Shown piece by piece: positions 1-50,534 of a DNA stretch of 50,534 nt. Numbering within the stretch: position 1 is the stretch's first letter; every line of letters begins with the position of its first letter. A model generated the notes under the pieces. The model made no database searches. It was not told where the DNA came from and worked only from the letters and a program-made list of their open reading frames with translations. The stretch is from Streptomyces sp. NRRL F-6676. GTDB lineage: Bacteria > Actinomycetota > Actinomycetes > Streptomycetales > Streptomycetaceae. The DNA is taken from positions 1-50,534 of the forward strand of contig NZ_JOHS01000045.1 in the NCBI RefSeq assembly GCF_000725625.1, read 5' to 3'. The translations under genes were made by a program, and so were the position numbers.

Positions 1-85
1 ACGGCCGTATCCCGGGACGGGTGCGCGTCTGCTGCGACGAGCTACGCGACGGACTGCGACGCACCCCCACGGCCCACTCCGGTCA

Positions 86-193
86 CACGGCGCCTGCGGC
101 CAGTACGGCGCTTGCGGCCAGTACGGCGCCTGCGCGCAATACGGCGCCTGCGGCCAGTACGGCGCCTACGGCCAGTACGGCGCCTGCGGGCAA
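86..193. repeat. 18-bp tandem repeat, six copies
   Basis: Six head-to-tail copies of an 18-bp unit close to TACGGCGCCTGCGGCCAG begin at 86, 104, 122, 140, 158 and 176. Copies differ by one to three bases: copy 2 has CTTGC for CCTGC, copy 3 ends GCGCAA, copy 5 has CTACGG, and copy 6 ends GGGCAA. Because 18 is a multiple of three it gives periodic peptides in all frames, but no start, ribosome-binding site or known domain supports translation. Confidence 0.85.
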
Positions 194-249
194 TACCTGG
201 TCTGGGATCTTGTGGCTGGGGGGCGGGGATGGTTTTCTGCGCGGCTCTG

Positions 250-379
250 CCGCGCCCCTTCAGGGGCGCGGGGCTGTGTCTTTGCGCGGCTCTGCCGCGG
301 GGGGCGCGACCAGCGCCCCGTCTTTTAGGGGCGCGGGGAACTGCGCGACAAGCCACGACGGACCCGCACCCGCCCACGA
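250..379 (+). repeat. interspersed GC-rich repeat with hairpin (copy A)
   Basis: The element opens with a hairpin, CGCGCCCC and GGGGCGCG around a 4-nt loop at 251-270. It ends with a 52-bp module at 328-379 that starts GGGGCGCGGGGAACTGCGCG. That module aligns without gaps to 10569-10620. Related modules lie at 25486-25540 and, inverted, at 30209-30263. Similar sequences are common between Streptomyces genes, as far as I recall. Confidence 0.65.
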
Positions 380-424
380 ACCCCACCCACCCGAGCTCCT
401 AGGCGTCCCTGCCCTCGGGGGTCG

Positions 425-472
425 AAGGGGCGGAGCCCCTGGGGGACGGGAAGGGTAGGGGCGGCGGGGGCG
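425..472 (+). repeat. interspersed repeat module 2 (copy 1)
   Basis: This segment contains AAGGGGCGGAGCCCCT, then GACGGGAAGGGTAGGGGCGG. Close copies lie at 25550-25606 and, shorter, at 24096-24138. The AGGGGCGGAGCCCCT part is a short inverted repeat. No coding role is apparent. Confidence 0.6.
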
Positions 473-504
473 AGGAAACGCCTTGGTGGGCCGGAACGAC
501 AAAA

Positions 505-530
505 GCCGGCCCACCCGAGGGTGGACCGGC
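505..530 (-). terminator. intrinsic terminator of rpmB
   Basis: An 11-bp stem (505-515 with 520-530) around a 4-nt loop is followed, read on the minus strand, by TTTTGT. It sits 39 bp after the rpmB stop codon and has one G-U type pair. This is one of the few hairpins in the window with a real T-tract. Confidence 0.75.
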
Positions 531-568
531 AATCGCGGCGGATCCGGCGTGGCCGCGCGCTCGAAACG

Positions 569-754
569 TCAGCGCGAGACCTTGCCGGCCTTGATGCACG
601 AGGTGCAAGCGTTCACGCGCTTCGGCGTCCCGCCGACCACGGTACGCACACGCTGGATGTTCGGGTTCCAGCGACGGGGCGTACGGCGGTGCGAGTGGGA
701 AATGTTGTTGCCGAAGCCCGGCCCCTTGCCGCAGACGTCGCAGTTGGCAGCCAC
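569..754 (-). CDS. rpmB: 50S ribosomal protein L28
   Basis: This 61-residue protein has the full L28 length and sequence (N-terminal [20 protein letters not shown], central [12 protein letters not shown]). Four cysteines in two CxxC pairs, CDVC near the N-terminus and CTSC near the C-terminus, form the zinc-binding version of L28 rather than the cysteine-free one. L28 is a late-assembling 50S protein. The start is GTG at 752-754, with GGAG about 6 nt upstream on the minus strand. It is transcribed away from the kinase gene at 994 and ends at a strong intrinsic terminator, so it looks monocistronic. Identification is firm. Confidence 0.97.
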
Positions 755-993
755 GGGTCACTCCAAAGACTTCAGATGCACTTACAGTAGGAAATCCCGG
801 GCACGCCGGAAGATCGGTAAGGATCCGGGTGGCTCTGCCAGGGGAAGGCCCGACACGAGGTCGGGCAACCGGAGCAGCATACAACGGCTGCGTCCGTACA
901 ACGAAACTACCATGTCCGTCACCGCCCCCCGACCGGTCCCTGTCGCGGTCTACGCTGCCTGCCACGGAAGCGACAGGCCCCAGGGAGGCGCAG

Positions 994-2592
994 GTGCCGC
1001 AGACGTTCGATGCTCTCGCGGTGCGCACATGGTGCTCTCTCGCGCTCGAGGCGCTCGGGAGGGCGCGCGAGGAGATCGACGCGATCAACGTCTACCCGGT
1101 GGCCGACGGCGACACCGGCACCAACCTGTACCTGACCATGGAGTCCGCGGCGACGGCCGTCGAGGCGGTGTTCGCCGGGTACGACGAGGCCGGCCGGCAC
1201 CCGGGGCTCGCGGACGCGGCGGGAGCCATGGCGCACGGGGCGCTGCTCGGCGCGCGGGGCAACTCCGGGACGATCCTCGCCCAGCTGCTGCGGGGCATGG
1301 CGCAGCGGCTGGACGGCGCCGGGGTGGACGGCCGGGAGCTGCGGCGGGCGCTCCGTCGGGCCGCCGACCTGGCGCGGGAGGCCGTCGCGCACCCGGTGGA
1401 GGGCACGGTGCTGTCGGTCGCCTCGGCGGCGGCCGACGCGGTGGAGGCCGTGGCGGAGGACGCGGCGGGCGACTGCGCGGCCGTCGCGCTGGCGGCGTAC
1501 GAGGGGGCGCGGGTCGCGCTCGCGGCGACGCCGGGGCAGCTGGCGGCGCTGCGGCGGGCCGGGGTCGTGGACGCCGGCGGGCGAGGGCTCGTCGCGGTGC
1601 TCGGGGCGCTCGTGGAGACGCTGACGGGGCAGGCGCCGGTGCGGATCGTGGAGGATGCGCCGGCTGTGTTCGAGGGCGGGTGTGCGGAGCCGGGGCCCGC
1701 GTTCGAGGTGATCTATCTGCTGGAGGCCGAGGACGCGGCCGTGGCCCGGCTGCGGGAACGGCTGGACGGGCTCGGCGACTCGCTGGTCGTGGTCGGCGGG
1801 GACGGGCTGTGGAACGTCCATGTGCATGTCGACGACGCCGGGGCCGCCGTCGAGGCCGGGGTCGAGGCCGGGCGGCCGTACCGCATCCGGATCACCCACT
1901 TCGGGACCGGCCGGCCGGACCGGGAGCGGGCGCAGCGGGCCGTGGTCGCCGTGGTGCCGGGGGAGGGTCTTGCCGCGCTGTGCGCGGAGGCCGGGGCGAC
2001 GACGGTGCTGGCGCGGGCCGGGGAGCCGCCCGCCAGCGGAGAGCTCGTGGACGCGGTGCGGCGGGCGCACGCCCGGGAGGTGGTGCTGCTGCCGAACGAC
2101 ACGGAGCTGCGGCACACCGCCGCCGCGGCGGCGGAGCAGGCGCGCGCGGAGGGCGTACGGGTCGCGCTGATCCCGACGCGGTCCGCGGTGCAGGGCATCG
2201 CGGCGCTCGCCGTGCACCAGCCGGAGCGGCGGTTCGACGAGGACGTCGTCGCGATGACCTCGGCGGCCGGCGCCACCCGCTACGCCGAAGTGGCCGTCGC
2301 CGAGCGGCAGTCCTGGACGATGGCGGGGATCTGCCAGGCCGGTGACGTGCTCGGGCTCATCGAGGGCGATGTGGCGGTGATCGGCGCGGACGTCGCCGAG
2401 ACCGCCGAGGGTGTGCTCGCGCGGATGCTGTCGGCGGGCGGTGAGCTGGTCACCCTGGTGGTCGGGGCGGGGGTGCCGGGCGGGGTCGTGGCGCGGCTGG
2501 AGGCGTATGTGCGCGAGTCGTATCTGGCGGTGGACACCGTCGTGCACGACGGGGGTGCGCAGGGGCCGCTGTTGCTGGTGGGGGTCGAGTAG
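994..2592 (+). CDS. DAK phosphatase-domain (FakA/YloV-like) protein
   Basis: The 532-residue product begins with a DhaL/DAK2-type ATP-binding domain (about residues 1-200). Its signature INVYPVADGDTGTNL matches the Mg-ATP aspartate motif of dihydroxyacetone-kinase and fatty-acid-kinase families. The C-terminal half (about 300-532) resembles the FakA/YloV C-terminal domain and includes LLPNDTELRHTA. FakA phosphorylates fatty acids held by a DegV-type FakB protein; no degV homologue lies in this window, so the substrate here is unproven. GTG at 994 was chosen because GGGAGG lies 5-10 nt upstream; a longer frame opens at 829 but its extra residues are not conserved-looking. It is convergent with recG, with 6 bp between the stops. 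Confidence 0.85.
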   Translation: MPQTFDALAVRTWCSLALEALGRAREEIDAINVYPVADGDTGTNLYLTMESAATAVEAVFAGYDEAGRHPGLADAAGAMAHGALLGARGNSGTILAQLLRGMAQRLDGAGVDGRELRRALRRAADLAREAVAHPVEGTVLSVASAAADAVEAVAEDAAGDCAAVALAAYEGARVALAATPGQLAALRRAGVVDAGGRGLVAVLGALVETLTGQAPVRIVEDAPAVFEGGCAEPGPAFEVIYLLEAEDAAVARLRERLDGLGDSLVVVGGDGLWNVHVHVDDAGAAVEAGVEAGRPYRIRITHFGTGRPDRERAQRAVVAVVPGEGLAALCAEAGATTVLARAGEPPASGELVDAVRRAHAREVVLLPNDTELRHTAAAAAEQARAEGVRVALIPTRSAVQGIAALAVHQPERRFDEDVVAMTSAAGATRYAEVAVAERQSWTMAGICQAGDVLGLIEGDVAVIGADVAETAEGVLARMLSAGGELVTLVVGAGVPGGVVARLEAYVRESYLAVDTVVHDGGAQGPLLLVGVE

Positions 2593-2598
2593 CCGGGG

Positions 2599-5511
2599 TC
2601 AGCCCTTGTCCAGATAGCGCTCCCTGTCCTCGTCCAGCAGGGCGTCCAGTGCCGTGCGCAGGGCCGGTACGTCCTTGAGCGACGGGTCGGCCGCCACCAG
2701 TTCCGTCGCCTCCTGCCGTGCCTCGGCGATGATCTCCTCGTCGTCGATGACGGCGAGCACCCGCAGGCTGGAGCGGGCGCCGGACTGCGCCTGGCCCAGG
2801 ACGTCGCCCTCGCGGCGCTGTTCGAGGTCGATGCGGGAGAGTTCGAAGCCGTCCAGGGTGGCGGCGACCGCGTTGAGCCGCTGCCGGGCCGCGCTGGCCT
2901 CCGGCATCTCGGTGACCAGCAGGCACAGCCCGGGGGCCGAGCCGCGGCCCACCCGGCCGCGCAGCTGGTGCAGCTGGGAGACGCCGAAGCGGTCCGCGTC
3001 CATGATCACCATGGCGGTGGCGTTGGGGACGTTGACGCCGACCTCGATGACCGTCGTGGCCACCAGCACGTCCGTCTCCCCGGCGGCGAAGCGCCGCATG
3101 ACGGCGTCCTTGTCGTCGGGCTGCATCCTGCCGTGCAGCACCTCGACCGTGAGGCCCTGCAACGGGCCCTTGGCGAGTTGGTCGGCGATGTCCAGGACGG
3201 CGAGCGGGGGGCGCTTGTCGGCGTCCGCGGCGGCCGCCTTCCCGGGGTTCTCCTCCTCGTCGCCGATCCGGGGGCAGACCACGTACGCCTGGTGGCCGTT
3301 CCCGACCTCCTCGCGCACCCGTTCCCAGGCGCGGGCCAGGAAGTGCGGCTTGTCGGCGGCGGGGACGACATGGCTGGCGATGGGCGAGCGGCCGGCCGGG
3401 AGCTGGTCCAGGACGGACGTCTCCAGGTCGCCGAAGACCGTCATGGCGACCGTGCGCGGGATCGGTGTGGCGGTCATGACCAGCAGATGCGGCGGCTGTT
3501 CGCCCTTGCCGCGCAGGGCGTCCCGCTGCTCCACCCCGAACCGGTGCTGTTCGTCCACGACGACCAGACCCAGGTCGTGGAAGCGCACCTTGTCCTCGAT
3601 CAGGGCATGCGTGCCGATGACGATGCCGGCGTCTCCCGAGACCAGGTCCAGCAGCGCCTGCCGGCGGGCCGCCGCGCCCATCGAGCCGGTGAGCAGCACC
3701 ACCTTGGTGGCGTGCTCGGCGCCGCTCAGCATGCCGCCCTGGGCGAGGTCCCCCATCATCTCGGTCACCGACCGGTGGTGCTGCTGGGCCAGCACCTCGG
3801 TCGGCGCCAGCATGGCGGCCTGCCCGCCGGAGTCCACGACGGCGAGCATCGCGCGCAGCGCGACCATCGTGTTGTGGGTGACGGTGAAGTGGTCGGTCAC
3901 ATAGGCGTGGTCGGGGTGGGCGACGCTGATGCACTGCACGGGTTTGCGGCCCACGTACTCCACCGCCCGGATCGCGCGGTGGAAGGCCGCCGGGCGCGTG
4001 TGGGGGTCCGGCAGGGTGACCGACACGCCCTCGGGAAGCACGCGTGCCAGGCCGCCCAGGGAGCGCGCCAGCCAGGCCACGTCCTCCGCGAGCCGGCGGG
4101 AGGGCGTGCGCAGTCCGGTGCCGTCGCCCGAGTCCAGCAGGCCCTGGAGGAGGGCGAGGCGGTTCTTGACCGTGGTGTTCCGGTACGCGGCCGGGAGGTG
4201 CGGCGGGGCCTGGGGGCCGGTCAGGGCGGCGCCCAGGGCGTAGGGGTCCTCGGGGGGCTCCGGGCCCAGGTCGGCCGGGGTCACCGGGGGGATGTGCCAC
4301 TTCGGGGTGCCGTCCGGGGCGAGGGTGTCCAGCCGGATCTCCCGGGCCGTCCTCACCTTGGCGGGCGCGGAGGGGGCGGTGGTGACGATCCACAGGTGCT
4401 CGTCGTCGCACTCGACGGTGGACCCGTCGTCCAGCACCAGCCGCCACACGTCCCGTTCGCCCTGCGGGAAGACGCCGTCGACCGGTGCCACCTCGCCGCT
4501 GGGCACCACGACCTCGTCGCCGACGCGCACCTCGCCCATGGGCCGGAAGCCCGTCGGCGTGAGGACGAGCGCGTCCAGCGGCTGTGCCTTGCCCGAGCCG
4601 ACCTCGCCCTGGAGCAGCCGGTGCATGGGGTGGTCGGTGGCGAGGTCGTCGAAGATCTCCCGGGAGACCGACCGCTGGCCCTCGGTGAGGGTGAACGGCA
4701 GGCGGTCGTCGAACGCCGTGAGCAGGCCGTCGGGCTTCGGTGTCCGGGGTGTGGCGCGCAGTTGGGCGTCGTCGTACCGGCGGCGGGCCAGGGCGACCTG
4801 GAGGACGAAGGCCTCGTCCCACTTCAGCCGGGCGCGGGCGTCCTCGACGTCGGCCCGGGTGCGCGGGCGGTGGATCTTCACCAGGGCCTCGGGCAGGGTG
4901 GCCAGACCCCGGCCCGCGCGCAGGGACTCCGGCAGCGGGTCCAGCGCCTCCTGGGCGCTCGGCAGCACCGTCTGGACCGCCTTGGCGAGCTTCCAGGACT
5001 CCATCTTCGCCGTGGCCGGATAGAGCGGGATGAGCGCGCCCGCCCAGCTGTCGACGGCCTCCTCCGCGCCCTCGCCCCGCAGCAACTCGTACGCGGGATG
5101 CGCCAGTTGGAGACGGCGGTTGAAGACGGAGACCTTGCCGGAGAACATCGCGCGGGTGCCCGGCAGCAGCTCCTTGTGCGGCTTGTGCACGCCGTTGCCG
5201 AAGAAGACCAGCGTCAGCCGGCCGCTGCCGTCCGTGATCGTGACCTCCAGGCGTTGGCCCTTGCCGCGCGGCGCCCGGGCGGAGGCGAAGCTGTGCAGCC
5301 GGGCGTCGGCGACCTGCGCCACCACCGTGACGTGCTCGTCCATCGGCAGGTCGGCGAGGTGTGTGAGCTGCCCGCGCTCCTCGTATCTGCGCGGGTAGTG
5401 GTGCAGGAGGTCGCCGACGGTGTGCAGGCCGAGGTGCTCGGCCATCACCTTCGCGGTGGCGGGGCCGAGCACCTTCTTCAGAGGTTCGTCCAGTGCGGGC
5501 ACGAGATCCAT
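2599..5511 (-). CDS. recG: ATP-dependent DNA helicase RecG with embedded intein
   Basis: RecG remodels stalled replication forks and branched DNA. The 970-residue precursor has the N-terminal wedge/OB region, then the helicase core: Walker A GEVGSGK at 302-308, DEQHRFG (motif II), TATPIPRT (motif III) and QLRGRVGRG (motif VI) near the end. Residues 309-547 are an intein that separates K308 from T548, the two residues that normally adjoin in GSGKT. Removing 239 residues leaves 731, the usual actinobacterial RecG length. ATG at 5511 (MDLVPALDEPLKK) was preferred to an in-frame start at 5568. Without splicing the ATP site would be broken, so function should depend on splicing. Host identity is firm. 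Confidence 0.95.
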   Translation of the reverse strand: MDLVPALDEPLKKVLGPATAKVMAEHLGLHTVGDLLHHYPRRYEERGQLTHLADLPMDEHVTVVAQVADARLHSFASARAPRGKGQRLEVTITDGSGRLTLVFFGNGVHKPHKELLPGTRAMFSGKVSVFNRRLQLAHPAYELLRGEGAEEAVDSWAGALIPLYPATAKMESWKLAKAVQTVLPSAQEALDPLPESLRAGRGLATLPEALVKIHRPRTRADVEDARARLKWDEAFVLQVALARRRYDDAQLRATPRTPKPDGLLTAFDDRLPFTLTEGQRSVSREIFDDLATDHPMHRLLQGEVGSGKAQPLDALVLTPTGFRPMGEVRVGDEVVVPSGEVAPVDGVFPQGERDVWRLVLDDGSTVECDDEHLWIVTTAPSAPAKVRTAREIRLDTLAPDGTPKWHIPPVTPADLGPEPPEDPYALGAALTGPQAPPHLPAAYRNTTVKNRLALLQGLLDSGDGTGLRTPSRRLAEDVAWLARSLGGLARVLPEGVSVTLPDPHTRPAAFHRAIRAVEYVGRKPVQCISVAHPDHAYVTDHFTVTHNTMVALRAMLAVVDSGGQAAMLAPTEVLAQQHHRSVTEMMGDLAQGGMLSGAEHATKVVLLTGSMGAAARRQALLDLVSGDAGIVIGTHALIEDKVRFHDLGLVVVDEQHRFGVEQRDALRGKGEQPPHLLVMTATPIPRTVAMTVFGDLETSVLDQLPAGRSPIASHVVPAADKPHFLARAWERVREEVGNGHQAYVVCPRIGDEEENPGKAAAADADKRPPLAVLDIADQLAKGPLQGLTVEVLHGRMQPDDKDAVMRRFAAGETDVLVATTVIEVGVNVPNATAMVIMDADRFGVSQLHQLRGRVGRGSAPGLCLLVTEMPEASAARQRLNAVAATLDGFELSRIDLEQRREGDVLGQAQSGARSSLRVLAVIDDEEIIAEARQEATELVAADPSLKDVPALRTALDALLDEDRERYLDKG
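3871..4587 (-). other. class 3-like mini-intein in RecG P-loop
   Basis: This 717-nt in-frame segment encodes 239 residues, beginning with Ala (AQPLDALVLTPTG) and ending THN before Thr+1. Block A is TPTGFRPMGEVRVGDEVVV. Block B is DDGSTVECDDEHLW, with His64 and Trp66. Block F is VQCISV with Cys219, and block G ends T237-H238-N239. The missing N-terminal Cys/Ser plus Trp (B:12), Cys (F:4) and Thr (G:5) is the signature of class 3 inteins, which start splicing from the block F cysteine. Residues 115-124 (PYALGAALTG) and 143-158 (RLALLQGLLDSGDGTG) look like remnants of a LAGLIDADG endonuclease, too close together to be a working nuclease. Boundaries follow from the interrupted GSGK/T motif. Confidence 0.93.
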
Positions 5512-5716
5512 TCCACACCACGGCACTGACAACGGCGTATCCGGCAACCGGCGCGTTGCCCCGATCATTACCGGAAACCGCTGGTCAGGCGGGTGCTTCC
5601 GGGCATAGCATGACGCGCTCCGGCTGCCCGACCCGCGGTCACCGCCTCACCGGGACCGCCCTACCCCGCGCCGTCGCCCGGCCTCCCCACACCTCGGCAC
5701 ACTCGGCGCTGCGACG
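5512..5716. other. divergent intergenic region, recG / Hsp90-like
   Basis: These 205 bp separate the recG start from the Hsp90-like start and must contain the promoter of each. I looked for heat-shock operators and found neither a CIRCE inverted repeat nor a HAIR-type CTTGAGT-N7-ACTCAAG element. No clear ribosome-binding site precedes the ATG at 5717. Confidence 0.5.
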
Positions 5717-7572
5717 ATGGATTCCGAGATCTCACAGCCCTCCCAGCCCTCCCGGCCCCCGGTGCCCCCGGCCGCCGCGCCCCATACGTTCCAGGTCGAT
5801 CTGCGCGGTCTCGTCGACCTCCTCTCCCACCACCTCTACTCCAGCCCCAAGGTCTATCTGCGCGAGCTGTTGCAGAACGCCGTGGACGCGATCACCGCCC
5901 GGCGCGCCGAACAGCCGGACACCCCGGCGACCGTGCGGCTGCACACCGGGGACGGCGAACTGCGCGTGGTGGACACCGGCATCGGGCTCACCGAACCCGA
6001 CGTGCACCAGCTGCTCGCCACGATCGGCCGCAGCTCCAAGCGCGACGACGGGCTCCAGGCCGCCCGCTCCGACTTCCTCGGCCAGTTCGGCATCGGACTG
6101 CTCGCCTGCTTCGTCGTCGCCGAGCGGATCCGGGTGGTCAGCCGCAGCGCCCGTACGCCCGACGCGGCCCCCGTGGAGTGGACGGCCACCGACGACGGCT
6201 CCTACACCGTGCGCACCCTCCCCGAGGAGGCGCACCCCGAGCCCGGCACCACCGTGCACCTGGTGGCGCGGGCCGGGGCCGGCGAGTGGCTGAGCGGGGA
6301 GCGGGTGCTGTCGCTGGCCCGCGACTTCGGGGCGCTGCTCCCGTACGACGTGCGCGTGGACGGCGAGGCGGTCACCGAACTGCCCGCCCCCTGGGACCGC
6401 CCCTACGCCTCGCCCGCCGCCCGCCGGGTCGCCCTGGCCCGGCACTGCCACGACCTGTTCGGCTTCACCCCGCTGGACTCCATCGAACTCGACGTGCCGC
6501 TGGCCGGCGTACGGGGTGTCGCCTACGTCCTGCCCACCGCCGTCAGCCCGGCCCAGCGCGCGAGCCACCGCGTCCACCTGAAGGGCATGCTCCTCACCGA
6601 GCGGGCCGAACAGCTCCTGCCGGACTGGGCGTTCTTCGTGCGCTGCGTCCTCGACACGGACAGCCTGCGCCCCACCGCCTCCCGCGAGTCCCTGTACGAG
6701 GACGAGACCCTGGCCGGGGTCCGCGACGCCCTCGGGGAACGCATCCGCTCCTGGCTGACCGGCCTCGCCGCCCAGGACCCCGAACGGCTCACGGCGTTCC
6801 TCTCCGTGCACCATCTCGGCGTCAAGTCGCTGGCCCGGCACGACACGGAGATGCTGCGCACGATGCTGCCGTGGCTGCCGTTCGAGACGACCGACGGACG
6901 GCTCTCCCTGGAGGAGTTCGCCCAGCGCCACCCCGTGGTGCACTTCACGCGCACGGTCGAGGAGTACCGGCAGGTCGCCCCCATCGCCTCCGCCCAGGGC
7001 ATCGGCGTCGTCAACGGCGGCTACACCTACGACAGCGATCTCGTCGAGGCGCTGCCCTCGGTGCGGCCCGGCACGACCGTCGCCGAACTCGACTCCGACA
7101 CCGTCACCGCGCACCTGGACGCCGTCGACCCGGCCGAGGAACTCGCCCTGTCCGGCTTCCTGGCCGCCGCACGCACCGCCCTCGACCCGCTGGGCTGCGA
7201 CATCGCCCTGCGCGCCTTCCACCCCCTGTCGGTGCCCGCACTGCACCTCGACGACCGGGCCGCCCGCCACGAACAGGCCCGCGCCGAGGCCGAGGAACAG
7301 GCCGACGACCTGTGGGCCGGCATCCTCGGCTCCCTGCGCGGCAGCGCACCCCGCGCCCGCCTGGTCCTCAACCACCTCAACCCGCTGGTCCGCCGCATCG
7401 CCGCCCTCGGCGCACCCGAACTCATCGGCACCGCCGTCGAATCCCTGTACGGACAGGCGCTGCTGCGCGCCCAGCGCCCCCTGCGGCCCGCCGACTCCGC
7501 CCTGCTCAACCGCGCGTTCCTCGGCCTGCTGGAGTGGGCCACCCACACCGACTCCCCGGAGGGCGGCACCCG

Positions 7573-7576
<4 letters not shown>
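5717..7576 (+). CDS. divergent Hsp90/HtpG-family ATPase
   Basis: The 619-residue protein is close to HtpG length. The GHKL ATPase motifs are present: LRELLQNAVDA (about residue 50), DTGIGL, and FGQFGIGLLACF-like GQFGIGLLACFVVAERI (about 120). The middle domain keeps the HtpG pattern LLPDWAFFVRCVLDTDSL followed by SRES, which corresponds to the SRE loop carrying the catalytic arginine. The C-terminal third is poorly conserved and there is no MEEVD-like tail. It is probably an ATP-driven chaperone, client unknown. Its stop overlaps the start of the TPR-like gene as ATGA at 7573-7576, implying coupled translation and likely partnership. It lies between recG and rsmD, which I recall being adjacent in S. 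coelicolor. Confidence 0.85.
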
Positions 7577-11801
<4,225 letters not shown>

Positions 11802-11934
11802 CCGTCCGCCCGCGGGGACACCCGCCGCACGCCCGCAGCCCGCGCACCGCTCACCCGCTGTCCGGCGCCCGCTCGGGGGCCGTACAGTCGGACCGTCCGT
11901 CTCCAACACCCCTGTAGAGAGTGGCGAGCACACG

Positions 11935-13074
11935 GTGGACGTGCAGAAGAAGCTCGACGAGATCGTCGCCGCGGTCTCCGGCGCCCGGTCGATGCCCATG
12001 TCGGCCTCGTGCGTGGTCAACCGCGCCGAACTGCTCTCCCAGCTCGAGGAGGTGCGCGCGGCGCTGCCCGGCTCCCTCGCCCAGGCCGAGGAACTCATCG
12101 GCGACCGCGAGCACCTGGTGGAACGGGCCCGCCAGGAGGCCGACCGGATCATCGAGAGCGCGCACGCCGAACGCGGCTCCCTGATCTCCGACACCGAGAT
12201 CGCCCGCCGCTCCCAGGCCGAGGCCGACCGCATCCTGGAGGAGGCCCGCCGGGAGGCCGAGGAGATCCGCGCCGAGGCCGACGACTACGTCGACTCCAAG
12301 CTCGCCAACTTCGAGGTCGTCCTCACCAAGACCCTCGGCTCCGTCGGCCGCGGCCGCGAGAAGCTGCTCGGCACCGGCCCGGGACTCGACGAGAACGGCT
12401 ACGAGGACGAGGACGCCCCCGAGCGCAGCCACGACCCCGAGACCCTGCGCCGCGACGCCGACGCCTACGTGGACGTCAAGCTCGGCGCCTTCGAGGCCGT
12501 CCTCGCCAAGACCCTGGACGCGGTCGGCCGCGGCCGGCAGAAGCTGCACGGCCGCATCGCCACCGACGAGCTCGGCGCCCTCGCCCTGAACGACGACGGC
12601 GCCCCCGGCCGGCACACCAGCGACGCCGACTACCTCGCCGGCCTCTCCGACACCCCGGCCGCGCCCGCGCGGCAGCGGAGCGCACCGCCCGCCCCCGCCG
12701 AGCAGCCCGCCGTCGCCGCCCAGCAGCAGGATCCGTACGGCTACGGCCAGTCCGTCGAGACCTACGGCGACGGACAGGGCACCGACGCCTACGGAGACGG
12801 GGGCCAGGGCACCGACGCCTACGGCTACCCGCAGCCGGCCTACGCCCCGCAGGACCCGTACGGCTACACGCAGGCCGATCCGTACGCCGCCGCCTACCAG
12901 CAGCAGGGCTACGACCCCCAGGCCGCCTACGACCAGCAGGCCCAGGCCCAGGTCTACGGCCAGGTGCCGGCCCAGGCCCAGGCCCACACCCTGGACGAGA
13001 CCAGCCTCTTCGACACCAGCATGATCAGCGCCGAGCAGCTGCGGGCGTACGAGGAGGGGCGCGGCGGCCACTGA
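11935..13074 (+). CDS. DivIVA-like coiled-coil protein with Tyr/Gln-rich tail
   Basis: The 379-residue protein has a charged coiled coil (about 30-120) of the type annotated as DivIVA/cell-division initiation protein. A module of about 32 residues occurs twice, DDYVDSKLANFEVVLTKTL (about 115) and DAYVDVKLGAFEAVLAKTL (about 175), each ending VGRGRxKL. Residues about 260-350 form a low-complexity tail rich in Tyr, Gly, Gln and Asp (YGYGQ, YGDGQGTDAYGDGGQGTDA). The end is again ordered-looking (SLFDTSMISAEQLRAYEEG). It starts at GTG 11935. In Streptomyces, DivIVA-type proteins act at hyphal tips; whether this one does is unknown. It lies between coaD and the DUF177 gene. Confidence 0.8.
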   Translation: MDVQKKLDEIVAAVSGARSMPMSASCVVNRAELLSQLEEVRAALPGSLAQAEELIGDREHLVERARQEADRIIESAHAERGSLISDTEIARRSQAEADRILEEARREAEEIRAEADDYVDSKLANFEVVLTKTLGSVGRGREKLLGTGPGLDENGYEDEDAPERSHDPETLRRDADAYVDVKLGAFEAVLAKTLDAVGRGRQKLHGRIATDELGALALNDDGAPGRHTSDADYLAGLSDTPAAPARQRSAPPAPAEQPAVAAQQQDPYGYGQSVETYGDGQGTDAYGDGGQGTDAYGYPQPAYAPQDPYGYTQADPYAAAYQQQGYDPQAAYDQQAQAQVYGQVPAQAQAHTLDETSLFDTSMISAEQLRAYEEGRGGH

Positions 13075-13108
13075 GGCCCGCCCCACCGGTGGCCGGACGG
13101 TACGCGGT

Positions 13109-13137
13109 TTGGGCCGTCGCGGATGGTCCAGTATCCT
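13109..13137 (+). promoter_or_regulatory. putative promoter of DUF177-rpmF-rnc
   Basis: TTGGGC at 13109-13114, a 17-nt spacer and TATCCT at 13132-13137 fit a vegetative Streptomyces promoter. It lies about 100 bp before the DUF177 start. Prediction only. Confidence 0.45.
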
Positions 13138-13237
13138 GGCACTTCGGTCGCGCGTGCATCCGCGATCCACGCTGCCTGAACATCCCCGGCGGCGATCTCC
13201 CCCGGAGCTCCCCGGAGTCCGAAGACCGAAAGCAGGA

Positions 13238-13882
13238 ATGGCCCTGAACGCCCGCCTCGACCACCGCAACCCCCTCGTGATCGACACGCACGAGCTGGGG
13301 CGGCGTCCTGGTGCGCTGCGGCGGCTGACCCGCACGGTCGACGCCCCCAAGGACTTCGGTGTCCGCGGGGTGATCGGAGTGCCCGAGGGCACCCCGGTCG
13401 TACTCGATCTCCGGATGGAGTCGGTCATGGAGGGGGTGCTCGTCACGGGTACCGCCGGTGCCACGGCCGAGGGGGAGTGCGTAAGGTGTCTGGAGCCGCT
13501 TCGGCAGGAGACCGAGGCGGAGTTCCAGGAACTGTTCTCGTACCCTGACGCCGACGACCGGGGCCGCGTGCGCGCGGAACCGGGCGACGACGCCGAGGAC
13601 GACGAGGACAGGTACTTCGTCGAGGACGATCTGATCGACCTCGAACCCGTGCTGCGCGATGCGGTGGTGCTCGCACTGCCGATGCAGCCGGTGTGCCAGG
13701 ACGACTGTCCGGGCCTGTGCTCCGAGTGCGGAGTGCGGCTCGCGGACGACCCGGACCACCACCATGCCGCCGTCGACATCCGTTGGGCGGCATTGCAGGG
13801 ACTCACCGGTTCACTCGAATCCGGTGACAAGGACGACACGAGCGGCACCGATACGGGCGCCGACGAGAAGCAGGAGAAGTAG
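13238..13882 (+). CDS. DUF177/YceD family protein
   Basis: The 214-residue protein begins [20 protein letters not shown] and contains the four family cysteines: CVRCLEPL in the middle, then [13 protein letters not shown] near the C-terminus, a likely zinc site. An acidic linker ([20 protein letters not shown]) separates them. YceD/DUF177 is almost always encoded just before rpmF and is implicated in ribosomal RNA or 50S maturation, with the mechanism unsettled. ATG at 13238 was chosen at the start of similarity; AGGA lies very close to it. rpmF starts 2 bp after its stop. Confidence 0.92.
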
Positions 13883-13884
13883 CC

Positions 13885-14058
13885 GTGGCTGTTCCGAAGC
13901 GGAAGATGTCGCGCAGCAACACGCGCCACCGCCGGTCGCAGTGGAAGGCTGCGGTCCCCACCCTGGTCGCGTGCGAGCGCTGCCACGAGCCGAAGTTGCA
14001 GCACATCGCGTGCCCGTCGTGCGGCACGTACAACAAGCGTCAGGTCCTCGAGGTCTGA
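13885..14058 (+). CDS. rpmF: 50S ribosomal protein L32
   Basis: This 57-residue protein starts [20 protein letters not shown], the L32 N-terminus. It has two CxxC pairs (CERC and CPSC) forming the zinc ribbon typical of non-replaced L32. It starts with GTG at 13885, two bases after the DUF177 stop, with GGAGAAG inside the end of that gene as ribosome-binding site. rnc follows within 7 bp. The DUF177-rpmF-rnc cluster is a standard actinobacterial operon. Confidence 0.97.
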
Positions 14059-14065
14059 TCGGCTG

Positions 14066-14878
14066 GTGACAGGTCTGATGTCTGACGCCACAAGTGGTCC
14101 CCGCCGCGGCGGGGCCGGCTCGGCGGACAACGCGGCCTCGTCCCACACGCTTCTGGAAGGGCGGCTCGGCTACAAGCTCGAGACCGCCCTTCTGGTGCGC
14201 GCGCTGACCCACCGTTCGTACGCGTACGAGAACGGCGGTCTGCCGACGAACGAGCGTCTGGAGTTCCTCGGGGACTCCGTGCTCGGTCTCGTCGTCACCG
14301 ACACGCTGTACCGCACCCACCCCGACCTGCCCGAGGGCCAGCTGGCCAAGCTGCGGGCCGCGGTGGTCAATTCGCGTGCGCTGGCGGGGGTCGGCCGCGG
14401 GCTCGACCTGGGCTCCTTCATCCGGCTCGGCCGGGGCGAAGAGGGCACGGGCGGCCGGGACAAGGCCTCCATCCTCGCCGACACCCTTGAAGCGGTGATC
14501 GGCGCGGTCTACCTCGACCAGGGCCTCGACGCGGCCTCCGAACTGGTGCACCGCCTGTTCGACCCGCTGATCGAGAAGTCCTCTAACCTGGGTGCCGGCC
14601 TGGACTGGAAGACCAGCCTCCAGGAACTCACCGCGACCGAAGGGCTCGGAGTCCCCGAGTACCTGGTCACGGAGACGGGCCCGGACCACGAGAAGACCTT
14701 CACTGCTGCCGCCCGCGTCGGAGGCGTCTCGTACGGCACCGGCACCGGCCGCAGCAAGAAGGAGGCGGAGCAGCAGGCCGCGGAGTCGGCCTGGCGCTCC
14801 ATCCGTGCCGCCGCCGACGAGCGTGCCAAGGCGGCCGGAGCCGCCGCGGACGCCGACGAGGCGGCCGCCTCCGCCTGA
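14066..14878 (+). CDS. rnc: ribonuclease III
   Basis: RNase III cleaves double-stranded RNA in rRNA processing and mRNA control. In S. coelicolor the orthologue is AbsB, a global regulator of antibiotic production. The 270-residue product has the signature [14 protein letters not shown] with catalytic Glu/Asp (about residues 70-80), a second acidic site in [15 protein letters not shown], and a dsRNA-binding domain at about 180-250 ([16 protein letters not shown] to [16 protein letters not shown]). The Ala-rich tail is disordered-looking. GTG 14066 or ATG 14078 could be the start; both have weak ribosome-binding sites. A strong 16-bp hairpin follows. Confidence 0.96.
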
Positions 14879-14884
14879 CACATC

Positions 14885-14920
14885 CCGAGCGCCCGCCCCG
14901 CCACCGGGGCGGGCGCTCGG
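14885..14920 (+). terminator. perfect 16-bp hairpin after rnc
   Basis: A perfect 16-bp stem (14885-14900 with 14905-14920) around CCAC begins 7 bp after the rnc stop. It has no T-tract, typical of Streptomyces terminators. Confidence 0.75.
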
Positions 14921-14978
14921 ACCGTCCCGGCGGGTGCCTGCGGTTCCCGGCGGTCACGAGGAGTAACGGAAGCCCGCC

Positions 14979-15839
14979 ATGCCCGAGTTGCCCGAGGTCG
15001 AGGTCGTCCGGCGCGGACTGGCGCGGTGGGTCGCCCACCGCACCGTCGCCGATGTCGAGGTGCTGCACCCGCGCGCGGTACGGCGGCACCTGGCCGGGGG
15101 CGAGGACTTCGCGCAGCGGCTCAAGGGCCACCGGGTCGGCACCCCGGCCCGCCGCGGCAAGTACCTGTGGCTGCCGCTGGACGACGCCGGCGAGGCGGTC
15201 CTCGCCCACCTCGGCATGAGCGGCCAGCTCCTGGTCCAGCCGCACGAGGCGCCCGCCGAGAAGCACCTGCGCATCCGCGTCCGCTTCGACGACGGACTCG
15301 GCACCGAACTCCGCTTCGTCGACCAGCGCACCTTCGGCGGGCTGTCGCTGCACGACACCACCCCCGACGGACTGCCCGACGTCATCGCGCACATCGCCCG
15401 CGACCCGCTGGACCCCCTCTTCGACGACGAGGCGTTCCACCGGGCGCTGCGCCGCAAGCGCACCACGATCAAACGGGCCCTGCTCGACCAGTCCCTGATC
15501 AGCGGCGTCGGCAACATCTACGCGGACGAGGCGCTGTGGCGCTCCCGCCTGCACTACGAACGCCCCACGGCCACCCTCACCCGCCCCGGCACCGCCGCAC
15601 TCCTCGGCCACATCAGGGACGTCATGAACGCGGCCCTCGCGGTGGGCGGCACCAGCTTCGACAGCCTCTACGTCAACGTCAACGGGGAGTCGGGCTACTT
15701 CGACCGCTCACTCGACGCGTACGGCCGCGAGGACCTGCCGTGCCGGCGCTGCGCGACGCCGATGCGGCGGCGCCCGTGGATGAACCGGTCGAGCTACTTC
15801 TGCCCGAAGTGCCAGCGGGCGCCGAGGGCGGCGCTCTAG
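14979..15839 (+). CDS. mutM: formamidopyrimidine-DNA glycosylase
   Basis: MutM (Fpg) removes 8-oxoguanine and ring-opened purines and nicks the abasic site. The 286-residue protein keeps the catalytic N-terminus PELPEVEVV after Met removal (Pro2 nucleophile, Glu3). It has the lysine region HLGMSGQL, the helix-two-turn-helix segment [20 protein letters not shown], and a C-terminal zinc finger with four cysteines (CRRC and CPKC). ATG at 14979 has GAGGAG upstream (14959-14964 region, CACGAGGAGTAACGG). It follows the rnc hairpin and is convergent with the HxlR gene across a 12-bp repeat. Confidence 0.97.
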
Positions 15840-15899
15840 CTCCGGCTTCGGCTCCGCCTTTGGCTCTGGCTCCGCCTTTGGCTCCGGCTTCAGCTCCGG
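15839..15899. repeat. 12-bp degenerate tandem repeat between convergent genes
   Basis: Units near GCTCCGGCTTCG begin at 15839, 15851, 15869, 15881 and 15893, with a half unit GCTCTG at 15863. The array starts at the mutM stop codon and its far end overlaps the last codons and stop of the opposite-strand HxlR gene. No hairpin is evident. Confidence 0.75.
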
Positions 15900-16300
15900 C
15901 GCGCGGGCTCGCGGGCGTCGTAGCGCTCGCGGGCGGCCAGGACCTCGTCCATGCTGCCTTCGAGGCAGGCGATCAGGGCGAGCAGCCGCTCGGCCACCTC
16001 GCGGCCCAGCGGGGTGAGCGAGTAGTCGACCCGGGGCGGGTTGGTCGGCCGGGCGTCCCGCAGGACGAGTCCGTCCCGTTCCAGTGCGTGCAGGGTCTGC
16101 GAGAGCATCTTCTCGCTGACCCCGTCCACCCGCCGCCGCAGCTCGTTGAAGCGGAGCGTGCCGTCGTACAGCGCCCCGAGGGTGAGCGCGCCCCAGCGCC
16201 CGGTCACGTGTTCGAGGGTGCGCCGGGAGGGGCAGCCGCGGGCGAACACGTCGAACGCGTAACCGCTGGGGGAGGCCGTACCGGCAGGGGAGGTCGCCAT
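15890..16300 (-). CDS. HxlR-family winged-helix regulator
   Basis: This 136-residue transcription factor has the HxlR pattern: an N-terminal cysteine in FARGCPSRRTLEHVTGRWGAL, then a winged helix LRFNELRRRVDGVSEKMLSQ, TLHALERDGLVLRD and YSLTPLGREVAE. HxlR proteins often sense electrophiles or redox changes through that cysteine and usually control a divergent neighbour. Here there is none: the CAP gene upstream points the same way, so its target is unclear. ATG at 16300 was preferred to an in-frame start at 16330; no good ribosome-binding site precedes either. Confidence 0.88.
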   Translation of the reverse strand: MATSPAGTASPSGYAFDVFARGCPSRRTLEHVTGRWGALTLGALYDGTLRFNELRRRVDGVSEKMLSQTLHALERDGLVLRDARPTNPPRVDYSLTPLGREVAERLLALIACLEGSMDEVLAARERYDAREPARRS

Positions 16301-16382
16301 GGCCGCACTGTACTGCGCCACAGCGCTCACTCCCAGGCAGCGCTCACCAGGAGAAAGCGCAGACGGCCTGCGCGGGGCGCCG

Positions 16383-17396
16383 TCAGTACCCGAAGTCCTG
16401 CGTCCACCAGGGGCCGCCGGAGCCGAAGTGGACGCCCACGCCGAGCGTCTTGAAGTCGCAGTTGAGGATGTTGGCCCGGTGGCCGGGGCTGTTCATCCAG
16501 GACTCCATGACGGCCTCGGCGGTCGCCTGGCCCATGGCTATGTTCTCGCCGCCGAGACCGGTGATGCCGGCCGCCTTGGCCCGCTCCCAGGGGTCGTTGC
16601 CGCTGGGGTCGGTGTGGGAGAAGAAGTTCCGCGCGTCCATGTCCTCGCTGAACGCCGCCGCCAGGCCGCGCAGCGCGCTGTTGGCCGCCACCGGTTGGCA
16701 GCCCGCGTTCGCGCGCTCGTCGTTGACGAGCTGGAGCACCCGCGCCTCGGCCGCGGCCTCGGCGGAGGTGGCGACCGGGGCGCTGCTCTCCGGGTCCTCG
16801 GTGGCCTTGCGCTGCGGGGGAACCGTCTTGCCGGAGCCGGAATCCGACGCGGAACCGGACTCGGAACCGGATCCGGCCCCGGTCGCGGAGGGCGCGGGCT
16901 TCTTCTTCGCCGGCTCCTTGGTCTTCCGCGACGGCTTCTCCGAGGGCTCGGCACTGCTCTCGGAGGCGGACGGCGAGGCGGAGCCGCTCGTGCCCTGCCC
17001 CGCGGTGGCGGACCCGGGGGCGTCCTCGACGGTGCTGCCGGCGCCGCCCTGCTGGGTCTCGAAGCCGGTCGGGGTGCCGCCGGCCTGGACGTTGTCGGAG
17101 CCGCCGCCGATCGTGAACTGGCTGCCGCCGGGCAGTACCCCGGTGGCGACCGCGGCGGTGCCCAGCGCCACGGCGGCCGAGACGCCGAGCAGTCCGGTGC
17201 GCATCGGGGTGGCGGCCTTCTTCCGGCGGTGCGAGCGGGTCGCCCGCTGCTCGGCCTCCAGGACGGCGGCGAAGCCGTAGAGGTTCTCCGGGCCGTAGTG
17301 CTCCGCGGGCGTCTCCTGCGCCTGGCTCACCCGGCCCGCGTGGCCGGCCGGGCCCGTGGCGGGGCGGCCGGCGTCGGAGCGTCGGTGGCGTCCCAT
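16383..17396 (-). CDS. membrane-anchored or secreted CAP-domain protein
   Basis: The 337-residue protein has a cytoplasmic basic N-terminus, one hydrophobic segment (about 66-88, MRTGLLGVSAAVALGTAAVA), a long disordered Ser/Pro/Lys-rich stretch (about 100-210), and a C-terminal CAP/SCP domain (about 215-337). The domain includes VLQLVNDERANAGCQPV, FFSHTDPSGNDPWER, GENIAMGQ, MNSPGHRANILN and a likely disulfide between AGCQ and LNCDF. CAP proteins of bacteria are extracytoplasmic and mostly uncharacterised. A GAGGAAGAGG ribosome-binding site precedes ATG 17396. A perfect 16-bp palindrome lies about 100 bp upstream. Confidence 0.88.
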   Translation of the reverse strand: MGRHRRSDAGRPATGPAGHAGRVSQAQETPAEHYGPENLYGFAAVLEAEQRATRSHRRKKAATPMRTGLLGVSAAVALGTAAVATGVLPGGSQFTIGGGSDNVQAGGTPTGFETQQGGAGSTVEDAPGSATAGQGTSGSASPSASESSAEPSEKPSRKTKEPAKKKPAPSATGAGSGSESGSASDSGSGKTVPPQRKATEDPESSAPVATSAEAAAEARVLQLVNDERANAGCQPVAANSALRGLAAAFSEDMDARNFFSHTDPSGNDPWERAKAAGITGLGGENIAMGQATAEAVMESWMNSPGHRANILNCDFKTLGVGVHFGSGGPWWTQDFGY

Positions 17397-17495
17397 CTTC
17401 TGGCCTCTTCCTCAGTGCTTCCTCAGCGCGCGGGCGGTCCTGTGCACCCGGCACACACCCGCTCAGCCTCTTTACGTGATCGGCACACCATCGGT

Positions 17496-17511
17496 TCACA
17501 CGATCGTGTGA
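17496..17511. promoter_or_regulatory. perfect 16-bp palindrome, possible operator
   Basis: TCACACGATCGTGTGA is a perfect inverted repeat between the start of the CAP gene (minus, 17396) and the acylphosphatase gene (plus, 17603). Its size and symmetry suit a dimeric repressor such as a TetR or GntR type. The binding protein is unknown. Confidence 0.5.
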
Positions 17512-17602
17512 GTTTCACATGGGATTCATTGGGTGGGGACGGTACCCCATGGCGCGGAGGAGGGAAGTGCCCGGACGCACATTGACCGGTTAGCGTGCCG
17601 GC

Positions 17603-17884
17603 ATGAACGATGATGTGCGGCTGGTGGCGTGGGTGCGCGGACGGGTGCAAGGGGTGGGTTTCCGCTGGTTCACCCGGGCCAGGGCGCTCGAACTCGGCGG
17701 GCTGAGTGGCTTTGCTCTCAATCTGGGGGACGGACGGGTCCAGGTGGTCGCCGAGGGCCCCCGGGAGCACTGCGAGGGGCTGCTGCGGTGGCTGCGCGGC
17801 GCGGACACGCCCGGAAGGGTGGACGGCGTCACCGAGATCTGGGACACACCCCGCGGGGGCTACGACGGCTTCGCCATCCGCTGA
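17603..17884 (+). CDS. acyP: acylphosphatase
   Basis: This 93-residue enzyme hydrolyses acyl phosphates. It has the signature [16 protein letters not shown] with the phosphate-binding Arg21, and Asn40 in [12 protein letters not shown] at the catalytic position. The length is standard. ATG at 17603 lies 6 nt after TAGCGT (17591-17596), with no ribosome-binding site; this matches the TAnnnT spacing of leaderless actinobacterial transcripts. It stands alone, divergent from the CAP gene. Confidence 0.94.
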
Positions 17885-18263
17885 CACCCGCCGCGCCCGC
17901 GCCGCCCCCGCACCGGCCCGGGCGCGGCCCGGCGCCCGTCACCCACGGAAAAGTCCTGGTGGTTGCCAAGGGGCGGCCGCCGTGGCAGGCTCCGCACCTG
18001 ACACCGGCGTATGCGTACGAGGACCCCGCCGAGAGCCGCGCCGCCGCCCGCACAGGGCCGCGCGCCCCCGGGCCGTCCCCCGCCACGGCGTGATCGTGTT
18101 GACCGTCAAACTTTTTGGTGAGACGCTGAAAGCCCCGCGCACCTCAGCTGTTTGGCATGGCAGAACGGCAGCACCACAGCAGCAGTGCCAAGCACCGCGG
18201 ATCCCGATTCCCTCACGACCCACACCGCTTCGGTCGGTCACTCATTGTGGAGGACCATCCATC

Positions 18264-18467
18264 ATGGCAAAGGCGCTTCTCGGTTACGTCGGTGGCTCCG
18301 ACCCTCGACTCCTCGCCGAGATGCGACGGCTTCAGCAGCGTGTCCAGGACCTGGAAACCGAACTCGTACGGATCCAGGCCGAGAACGACGCGCTCGCGGC
18401 TGCCGCCTCTCACGACAGGATCATGGAGCACGTAGACGCACACCAGGCGGAGCCTGCGCTCACCTGA
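18264..18467 (+). CDS. small coiled-coil protein upstream of smc
   Basis: A 67-residue protein, MAKALLGYVGGSDPRLLAEM at the start, then a short predicted coiled coil (RRLQQRVQDLETELVRIQAE). ATG 18264 has a strong GTGGAGGA 9-14 nt upstream, and an intrinsic terminator follows at 18577. I recall that Streptomyces genomes carry this small protein just before smc, but I know no function. The conserved-looking GYVGGSDPRLL head and coiled coil suggest a scaffold or adaptor. It is transcribed separately from smc. Confidence 0.8.
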   Translation: MAKALLGYVGGSDPRLLAEMRRLQQRVQDLETELVRIQAENDALAAAASHDRIMEHVDAHQAEPALT

Positions 18468-18576
18468 TCGCTGCCACGCTCCCGGCAACACGGCAGTGAC
18501 CGGCTCGCCCGTACCCACCGCTCAGTTGTCGACGCTCGTACCGGAACAGCACCGGAACACACGCACCAAGAGTCGC

Positions 18577-18601
18577 AAGGGACGCCACCTCGGCGTCCCT
18601 T
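18577..18601 (+). terminator. intrinsic terminator after the small coiled-coil gene
   Basis: A perfect 10-bp stem (AAGGGACGCC with GGCGTCCCTT) around a 5-nt loop is followed by CTTTCTTGTC. The T-rich tail makes this a good intrinsic terminator. Confidence 0.85.
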
Positions 18602-18750
18602 CTTTCTTGTCATTCCCGCGTATTCGTTCCTTGCGTGTTCAGTTGTTGTCCCCGCACCCTTTCACTTGCTTCACGGATGATGTGCCCTGCACATTCCTGC
18701 GTGAAACCGCGAGGACCCCGGCGTTCATGGAGAGCGTGCGGGGCGGCGGG

Positions 18751-18756
18751 TAGAGT
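18751..18756 (+). promoter_or_regulatory. -10 element of likely leaderless smc promoter
   Basis: TAGAGT ends 8 nt before the smc GTG start at 18765, with no ribosome-binding site between. This places transcription initiation at or next to the start codon. Confidence 0.45.
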
Positions 18757-18764
18757 CCGACGGC

Positions 18765-21700
18765 GTGCACCTCAAGGCCCTGACCCTCCGCGGGTTCAAA
18801 TCGTTCGCCTCGGCGACCACGCTGCGGTTCGAACCGGGGATCACGTGCGTCGTCGGACCGAACGGCTCGGGCAAGTCCAACGTCGTGGACGCGCTCAGCT
18901 GGGTCATGGGCGAACAGGGCGCCAAATCCCTGCGCGGCGGCAAGATGGAGGACGTCATCTTCGCCGGCACCACCGGCCGTCCCCCGCTCGGCCGCGCCGA
19001 GGTGTCCCTGACCATCGACAACTCCGACGGCGCCCTGCCCATCGAGTACGCCGAGGTCACCATCACGCGGATCATGTTCCGCAACGGCGGCAGCGAATAC
19101 CAGATCAACGGCGACACCTGCCGCCTCCTGGACATCCAGGAACTCCTCTCCGACTCCGGCATCGGCCGCGAGATGCACGTCATCGTCGGCCAGGGCCAGC
19201 TCGACTCCGTCCTGCACGCCGACCCCATGGGCCGCCGCGCCTTCATCGAGGAGGCCGCCGGCGTCCTCAAGCACCGCAAGCGCAAGGAGAAGGCGCTCAG
19301 GAAGCTGGACGCGATGCAGGCCAACCTCGCCCGCGTCCAGGACCTGACCGACGAACTGAGGCGGCAGCTCAAACCGCTCGGCCGGCAGGCCGCCGTCGCC
19401 CGCCGCGCCGCCGTCATCCAGGCCGATCTGCGCGACGCCCGCCTCCGCCTCCTCGCCGACGACCTCGTACGGCAGCGCGAGGCCCTCGACGCCGAGATCG
19501 CCGACGAGGCCGCCCTCAAGGAACGCAAGGAGACCGCCGAACGGGCACTGCGCGAGGCCCTGCGCCGCGAGGCCGCCCTCGAAGAGGAGGTGCGCCGGCT
19601 CACCCCCCGGCTCCAGCGCGCCCAGCAGACCTGGTACGAACTCTCCCAGCTCGCCGAACGCGTACGCGGCACCGTCTCGCTCGCCGACGCGCGCGTGCAG
19701 AGCGCCACCTCCGCACCCGAGGAGGAACGGCGCGGCCGCGACCCGGAGGACCTGGAGCGCGAGGCCGCCCGCGTCCGCGAGCAGGAGGCCGAACTCGAGG
19801 CCGCGCTGGAGGCCGCGCAGCGCGCCCTGGAGGACACCGTCGCCCACCGCGCCGAACTCGAACGCGCGCTCGCCCAGGAGGAACGCCGCCTCAAGGACCT
19901 CGCCCGCGCCCTCGCCGACCGTCGCGAGGGACTGGCCCGGCTCGGCGGCCAGGTCAACGCCGCCCGCTCCCGCGCCGCCTCCGCCCAGGCCGAGATCGAA
20001 CGCCTGGCCGCCACCCGCGACGAGGCCCGCGAACGTGCCGTCGCCGCCCAGGAGGAGTACGAGGCGCTCAAGGCCGAGGTCGACGGCCTGGACGCCGACG
20101 ACGCCGGACTCGCCGAACGCCACGAGGCCGCCCGCCGCGCCCTCACCGAGGCGGAGGCCGCCCTCACCGCCGCCCGCGAGGCCACCACCACCGCCGAACG
20201 GCGGCGCGCCGCCACCCGCGCCCGGCACGACGCCCTCGCCACCGGACTGCGCCGCAAGGACGGCACCGGCGCCCTGCTCGCCGCCCGCGACCGCCTCACC
20301 GGACTGCTCGGCCCCGCCGCCGGGCTCCTCACCCCCGCCCCCGGCCACGAGATCCCCGTCGCCGCCGCCCTCGGCACCGCCGCCGACGCCCTCGCCGTCA
20401 CCGGCCCGAACGCCGCCGCCGACGCCCTGCGCCTGCTGCGCAAACAGGACGCCGGCCGCGCCACCCTGCTCCTCGCCGGCGCCCCCGACGACGTACCGCC
20501 CGAGGAGGGCGACGGCCTCGCGTACGCCGCGGGGCTCGTCCGAGGCCCCGTCGAACTGATGCCCGCCGTACGCCGGCTGCTGCGCGGCTACGTCGTCGTC
20601 GACACCCTCCAGGACGCCGAGGAACTGGTCCGCGCCCGGCCCGCGCTGACCGCCGTCACCGCCGAGGGCGATGTCCTCGGGGCGCACTACGCGCACGGCG
20701 GCTCCGCCGGGGCGCCCAGCCTGCTGGAGGTGCAGGCCGCCGTCGACGAGGCCGCCGCCGAGCTGGAGGAACTGGCCGTACGGTGCGCGGAGCTGGCCGA
20801 CGCCCAGCAGGCCGCCGCGGCCCGCCGCACCGAGTGCGCCGCCCTCGTCGAGGAGCTGGGGGAGAAGCGCCGGGCGGCCGAGCGGGAGAAGTCCGGCGTC
20901 GCCCAGCAGCTCGGCCGGCTCGCCGGACAGGCCCGCGCCGCCGCCGGGGAGGCCGAGCGCGCCACCGCCGCGGCCGCCCGCGCCCAGGAGGCGCTGGAAT
21001 CCGCCCGCGAGGAGGCCGGGGAACTCGCCGAGCGGCTCGCCGTGGCCGAGGAGATGCCCGTCGAGGAGGAACCCGACACCGCCGCCCGCGACCGGCTCGC
21101 CGCCGACGGGGCCAACGCCCGGCAGACCGAGATGGAGGCCCGTCTCCAGGCCCGTACGCACGAGGAACGCGTCAAGTCGCTGGCCGGCCGGGCCGACGCG
21201 CTGGACCGGGCCGCCCGCGCCGAACGCGAGGCACGCGCGCGTGCCGAACGCCGGCGGGCCCGGCTGCGGCACGAGGCCGCCGTCGCCCGGGCCGTCGCCT
21301 CCGCCGCCCGTCAGCTCCTCGCCCACGTCGAGGTCTCCGTCGGCCGGGCCGAGGCCGAGCGCGCCGCCGCCGAGGCCGCGCGGGTGAGGCGGGAGCAGGA
21401 ACTGGCCCGGGCCCGCACCGAGGGCCGCGACCTGAAGGCGGAACTCGACAAACTCACTGATTCAGTTCACCGGGGCGAGGTACTAGGAGCGGAGAAGCGG
21501 CTGCGCATCGAGCAGCTGGAGACCAAGGCCCTGGAGGAATTCGGTGTCGAACCGGCAGGCCTCGTGGCCGAGTACGGCCCGGGCCAACTGGTGCCGCCCT
21601 CGCCCCCCGCCCAGGGCGAACAGCTGCCCGACGACCCCGAGGACCCCCGCAACCTGCCACGGCCCTACGTCCGCGCCGAACAGGAGAAGCGACTGAAGGC

Positions 21701-22316
21701 GGCGGAGCGGGCCTACCAGCAGCTCGGCAAGGTCAACCCGCTGGCCCTGGAGGAGTTCGCGGCGCTCGAGGAGCGGCACCGGTTCCTCAGCGAGCAGCTG
21801 GAGGACCTGAAGAAGACCCGCGCCGACCTGCTCCAGGTCGTCAAGGAGGTCGACGAGCGCGTCGAACAGGTCTTCGCCGACGCCTACCGGGACACCGCAC
21901 GCGAGTTCGAAGGTGTGTTCGGCCGGCTCTTCCCCGGCGGGGAGGGACGGCTGCTCCTCACCGACCCCGACCACATGCTCACCACGGGCGTGGACGTCGA
22001 GGCACGGCCCCCGGGCAAGAAGGTCAAGCGGCTCTCCCTGCTCTCCGGCGGCGAACGGTCGCTGACGGCGGTGGCGCTGCTGGTGTCGATCTTCAAGGCC
22101 CGGCCGAGCCCGTTCTACGTCATGGACGAGGTCGAGGCCGCGCTCGACGACACCAACCTCCAGCGGCTCATCCGGATCATGCAGGAGCTGCAAGAGGCGT
22201 CGCAGCTGATCGTGATCACGCACCAGAAGCGGACGATGGAGGTCGCCGACGCGCTGTACGGCGTGTCCATGCAGGGCGACGGGGTCTCCAAGGTCATCAG
22301 CCAGCGGCTGCACTGA
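18765..22316 (+). CDS. smc: chromosome segregation protein SMC
   Basis: SMC is the condensin ATPase that loops and arranges the chromosome; in Streptomyces it helps chromosome organisation during sporulation. The 1183-residue protein has Walker A GPNGSGKS at 31-38, a Q-loop region, two long coiled coils with many Arg/Glu/Ala heptads, a hinge at about 500-660, the ABC signature LSGGERSL from 1093, and Walker B FYVMDEVEAALDD from 1117. The start is GTG 18765, apparently leaderless. Its ScpA/ScpB partners are not in this window. Identification is firm. Confidence 0.98.
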   Translation: MHLKALTLRGFKSFASATTLRFEPGITCVVGPNGSGKSNVVDALSWVMGEQGAKSLRGGKMEDVIFAGTTGRPPLGRAEVSLTIDNSDGALPIEYAEVTITRIMFRNGGSEYQINGDTCRLLDIQELLSDSGIGREMHVIVGQGQLDSVLHADPMGRRAFIEEAAGVLKHRKRKEKALRKLDAMQANLARVQDLTDELRRQLKPLGRQAAVARRAAVIQADLRDARLRLLADDLVRQREALDAEIADEAALKERKETAERALREALRREAALEEEVRRLTPRLQRAQQTWYELSQLAERVRGTVSLADARVQSATSAPEEERRGRDPEDLEREAARVREQEAELEAALEAAQRALEDTVAHRAELERALAQEERRLKDLARALADRREGLARLGGQVNAARSRAASAQAEIERLAATRDEARERAVAAQEEYEALKAEVDGLDADDAGLAERHEAARRALTEAEAALTAAREATTTAERRRAATRARHDALATGLRRKDGTGALLAARDRLTGLLGPAAGLLTPAPGHEIPVAAALGTAADALAVTGPNAAADALRLLRKQDAGRATLLLAGAPDDVPPEEGDGLAYAAGLVRGPVELMPAVRRLLRGYVVVDTLQDAEELVRARPALTAVTAEGDVLGAHYAHGGSAGAPSLLEVQAAVDEAAAELEELAVRCAELADAQQAAAARRTECAALVEELGEKRRAAEREKSGVAQQLGRLAGQARAAAGEAERATAAAARAQEALESAREEAGELAERLAVAEEMPVEEEPDTAARDRLAADGANARQTEMEARLQARTHEERVKSLAGRADALDRAARAEREARARAERRRARLRHEAAVARAVASAARQLLAHVEVSVGRAEAERAAAEAARVRREQELARARTEGRDLKAELDKLTDSVHRGEVLGAEKRLRIEQLETKALEEFGVEPAGLVAEYGPGQLVPPSPPAQGEQLPDDPEDPRNLPRPYVRAEQEKRLKAAERAYQQLGKVNPLALEEFAALEERHRFLSEQLEDLKKTRADLLQVVKEVDERVEQVFADAYRDTAREFEGVFGRLFPGGEGRLLLTDPDHMLTTGVDVEARPPGKKVKRLSLLSGGERSLTAVALLVSIFKARPSPFYVMDEVEAALDDTNLQRLIRIMQELQEASQLIVITHQKRTMEVADALYGVSMQGDGVSKVISQRLH

Positions 22317-22443
22317 CGCGTCGGCCAGCGGGTGCGCCGGGCCGTCGGTCAGTGAGGAGCGTCGCCCCCTTCCTCTTCAAGAAGTGAACGAACGATGGCG
22401 GCTTGCGTCCCTGAACCTCGAAAATCTCACATCCTCCCTCCTC

Positions 22444-22471
22444 TTGACTTCGAAACTTGAAGGCATAGCCT
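22444..22471 (+). promoter_or_regulatory. putative glcP promoter
   Basis: TTGACT (22444-22449), a 16-nt spacer and TAGCCT (22466-22471) fit the vegetative consensus, about 100 bp before the glcP start. The surrounding CTTCAAGAAGT and TTCGAAACTTGAA are locally symmetric and could bind a regulator. Confidence 0.5.
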
Positions 22472-22570
22472 CTGTCATGTTGTTTTTACCTTCAGGTGTC
22501 GCCGCGAGCGGCATCCGCGAGGGCTGACCCCACACCGGCAGCGAGGCCGGTGGCCCGAGGAGTTGTACAC

Positions 22571-23989
22571 GTGACCAGCACTACGCAGGCACCCCGACCC
22601 GGAGCCGGAGCGGCTCACCCCGAACATCTCGGGCACGTCATCTTCATCGCGGCGGCGGCCGCGATGGGCGGTTTCCTCTTCGGCTACGACAGCTCCGTCA
22701 TCAACGGCGCCGTCGAAGCCATCCGCGACCGCTACGACATCGGCTCCGCCGCACTGGCCCAGGTCATCGCCATCGCGCTGATCGGCTGCGCCATCGGCGC
22801 CGCCACCGCCGGCCGGATCGCCGACCGCATCGGCCGCATCCGCTGCATGCAGATCGCCGCCGTCCTGTTCACCATCAGCGCCGTCGGCTCCGCCCTGCCG
22901 TTCGCCCTGTGGGACCTCGCCCTCTGGCGCATCATCGGCGGCTTCGCCATCGGCATGGCCTCCGTGATCGGCCCCGCCTACATCGCCGAGGTCGCGCCGC
23001 CCGCCTACCGGGGCCGTCTCGGGTCCTTCCAGCAGGCCGCGATCGTCGTCGGCATCGCCGTCTCCCAGCTCGTCAACTGGGGCATCCTCAACGCCGCCGA
23101 CGGCAAGCAGCGCGGCCACCTGCTGGGCATCGAGGCCTGGCAGCTCATGCTCGGCGTCATGGTCGTCCCGGCCATCCTCTACGGCCTGCTCTCCTTCGCG
23201 ATCCCCGAGTCGCCCCGCTTCCTGATCTCCGTCGGCCGCCGCGCCCGCGCCCGCGAGATCCTCGCCGAGGTCGAGGGCGAGCACATCGACTTCGACGCCC
23301 GCATCGCCGAGATCGAGCACGCCATGAAGCGCGAGGAGAAGTCCAGCTTCCGCGACCTGCTCGGCGGCAGCTTCTTCTTCAAGAAGATCGTCTGGATCGG
23401 CATCGGCCTGTCGGTGTTCCAGCAGTTCGTCGGCATCAACGTCGCCTTCTACTACTCCTCGACGCTGTGGCAGTCGGTGGGCATCGACCCCTCGGCCTCG
23501 TTCTTCTACTCGTTCACCACGTCGATCATCAACATCATCGGCACCGTGATCGCGATGATCTTCGTCGACCGGATCGGCCGCAAGCCGCTCGCGCTCATCG
23601 GCTCCGTCGGCATGGTCGTCGGCCTCGCCCTGGAGGCCTGGGCCTTCTCCGCGCACCTCGTCGACGGCAAGCTGCCCGCCACGCAGGGCTGGGTCGCCCT
23701 GGTCGCGGCCCACGTGTTCGTCCTCTTCTTCGCCCTGTCCTGGGGTGTCGTCGTCTGGGTCTTCCTCGGCGAGATGTTCCCCAACCGGATCCGCGCCGCC
23801 GCCCTGGGCGTCGCCGCCTCCGCGCAGTGGATCGCCAACTGGGCGATCACCGCGAGCTTCCCCTCGCTGGCCGACTGGAACCTGTCGGGGACGTACATCA
23901 TCTACACGGTGTTCGCCGCGCTCTCCATTCCGTTCGTGCTGCGGTACGTGAAGGAGACGAAGGGCAAGGCCCTGGAGGAAATGGGCTGA
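22571..23989 (+). CDS. glcP: MFS glucose permease
   Basis: The 472-residue sugar:H+ symporter has the length I recall for S. coelicolor GlcP, the main glucose transporter and a key to carbon repression there. MFS sugar-porter motifs are all visible: GGFLFGYDSSVINGA (helix 1), GRIADRIGRIRC (loop 2-3), PESPRFLISVGRR (after helix 6), FQQFVGINVAFYYS (helix 7), DRIGRKPLALIG (loop 8-9) and KETKGKALEEMG at the C-terminus. About twelve transmembrane helices are expected. GTG 22571 follows GAGGAG by about 8 nt; an in-frame upstream start at 22496 lacks this. It is monocistronic. Confidence 0.93.
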   Translation: MTSTTQAPRPGAGAAHPEHLGHVIFIAAAAAMGGFLFGYDSSVINGAVEAIRDRYDIGSAALAQVIAIALIGCAIGAATAGRIADRIGRIRCMQIAAVLFTISAVGSALPFALWDLALWRIIGGFAIGMASVIGPAYIAEVAPPAYRGRLGSFQQAAIVVGIAVSQLVNWGILNAADGKQRGHLLGIEAWQLMLGVMVVPAILYGLLSFAIPESPRFLISVGRRARAREILAEVEGEHIDFDARIAEIEHAMKREEKSSFRDLLGGSFFFKKIVWIGIGLSVFQQFVGINVAFYYSSTLWQSVGIDPSASFFYSFTTSIINIIGTVIAMIFVDRIGRKPLALIGSVGMVVGLALEAWAFSAHLVDGKLPATQGWVALVAAHVFVLFFALSWGVVVWVFLGEMFPNRIRAAALGVAASAQWIANWAITASFPSLADWNLSGTYIIYTVFAALSIPFVLRYVKETKGKALEEMG

Positions 23990-24052
23990 CGCGCCCCTCC
24001 CGAGACCGAGGAGACGGGCCAAGTCCCCGCTGCCCCTCTCCTCACCCGTCCG

Positions 24053-24138
24053 CCGCCCTGCCCCTTCGGGGGTGGGGCGGCGGTGGTCTGTTTTCGCGGA
24101 GCCCCTCGAAGGGACGGGAAGGGCGGGGGCGACGGGGG
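24053..24138 (+). repeat. hairpin plus interspersed repeat module 2 (copy 2)
   Basis: An imperfect GC-rich hairpin at about 24053-24083 is followed by TCTGTTTT and may end the glcP transcript. The segment from 24096 to 24138 (GCGGAGCCCCTCGAAGGGAC, then GGGAAGGGCGGGGGCGACGG) matches modules at 425-472 and 25550-25606. Confidence 0.55.
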
Positions 24139-24183
24139 CGGCACCCTTCTCGCGCACCACCCGTCGCGCATACTGGCACTGTT

Positions 24184-25383
24184 ATGGAAATCGTCATCCT
24201 TGCTGTAGTCATCGCCGTGGTCGTGATCGGTGCGCTCGGCGGGCTCGTGGTCGGCAGCCGCCGGAAGAAGCCGCTGCCCCCGGCGCCCCCCACGACGCCC
24301 GACATCACCGCCCCCCCGGCCGAGCCGCACGTCGGCGACGAGGCCGAGACGCCGCGCGAGGAACCGCGCCGGACCATCGAGGAGGTCGACCTACCCGGCG
24401 GCGGCACCGCTCCCGTCGTCGTCGAGGAGCCCCCCGCCCCGCCCGCGATCGAGGTCCCGGAGCCCACCGCCGGCCGGCTGATCCGCCTGCGCGCCCGCCT
24501 CGCCCGCTCGCAGAACGCGCTCGGCAAGGGACTGCTCACCCTCCTCTCCCGGGAGCACCTCGACGAGGACACCTGGGAGGAGATCGAGGACACCCTCCTC
24601 ACCGCCGACGTCGGCGTCCAGCCCACCCAGGAACTGGTCGAACGGCTGCGCGAGCGAGTAAGGGTCCTCGGCACCCGCACCCCGCAGGAGCTGCGCACCC
24701 TGCTGCGCGAGGAACTGCTGACGATCCTGGTCCCCGAGTTCGACCGCACGGTCAAGACCGACTCGAACCTCGACACCCCCGGCATCGTGATGGTCGTCGG
24801 CGTCAACGGCACCGGCAAGACCACCACCACCGGCAAGCTCGCGCGCGTCCTCGTCGCCGACGGCCGCAATGTCGTGCTCGGTGCCGCGGACACCTTCCGC
24901 GCCGCCGCCGCCGACCAGTTGCAGACGTGGGGCGAGCGGGTCGGCGCCCGTACGGTGCGGGGTCCGGAGGGCGGCGACCCGGCGTCCGTCGCCTTCGACG
25001 CGGTCAAGGAGGGCATCGAGGCCGGCGCCGACGTCGTCCTCATCGACACCGCCGGCCGGCTGCACACCAAGACCGGCCTGATGGACGAGCTCGGCAAGGT
25101 CAAGCGCGTCGTGGAGAAGCACGCCCCGCTCGACGAGGTGCTCCTCGTCCTCGACGCGACCACCGGCCAGAACGGCCTCGTGCAGGCCCGCGTCTTCGCC
25201 GAGGTCGTCGACATCAGCGGCATCGTCCTGACCAAGCTCGACGGCACCGCCAAGGGCGGCATCGTCGTAGCGGTCCAGCGCGAACTCGGCGTCCCGGTGA
25301 AGCTCGTCGGTCTCGGCGAAGGCGCCGACGACCTGGCCCCCTTCGAATCAGAAGCGTTCGTGGACGCCCTGATCGGCGACTAG
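24184..25383 (+). CDS. ftsY: signal recognition particle receptor FtsY
   Basis: FtsY is the membrane receptor for SRP-ribosome complexes. The 399-residue form has an N-terminal hydrophobic segment (about 2-23, EIVILAVVIAVVVIGALGGL), an acidic Pro/Glu-rich linker to about 95, then the NG domain. GTPase motifs are GVNGTGKT at 206-213, DTFRAAA, DTAGRLHTK and TKLDGTAKGG, and the end is SEAFVDALIGD. The membrane anchor is the actinobacterial type; E. coli lacks it. ATG at 24184 has no ribosome-binding site (CACTGTT precedes it) and may be leaderless. Its partner Ffh is at 32919-34487. Confidence 0.97.
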   Translation: MEIVILAVVIAVVVIGALGGLVVGSRRKKPLPPAPPTTPDITAPPAEPHVGDEAETPREEPRRTIEEVDLPGGGTAPVVVEEPPAPPAIEVPEPTAGRLIRLRARLARSQNALGKGLLTLLSREHLDEDTWEEIEDTLLTADVGVQPTQELVERLRERVRVLGTRTPQELRTLLREELLTILVPEFDRTVKTDSNLDTPGIVMVVGVNGTGKTTTTGKLARVLVADGRNVVLGAADTFRAAAADQLQTWGERVGARTVRGPEGGDPASVAFDAVKEGIEAGADVVLIDTAGRLHTKTGLMDELGKVKRVVEKHAPLDEVLLVLDATTGQNGLVQARVFAEVVDISGIVLTKLDGTAKGGIVVAVQRELGVPVKLVGLGEGADDLAPFESEAFVDALIGD

Positions 25384-25402
25384 CGGAACCTCCCCCGCGC
25401 GC

Positions 25403-25431
25403 GCCCCGTGCCCCGTAAAGGGGCGCGGGGC
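25403..25431 (+). terminator. 12-bp hairpin after ftsY
   Basis: Arms 25403-25414 and 25420-25431 pair over 12 bp (one G-T) around GTAAA, 20 bp after the ftsY stop, followed by TGTGTTGT. The hairpin is part of the interspersed repeat family. Confidence 0.65.
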
Positions 25432-25606
25432 TGTGTTGTCCGCGCGGCTCCGCCGCGGGGTGCGAGCACTTACCGTGCCCCGATAGGGGCGCGGGGAACT
25501 GCGCGAGAAGCCCCCACCGGCGGTCGGCCGACAACGCACCCCGGGGTCCAAGGGGCGGAGCCCCTTGAAGGGACGGGAAGGGTAGGGGCGGCGGGGGCGA
25601 AAAAAA
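25432..25606 (+). repeat. interspersed repeat (copy D) with module 2 (copy 3)
   Basis: It contains GCGGCTCCGCCGCGGGG (25445-25460), a 55-bp module 25486-25540 starting GGGGCGCGGGGAACTGCGCG, and module 2 at 25550-25606. The 55-bp module is nearly identical, in opposite orientation, to 30209-30263. Confidence 0.65.
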
Positions 25607-25631
25607 TCCCACGCCTCCCGCGCGGCGGGAC

Positions 25632-26300
25632 CTAGACCCGCGACCGATGCGCCACGTACGCCAACGTCCCGATCAACAACCGCGCCGCCGGCAACACACC
25701 CCCCGCCTCAACCCCCGGCGCCCGCAACCACCGCACAACCCCGCGCCCCGCCCGATCCGACGGCGGAGCCGTGATACACGCCCCCACACCCAACCCCCGC
25801 AGATCCAGCGCCGCGTCCTCCCACGCCATCCGGTACAACAACCCCGGCAACTCCGCCGCACCCCCGGGCGCGACGAAGAACTGCGCCCGCCCCTCCGGCG
25901 TCACCGCCACAGGCCCCACCGGCAGCCCCATCCGCTCCATCCGCACCAGCGCCCGCCACCCCGCCGCCTCGCCGACCTCGATCACGTCGAACGCCCGCCC
26001 GACCGGCAGCATCACCGCGGCCCCCGGAAACTCGGCCCACGCCCGGTACGCCTCGTCGAGCGTGGCCCCCGCCCGCACCGGCGCCGCGAAGTCCAGCGGA
26101 TGCGCCCCCGGCTCCGGACAGCCGGCCCGCCCGCAGGAACAGGCGCCCGCCGCGGTACGCGCCCCGGGCACCACGTCCCAGCCCCACAGGCCGGTGTACT
26201 CGGCGACGGCGGTGCACTCCGGTGACCGGCCACGGCGCCGGGCGCCGGACCTGAGGTCGCGGATGGTCCTGGTCCGTGTGGAGCCGATCGTGAAGCCCAT
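25632..26300 (-). CDS. small prim-pol (bifunctional primase/polymerase N-terminal) protein
   Basis: The 222-residue protein resembles the N-terminal prim-pol domain of archaeo-eukaryotic primase type. Visible landmarks are CTAVAEYTGLWGWDVVPGAR, a CxCxxxxCxxPG-type cluster (CSCGRAGCPEPGAHPLDFAA), RAFDVIEVGEAAGWRAL, which carries the acidic motif, and QFFVAPGGAAELP. The helicase half of plasmid or phage prim-pol proteins is absent, so it is a stand-alone domain, perhaps with altered function. ATG 26300 has a strong GGAGGGGG just upstream; a longer frame from 26501 has no support. It is divergent from nsdA and convergent with ftsY. An orthologue in this position exists in S. coelicolor by my recollection. 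Confidence 0.75.
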   Translation of the reverse strand: MGFTIGSTRTRTIRDLRSGARRRGRSPECTAVAEYTGLWGWDVVPGARTAAGACSCGRAGCPEPGAHPLDFAAPVRAGATLDEAYRAWAEFPGAAVMLPVGRAFDVIEVGEAAGWRALVRMERMGLPVGPVAVTPEGRAQFFVAPGGAAELPGLLYRMAWEDAALDLRGLGVGACITAPPSDRAGRGVVRWLRAPGVEAGGVLPAARLLIGTLAYVAHRSRV

Positions 26301-26781
26301 ACCCCCTCCAACGGGTCCGGCGCGCAGCTGGTTACGCACCGCAGCGAAGCGTGACCGTGTGTCCCCGGCGCGGTCGGCGCGGCCGGCGTGGGCGGCGGGG
26401 ACGCCGCTGAGGGCGCCGTCCGGTGCGAGCAGCACCCCGGGGTGGTGCGCTCCCCGTCGCGCGCCCCGTTGTGCATCCGTCCGCCCATCTCCGGCCGTCA
26501 TGTGTCAAGTGAATCGCGCACCCGGCACCGCGAGTTCATTCGAAGGGGTGGCGAATGGTGGCGTTTCTGAAACGGCCGTGGTTGGAAGGGTGATCGTGGG
26601 ACTACTGTGAGTGCACGAGTCCTGGGGCGCATGCACTCGTGGGTATGCCGGAGGCAAGTCGGCTTTCCGTTCGATGGGTGAGAACCGGCGGACGCAGGCG
26701 GCCAGGACCGGCATCCTGGTAGCGCGTTCGGGGCGTTCGGCGCATCGGCGCACACGTGGTTTGAGGGATGGGGGCGTTCCA

Positions 26782-28257
26782 GTGGGCGGCAACGGCGGAA
26801 GCGGCACGATCGCTGACAAGCGCCCGAACGAGTTGCTGACGTCATGGTTCGTGCGCAGCGGCTGGTCCAAGGGCGAGCTCGCCCGCCAGGTCAACCGCCG
26901 GGCCCGCCAGCTCGGCGCCAACCACATCTCCACCGACACCTCCCGCGTACGCCGCTGGCTCGACGGAGAGAACCCCCGCGAGCCGATCCCGCGCATCCTG
27001 TCCGAGCTGTTCTCCGAGCGCTTCGGCTGCGTCGTCGCCGTGGAGGACCTGGGACTGCGGGCCGCCCACCGCGCCCCCTCGGTGTCCGGCGTCGATCTGC
27101 CGTGGACGGGCCCCGGAACCGTCGCCCTGATCAGCGAGTTCTCGCGAAGCGACCTGATGCTGGCGCGGCGCGGCTTCCTCGGGACCGCGCTCGGCCTGGC
27201 CGCCGGCCCGTCCCTCATCGAACCCATGCAGCGCTGGCTGGTCCCCGGACCGCCCGCCCCGCCGCGCGAGGAACCCACCTCCGCCTCCTCGCGCGGCCGG
27301 GGCCGGCTCTCCCGCCCCGAACTGGAACTCCTGGAGACCACCACGGTGATGTTCCGGCAGTGGGACGCCCAGTGCGGCGGCGGCCTGCGCCGCAAGGCCG
27401 TCGTCGGCCAGCTCCACGAGGTCACCGATCTCCTCCAGGAACCCCAGCCCGGCGCCACCGCCCGGCGCCTGTTCAAGGTCGCCGCCGAGCTGGCCGAACT
27501 GGCCGGCTGGATGAGCTACGACGTGGGGCTCCAGCCCACCGCGCAGAAGTACTTCGTCCTCGCGCTGCACGCCGCCAAGGAGGCCGGCGACCGCCCCCTC
27601 GGCTCGTACGTCCTCTCCAGCATGAGCCGCCAGATGATCCACCTCGGCCGCCCCGAGGACGCGCTCGAACTGGTCCACCTCGCCCAGTACGGCAGCCGTG
27701 ACTGCGCCAGTCCCCGCACCCAGGCCATGCTGTATGCGATGGAGGCCCGCGCCTACGCCAACATGGGCCAGCCCGGCCGGTGCAAGCGGGCCGTCCGCAT
27801 GGCCGAGGACACCTTCGCCGACGCCGACGACTGGGACGAGCCGGACCCCGACTGGATCCGCTTCTTCTCCGCCGCCGAACTCCACGGCGAGAACTCCCAC
27901 TCCTACCGCGACCTCGCCTACGTCGCCGGCCGCAGCCCCGCCTACGCCGGCCTCGCCGAACCCGTGATGCGCCAGGCCGTCGACCTCTTCGCCCAGGACA
28001 CCGAGCACCAGCGGTCGTACGCCCTCAACCTGATCGGCCTGGCCACCGTCCACCTCCTCCAGCGCGAGCCCGAGGAGGGCGTCGTCCGCGCCCGCCAGGC
28101 CCTGGACGTGGCCCGCAAGGTCCGCTCGGAACGCGTCAACACCCGCATCCGCAAAACGGTCGACGCGGCCGTACGCGATTTCGGCGACCTCGCCGACGTC
28201 GTCGACCTCACCGAGCAGCTCGCCGTCCACCTGCCCGAGACGGCCGAAGCCGTCTGA
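26782..28257 (+). CDS. nsdA: negative regulator of differentiation NsdA
   Basis: NsdA represses aerial growth and antibiotic production in S. coelicolor. The 491-residue product has an N-terminal helix-turn-helix-like region (NELLTSWFVRSGWSKGELAR to RVRRWLDGENPREPIPRIL). An internal twin-arginine-like RRGFLGTALGLAAG segment occurs at about 130. TPR-like helices follow from about 190 (ARRLFKVAAELAELAGWMSY, YVLSSMSRQMIHLGRPEDAL). GTG 26782 follows GAGGGATGGGGG and matches the VGGNGGSG start I recall; the frame extends upstream to 26611 without support. It sits between the prim-pol gene and amtB. Confidence 0.9.
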   Translation: MGGNGGSGTIADKRPNELLTSWFVRSGWSKGELARQVNRRARQLGANHISTDTSRVRRWLDGENPREPIPRILSELFSERFGCVVAVEDLGLRAAHRAPSVSGVDLPWTGPGTVALISEFSRSDLMLARRGFLGTALGLAAGPSLIEPMQRWLVPGPPAPPREEPTSASSRGRGRLSRPELELLETTTVMFRQWDAQCGGGLRRKAVVGQLHEVTDLLQEPQPGATARRLFKVAAELAELAGWMSYDVGLQPTAQKYFVLALHAAKEAGDRPLGSYVLSSMSRQMIHLGRPEDALELVHLAQYGSRDCASPRTQAMLYAMEARAYANMGQPGRCKRAVRMAEDTFADADDWDEPDPDWIRFFSAAELHGENSHSYRDLAYVAGRSPAYAGLAEPVMRQAVDLFAQDTEHQRSYALNLIGLATVHLLQREPEEGVVRARQALDVARKVRSERVNTRIRKTVDAAVRDFGDLADVVDLTEQLAVHLPETAEAV

Positions 28258-28315
28258 GACCCGCGGCGGGACGGCCGCGGACACCGATGACCCGCCTCGG
28301 ACAGTTCACCGAGGC

Positions 28316-30167
<1,852 letters not shown>

Positions 30168-30174
30168 CGCGCTG

Positions 30175-30201
30175 AGCCCCGCGCCCGTGGGGCGCGGGGC
30201 T
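30175..30201 (+). terminator. 12-bp hairpin after glnK
   Basis: AGCCCCGCGCCC (30175-30186) pairs perfectly with GGGCGCGGGGCT (30190-30201) around GTG. It has no T-tract. It lies between glnK and glnD and may attenuate glnD expression. Confidence 0.65.
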
Positions 30202-30208
30202 GTCCCTC

Positions 30209-30263
30209 GGTGCGTTGTCGGCCGCGGGCCGGTGGGGGTACTTCGCGCAGTTCCCCGCGCCCC
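30209..30263 (-). repeat. interspersed repeat (copy E), inverted relative to copy D
   Basis: Read on the minus strand, this 55-bp segment starts GGGGCGCGGGGAACTGCGCG and ends GGCCGACAACGCACC. It matches 25486-25540 along its length apart from a few substitutions near the middle. Confidence 0.7.
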
Positions 30264-30346
30264 TCACCGGGAGCGCCCCCGACTGCGAAAGCGAGCCGGA
30301 GCCCCGGTCCCAGGTCGTCCCACCCCTCCGTACGAAGGAGCCGTCC

Positions 30347-32806
30347 GTGCACCACCCCCACGGGGACAATCCCCCGGACGACCCCGCCGGCTACGCCGCC
30401 GCCCGCGTGCGCCTCCTCACCGAGGACACGGCCCCGGGCCCCGCACGCCGCACCGCCCTCTCCCGCCTCACCGACAACTGGCTCGCCACCCTCTTCACCA
30501 CCGCGGCCACAGCCACGGCCGCGGCCACCCGAGCCGGCGGCGTCGCCCTGGTCGCCGTCGGTGGCTACGGCCGCGGTGAGCTCTCCCCCCGCAGCGACCT
30601 CGACCTGCTCCTCCTCCACGACGGCACAGACCCCCAGCGCGTCGCCGCCCTCGCCGACCGCCTCTGGTACCCCGTCTGGGACCTCGGCCTCGCCCTCGAC
30701 CACTCCGTCCGCACCCCCGCCGAGGCCCGCAGGACCGCCGCCGACGACCTCAAGGTCCAGCTCGGCCTTCTCGACGCCCGCCACCTCGCCGGTGACCTCG
30801 CCCTCACCACCGCCACCCGCACCACCGTCCTCGCCGACTGGCGCAACCAGGCCCCCAAACGCCTCCCACAGCTCCAGGAACTGTGCGCCGAACGCGCCGC
30901 CCGCCAGGGCGAACTGCGCTACCTCCTCGAACCCGACCTCAAGGAGGCCCGCGGCGGACTGCGCGACGCCACCGCCCTGCGCGCCGTCGCCGCCTCCTGG
31001 CTCGCCGACGCCCCCCGCGAGGGACTCGACGACGCCCGCCGCCGCCTCCTCGACGTCCGCGACGCCCTCCACCTCACCACCGGCCGCGCCACCGACCGCC
31101 TCGCCCTCCAGGAACAGGACCAGGTCGCCGCCGCCCTCGGCCTGCTGGACGCCGACGCCCTGCTGCGCCAGGTGTACGAGGCGGCGCGCGTCCTCTCGTA
31201 CGCCGGCGATGTCACCTGGCGCGAAGTGGGGCGCGTCCTGCGCTCCCGCGCCGTACGCCCACGCCTGCGCGCCATGCTGGGCGGCGGCGGAAAGCAGCCC
31301 GCCGAACGCTCACCGCTCGCCGAGGGCGTCGTCGAGCAGGACGGCGAGGCGGTGCTCGCCCGCACCGCACGCCCCGAACGCGACCCCGTGCTCCCCCTGC
31401 GCGCCGCGGCCGCCGCCGCACAGGCCGGGCTCCCGCTCTCCCCGCACGCCGTACGGCGCCTCGCCGCCACCACCCGCCCCCTGTCCACGCCCTGGCCCGC
31501 CGAGGCCCGCGAACAGCTCGTCACCCTGCTCGGCGCCGGCCGCCCCACCGTCGACGTCTGGGAGGCACTGGAGGCCGAGGGACTGATCACCCGGCTGCTG
31601 CCCGACTGGGAACGCGTCCGCTGCCGCCCGCAGCGCAACGCCGTCCACCTGTGGACCGTCGACCGCCACCTGATCGAGACCGCCGTCCGCGCCTCCGCGC
31701 TCACCCGCCGCGTGGGCCGCCCCGACCTCCTCCTCGTCGCCGCACTGCTGCACGACCTCGGCAAGGGCTGGCCCGGCGACCACAGCGTCACCGGCGAGAC
31801 CATCGCCCGCGACGCCGCCGCCCGCATCGGCTTCGACCGCGCGGACGCCACCGTCCTCGCCACCCTCGTCCGCCACCACCTGCTCCTCGTCGAGACCGCC
31901 ACCCGGCGCGACCTGGACGACCCCGCCACCGTCCGCGCGGTCGCCGACGCCGTCGGCTCCCAGGGCACCCTCGAACTGCTGCACGCCCTCACCGAGGCCG
32001 ACGCCCTCGCCACCGGGCCCGCGGCCTGGTCCTCCTGGCGCGGCTCCCTCGTCGCCGACCTCGTCGCCCGCGTCGCCGCCCGGCTCGCCGGGGACACCCC
32101 CGCCGAGCCCGACACCGCCGCGCCCACCGCCGAACAGGAACGCCTCGCCGTCGAGGCCCTGCGCACCGGCGGCCCGGTCCTCGCCCTGCACGCCCGGGCC
32201 GAGCCCCCGGCCGACGACGACCCCGGCCGGCCCGAGCCCCTCGGCGTCGAACTGCTGATCGCCGTACCCGAGCAGACCGGCGTCCTGCCCGCCGTCGCCG
32301 GCGTCCTCGCCCTGCACCGCCTCACCGTCCGCACCGCGGAACTGCGCGCCCTCGACCCGCCCGACGGCGTCGAGGGCTCCGTACTGCTGCTCGACTGGCG
32401 GGTCGCCGCCGAGTACGGCTCCCTGCCGCAGGCCACCCGGCTGCGCGCGGACCTCGTACGGGCGCTGGACGGCAGCCTGGACATCGCATCCCGGCTGGCC
32501 GAACGCGACGCGGCGTATCCGCGCCGCCGGGGCGTACCGGCGCCGCCGCCGCGGGTGACGGTCGCCGCGGCCGCATCCCGGCACGCGACGGTCATCGAGG
32601 TCCGCGCCCAGGACGCCCCCGGCCTGCTGCACCGCATCGGCCGGGCCTTGGAGAAGGCGGGCGTACGGGTGCGCAGCGCGCACGCGTCGACGCTGGGCGC
32701 CAACGCGGTGGACACGGTTTACGTCACCGGCCCGACCGGCAGCCCCCTGCCCCCACAGGAGGCGACGTCGGTGGCACGGGCGCTGGAGGAGGCGCTGGGG
32801 GAGTAG
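30347..32806 (+). CDS. glnD: PII-modifying nucleotidyltransferase GlnD
   Basis: GlnD modifies and demodifies PII according to nitrogen status. The 819-residue protein has an N-terminal nucleotidyltransferase domain (GGYGRGELSPRSDLD from residue 72, with Asp84/Asp86 as metal ligands). A PII-uridylyltransferase helical region follows, then an HD phosphohydrolase with LLHDLGKG around His469-Asp470, and two ACT domains near the C-terminus (about 630-700 and 745-819). GTG 30347 follows AAGGAG by 6 nt; a longer frame from 30215 runs through the repeat. Downstream of glnK, it completes the amtB-glnK-glnD cluster. Confidence 0.95.
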   Translation: MHHPHGDNPPDDPAGYAAARVRLLTEDTAPGPARRTALSRLTDNWLATLFTTAATATAAATRAGGVALVAVGGYGRGELSPRSDLDLLLLHDGTDPQRVAALADRLWYPVWDLGLALDHSVRTPAEARRTAADDLKVQLGLLDARHLAGDLALTTATRTTVLADWRNQAPKRLPQLQELCAERAARQGELRYLLEPDLKEARGGLRDATALRAVAASWLADAPREGLDDARRRLLDVRDALHLTTGRATDRLALQEQDQVAAALGLLDADALLRQVYEAARVLSYAGDVTWREVGRVLRSRAVRPRLRAMLGGGGKQPAERSPLAEGVVEQDGEAVLARTARPERDPVLPLRAAAAAAQAGLPLSPHAVRRLAATTRPLSTPWPAEAREQLVTLLGAGRPTVDVWEALEAEGLITRLLPDWERVRCRPQRNAVHLWTVDRHLIETAVRASALTRRVGRPDLLLVAALLHDLGKGWPGDHSVTGETIARDAAARIGFDRADATVLATLVRHHLLLVETATRRDLDDPATVRAVADAVGSQGTLELLHALTEADALATGPAAWSSWRGSLVADLVARVAARLAGDTPAEPDTAAPTAEQERLAVEALRTGGPVLALHARAEPPADDDPGRPEPLGVELLIAVPEQTGVLPAVAGVLALHRLTVRTAELRALDPPDGVEGSVLLLDWRVAAEYGSLPQATRLRADLVRALDGSLDIASRLAERDAAYPRRRGVPAPPPRVTVAAAASRHATVIEVRAQDAPGLLHRIGRALEKAGVRVRSAHASTLGANAVDTVYVTGPTGSPLPPQEATSVARALEEALGE

Positions 32807-32918
32807 GGCCGCGCGGCCAGGGGGAGCGGAACGGCGCCGGGGTGGAGACCCAACCGTGCGGCTCCGGATACCCTGGAAGACGCTCAGACTGCCCCCGACT
32901 CCGAGGACCGACGCCGCC

Positions 32919-34487
32919 GTGTTCGACACTCTCTCCGATCGCCTCTCAGCGACCTTCAAGAATCTGCGCGGCAAGGGGCGGTTGTCCGAGGCGGACATCG
33001 ACGCCACGGCCCGCGAGATCCGCATCGCGCTCCTCGAGGCGGACGTGGCCCTGCCGGTCGTCCGTACGTTCATCAAGAACGTCAAGGAGCGCGCCCTCGG
33101 CTCCGAGGTCTCCCGCGCGCTGAACCCCGCCCAGCAGGTCCTCAAGATCGTCAATGAGGAACTGGTCACGATTCTCGGCGGCGAGACCCGCCGCCTGCGG
33201 TTCGCCAAGCAGCCGCCCACCGTGATCATGCTCGCGGGTCTACAGGGTGCCGGTAAGACGACCCTCGCGGGCAAGCTGGGCCGCTGGCTCAAGGAGCAGG
33301 GCCACTCGCCGCTCCTCGTCGCCTGTGACCTCCAGCGCCCCAACGCCGTCAACCAGCTCAGCGTCGTCGCCGAGCGCGCCGGCGTCGCGGTCTACGCGCC
33401 GGAACCGGGCAACGGCGTCGGCGACCCGGTCAAGGTCGCCAAGGACTCCATCGAGTTCGCCAAGAACAAGGTCCACGACATCGTGATCGTGGACACCGCC
33501 GGCCGCCTCGGCATCGACCAGGAGCTGATGCGGCAGGCCGCGGACATCCGCGACGCCGTCAGCCCCGACGAGATCCTCTTCGTCGTCGACGCGATGATCG
33601 GCCAGGACGCCGTCAACACCGCGGAGGCCTTCCGCGACGGCGTCGGCTTCGACGGCGTCGTCCTCTCCAAGCTCGACGGCGACGCCCGCGGCGGCGCGGC
33701 CCTGTCGATCGCCTCGGTGACCGGCAAGCCGATCATGTTCGCGTCGAACGGCGAGAAGCTCGACGACTTCGACGCCTTCCACCCGGACCGGATGGCCTCC
33801 CGCATCCTCGACATGGGTGACCTGCTCACCCTGATCGAGCAGGCGGAGCGGACCTTCAGCCAGGCCGAGGCCGAGAAGATGGCCTCCAAACTGGCCTCCA
33901 AGAAGGGCCAGGACTTCACACTCGACGACTTCCTGGCCCAGATGGAGCAGGTCAGGAAGATGGGCTCGATCTCCAAGCTGCTCGGGATGCTGCCGGGCAT
34001 GGGGCAGATCAAGGACCAGATCAACAACATCGACGAGCGGGACGTCGACCGTACGGCCGCGATCATCAAGTCGATGACCCCGGCCGAGCGCCAGGAGCCG
34101 ACGATCATCAACGGCTCGCGGCGGGCCCGTATCGCGCGGGGTTCCGGCGTCGAGGTCAGCGCCGTGAAGAACCTGGTCGAACGGTTCTTCGAGGCGCGGA
34201 AGATGATGTCCCGCATGGCGCAGGGCGGCGGAATGCCCGGTATGCCGGGGATGCCCGGCATGGGTGGTGGTCCCGGCCGGCAGAAGAAGCAGCAGAAGAA
34301 GGCCAAGGGCAAGCAGCGCTCGGGCAACCCGATGAAGCGCAAGCAGCAGGAGCAGGAGGCCGAGGCCCGCCGCGCGGCCGCCGCCGCGCAGGGTGCCGGC
34401 CAGGACGGCAACGCGTTCGGACTGCCGCAGCAGGGCGCCGGTCAGGACTTCGAGCTGCCGGACGAGTTCAAGAAGTTCATGGGCTGA
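32919..34487 (+). CDS. ffh: signal recognition particle protein Ffh
   Basis: Ffh is the SRP GTPase that binds 4.5S RNA and nascent signal sequences. The 522-residue protein has the N domain, then GTPase motifs GLQGAGKT at 107-114, DLQRPNAVNQL, DTAGRLGID and SKLDGDARGG. The Met-rich M domain starts at about 330 (KMGSISKLLGMLPGMGQIKD) and contains the RNA-binding helix NGSRRARIARGSGVEV. An MPGMPGMPGM repeat and a basic Lys/Gln tail follow. GTG 32919 was chosen at the conserved start VFDTLSDRLSATFKNLRGKG; the ribosome-binding site is distant (GAGGA, 12 nt away). Receptor FtsY is at 24184. Confidence 0.97.
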   Translation: MFDTLSDRLSATFKNLRGKGRLSEADIDATAREIRIALLEADVALPVVRTFIKNVKERALGSEVSRALNPAQQVLKIVNEELVTILGGETRRLRFAKQPPTVIMLAGLQGAGKTTLAGKLGRWLKEQGHSPLLVACDLQRPNAVNQLSVVAERAGVAVYAPEPGNGVGDPVKVAKDSIEFAKNKVHDIVIVDTAGRLGIDQELMRQAADIRDAVSPDEILFVVDAMIGQDAVNTAEAFRDGVGFDGVVLSKLDGDARGGAALSIASVTGKPIMFASNGEKLDDFDAFHPDRMASRILDMGDLLTLIEQAERTFSQAEAEKMASKLASKKGQDFTLDDFLAQMEQVRKMGSISKLLGMLPGMGQIKDQINNIDERDVDRTAAIIKSMTPAERQEPTIINGSRRARIARGSGVEVSAVKNLVERFFEARKMMSRMAQGGGMPGMPGMPGMGGGPGRQKKQQKKAKGKQRSGNPMKRKQQEQEAEARRAAAAAQGAGQDGNAFGLPQQGAGQDFELPDEFKKFMG

Positions 34488-34530
34488 GCGGACGGCGCCG
34501 AGGCCCTGAGCGGGCGCCGCCGAGGTTTTG

Positions 34531-34696
34531 AACGGGCGGCGCCACGGGCCGGACGGGTGGCGTCACCGGCTGGACGGGCGCCGCCACGGGCCGGACGGGG
34601 TGGCGTCAGCGGCCGGAAGGGCGCCGCCACGGGCCGCACGGGTGGCGTCACCGGTCGGACGGGCGGCGCCACGGGCGCCGGACGGGTGGTGGCCGG
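34531..34696. repeat. 21-bp tandem repeat with 42-bp higher-order unit
   Basis: Eight units, most of 21 bp, start at 34531, 34552, 34573, 34594, 34616, 34637, 34658 and 34681. Odd units resemble GACGGGCGCCGCCACGGGCCG and even units GACGGGTGGCGTCACCGGCT, so the array is really a 42-bp dimer repeated. It lies between the ffh stop and the end of the convergent methyltransferase gene and is probably non-coding. Confidence 0.85.
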
Positions 34697-34726
34697 GAGC
34701 GACCGCAGGCGCCCCCGGTCCGCCGT

Positions 34727-35659
34727 TCATCCCCTCCGGGCGACCAGGTAGCGGAAGACGTTCGGCATCCACACCGTGCCGTCCTCGCGCACATGCGGAT
34801 GCAGTGCCTCCGCCAGCTCCTTCTCGATCTGCTCCTCGTCCGTCACGGCGAGGGCCGCGTCGAACAGACCGGTGGACCTGAGCCCCCGCACCGCACTGCC
34901 CGTGTCCGCGTACCCGAACGGGCAGGCGACCCGCCCCGACCCGTCCGGCCGCAGCCCGGCCCGCTGCGCGGCCTCCTCCAGCTGGTCCCGGCCGGCCGGC
35001 CGCCAGTCGGCGGCTCCCGGCGACGGAGCGGCACCGGTCTGCCCGTCGGTGTCCCCGCCGCGCACCGGATCCGCCAGCTTCGCCGCCACCCGCAGGACGG
35101 ACGCCGTCGCGCACCGCTCCGCCGGGCCCCACCCGGCGAGCACCACCGCGCCGCCGCGCTCCGCCAGCGGCGCCGCCTCCCCGAGTGCCTCGACGAGGCC
35201 CTCGGTGCCGCCGGACGGGGGACCAAGGGGTTCGAACACGGTGACGACGTCGTACCCGGGGCGTCCGGACGGCGGGGCCGCGTCACCGGGCGCCCCCTCC
35301 ACGAGCCGCGCACACCCCGGCGCGGGCTCCCGCGCGGGCGCCCCCGCGTGCGGGACTTGCGCGCCCGCGCCCGGCAGCAGCCGCTCCCGCGCGAGCGCCA
35401 GCAGCTCGGCGTGCCCGGTGTCCACCCCCGTCACCGCCGCGCCCCGCGCGGCCGCCAGCAGCAGCGCCAGCCCGGAACCGCAGCCGAGCCCGAGCAGCCG
35501 CGTACCGGCGCCCACACCGAGCCGCTCGTAGACCGCCTCGTAGAGCGGGACCAGCATCCGCTCCTGGATCTCGGCCCAGTCCCGTGCGCGGGCGCGTGCG
35601 TCCACGCGGGGCGGGGAGCCGGCGTGTGCCGGATGCTGTCGCACGAGCGTAGGTGTCAT
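34727..35659 (-). CDS. class I SAM-dependent methyltransferase
   Basis: The 310-residue protein has a Rossmann methyltransferase core. The SAM loop is RLLGLGCGSGLALLLAAARG followed by VTGVD (about residues 50-75). WAEIQERMLVPLYEAVYERL precedes it and YDVVTVFEPLG follows. The substrate cannot be told from sequence. ATG 35659 (MTPTLVRQHPAHAG) was chosen; a longer frame to 35806 has no ribosome-binding site or similarity. It is convergent with ffh across the 21-bp repeat array. Confidence 0.75.
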   Translation of the reverse strand: MTPTLVRQHPAHAGSPPRVDARARARDWAEIQERMLVPLYEAVYERLGVGAGTRLLGLGCGSGLALLLAAARGAAVTGVDTGHAELLALARERLLPGAGAQVPHAGAPAREPAPGCARLVEGAPGDAAPPSGRPGYDVVTVFEPLGPPSGGTEGLVEALGEAAPLAERGGAVVLAGWGPAERCATASVLRVAAKLADPVRGGDTDGQTGAAPSPGAADWRPAGRDQLEEAAQRAGLRPDGSGRVACPFGYADTGSAVRGLRSTGLFDAALAVTDEEQIEKELAEALHPHVREDGTVWMPNVFRYLVARRG

Positions 35660-36161
35660 CAAAAGCGCCCCAATCCGCCGAGAGTTGCCCCTGTACCCGA
35701 TTCCGTGGCCCCCGTGACGTGCGCGCGCTCCCCCCGTATGCCAGGAAACTCCGCACCTGTCGTGACGTCCAGTGGGCGCGGCACACTCCTTGCCACGCGG
35801 CGCCACTCGTCGGGGTACCGCATACGGGACGGAGTACGCCGTCGGCGCCGCGCCCCGCCCGTGCCTCGTGCGCCCCCACGGGCGGGGCCGGTGCCATGGC
35901 GCTACCGGGTACCCGGTAACGTCGGGGCGGCCGGGGCCCGTTGGGGCGAGTGCGAAGGCCGACGGGCCTGCCGCGGCCGTCGGCTACACGACTGTCCGTA
36001 CGTGCGACTACGCACCAGCTTGGTACGAGCTGTGAGGCTTCTCCGGGGATCGGCGCACCCGCCCTCGTCGCGACGCATCAGCCGTAACTGACGGGTACGT
36101 GCAAAATATTTGGGATGGCCCGGAATAGGAACACGGGAGCCCTCCGGCTCGTTGTCATTAC
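35660..36161. other. 502-bp intergenic region between methyltransferase and SprT-like genes
   Basis: No gene is supported here. The region contains the divergent promoters, the perfect 16-bp palindrome at 35903-35918 and an AT-rich patch AAAATATTT at 36103-36111 that may form a -10 region for the SprT-like gene. Confidence 0.5.
35903..35918. promoter_or_regulatory. perfect 16-bp palindrome, possible operator
   Basis: TACCGGGTACCCGGTA is perfectly self-complementary and lies in the divergent intergenic region. It resembles a dimeric repressor site; no binding protein is known. Confidence 0.4.
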
Positions 36162-36758
36162 GTGAGCACGACACCAACTGTTCTCGCCGCAGAGCTGGCG
36201 CAGGCGTGGGCCGACATTCAGCGGCACCACCCCGAGCTGCCCGACCTTGCCGCACCCGAATCCCTGATCGGAGAGTCGTCGTCCGCCTGCGGACACGAAC
36301 TCTCCTTCGAGCGCCTGCTGCACGAGGCGGTCCACGGCATCGCCGCCGCCCGCGGCATCCGTGACACCTCACGCGCAGGCCGCTACCACAACCGCCGATT
36401 CCTCACGATCGCCGAGGAGCTGGGCCTGGACCACCCCGACGAGCCGCATCCCAGCAGCGGCTTCTCGCTGGTCACACTCAACCCCGAGGCCAAGCGGAGG
36501 TACCGGCCCACGATCGAGCGGCTTCAGCGCGCGCTGAAGGCCCACTCGGCGGCGACGGCCGCCGACACGGCCCGCTCGTTCCGCGGTCCCGCCGCCCGCC
36601 ACGGCTCCTCCGGCGGCGGCGTCCGTGTCAAGGCCGTGTGCGACTGCGGGCGCAACGTCCGCGTCGTGCCGTCGGTCCTGGCCCAGGCGCCGATCATGTG
36701 CGGCGGGTGCGGAAAGCCGTTCCGCATCCCGGAGGTCGTGGGCGCCGGCGTGGGCTGA
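36162..36758 (+). CDS. SprT-like zinc protein
   Basis: The 198-residue protein has an HExxH motif in FERLLHEAVHGIAAARGI, then DTSRAGRYHNRRFLTIAEEL, matching SprT-like metallopeptidase families known also from actinophages. A C-terminal zinc ribbon has two cysteine pairs (CDCG and CGGC, about 160-190). SprT-type proteins relate to SPRTN DNA-protein crosslink proteases, but activity here is unproven. GTG 36162 has no obvious ribosome-binding site. A strong hairpin begins at its stop codon, so it is likely monocistronic. Confidence 0.75.
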   Translation: MSTTPTVLAAELAQAWADIQRHHPELPDLAAPESLIGESSSACGHELSFERLLHEAVHGIAAARGIRDTSRAGRYHNRRFLTIAEELGLDHPDEPHPSSGFSLVTLNPEAKRRYRPTIERLQRALKAHSAATAADTARSFRGPAARHGSSGGGVRVKAVCDCGRNVRVVPSVLAQAPIMCGGCGKPFRIPEVVGAGVG

Positions 36759-36790
36759 CCCTTCCGGCATCTCGTGGATGCCGGAAGGGT
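36758..36790 (+). terminator. 14-bp hairpin at the SprT-like stop
   Basis: A perfect 14-bp stem (36758-36771 with 36777-36790) around TCGTG starts at the last base of the stop codon. It has no T-tract. Confidence 0.75.
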
Positions 36791-37131
36791 CCGGCCGTCG
36801 CCGGCCCACCGCGTACGCCCGCTCAAGGGCCCGCACCCTGCGGGAGCGCACCCCGCGCAGGGCGGCCCGGCCTCAGCCGCACCCCGCGCGAGGCCGTCCC
36901 CGGACGGCCCCGCGCCGGGTGCCGCTGAGGGCTGCCCGGGCGCGGGCAGCGGCCCCGTCCCCCGGGGACGGCGCGCCGCGCGGTGTGTGGCACAATGGCT
37001 AGCTGTACTCGACAGCCGCACAGGACCCCTCTCTCCTCCGGCTGACGCGTCCGTCGGGCACTCGGGTACCGCAACCCCACGCGGCTTCCTCGCCGTGCCC
37101 AACCACGTCAAATCCAGGAGAACCCACTCCC
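36791..37131 (+). promoter_or_regulatory. leader and promoter region of the rpsP cluster
   Basis: About 340 bp without a gene. An 8-bp hairpin lies at 36931-36950. CACAAT (36991-36996) is a plausible -10 and AGCTGTACTCGACAGC just after it is locally symmetric. The untranslated leader to rpsP would be about 130 nt, ending in AGGAG 37116-37120. Possible regulation through the leader is inference. Confidence 0.4.
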
Positions 37132-37560
37132 GTGGCAGTCAAGATCAAGCTGAAGCGTCTGGGCAAGATCCGTTCGCCTCACTACCGCATCGTCGTCGCC
37201 GACTCCCGTACCCGCCGTGACGGCCGGGCCATCGAGGAGATCGGTCTGTACCACCCGGTGCAGAACCCCTCGCGCATCGAGGTCAACGCCGACCGTGTCG
37301 CGTACTGGCTCTCCGTCGGCGCTCAGCCGACCGAGCCCGTGCTCGCCATCCTGAAGAAGACCGGCGACTGGCAGAAGTACAAGGGCGAGCCCGCCCCCGC
37401 GCCGCTGCTCCAGCCGCAGGAGAAGTCGGCCCGCCCGGTGTTCGAGTCCCTCGGCGGTGACGACGAGGGCAAGGGTGAGGCGATCACCCAGAAGAAGAAG
37501 GCCGAGAAGAAGGACGAGGCCGCCGCCGAGTCCTCTTCCACCGAGTCGACCGAGGCCTGA
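37132..37560 (+). CDS. rpsP: 30S ribosomal protein S16
   Basis: S16 is an early-assembling small-subunit protein. The first 80-85 residues of this 142-residue protein are canonical ([48 protein letters not shown]). The remainder is the longer actinobacterial tail, Lys/Glu/Ser-rich at the end ([19 protein letters not shown]). GTG 37132 follows AGGAG by 11 nt. It heads the cluster rpsP-khpA-rimM-trmD-rplS, with khpA starting 5 bp after its stop. Confidence 0.97.
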
Positions 37561-37565
37561 GCAGC

Positions 37566-37805
37566 ATGCTCGAAGAGGCGCTCGAGCACCTCGTGAAGGG
37601 CATCGTCGACAACCCTGACGATGTGCAGGTGGCCTCGCGCAACCTGCGCCGCGGTCGTGTGCTCGAGGTCCGGGTCCACCCCGACGACCTCGGCAAGGTG
37701 ATCGGCCGCAACGGCCGCACCGCACGCGCACTGCGCACCGTCGTGGGTGCCATCGGTGGCCGTGGTGTCCGCGTCGACCTCGTCGACGTGGACCACGTCC
37801 GCTGA
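37566..37805 (+). CDS. khpA: KH-domain RNA-binding protein KhpA
   Basis: This 79-residue protein is a single KH domain with the GxxG loop [20 protein letters not shown]. KhpA binds RNA, often with KhpB, and in several Gram-positives affects cell growth and division. The position between rpsP and rimM is its conserved context. ATG 37566 is 5 bp after the rpsP stop, so translation is likely coupled. Confidence 0.93.
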
Positions 37806-37938
37806 CGCGTCATCGCAACCGGCTCGGGCCGGGGAGGGCCTCCGTGCCCGCCCCGGCCCGCAGTCGTTTCCAGGTGCCCGGTCGCCCCAGGCGTCCCGGG
37901 TGCCCGTTCCAGACGTTCCCGACAGGAGATCTTCCACA

Positions 37939-38631
37939 GTGCAGCTGGTAGTCGCACGGATCGGCCGCGCCCACGGCATCAAGGGCGAGGTCACCGTCGA
38001 GGTCCGTACCGACGAGCCGGAGGTCCGGCTCGCCCCCGGCGCCGTACTCGCCACCGACCCGGCCTCCGCGGGCCCGCTCACCATCGAGACCGGCCGGGTG
38101 CACAGCGGCCGGCTGCTCCTGCGCTTCGAGGGCGTGCGCGACCGCACCGCCGCCGAGGCCCTGCGCAACACCGTCCTGATCGCCGACATCGACCCCGACG
38201 AGCTGCCCGAGGGCGAGGACGAGTACTACGACCACCAGCTCATCGACCTCGACGTCGTCACCGAGGACGGCACCGAGGTCGGCCGGATCACCGAGGTCTC
38301 CCACCTGCCCTCGCAGGACCTGTTCGTCGTGGAGCGCCCGGACGGCACCGAGGTGATGATCCCGTTCGTCGAGGAGATCGTCACCACCGTCGACCTGGCG
38401 GAGCAGAAGGCCGTCATCGACCCGCCGCCCGGGCTGATCGACGACCGCGCGGAAATCGCCTCCGCGCGCGCGGACGACGCCATCCCTGAGAGCGATGCCG
38501 CTCCTGAGGGCGACGCCACTCCTGAGGACGATGCCGCTCCTGGGGATGACGTTGCTCCCGAGGACGACGAAAACGCGGCCACCGGCGAGGACGGCGACGC
38601 CCCCGGTGCGGCCCCGGGAGCGCGGGCGTAA
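37939..38631 (+). CDS. rimM: ribosome maturation factor RimM with acidic tail
   Basis: RimM assists 30S head maturation and binds S19. The 230-residue protein has the N-terminal barrel ([38 protein letters not shown]) and the PRC-barrel ([29 protein letters not shown]), together about 170 residues. About 55 extra residues form an acidic repeat tail ([19 protein letters not shown]). GTG 37939 follows AGGAG by about 10 nt. The stop overlaps the trmD start as TAATG. Confidence 0.96.
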
Positions 38632-39464
38632 TGCGGCTCGACGTCGTCACGATCTTCCCCGAGTACCTGGACCCCCTGAATGTCTCCCTCGTCGGCAAGG
38701 CCCGCGCGCGCGGCCGGCTCGACGTGCACGTGCACGATCTGCGGTCCTGGACGTACGACCGCCACAACACCGTCGACGACACCCCCTACGGCGGCGGCCC
38801 CGGCATGGTCATGAAGACCGAACCCTGGGGCGACGCCCTGGACACCGTCCTCGCCGACGGCTACGAGGACGGCGCCCACGGACCCGTCCTCGTCGTCCCC
38901 ACGCCCAGCGGCCGGCCCTTCAGTCAGGAGCTCGCCGCCGAGCTGTCGCAGCGCCCCTGGCTGGTCTTCACGCCCGCGCGCTACGAGGGCATCGACCGCC
39001 GGGTCACCGACGAGTACGCGCGGCGGCTGCCCGTCTACGAGGTGTCCATCGGCGACTACGTCCTGGCCGGCGGCGAGGCGGCCGTCCTGGTGATCACCGA
39101 GGCCGTCGCCCGGCTGCTCCCCGGCGTCCTCGGCAACGCCGAGTCCCACCAAGACGACTCCTTCGCCCCCGGCGCCATGGCGAGCCTCCTGGAGGGCCCC
39201 GTCTACACCAAGCCGCCCCACTGGCGCGGCCACGGCATCCCTGAGGTGCTGCTCAGCGGTCACCACGGGAAGATCGCCCGCTGGCGCCGCGACGAGGCCC
39301 TCAGACGCACCAGCGCCCACCGCCCCGACCTCATCGAGGGCTGCCCGCCCGCCGCCTTCGACAAGAAGGACCGCGAGATGCTCTCCATCCTCGGCTGGGC
39401 CCCCGACCCCGAGGGGGAGCCCTACGGCCGATTTTGGCGCAGGCCGCACGACGTGGAAGAATAG
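38631..39464 (+). CDS. trmD: tRNA (guanine(37)-N(1))-methyltransferase
   Basis: TrmD makes m1G37, preventing +1 frameshifting. The 277-residue protein has the family start [40 protein letters not shown] with the catalytic region, and the trefoil-knot SAM site [21 protein letters not shown]-terminal [18 protein letters not shown] is also typical. ATG 38631 overlaps the rimM stop (TAATG). The order rimM-trmD-rplS is classical. Confidence 0.97.
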
Positions 39465-39601
39465 GCCGCTGTTGTCCGGAGTCCGGCGCGCGCCCCTGCC
39501 ACAGGGGGACACGACGCCCGCCCCGACCCCGACGGCAACCATCCTCCGTAGCACTCGTTCCCGTTGATGACCTGTGGCATCAGCGAAGAAAGCAGACTGA
39601 C

Positions 39602-39952
39602 ATGTCCCACCTGCTCGACACCGTCGACGCCGCGTCGCTGCGCAGCGACGTCCCGAACTTCCGCCCGGGCGACACCGTCAACGTCCACGTGCGCGTCATC
39701 GAGGGCAACCGCTCCCGTGTGCAGCAGTTCAAGGGCGTCGTCATCCGCCGCCAGGGCTCCGGCGTCCGCGAGACCTTCACGGTCCGCAAGGTCTCCTTCT
39801 CCGTCGGCGTCGAGCGCACCTTCCCGGTGCACACCCCGATCGTGGAGAAGATCGAGCTCGTCACCCGCGGTGACGTGCGCCGCGCCAAGCTGTACTACCT
39901 TCGTGAGCTGCGCGGCAAGGCCGCGAAGATCAAGGAGAAGCGCGACAACTGA
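39602..39952 (+). CDS. rplS: 50S ribosomal protein L19
   Basis: L19 sits at the 30S-50S interface. The 116-residue product includes [40 protein letters not shown] and [20 protein letters not shown], all canonical. ATG 39602 has only a weak GAAGAAAG upstream. The 137-bp gap after trmD may hold a leader or internal promoter. It ends the translation cluster; the signal peptidase genes follow. Confidence 0.97.
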
Positions 39953-40047
39953 GCGCGCTGCCGGACGCGCCCGCGGGTGCGTCGGCGGGTGCGCCGAGGG
40001 GCGCACTGACGGGGTCCACATCGCGGGCCGGATAGCATCTGGCCCCG

Positions 40048-40815
40048 ATGGACACCGAAACACCGCACGTGGAACGCGACCGTTCCTCCCGCCTTCCCGA
40101 CTCCGAGGATCCCTCGGACACGGAGGGGCCGGAGGAGCGGTCGCGTTTTTCATGGGTTTCCCGCGCTTCGTCGGCCTCCCGCCTGCCGTCGGCCTCCCGC
40201 ATGTCAGGGATCTCCCGCGCCGTGCGGTGGCTCCCCGGCGGGCGCCTCACGTTCGGCGCGCTGTTCTGTCTGCTCGCCCTCCTGCTGTTCAGCACCTTCG
40301 TCGCCCAGCCGTTCGAAATTCCCAGCGGTTCCATGGAGAACGGATTGAGGATCGGGGACCGCGTTCTCGTAAATAAGTTGGCGTACCGTTTCGGTGCACC
40401 GCGGCGCGGCGATGTCGTCGTGTTCGACGGGGCGGGGAACTTCGGAAACGGGGACTACGTCAAGCGCGTTGTCGGTGTGGGCGGCGACCATGTGGTCTGC
40501 TGCGACAAGGAGGGGAGGCTCGAGGTGAACGGCCGGCCGGTCGACGAGTCGTCGTTTCTGCATCCCGGTGACACTCCGTCCGACGTCCCCTTCGACGTCG
40601 TCGTGCCCGAGGGCAGGCTCTTCGTCCTCGGCGACCACCGCGCGGACTCCAGCGACTCCCGGGACCGCCTGGGCGCGCCCGGCGGCGGCATGGTCCCGGT
40701 CGGCGACGTGATCGGGCGGGCCGAGTGGATCGTGTGGCCCGCGGGGCACTGGACGCACCTGGAACGGCCCGGCGCCTACGCGCGCGTGCCCGCCGCGGAC
40801 GGTGTCCATGGGTAA
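40048..40815 (+). CDS. sipW: type I signal peptidase (first of four)
   Basis: This 255-residue enzyme cleaves signal peptides on the outer face of the membrane. One transmembrane helix (about 69-86) precedes the catalytic serine region IPSGSMENGL (Ser95) and lysine YVKRVVGVGGD (Lys139), with box E GDHRADSSDSRD. There is no C-terminal membrane segment, as I recall for SipW. The N-terminal 60 residues are charged and Ser-rich. TAGCAT (40033-40038) lies 9 nt before ATG 40048 with no ribosome-binding site, so the transcript may be leaderless. It overlaps sipX. Confidence 0.92.
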   Translation: MDTETPHVERDRSSRLPDSEDPSDTEGPEERSRFSWVSRASSASRLPSASRMSGISRAVRWLPGGRLTFGALFCLLALLLFSTFVAQPFEIPSGSMENGLRIGDRVLVNKLAYRFGAPRRGDVVVFDGAGNFGNGDYVKRVVGVGGDHVVCCDKEGRLEVNGRPVDESSFLHPGDTPSDVPFDVVVPEGRLFVLGDHRADSSDSRDRLGAPGGGMVPVGDVIGRAEWIVWPAGHWTHLERPGAYARVPAADGVHG

Positions 40816-41908
40816 CCGGGGCCGACCCCGCGGCTCGGGCCCCAGCGGTTCCGCCGCGGACAATCTGCTGCCCACCGGCTCCCGCCGGGCCGGCGCACCG
40901 GCCGGCGGCGGGCCCACGGGGCGCAGCCGGGCCGAGCGGCGCAAGCTTCAGCGCAAGGTCAAGCGCAAGCGGCGGCGCAGCGCCGTGCGGGAGATACCTC
41001 TCCTCGTCGGTGTCGCCGTCCTGATCGCGCTGGTCCTCAAGACCTTCCTCGTCCAGGCGTTCGTGATCCCGTCGGGCTCCATGGAGAACACGATCCAGAT
41101 CGGCGACCGGGTCGTCGTCGACAAGCTCACCCCCTGGTTCGGCTCCGAGCCCAAGCGGGGCGACGTGGTCGTGTTCCGCGACCCGGGGAACTGGCTCGCG
41201 GGCGAGAAGACCGCCAAGAAGGACGACCCCGTCGTCGTCAAGCAGATCAAGCAGGGGCTCGTCGCCATCGGGCTGCTGCCCTCCGACAACGACCGGGACC
41301 TCATCAAGCGGGTCGTCGCCGTCGGCGGCGACACCGTCAAGTGCTGCGACAGCGACGGCCGCATGACGGTGAACGGCATGCCCCTGGACGAGCCGTACAT
41401 TCACCCGGGGAACAAACCTTCGGACTTCTCCTTCTCCGTCACCGTCCCGCAGGGCCGGCTCTGGGTCATGGGCGATCACCGCGCCAACTCGGCCGACTCC
41501 CGTTACCACCGCTCCGAGAAGTACGGCGGCACGGTCTCCGAGAAGTCCGTCGTCGGCCGCGCGGTCGGCATCGTCTGGCCGTTCGGACACTGGACCAGGC
41601 TGCGGGAGCCGAACACATATGCGTCGGTGCCGGACGGGACGGCCACCGCGACGGCCGCGTCGCATAGGGTGGCGTCCTCGGACCGAAACGGAATGATCCC
41701 TCTCCCGACCCCTGCGGAACTCCCGCTCGTTATGGGAGTGGTGGGCCTGCGCCGACGGTGGCGCGGGCGGCGGCACAAGGTGAGGAGTGGATGTGGGGGA
41801 TTTGGCGGTCGGCGCACGGTCCGGACAGGATGGTCCGGAAGACGAGCCCGAGCGATCCGACGGAACGGCGTCCCCGGCAATGAAAGACACCGCGTACCCC
41901 GGGAGTGA
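40808..41908 (+). CDS. sipX: type I signal peptidase (second of four), long C-terminus
   Basis: The 366-residue enzyme has a basic N-terminus (RRKLQRKVKRKRRR), one helix (EIPLLVGVAVLIALVLKTFL), catalytic IPSGSMENTI and LIKRVVAVGGDTVKCC, and MGDHRANSADSRYH. A weak C-terminal hydrophobic patch (PAELPLVMGVVGLRR) is followed by about 60 Arg/Gly-rich residues. The last 116 nt overlap sipY in another frame, an unusually long overlap, and the protein is longer than the roughly 320 residues I recall for SipX. ATG 40808 was preferred to GTG 40802; both lie inside the end of sipW. Confidence 0.9.
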   Translation: MGNRGRPRGSGPSGSAADNLLPTGSRRAGAPAGGGPTGRSRAERRKLQRKVKRKRRRSAVREIPLLVGVAVLIALVLKTFLVQAFVIPSGSMENTIQIGDRVVVDKLTPWFGSEPKRGDVVVFRDPGNWLAGEKTAKKDDPVVVKQIKQGLVAIGLLPSDNDRDLIKRVVAVGGDTVKCCDSDGRMTVNGMPLDEPYIHPGNKPSDFSFSVTVPQGRLWVMGDHRANSADSRYHRSEKYGGTVSEKSVVGRAVGIVWPFGHWTRLREPNTYASVPDGTATATAASHRVASSDRNGMIPLPTPAELPLVMGVVGLRRRWRGRRHKVRSGCGGFGGRRTVRTGWSGRRARAIRRNGVPGNERHRVPRE

Positions 41909-42809
41909 CCCCGGGGACGGCGAGCACAACGGTCCCACCGATGCGGCACCCGGCCCCGGGGACGGCGGCGGCTCCCGCACCACCGAGAGCGACGGCTCCC
42001 GGACGGGCGGCCCGAAGAAACCGCGCTCCTTCTGGAAGGAGTTGCCGCTGCTCATCGGCATCGCGCTGGTGCTCGCGCTGCTGATCAAGACCTTCCTGGT
42101 GCAGGCGTTCTCGATCCCCTCGGCCTCTATGGAGAACACCCTCCAGATCGGCGACCGGGTCCTCGTCGACAAGCTCACCCCCTGGTTCGGCTCCGAGCCC
42201 GACCGCGGTGAGGTCGTCGTCTTCCACGACCCCGACAACTGGCTCGCGGGCGAGCCCACGCCCACCCCCAACCCGGTGCAGCGGGTCCTCGGCTGGATCG
42301 GCCTGATGCCGTCGGCCAACGAGAAGGACCTCATCAAGCGCGTCATCGGCGTCGCCGGCGACACCGTCGAGTGCAACGGCACCGGCCCGCTGAAGGTCAA
42401 CGGCAAGCCCCTCGACGAGACGTCGTACGTCTACGCCGGGAACACCCCTTGCAGCCTCGACGACGAGGGCGGGAAGTTCAAGGTCACGGTACCGGCGGGC
42501 AAAATCTGGGTCATGGGCGACCACCGGCAGAACTCGCTGGACTCCCGCTACCACCGCTCCGACAAGAACGGTGGCTTCGTCCCCGTCGGCAACGTCGTGG
42601 GCCGCGCCATCGTCATCGCCTGGCCCCCCACCCGCTGGGACACGCTGCCCGTCCCGGACACCTTCGACCAGAACCTGAGCGCCGCCGCGGCGCCCGACGC
42701 GCTGGCCCTCGTGGGCGTCGCCCCGCTGGTCCTGTGGCGCAGGCGGCGCCGCACCGTGCGTGTTACCGGCGGAAAGACCCGGGTTTCCGGCGGCGGTACC
42801 GCCGGGTAG
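41793..42809 (+). CDS. sipY: type I signal peptidase (third of four)
   Basis: The 338-residue enzyme has an acidic, disordered N-terminus (about 1-80), a helix ELPLLIGIALVLALLIKTFL, catalytic IPSASMENTL (SAS in place of SGS), LIKRVIGVAGDTVECN with the lysine, and MGDHRQNSLDSRYH. A C-terminal hydrophobic stretch ALALVGVAPLVLW ends in RRRRR. GTG 41793 follows GAGGAG by 5 nt; GTG 41787 or ATG 41880 are alternatives. SipY is reported as the main signal peptidase in S. lividans, as I recall. Its start lies inside sipX. Confidence 0.92.
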   Translation: MGDLAVGARSGQDGPEDEPERSDGTASPAMKDTAYPGSDPGDGEHNGPTDAAPGPGDGGGSRTTESDGSRTGGPKKPRSFWKELPLLIGIALVLALLIKTFLVQAFSIPSASMENTLQIGDRVLVDKLTPWFGSEPDRGEVVVFHDPDNWLAGEPTPTPNPVQRVLGWIGLMPSANEKDLIKRVIGVAGDTVECNGTGPLKVNGKPLDETSYVYAGNTPCSLDDEGGKFKVTVPAGKIWVMGDHRQNSLDSRYHRSDKNGGFVPVGNVVGRAIVIAWPPTRWDTLPVPDTFDQNLSAAAAPDALALVGVAPLVLWRRRRRTVRVTGGKTRVSGGGTAG

Positions 42810-42888
42810 GGTGCCGTCCCGTATCTCCGATCCTCCGCGCCCCCACCCGGGCGGCGGAGGCATATCTCCGACGTGGGGGAGCACTGGG

Positions 42889-43632
42889 ATGAGCGGGACA
42901 GGTCGTACGGGCGGGGGCCGCGGGCGGTTCGGCAGCGTGCTGTCGAACATCGCCGTGGCCCTCGGCTGTGTCCTCTTCCTCGGCGGATTCGGCTGGGGCG
43001 CCCTCGTGTACAAGCCTTATACGGTGCCGACCTCCTCCATGACGCCCACCATCGACGCCGGCGACCGGGTGCTCGCCCAGCGCGTCGACGGCGACGACAT
43101 CGAACGCGGTGACGTCGTCGTCTTCCGGCAGCAGAGCTGGGGCGACGCGCCCATGGTCAAGCGGGTCGTGGCGGTCGGCGGCGACACCGTCGGCTGCTGC
43201 ACCGACGGCAAGCTGACCGTCAACGGCAAGCAGATCGACGAGCCCTATCTGCCCGCCGGCCAGGCCGCCGAGTCCAGGAAGATCCCCACGCTCACCGTTC
43301 CCAAGGGCCGGCTGTTCCTCCTCGGCGACGAGCGCAGCGGCTCCCTCGACTCCACCGCCCACCTCACCGAGGCCGGCAGCGGCACGGTGCCGCGCAGCGC
43401 GGTGGACTCCCGCGTGGACGCCGTCGCCTGGCCGATGCACGGCATGCTGGCCCGCCCGACCGGGTTCGAGGCGCTCGGCCCGCTCTCCTCGCCGGGGCCG
43501 CTGCGGATCATCCTCGCCGCGATCGTCGCCGGGGTCGTACTGATCCTGGGCGGAGCGGCGTACGGGCCCCTCGCCAAGCGTCTGGGCGGCAGGCGCCCGG
43601 CCTCGCGGAGGGAGCCGGCGGGTGTCCACTGA
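42889..43632 (+). CDS. sipZ: type I signal peptidase (fourth of four)
   Basis: The 247-residue enzyme has helices at about 20-40 (NIAVALGCVLFLGGFGWGAL) and near the C-terminus (IILAAIVAGVVLILGGAAYG). The serine box is VPTSSMTPTI and the lysine box MVKRVVAVGGDTVGCC. Box E reads LGDERSGSLDSTAH, so the usual GDHR is GDER. ATG 42889 follows GGGGGA by 8 nt. It overlaps the Nudix gene start by 11 nt. Confidence 0.92.
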   Translation: MSGTGRTGGGRGRFGSVLSNIAVALGCVLFLGGFGWGALVYKPYTVPTSSMTPTIDAGDRVLAQRVDGDDIERGDVVVFRQQSWGDAPMVKRVVAVGGDTVGCCTDGKLTVNGKQIDEPYLPAGQAAESRKIPTLTVPKGRLFLLGDERSGSLDSTAHLTEAGSGTVPRSAVDSRVDAVAWPMHGMLARPTGFEALGPLSSPGPLRIILAAIVAGVVLILGGAAYGPLAKRLGGRRPASRREPAGVH

Positions 43633-44170
43633 GCCGGTGCCGGCGGCACCTGGGGCCGCGGAGGGAGCGGCTCCCCAGGATGCTGAGCCACGGCTGCGCA
43701 AGGTGGCCCGTGTGGTGCTGCTCGATCCGGAGGACCGCATCCTGCTCCTCCACGGACACGAACCGGACGATCCGGCCGACGACTGGTGGTTCACCCCCGG
43801 CGGCGGACTGGAGGGCGCGGAGACCCGCGAGGAGGCCGCCCGGCGCGAACTCGCGGAGGAGACCGGCATCACCGAGATCGCGCTCGGCCCTGTGCTGTGG
43901 CGGCGCCGCTGCTCCTTCCCCTTCGCCGGGCGACGCTGGGACCAGGACGAGTGGTACTACCTGGCCCGCACCCGCCAGACCGGGACGGCGCCGACGGCCC
44001 TGACGGAACTGGAGCGGCGCAGCGTCGCCGGTGCGCGGTGGTGGACGTGCCGGGAACTGGCCCTCACCCGTGAGACGGTGTATCCGACCAGACTCGCCGG
44101 GCTGCTGCGCAGGCTGCTCGACGACGGTCCCCCGGCCGAGCCGGAGACCCTCGACACCGAAATCGTCTAG
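43622..44170 (+). CDS. Nudix hydrolase
   Basis: The 182-residue protein has an intact Nudix box, GGGLEGAETREEAARRELAE followed by ETGI, coordinating Mg2+ for hydrolysis of a nucleoside-diphosphate-linked substrate that cannot be deduced. WWFTPGGG precedes the box as in many family members. GTG 43622 overlaps the sipZ end; GGAGGGAG lies about 8 nt upstream. Its position after the signal peptidases is conserved in Streptomyces as I recall, but no functional link is apparent. Confidence 0.9.
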   Translation: MSTEPVPAAPGAAEGAAPQDAEPRLRKVARVVLLDPEDRILLLHGHEPDDPADDWWFTPGGGLEGAETREEAARRELAEETGITEIALGPVLWRRRCSFPFAGRRWDQDEWYYLARTRQTGTAPTALTELERRSVAGARWWTCRELALTRETVYPTRLAGLLRRLLDDGPPAEPETLDTEIV

Positions 44171-44225
44171 GGGCACGCGGGGCTGGCGCACAATAGGGGG
44201 ACGCACGGCTGAAGGGGAACATGCC

Positions 44226-44534
44226 ATGAGCGCCGAGGACCTCGAGAAGTACGAGACCGAGATGGAGCTGAAGCTCTACCGGGAGTACCGCGACGTCGTC
44301 GGTCTGTTCAAATATGTGATCGAGACCGAGCGGCGTTTCTACCTCACCAACGACTACGAGATGCAGGTGCACTCCGTCCAGGGTGAGGTGTTCTTTGAGG
44401 TGACGATGGCGGATGCGTGGGTCTGGGACATGTACCGGCCCGCCCGCTTCGTCAAGCAGGTACGGGTTCTCACGTTCAAGGACGTGAATATCGAGGAGCT
44501 GAACAAGAGCGACCTCGAGCTGCCGGGGGGCTGA
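44226..44534 (+). CDS. DUF2469 family protein
   Basis: A 102-residue acidic protein with the conserved actinobacterial sequence MSAEDLEKYETEMELKLYRE, VVGLFKYVIETERRFYLTND and VTMADAWVWDMYRPARFVKQ. The function of DUF2469 is unknown. The AAGGGGA ribosome-binding site fits ATG 44226; the ATG at 44221 would give only a two-codon frame. It sits in the usual place before yraN. An 8-bp hairpin follows at 44574-44595. Confidence 0.9.
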   Translation: MSAEDLEKYETEMELKLYREYRDVVGLFKYVIETERRFYLTNDYEMQVHSVQGEVFFEVTMADAWVWDMYRPARFVKQVRVLTFKDVNIEELNKSDLELPGG

Positions 44535-44573
44535 GGGGGCCGAGGAGGCTGGGCGGGGCGGTGGTGGCAGGCG

Positions 44574-44595
44574 GGCTCACGTCAACGCGTGAGCC
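44574..44595 (+). terminator. 8-bp hairpin after DUF2469 gene
   Basis: GGCTCACG (44574-44581) pairs with CGTGAGCC (44588-44595) around a 6-nt loop, 39 bp after the stop. No T-tract. Confidence 0.5.
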
Positions 44596-44621
44596 GCGCG
44601 CCACCCGTGCGGGTGACGGAG

Positions 44622-44658
44622 ATATCCACAATCCGCCGGTTGTCCACCAAGATCCACA
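44622..44658 (+). promoter_or_regulatory. cluster of DnaA-box-like 9-mers
   Basis: ATATCCACA (44622), TTGTCCACC (44640) and AGATCCACA (44650) share the TCCAC core of the actinobacterial DnaA box TTGTCCACA. The middle one differs at one base only. They lie 50-80 bp before yraN. Confidence 0.4.
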
Positions 44659-44703
44659 CGTCTGCCGTTCTGCCCGCAGTGTTGGCGCCGAGGAGGTGCC
44701 GAC

Positions 44704-45150
44704 ATGGCAGAGACGTACGGGAAGAACGGCACGACTGCGAAGAACGGTGCGCGGAACGGCACAACGGCCGGCCCGCCGCGCGGCGCACGGACGGCGCGCA
44801 GCGCGCTCGGACGGTACGGGGAGGCGCTGGCGGCCCGCCGGCTCACCGATTCCGGCCTGACCGTCCTGCGGCGCAACTGGCGCTGCGGCAGGACCGGCGA
44901 GATCGACATCGTCGCCCGCGACGGCGACGCACTCGTCATCTGCGAAGTCAAGACCCGCAGGGCCGGCCCCTTCGAACACCCCATGGCCGCCATCACCCCG
45001 GCCAAGGCGGAACGCCTGCGCGGCCTCGCCGAACGCTGGTTGCAGGAACACGGCGGAGCACCACCCGGCGGCGTCCGCATCGACCTGGTCGGCGTCGTCC
45101 TACCACGACGCGGCGCACCCGTCGTCGAACACGTACGGGGGGTGGCGTGA
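44704..45150 (+). CDS. yraN: YraN/UPF0102 family protein
   Basis: The 148-residue protein has the endonuclease-like fold of UPF0102: [40 protein letters not shown] and VICEVKTRR, carrying the GEID...EVK restriction-endonuclease-like residues. The first 27 residues are an extra low-complexity stretch ([16 protein letters not shown]). Biochemical role is unsettled. Its stop overlaps yifB as TGATG at 45148-45152. Confidence 0.92.
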
Positions 45151-46775
45151 TGGGATTCGCCCGTACGTGCTCGGTGGCACTCGTCGGCGTCGAGGGCGTC
45201 GTCGTCGAGGTCCAGGCCGATCTGGAACCCGGAGTCGCCGCCTTCACCCTCGTCGGCCTGCCCGACAAGAGCCTCACCGAGAGCAAGGACCGGGTCCGCG
45301 CCGCCGTCGTCAATTCCGGCTCCGCCTGGCCCCAGAAGAAACTCACCGTCGGCCTCAGCCCCGCCTCCGTGCCCAAAAGCGGCAGCGGCTTCGATCTGGC
45401 CGTCGCCGCGGCCGTCCTCGGTGCCTGCGAGCGGATCGACCCGCGCGTCCTCGCGGACATCGTCATGATCGGCGAACTCGGCCTCGACGGCCGCGTCCGC
45501 CCCGTCCGCGGCGTCCTGCCCGCGGTCCTCGCCGCCGCCGACGCCGGCTACGAACAGGTCGTCGTCCCCGAGAGCGCGGCGGCCGAGGCCGCCCTGGTGC
45601 CCGGCGTCTCCGTCCTCGGCGTCCGCAGCCTCCGCCAGCTCATCGCCGTCCTCGCCGACGAACCCGTACCCGACGAGGACCCCGACACCGCCGGCCGGCC
45701 CGACCCGCTCCTCGCGGGGCTGCGCCTGCCCGGCACCGGAGCCGCCACCGGCATGCACACCATCGGCGCCGCCGCCCAGGACAACGGCCACGACCTCGCC
45801 GACGTCGTCGGCCAGCACGCGGCCCGCACCGCCGTCGAGGTCGCCGCCGCCGGCGGACACCACCTGTTCCTCGAAGGACCGCCCGGCGCGGGCAAGACCA
45901 TGCTCGCCGAACGGCTCCCGGCCGTACTGCCCGCGCTCACCCGCCAGGAATCCCTCGAAGTCACCGCCGTCCACTCGGTCGCCGGACTCCTCCCCGCGGG
46001 CAAACCCCTCGTCGACACCGCCCCCTACTGCGCACCCCACCACTCCGCCACCATGCAGGCCCTCGTCGGCGGTGGCCAGGGCATCGCCCGCCCCGGCGCG
46101 GTCTCCCTCGCCCACAGGGGAATTCTTTTTCTGGACGAGGCCCCGGAGTTCAACAGCCACGCCCTCGACGCCCTGCGGCAGCCCCTCGAATCGGGCCACG
46201 TCGTCATCGCCCGCAGCGCCGGTGTCGTACGGTTCCCGGCCAAGTTCCTGATGGTCCTCGCCGCCAACCCCTGCCCCTGCGGCCGCTTCTCCCGGCGCGA
46301 CACCCAGTGCGAATGCCCACCCTCCGTGATCCGCCGCTACCAGGCCCGGCTCTCCGGACCACTCCTGGACCGCGTCGACCTGCGCGTCGAGGTCGACCCC
46401 GTCAGCCGCTCCCAGCTCACCGACCTCGACGCCAGGGGCGAGGCCACGGCCACCGTCGCCGCCCGGGTGCACGCCGCCCGGGAACGCGCGGCCGCCCGCC
46501 TCGCCGACACCCCCTGGAGCACCAACAGCGAGATCCCCGGCCGCGAACTGCGCAGCAGGTGGCACGCCGTACCCGGCGCCATGGAAGAGGCCGAGCACCA
46601 GCTGGAACGCGGCGCGCTCACCGCCCGCGGCATCGACCGCGTCCTCCGCGTCGCCTGGACCGTCGCCGACCTCACCGGCCACGACCGCCCCGGCGTCGCC
46701 GACGTCAGCCTTGCACTCCAACTCCGCACAGGCGTCCCGCGCGGCGTCCCGATGGCCATCGGAGCGGGCACATGA
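45150..46775 (+). CDS. YifB/ComM family Mg-chelatase-like AAA ATPase
   Basis: The 541-residue protein starts with a LonC-like domain (ALVGVEGVVVEVQADLEPGV, GFDLAVAAAVL). An AAA+ ATPase follows, with GPPGAGKT at 243-250, Walker B ILFLDEAPEF, and a zinc-like AANPCPCGRF with later CECPPSVIRRY; the Mg-chelatase C-terminal domain comes last. In naturally competent bacteria ComM promotes branch migration of donor DNA. Streptomyces is not known to be naturally competent, so the role may be in repair. It overlaps yraN and dprA by single-base or ATGA junctions. Confidence 0.95.
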   Translation: MGFARTCSVALVGVEGVVVEVQADLEPGVAAFTLVGLPDKSLTESKDRVRAAVVNSGSAWPQKKLTVGLSPASVPKSGSGFDLAVAAAVLGACERIDPRVLADIVMIGELGLDGRVRPVRGVLPAVLAAADAGYEQVVVPESAAAEAALVPGVSVLGVRSLRQLIAVLADEPVPDEDPDTAGRPDPLLAGLRLPGTGAATGMHTIGAAAQDNGHDLADVVGQHAARTAVEVAAAGGHHLFLEGPPGAGKTMLAERLPAVLPALTRQESLEVTAVHSVAGLLPAGKPLVDTAPYCAPHHSATMQALVGGGQGIARPGAVSLAHRGILFLDEAPEFNSHALDALRQPLESGHVVIARSAGVVRFPAKFLMVLAANPCPCGRFSRRDTQCECPPSVIRRYQARLSGPLLDRVDLRVEVDPVSRSQLTDLDARGEATATVAARVHAARERAAARLADTPWSTNSEIPGRELRSRWHAVPGAMEEAEHQLERGALTARGIDRVLRVAWTVADLTGHDRPGVADVSLALQLRTGVPRGVPMAIGAGT

Positions 46776-48103
46776 CCGCGGAACCACCCGCCCGGGAGGG
46801 CGGGGCGGCCGACGGCGACGGGGCCCGGGACCGCCGGTCCGGGGCCGGGCGGGCCGGCGGCCCCGGGGCGGGGACCTACCGGGCCGCCAACCAGGCAGGG
46901 GACAGGAGGGCAGGGGACTGCCGAGCTGAGGAACACCGGGGGGCCGGGGACGCACACGCCGCCGATCCGGAGCTGCTCGCCCGGGTCTTCCTCAGCCGCG
47001 TCGTCGAACCCGGCGACGAGACCGCCGGACGCTGGCTGCGCGAACGAGGCGCCGCCCAGGTCGCCGCGCACCTGAGAGCGGGCGGCGGACCACTGCCGGG
47101 CGTCTCGGAGACACGATGGGCCGGACTGCTCGCCCGCGCCCGGCGGGCCGACCCCGCACACGATCTCGCCGTCGCACGGGACGCCGGAGTGCGCTTCGTC
47201 CGCCCCGGCGACCTCGAATGGCCCGCGCAGCTCGACGACCTCGCGGACGCGCGGCCCGTCGGACTCTGGGTCCGCGGCACACCCAGCCTCCGCATGTGGG
47301 CCCTGCGCTCCGTCGCCGTCGTCGGCGCCCGCGCCTGCACCGAGTACGGGTCACACATGGCCACCACCCTCGCCGCCCAACTCGCCGAACGGGGCTGGGT
47401 CGTCATCTCCGGCGGCGCCTACGGCGTCGACGGCGCCGCCCACCGCGGTGCCCTCGCCGCCGGCGGCGCCACCGTCGCCGTCCTCGCCTGCGGCGTCGAC
47501 CGCCCCTACCCCCGCGGACACACCGCGCTGCTCACCAGAATCGCCCGGCAAGGACTCGTCATCGGCGAACTGCCACCCGGCGACCACCCCACGCCCAGCA
47601 GATTCATCCAGCGCAACCGGGTCATCGCCGCCCTCACCCGGGGCACCGTCGTCGTCGAGGCCGCCCACCGCAGCGGCGCCCTCGTCACCGCCCGCGCCGC
47701 CACCCGGCTCGGCCGCCACACCATGGGCGTCCCCGGCCCCGCGACCAGCGCGCTCTCCGCCGGAGTGCACGAACTGCTGCGCGGCGACGCCGTCCTCGTC
47801 TCCGACGCCGCCGAGATCACCGAACTCGTAGGTGACATGGGAGAACTCGCACCGGACAGACACGGCCCCGTCCTCCCGCGCGACCTGCTCGACACGGGCA
47901 CCGCCCACGTCCTGGCCGCCCTGCCCGGCAGCTCCACCGCCACCACCGACGACATCGCCCGCGAAGCACGCACGACCCCCGACGACGCCGTCGGAAAACT
48001 GTACGAACTCCGCGCACTTGGCTTCGTGGAACGACACGGCGACGGCTGGAAGTTGACACGCCAGGCCATCACATCCGGCCGCCCCGGACCCCACCCGCCC
48101 TGA
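46772..48103 (+). CDS. dprA: DNA processing protein DprA
   Basis: DprA protects incoming single-stranded DNA and loads RecA. The 443-residue protein has a disordered Gly/Ala/Arg N-terminus of about 60 residues, a helical region, then the Rossmann core: SVAVVGARACTEYGSHMATT, VISGGAYGVDGAAHRGAL, FIQRNRVIAALTRGTVVVEA and SGALVTARAA. A C-terminal winged helix (TTDDIAREARTTPDDAVGKL) follows. ATG 46772 overlaps the yifB stop as ATGA. yraN-yifB-dprA is a tightly coupled operon. Confidence 0.95.
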   Translation: MTAEPPAREGGAADGDGARDRRSGAGRAGGPGAGTYRAANQAGDRRAGDCRAEEHRGAGDAHAADPELLARVFLSRVVEPGDETAGRWLRERGAAQVAAHLRAGGGPLPGVSETRWAGLLARARRADPAHDLAVARDAGVRFVRPGDLEWPAQLDDLADARPVGLWVRGTPSLRMWALRSVAVVGARACTEYGSHMATTLAAQLAERGWVVISGGAYGVDGAAHRGALAAGGATVAVLACGVDRPYPRGHTALLTRIARQGLVIGELPPGDHPTPSRFIQRNRVIAALTRGTVVVEAAHRSGALVTARAATRLGRHTMGVPGPATSALSAGVHELLRGDAVLVSDAAEITELVGDMGELAPDRHGPVLPRDLLDTGTAHVLAALPGSSTATTDDIAREARTTPDDAVGKLYELRALGFVERHGDGWKLTRQAITSGRPGPHPP

Positions 48104-48426
48104 CCGAGAGTGTTCGCCCGTCCGTGGGACCCCCGGCGACCTCGGCACTTCGCACTCCCGGACACAACCGATCATCACTGTGCGTGAGGTCACCGGGAGC
48201 GTGCCGCACGCGGCGCGGCCCCTTCGCGCACGGGTGATCCACGGCCCTTCGCGCACTGCGACGGCTCAGTCACGCTACGCTCACAAGGATCCGGCAACGA
48301 CGGAACACCACCAAACAGCACACGGCGACAACACTGCACACGGCGACAACGACAGAACACCCCGGCACGGGACCGACGGCACCCAAGGGCCGTACCGGTC
48401 CACGGCAGAACGGCACAAGGCGACGA
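48104..48426 (+). promoter_or_regulatory. whiG upstream region
   Basis: These 323 bp hold no gene. They contain CGTGAGGTCACC (48183-48194), close to the BldD box AGTGA-N-TCACC, and a possible -10 TACGCT at 48276-48281. A 15-bp direct repeat GCACACGGCGACAAC occurs at 48318-48332 and 48336-48350. BldD is known to repress whiG in S. coelicolor; the exact site here is inferred. Confidence 0.5.
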
Positions 48427-49266
48427 ATGCCCCAGCACACCTCCGGGTCCGACCGGGCGGCCATCCCCCCAGCCGCCCGCGACGGCGGCACCGTGCGCCC
48501 GCCCGCTCCCTCGACCCTCGACGAGTTGTGGCGGACGTACAAGGCGACGGGGGACGAACGGCTGCGGGAACAGCTGATCCTGCACTACTCGCCGCTGGTG
48601 AAATACGTGGCCGGCCGGGTCAGCGTCGGCCTGCCGCCCAACGTCGAACAGGCCGACTTCGTCTCCTCCGGAGTCTTCGGCCTGATCGACGCCATCGAGA
48701 AGTACGACATCGGCCGCGAAACCAAGTTCGAGACCTACGCCATCACCCGCATCCGCGGCGCCATGATCGACGAACTGCGCGCTCTGGACTGGATCCCGCG
48801 CTCGGTACGGCAGAAGGCACGCAACGTCGAACGGGCCTACACCACCTTGGAGGCACGGCTCAGACGCACTCCCACCGAGAGCGAGGTCGCCGCCGAACTC
48901 GGCATCCGCGTGGACGACCTCCACGCCGTCTTCAGCCAGCTCTCCCTGGCCAATGTGGTCGCCCTGGAAGAGATCCTGCACATCGGCGGCGAGGGCGGCG
49001 GCCTCAGCCTGATGGACACCCTGGAGGACACCGCCGCCGACAACCCGGTCGAAGTCGCCGAGGACCGCGAACTGCGCCGCTTCCTCGCGCGGGCCATCAA
49101 CACCCTGCCCGAACGCGAGAAGACCGTGGTCACGCTGTACTACTTCGAAGGTCTCACTCTCGCCGAGATCGGCAACGTACTCGGCGTCACCGAGAGCCGC
49201 GTGAGCCAGATCCACACCAAATCGGTTCTGCAACTACGCGCCAAACTGGCAGGTTTCGGCCGATGA
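48427..49266 (+). CDS. whiG: RNA polymerase sigma factor WhiG
   Basis: WhiG is the FliA-like sigma factor that commits aerial hyphae to sporulation; it is held inactive by RsiG with c-di-GMP in S. venezuelae. The 279-residue protein has region 2 ([60 protein letters not shown]), region 3 ([17 protein letters not shown]) and region 4 ([20 protein letters not shown], then [20 protein letters not shown]). ATG 48427 follows AAGGCGACG. Identification is firm. Confidence 0.97.
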
Positions 49267-49396
49267 GGCGGCCTGCGCACCCCGGCACCGCCGACCACGG
49301 GTGGGGGCGAGAACGCCCATGGGCGGGGGCGAGGACCGGACACGGGTGTGAGCGAAGCCGCTGCCGCGTGCCGCGGACCCTCCGTACAGTGGGTGC

Positions 49397-49978
49397 GTGC
49401 CAAGGATTCGAGCGGCCTCCGTGGCCGAGCACCGGTCGATGCAGCGAGCCGCCCTGCTGGACGCGGCGCGGTCCCTGCTGGCCGAAGGCGGAACGGAAGC
49501 ACTGACCTTCCCCGCCCTCGCCCAGCGCACCGGACTCGCGCGCTCCTCCGTCTACGAGTACTTCCGCTCCCGCGCCGCCGTCGTCGAAGAACTGTGCGAA
49601 GTCGACTTCCCCGTCTGGGCGGCCGACGTCCTGGCCGCCATGGAACGGGCCGGCACCCCCGAGGGCAAGGTCGAGGCCTACGTACGCCAGCAGCTCGCCC
49701 TCGTCGGGGACCGGCGGCACCGCGCCGTCGTCGCCATCTCCGCCAGCGAACTCGACGCCGGGGCCCGGGAGAAGATCCGCGCCGCCCACGGCGGACTCGT
49801 GACCCTGGTCGTCGAGGCCCTCGCCGCCCTCGGGCACGAGCAGCCCCGCATGGCGGCGATGCTGCTCCAGGGCATCGTCGACGCGGCCGTGCGCCGCATC
49901 GAGTTCGGCGCGGCCGAGGACCCCGGGACGATCACGGACGCCGCGGTCGCCCTCGCCCTGCGGGGCGTCCGGGGCTGA
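49397..49978 (+). CDS. TetR-family transcriptional regulator
   Basis: The 193-residue protein has an N-terminal TetR helix-turn-helix (ALLDAARSLLAEGGTEALTF, LAQRTGLARSSVYEYFRSRA) and a variable C-terminal ligand domain. No divergent target gene adjoins it. GTG 49397 lies 6 nt after TACAGT (49385-49390) without a ribosome-binding site, the classic leaderless arrangement. It sits between whiG and the M23-like gene, its usual place as I recall. Confidence 0.9.
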   Translation: MPRIRAASVAEHRSMQRAALLDAARSLLAEGGTEALTFPALAQRTGLARSSVYEYFRSRAAVVEELCEVDFPVWAADVLAAMERAGTPEGKVEAYVRQQLALVGDRRHRAVVAISASELDAGAREKIRAAHGGLVTLVVEALAALGHEQPRMAAMLLQGIVDAAVRRIEFGAAEDPGTITDAAVALALRGVRG

Positions 49979-50011
49979 CGCCGGACCGGCCGCTGTCCCG
50001 AAGGCCCCCGG

Positions 50012-50534
50012 TCACGGCGCACCCGGCACCGGCAGCAGCCGGGACGGCCCCCGGCGCAGCAGCCAGGGCGGCAGCAGGGAGAGCGGGTCGAGATAGGTCT
50101 CGCCCCGGCGCAGCCCCCAGTGCAGACAGCCCCTGGGACAGTGCCGCGGACCCGGCTCGGCGAGGAAGCCCACCACATCGCCCGGCGCGACCACGTCGCC
50201 CTTGTGCACGGAGGCGCGCACGGACTGGTAGGTGGTGCGCAGCGGCGGGGCACCGGTCCCCGCCAGCTCCACCGAGACGTCCCCGAGCCCGCCGACCGCC
50301 CCCGCGAAGGAGATCCGGCCCGCAGCGACGGCCCGCACGGGGGTATCCGGCGCCGCCGCCAGATCCACCCCGCGATGCCCCGGCCCGTAGACCGAGGCCG
50401 GCGGCTCCCAGCCACGCAACACGATGGGACGCACCCCGACAGGCCATGTGCGGGCGAGGGCGGGGACGGGGGTGACGGGCGGTGGTGCGGAAACGGGGGG
50501 AGGGGCCCCCACCCCCCTACCCCCCACCCCACCC
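50012..50534 (-). CDS. M23-like peptidase, partial (5' end outside window)
   Basis: The visible 170 or so residues contain an M23/LytM-like domain with HRGVDLAAAPDTPVRAVAAG (HxGxD zinc motif) and GCLHWGLRRGETYLDPLSLL. The usual HxH motif reads C-L-H, losing the first histidine, so peptidase activity is doubtful. The frame is open to the right edge, so the N-terminus and probable signal peptide lie beyond it; an ATG-type start at 50527 is likely not the real one. It is convergent with the TetR gene. Confidence 0.75.
   Translation of the reverse strand, partial: GGVGGRGVGAPPPVSAPPPVTPVPALARTWPVGVRPIVLRGWEPPASVYGPGHRGVDLAAAPDTPVRAVAAGRISFAGAVGGLGDVSVELAGTGAPPLRTTYQSVRASVHKGDVVAPGDVVGFLAEPGPRHCPRGCLHWGLRRGETYLDPLSLLPPWLLRRGPSRLLPVPGAP

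What the first reader, a model, noticed from the sequence alone, without database searches (positions are those of the whole stretch)
3871..4587. Intein splits the Walker A motif of RecG
A 239-residue in-frame segment interrupts GSGK|T of RecG, with the Ala1/THN and Thr+1 ends, TxxH-region B block and F/G blocks of an intein. Removing it restores both a perfect motif and normal RecG length. It carries Trp66, Cys219 and Thr237 in the positions that define class 3 inteins. RecG is not a host I can recall as well described.
Basis: partly seen in the sequence, partly recalled or inferred. Interest (0 to 1): 0.75.

Follow-up and report, generated by a model that had tools for sequence, protein, structure and literature searches.

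The report
RecG intein with half an endonuclease
A Streptomyces DNA-repair helicase gene carries a self-splicing protein insert (a class 3 intein) in its ATP-binding loop; such inserts are common in this gene in Streptomyces, and this one is a worn-down copy whose mobility enzyme is half deleted while its splicing machinery looks intact.

The parts
4588..5511 (-). recG N-extein (residues 1-308), ending GEVGSGK
3871..4587 (-). class 3 intein, 239 aa, Ala1 to Asn239
2602..3870 (-). recG C-extein (residues 548-970), beginning with Thr+1 (TMVALRA); stop codon at 2599-2601
4549..4587 (-). block A, residues 1-13, no Cys/Ser/Thr at position 1
4381..4425 (-). block B, residues 55-69, with D61, H64 (B10) and W66 (B12)
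4195..4245 (-). scar of the first LAGLIDADG half, residues 115-131: short helix DPYALGAALTG; 7 of the 74 positions of L042 131-204 remain
4009..4194 (-). retained second LAGLIDADG half, residues 132-193 (helices 140-152 and 164-176, strands 158-160, 180-184, 187-191), with R143, G149, W172, S176, G179, A181 invariant in 94 loci
3871..3975 (-). blocks F and G, residues 205-239, with C219 (F4), T237 (G5), H238, N239

Best explanation
This is a class 3 intein that interrupts the P-loop of the RecG found in this genome. Inferred chemistry (established for other class 3 inteins, not tested here): Cys219, activated by His64 and Thr237 and placed with Trp66, attacks the bond before Ala1 directly and makes a block-F branched thioester; the chain passes to Thr+1; Asn239 cyclises with help of His238; the exteins join as GSGK-T, giving 731-residue RecG with a complete Walker A motif. 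Until then the precursor should lack ATPase activity. The insert descends from a 338-residue form with a LAGLIDADG homing endonuclease. Here the first LAGLIDADG half and its acid are gone, so homing should be dead and the intein persists because RecG function needs it to splice and only an exact deletion could remove it.
Against: No splicing assay. RecG is not essential in many bacteria (recalled), so an unspliced precursor could be tolerated for a while; dN/dS in the intein blocks (0.26) is above that of the extein (0.16). Pfam finds no Hint or LAGLIDADG domain in the window intein above cut-off (Hint_2 at E 0.031 and a spurious E1-E2 ATPase at 0.016; none at 0.01). A class 3 intein with the signature partly lost has been shown to be dead (Arth_1007, passages seen), so sequence alone is not proof for activity.
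Confidence: 0.92

Rival explanations
1. It is an intein that has stopped splicing: a recent pseudogene in a dispensable helicase.
For: The endonuclease half is deleted and the middle evolves fast (dN/dS 0.60); the window/L095 branch on the intein tree is long (0.44); dead class 3 inteins exist.
Against: Every signature residue is kept, splicing blocks are under purifying selection since the split from L095 (dN/dS 0.26), the frame is open, and the extein itself is constrained (0.16), which would not last if the only RecG were inactive.
Confidence: 0.05
2. Conditional splicing: the intein acts as a redox or stress switch that holds RecG inactive, like M. smegmatis DnaBi1.
For: Class 3 chemistry depends on one Cys; DnaBi1 splicing is blocked by H2O2 through a Cys48-Cys118 disulfide (passages seen). 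The window intein has exactly two cysteines, C60 and C219, both present in 94 of 94.
Against: The DnaBi1 partner Cys48 aligns with Val47 here; C60 lies at another place and also occurs in phage, PhoH-type and gp41-1-type inteins. No evidence of regulation was obtained.
Confidence: 0.1
3. It is an ordinary insertion of RecG (a lineage-specific loop or domain), not an intein.
For: In frame, long-lived, no Pfam call above cut-off.
Against: It splits the Walker A K|T pair, is missing in most Streptomyces RecG, has the full intein signature and the Hint fold.
Confidence: 0.01

Closest known systems
Class 3 mini-inteins of mycobacterial DnaB (Msm DnaBi1, 6bs8; M. chimaera DnaB1, 6rix)
   Same: WCT residues, DxxH, no N-terminal nucleophile, HN end, insertion after the Walker A lysine, Hint fold
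   Different: Host is RecG; 139-145 aa there against 239 here, because the second LAGLIDADG half is kept; +1 is Thr here; the redox partner Cys48 is absent
Full-length Streptomyces RecG inteins (e.g. L042, 338 aa)
   Same: Same bond, same signature, 66% identity of window and L042 over aligned columns
   Different: They carry both LAGLIDADG halves; 38 of 48 keep both acids
WCT inteins of PhoH (MRGR|T), conjugation-type T4SS ATPase (QGN|T), AAA ATPase and phage RecA-like, PhoH-like, helicase and terminase proteins
   Same: Same splicing-block pattern, hosts are P-loop ATPases
   Different: 34-54% identity in the matched parts of the rows read; the nine host proteins scanned were named by Pfam
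HINT-HEN mutualism in archaeal inteins (TliVMA, MvuTFIIB; PMC8966425, passages seen)
   Same: An endonuclease scaffold may be kept because splicing needs it
   Different: There a whole endonuclease domain in class 1 inteins; here one half-domain in a class 3 intein, inferred from comparison only

Membership tests
Class 3 intein | No Cys/Ser/Thr at intein position 1 | tested here: met
   Ala1 in 94 of 94; definition from passages of PMC3196547
Class 3 intein | Trp at B12, Cys at F4, Thr at G5 | tested here: met
   W66, C219, T237 in 94 of 94. Positions B12/F4/G5 assigned by alignment to Msm DnaBi1 and gp41-1
Class 3 intein | His at B10, His-Asn end, nucleophile at +1 | tested here: met
   H64, H238, N239, Thr+1 in 94 of 94
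Class 3 intein | Hint fold | tested here: met
Class 3 intein | Falls in the class 3 clade to the exclusion of class 1 inteins | tested here: inconclusive
   The tree has only WCT-bearing inteins picked by a motif, no class 1 outgroup
Class 3 intein | Splices through a block F branched intermediate | not testable with these tools
   Needs expression of the precursor
Mini-intein | No homing endonuclease domain | tested here: not met
   First LAGLIDADG half gone (7 of 74 positions), second half kept (about 90% for the window pair) and folded in the model; PF14528 not detected. Better called an endonuclease-degenerate intein
RecG helicase (host) | Matches the NCBIfam RecG equivalog over its whole length once the insert is skipped | tested here: met
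   NF008167, 1119.3 bits, cut-off 995, positions 3-744

The most novel reading that the evidence does not exclude
The second LAGLIDADG half-domain has been taken over as a structural part of the splicing unit. After homing died, deletions removed the first half again and again, but loss of the second half was never tolerated because the RecG intein can no longer splice without it. The lineage would then be a natural, repeated experiment that places the proposed dependence of splicing on the endonuclease scaffold in one half-domain.
Probability: 0.35. Interest if true: 0.55.

Novelty: new member of a known kind. Interest (0 to 1): 0.35.

Why it matters
As a single find it is ordinary: another class 3 intein in a P-loop ATPase. 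As a series it is useful. RecG inteins in Streptomyces range from 338-residue forms with an endonuclease to 239 residues (236 in Actinomadura) at one bond, next to many empty alleles, so steps of the homing cycle can be compared in living relatives. The repeated loss of one endonuclease half with retention of the other is a pattern that can be tested at the bench with a few deletion constructs. Annotation also suffers: many of the listed proteins are named only 'helicase-related protein' or 'DEAD/DEAH box helicase'.

Tried and rejected
Redox switch of the DnaBi1 kind: the partner Cys48 is not there; left open as a rival only.

Horizontal origin of the window intein from the S. lydicus-type short inteins: by blocks the window is 88-89% like several of them although the exteins are about 80% alike. 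The tree puts window + L095 in the main Streptomyces clade on a long branch, but a tree joining them to the lydicus-type set is not rejected (p-AU 0.454). Unresolved.

Mobility test by synonymous distance: over 574 overlapping pairs the intein/extein dS ratio had medians 2.57 (full-full, 292 pairs), 2.53 (mixed, 148), 1.35 (short-short, 134). With non-overlapping pairs: full 1.81 (17 pairs), short 0.96 (16), mixed 2.33 (7), Mann-Whitney full versus short p 0.017. Against a general claim: 10 of the 16 short pairs lie in one lydicus-type clade, and short pairs outside it reach 3.03 (Actinomadura) and 2.69. So I claim only that the window pair (ratio 1.00) looks vertical.

Half-domain retention, counter-points: dN/dS of the whole half 2 in short pairs (0.41) is no lower than that of the linker (0.44); only its core 164-183 is low (0.26) and blocks are 0.20. 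In window-L095 half 2 as a whole changes freely (pN 0.173 against pS 0.273). Msm and Mle DnaB class 3 inteins of 139-145 aa have no endonuclease and splice, so the dependence cannot hold for class 3 in general. The 80 loci are the best-scoring of 133, which favours long matches; the survey does not have that cut, and there the listed matches cover residues 132-186 or more in 54 of 55 RecG inteins (by my reading of its coordinate table; G233 is the exception, with 121 codons unmatched between residues 155 and 195).

Occupancy tree: at least 20 changes between occupied and empty among 92 occupied and 40 empty rows. The empties were fetched because their RecG match was unbroken, FastTree support is partial, so this is a rough figure. 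L004 (short N-extein) and L020 (upstream frame disrupted) were dropped; L096/L097.

Motif search across hosts parsed 23 inteins from 43 loci given; 20 gave no parse. The motif itself demands the W/C/T pattern, so the 33 of 33 conservation printed there is circular and not used as evidence. For four DnaB rows that motif took in extra N-terminal residues, so their lengths are too long.

Six genomes (G001, G099, G119, G121, G157, G224) had a broken or partial RecG match without a RecG-intein match; not followed up.

Papers: PMC3133030 (Tori and Perler 2011) is not held. Searches for intein + RecG gave 5 and 6 papers; only PMC5874633 was opened, and it names RecG once, in its table of hosts. The other listed papers were seen as listings only. 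Passages only were seen of PMC3196547, PMC7664689, PMC5050341, PMC5222942, PMC6195587 and PMC8966425.

Full report
What is there. The minus strand from 5511 to 2602 encodes a 970-residue RecG. Residues 309-547 (window 3871-4587) are a 239-residue in-frame segment exactly between GEVGSGK and TMVALRA. The RecG family model NF008167 matches on both sides with adjoining model positions and scores 1119.3 bits, cut-off 995. In the whole assembly (99.99% complete by the table) the only other matches to the model are two sub-cut-off pieces of one 1213-aa frame, presumably Mfd (my reading; Mfd is the next family), so this is the only RecG found. The intein itself has one copy in the genome at E up to 1.

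How common it is. 94 of 295 Streptomyces genomes match the intein at E 1e-5; by identity (59% or more) and by a split RecG match 55 of these are RecG inteins; the weaker matches that I fetched lie in other hosts. RecG is found in 294 of 295. Outside Streptomyces it was seen in Actinomadura (L037, L038), in another genus of the same order (L105) and probably in one genome of another class (G344, 56% identity in a 1062-aa frame, not parsed). Other hosts, named by Pfam: PhoH (L082), T4SS conjugative ATPase (L085), DnaB (L086), an AAA protein (L090) and, in viral contigs, RecA-like (L151), PhoH-like (L152, L154), SF1-type helicase (L161) and terminase (L168). The viral scan gave 22 contigs; 10 of the 12 I printed show the whole pattern with FTVTHN ends or close to it. 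This fits the published idea of a phage origin of class 3 but does not test it.

Endonuclease decay. Intein lengths over the 94 loci run from 236 to 341 with 48 at 338, 339 or 341. LAGLIDADG_3 is called in 22 of 49 aligned members, not in the window. In the 55-genome survey 34 are at least 335 aa, 21 shorter, and the window is the shortest. Counted as state changes, full versus short needs at least 13 changes on the RecG extein tree and 10 on the intein tree; these do not tell loss from replacement.

One half goes, one half stays. Aligned to L042, the 44 short inteins tallied keep 8-77% of the first LAGLIDADG half (131-204), as group means or single rows, and 90-100% of the second (205-277) as group means or single rows. 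This holds for Actinomadura, the window pair, the lydicus-type clade, the WMMB 322-type clade, L034 and 15 scattered rows. Three Streptomyces DnaB inteins of this class look the same by eye (L087, L088, L091). R143, G149, W172, S176, G179, A181 are invariant in all 94 (R175 in 93), while the acid of the second motif is Asp in 46 of 48 full forms but Asp or Glu in only 9 of 46 short forms; both acids remain in 38 of 48 and 7 of 46. Pooled over 16 short pairs, dN/dS is 0.20 in the splicing blocks, 0.26 in residues 164-183, 0.41 over half 2, 0.44 in the linker and 0.53 in the tail. So only the core of half 2 stands out. The simplest mechanism is that this helix-strand core packs against the Hint domain and helps it fold or splice; HINT-HEN mutualism has been proposed for other inteins (passages). 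This is inference.

Inheritance. Window and L095 form a supported pair in both trees (99 and 100/99), and in the extein tree their neighbours L178 and L202 lack the intein. Extein dS is 0.253, intein-block dS 0.253, ratio 1.00. So the insert was there before these two split and came down vertically. Across the set, full-length inteins often differ far more than their host genes (for example L047/L061, ratio 7.4) or far less (L042/L063, 0.33), as replacement or homing would give, but the contrast with short inteins leans on one clade.

Verdict. Literature searched; no paper describing a RecG intein beyond the table entry was found among the listings.

Noticed in passing
L089 (unnamed Streptomyces genome G128), conjugation-type ATPase: An intein with Cys at position 1 that also carries the W/C/T pattern; sister inteins L085 and L094 at the same bond begin with Ala. 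It could be an intermediate or mixed class 1/class 3 form.
   Followed up: no
L088 (unnamed Streptomyces genome G105), DnaB: DnaB carries two insert-like segments: the class 3 intein after GK and, downstream, a second Hint-like segment beginning CVTASTRV.
   Followed up: no
L082, L083, L084, L092, L093, L125, L135: PhoH proteins with a WCT intein at MRGR|T, 355-362 aa, in Streptomyces and other actinobacteria; the insertion is outside Walker A.
   Followed up: partly
L090 (unnamed Streptomyces genome G131): AAA protein with a WCT-type intein after GTGK that begins with Phe-Cys.
   Followed up: no
L020 (Streptomyces phaeoluteigriseus record), upstream of the RecG Walker A motif: The frame N-terminal to the motif reads as non-RecG sequence before it becomes RecG, as from a frameshift or assembly error.
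   Followed up: no
G119, G121, G157, G224 (unnamed Streptomyces genomes): RecG match split or shortened without a RecG-type intein match; could be another insert, a frameshift or a contig end.
   Followed up: no
window 5717-7576 (+): Divergently transcribed next to recG is a 619-aa ORF that looks like an Hsp90-type ATPase (by eye).
   Followed up: no
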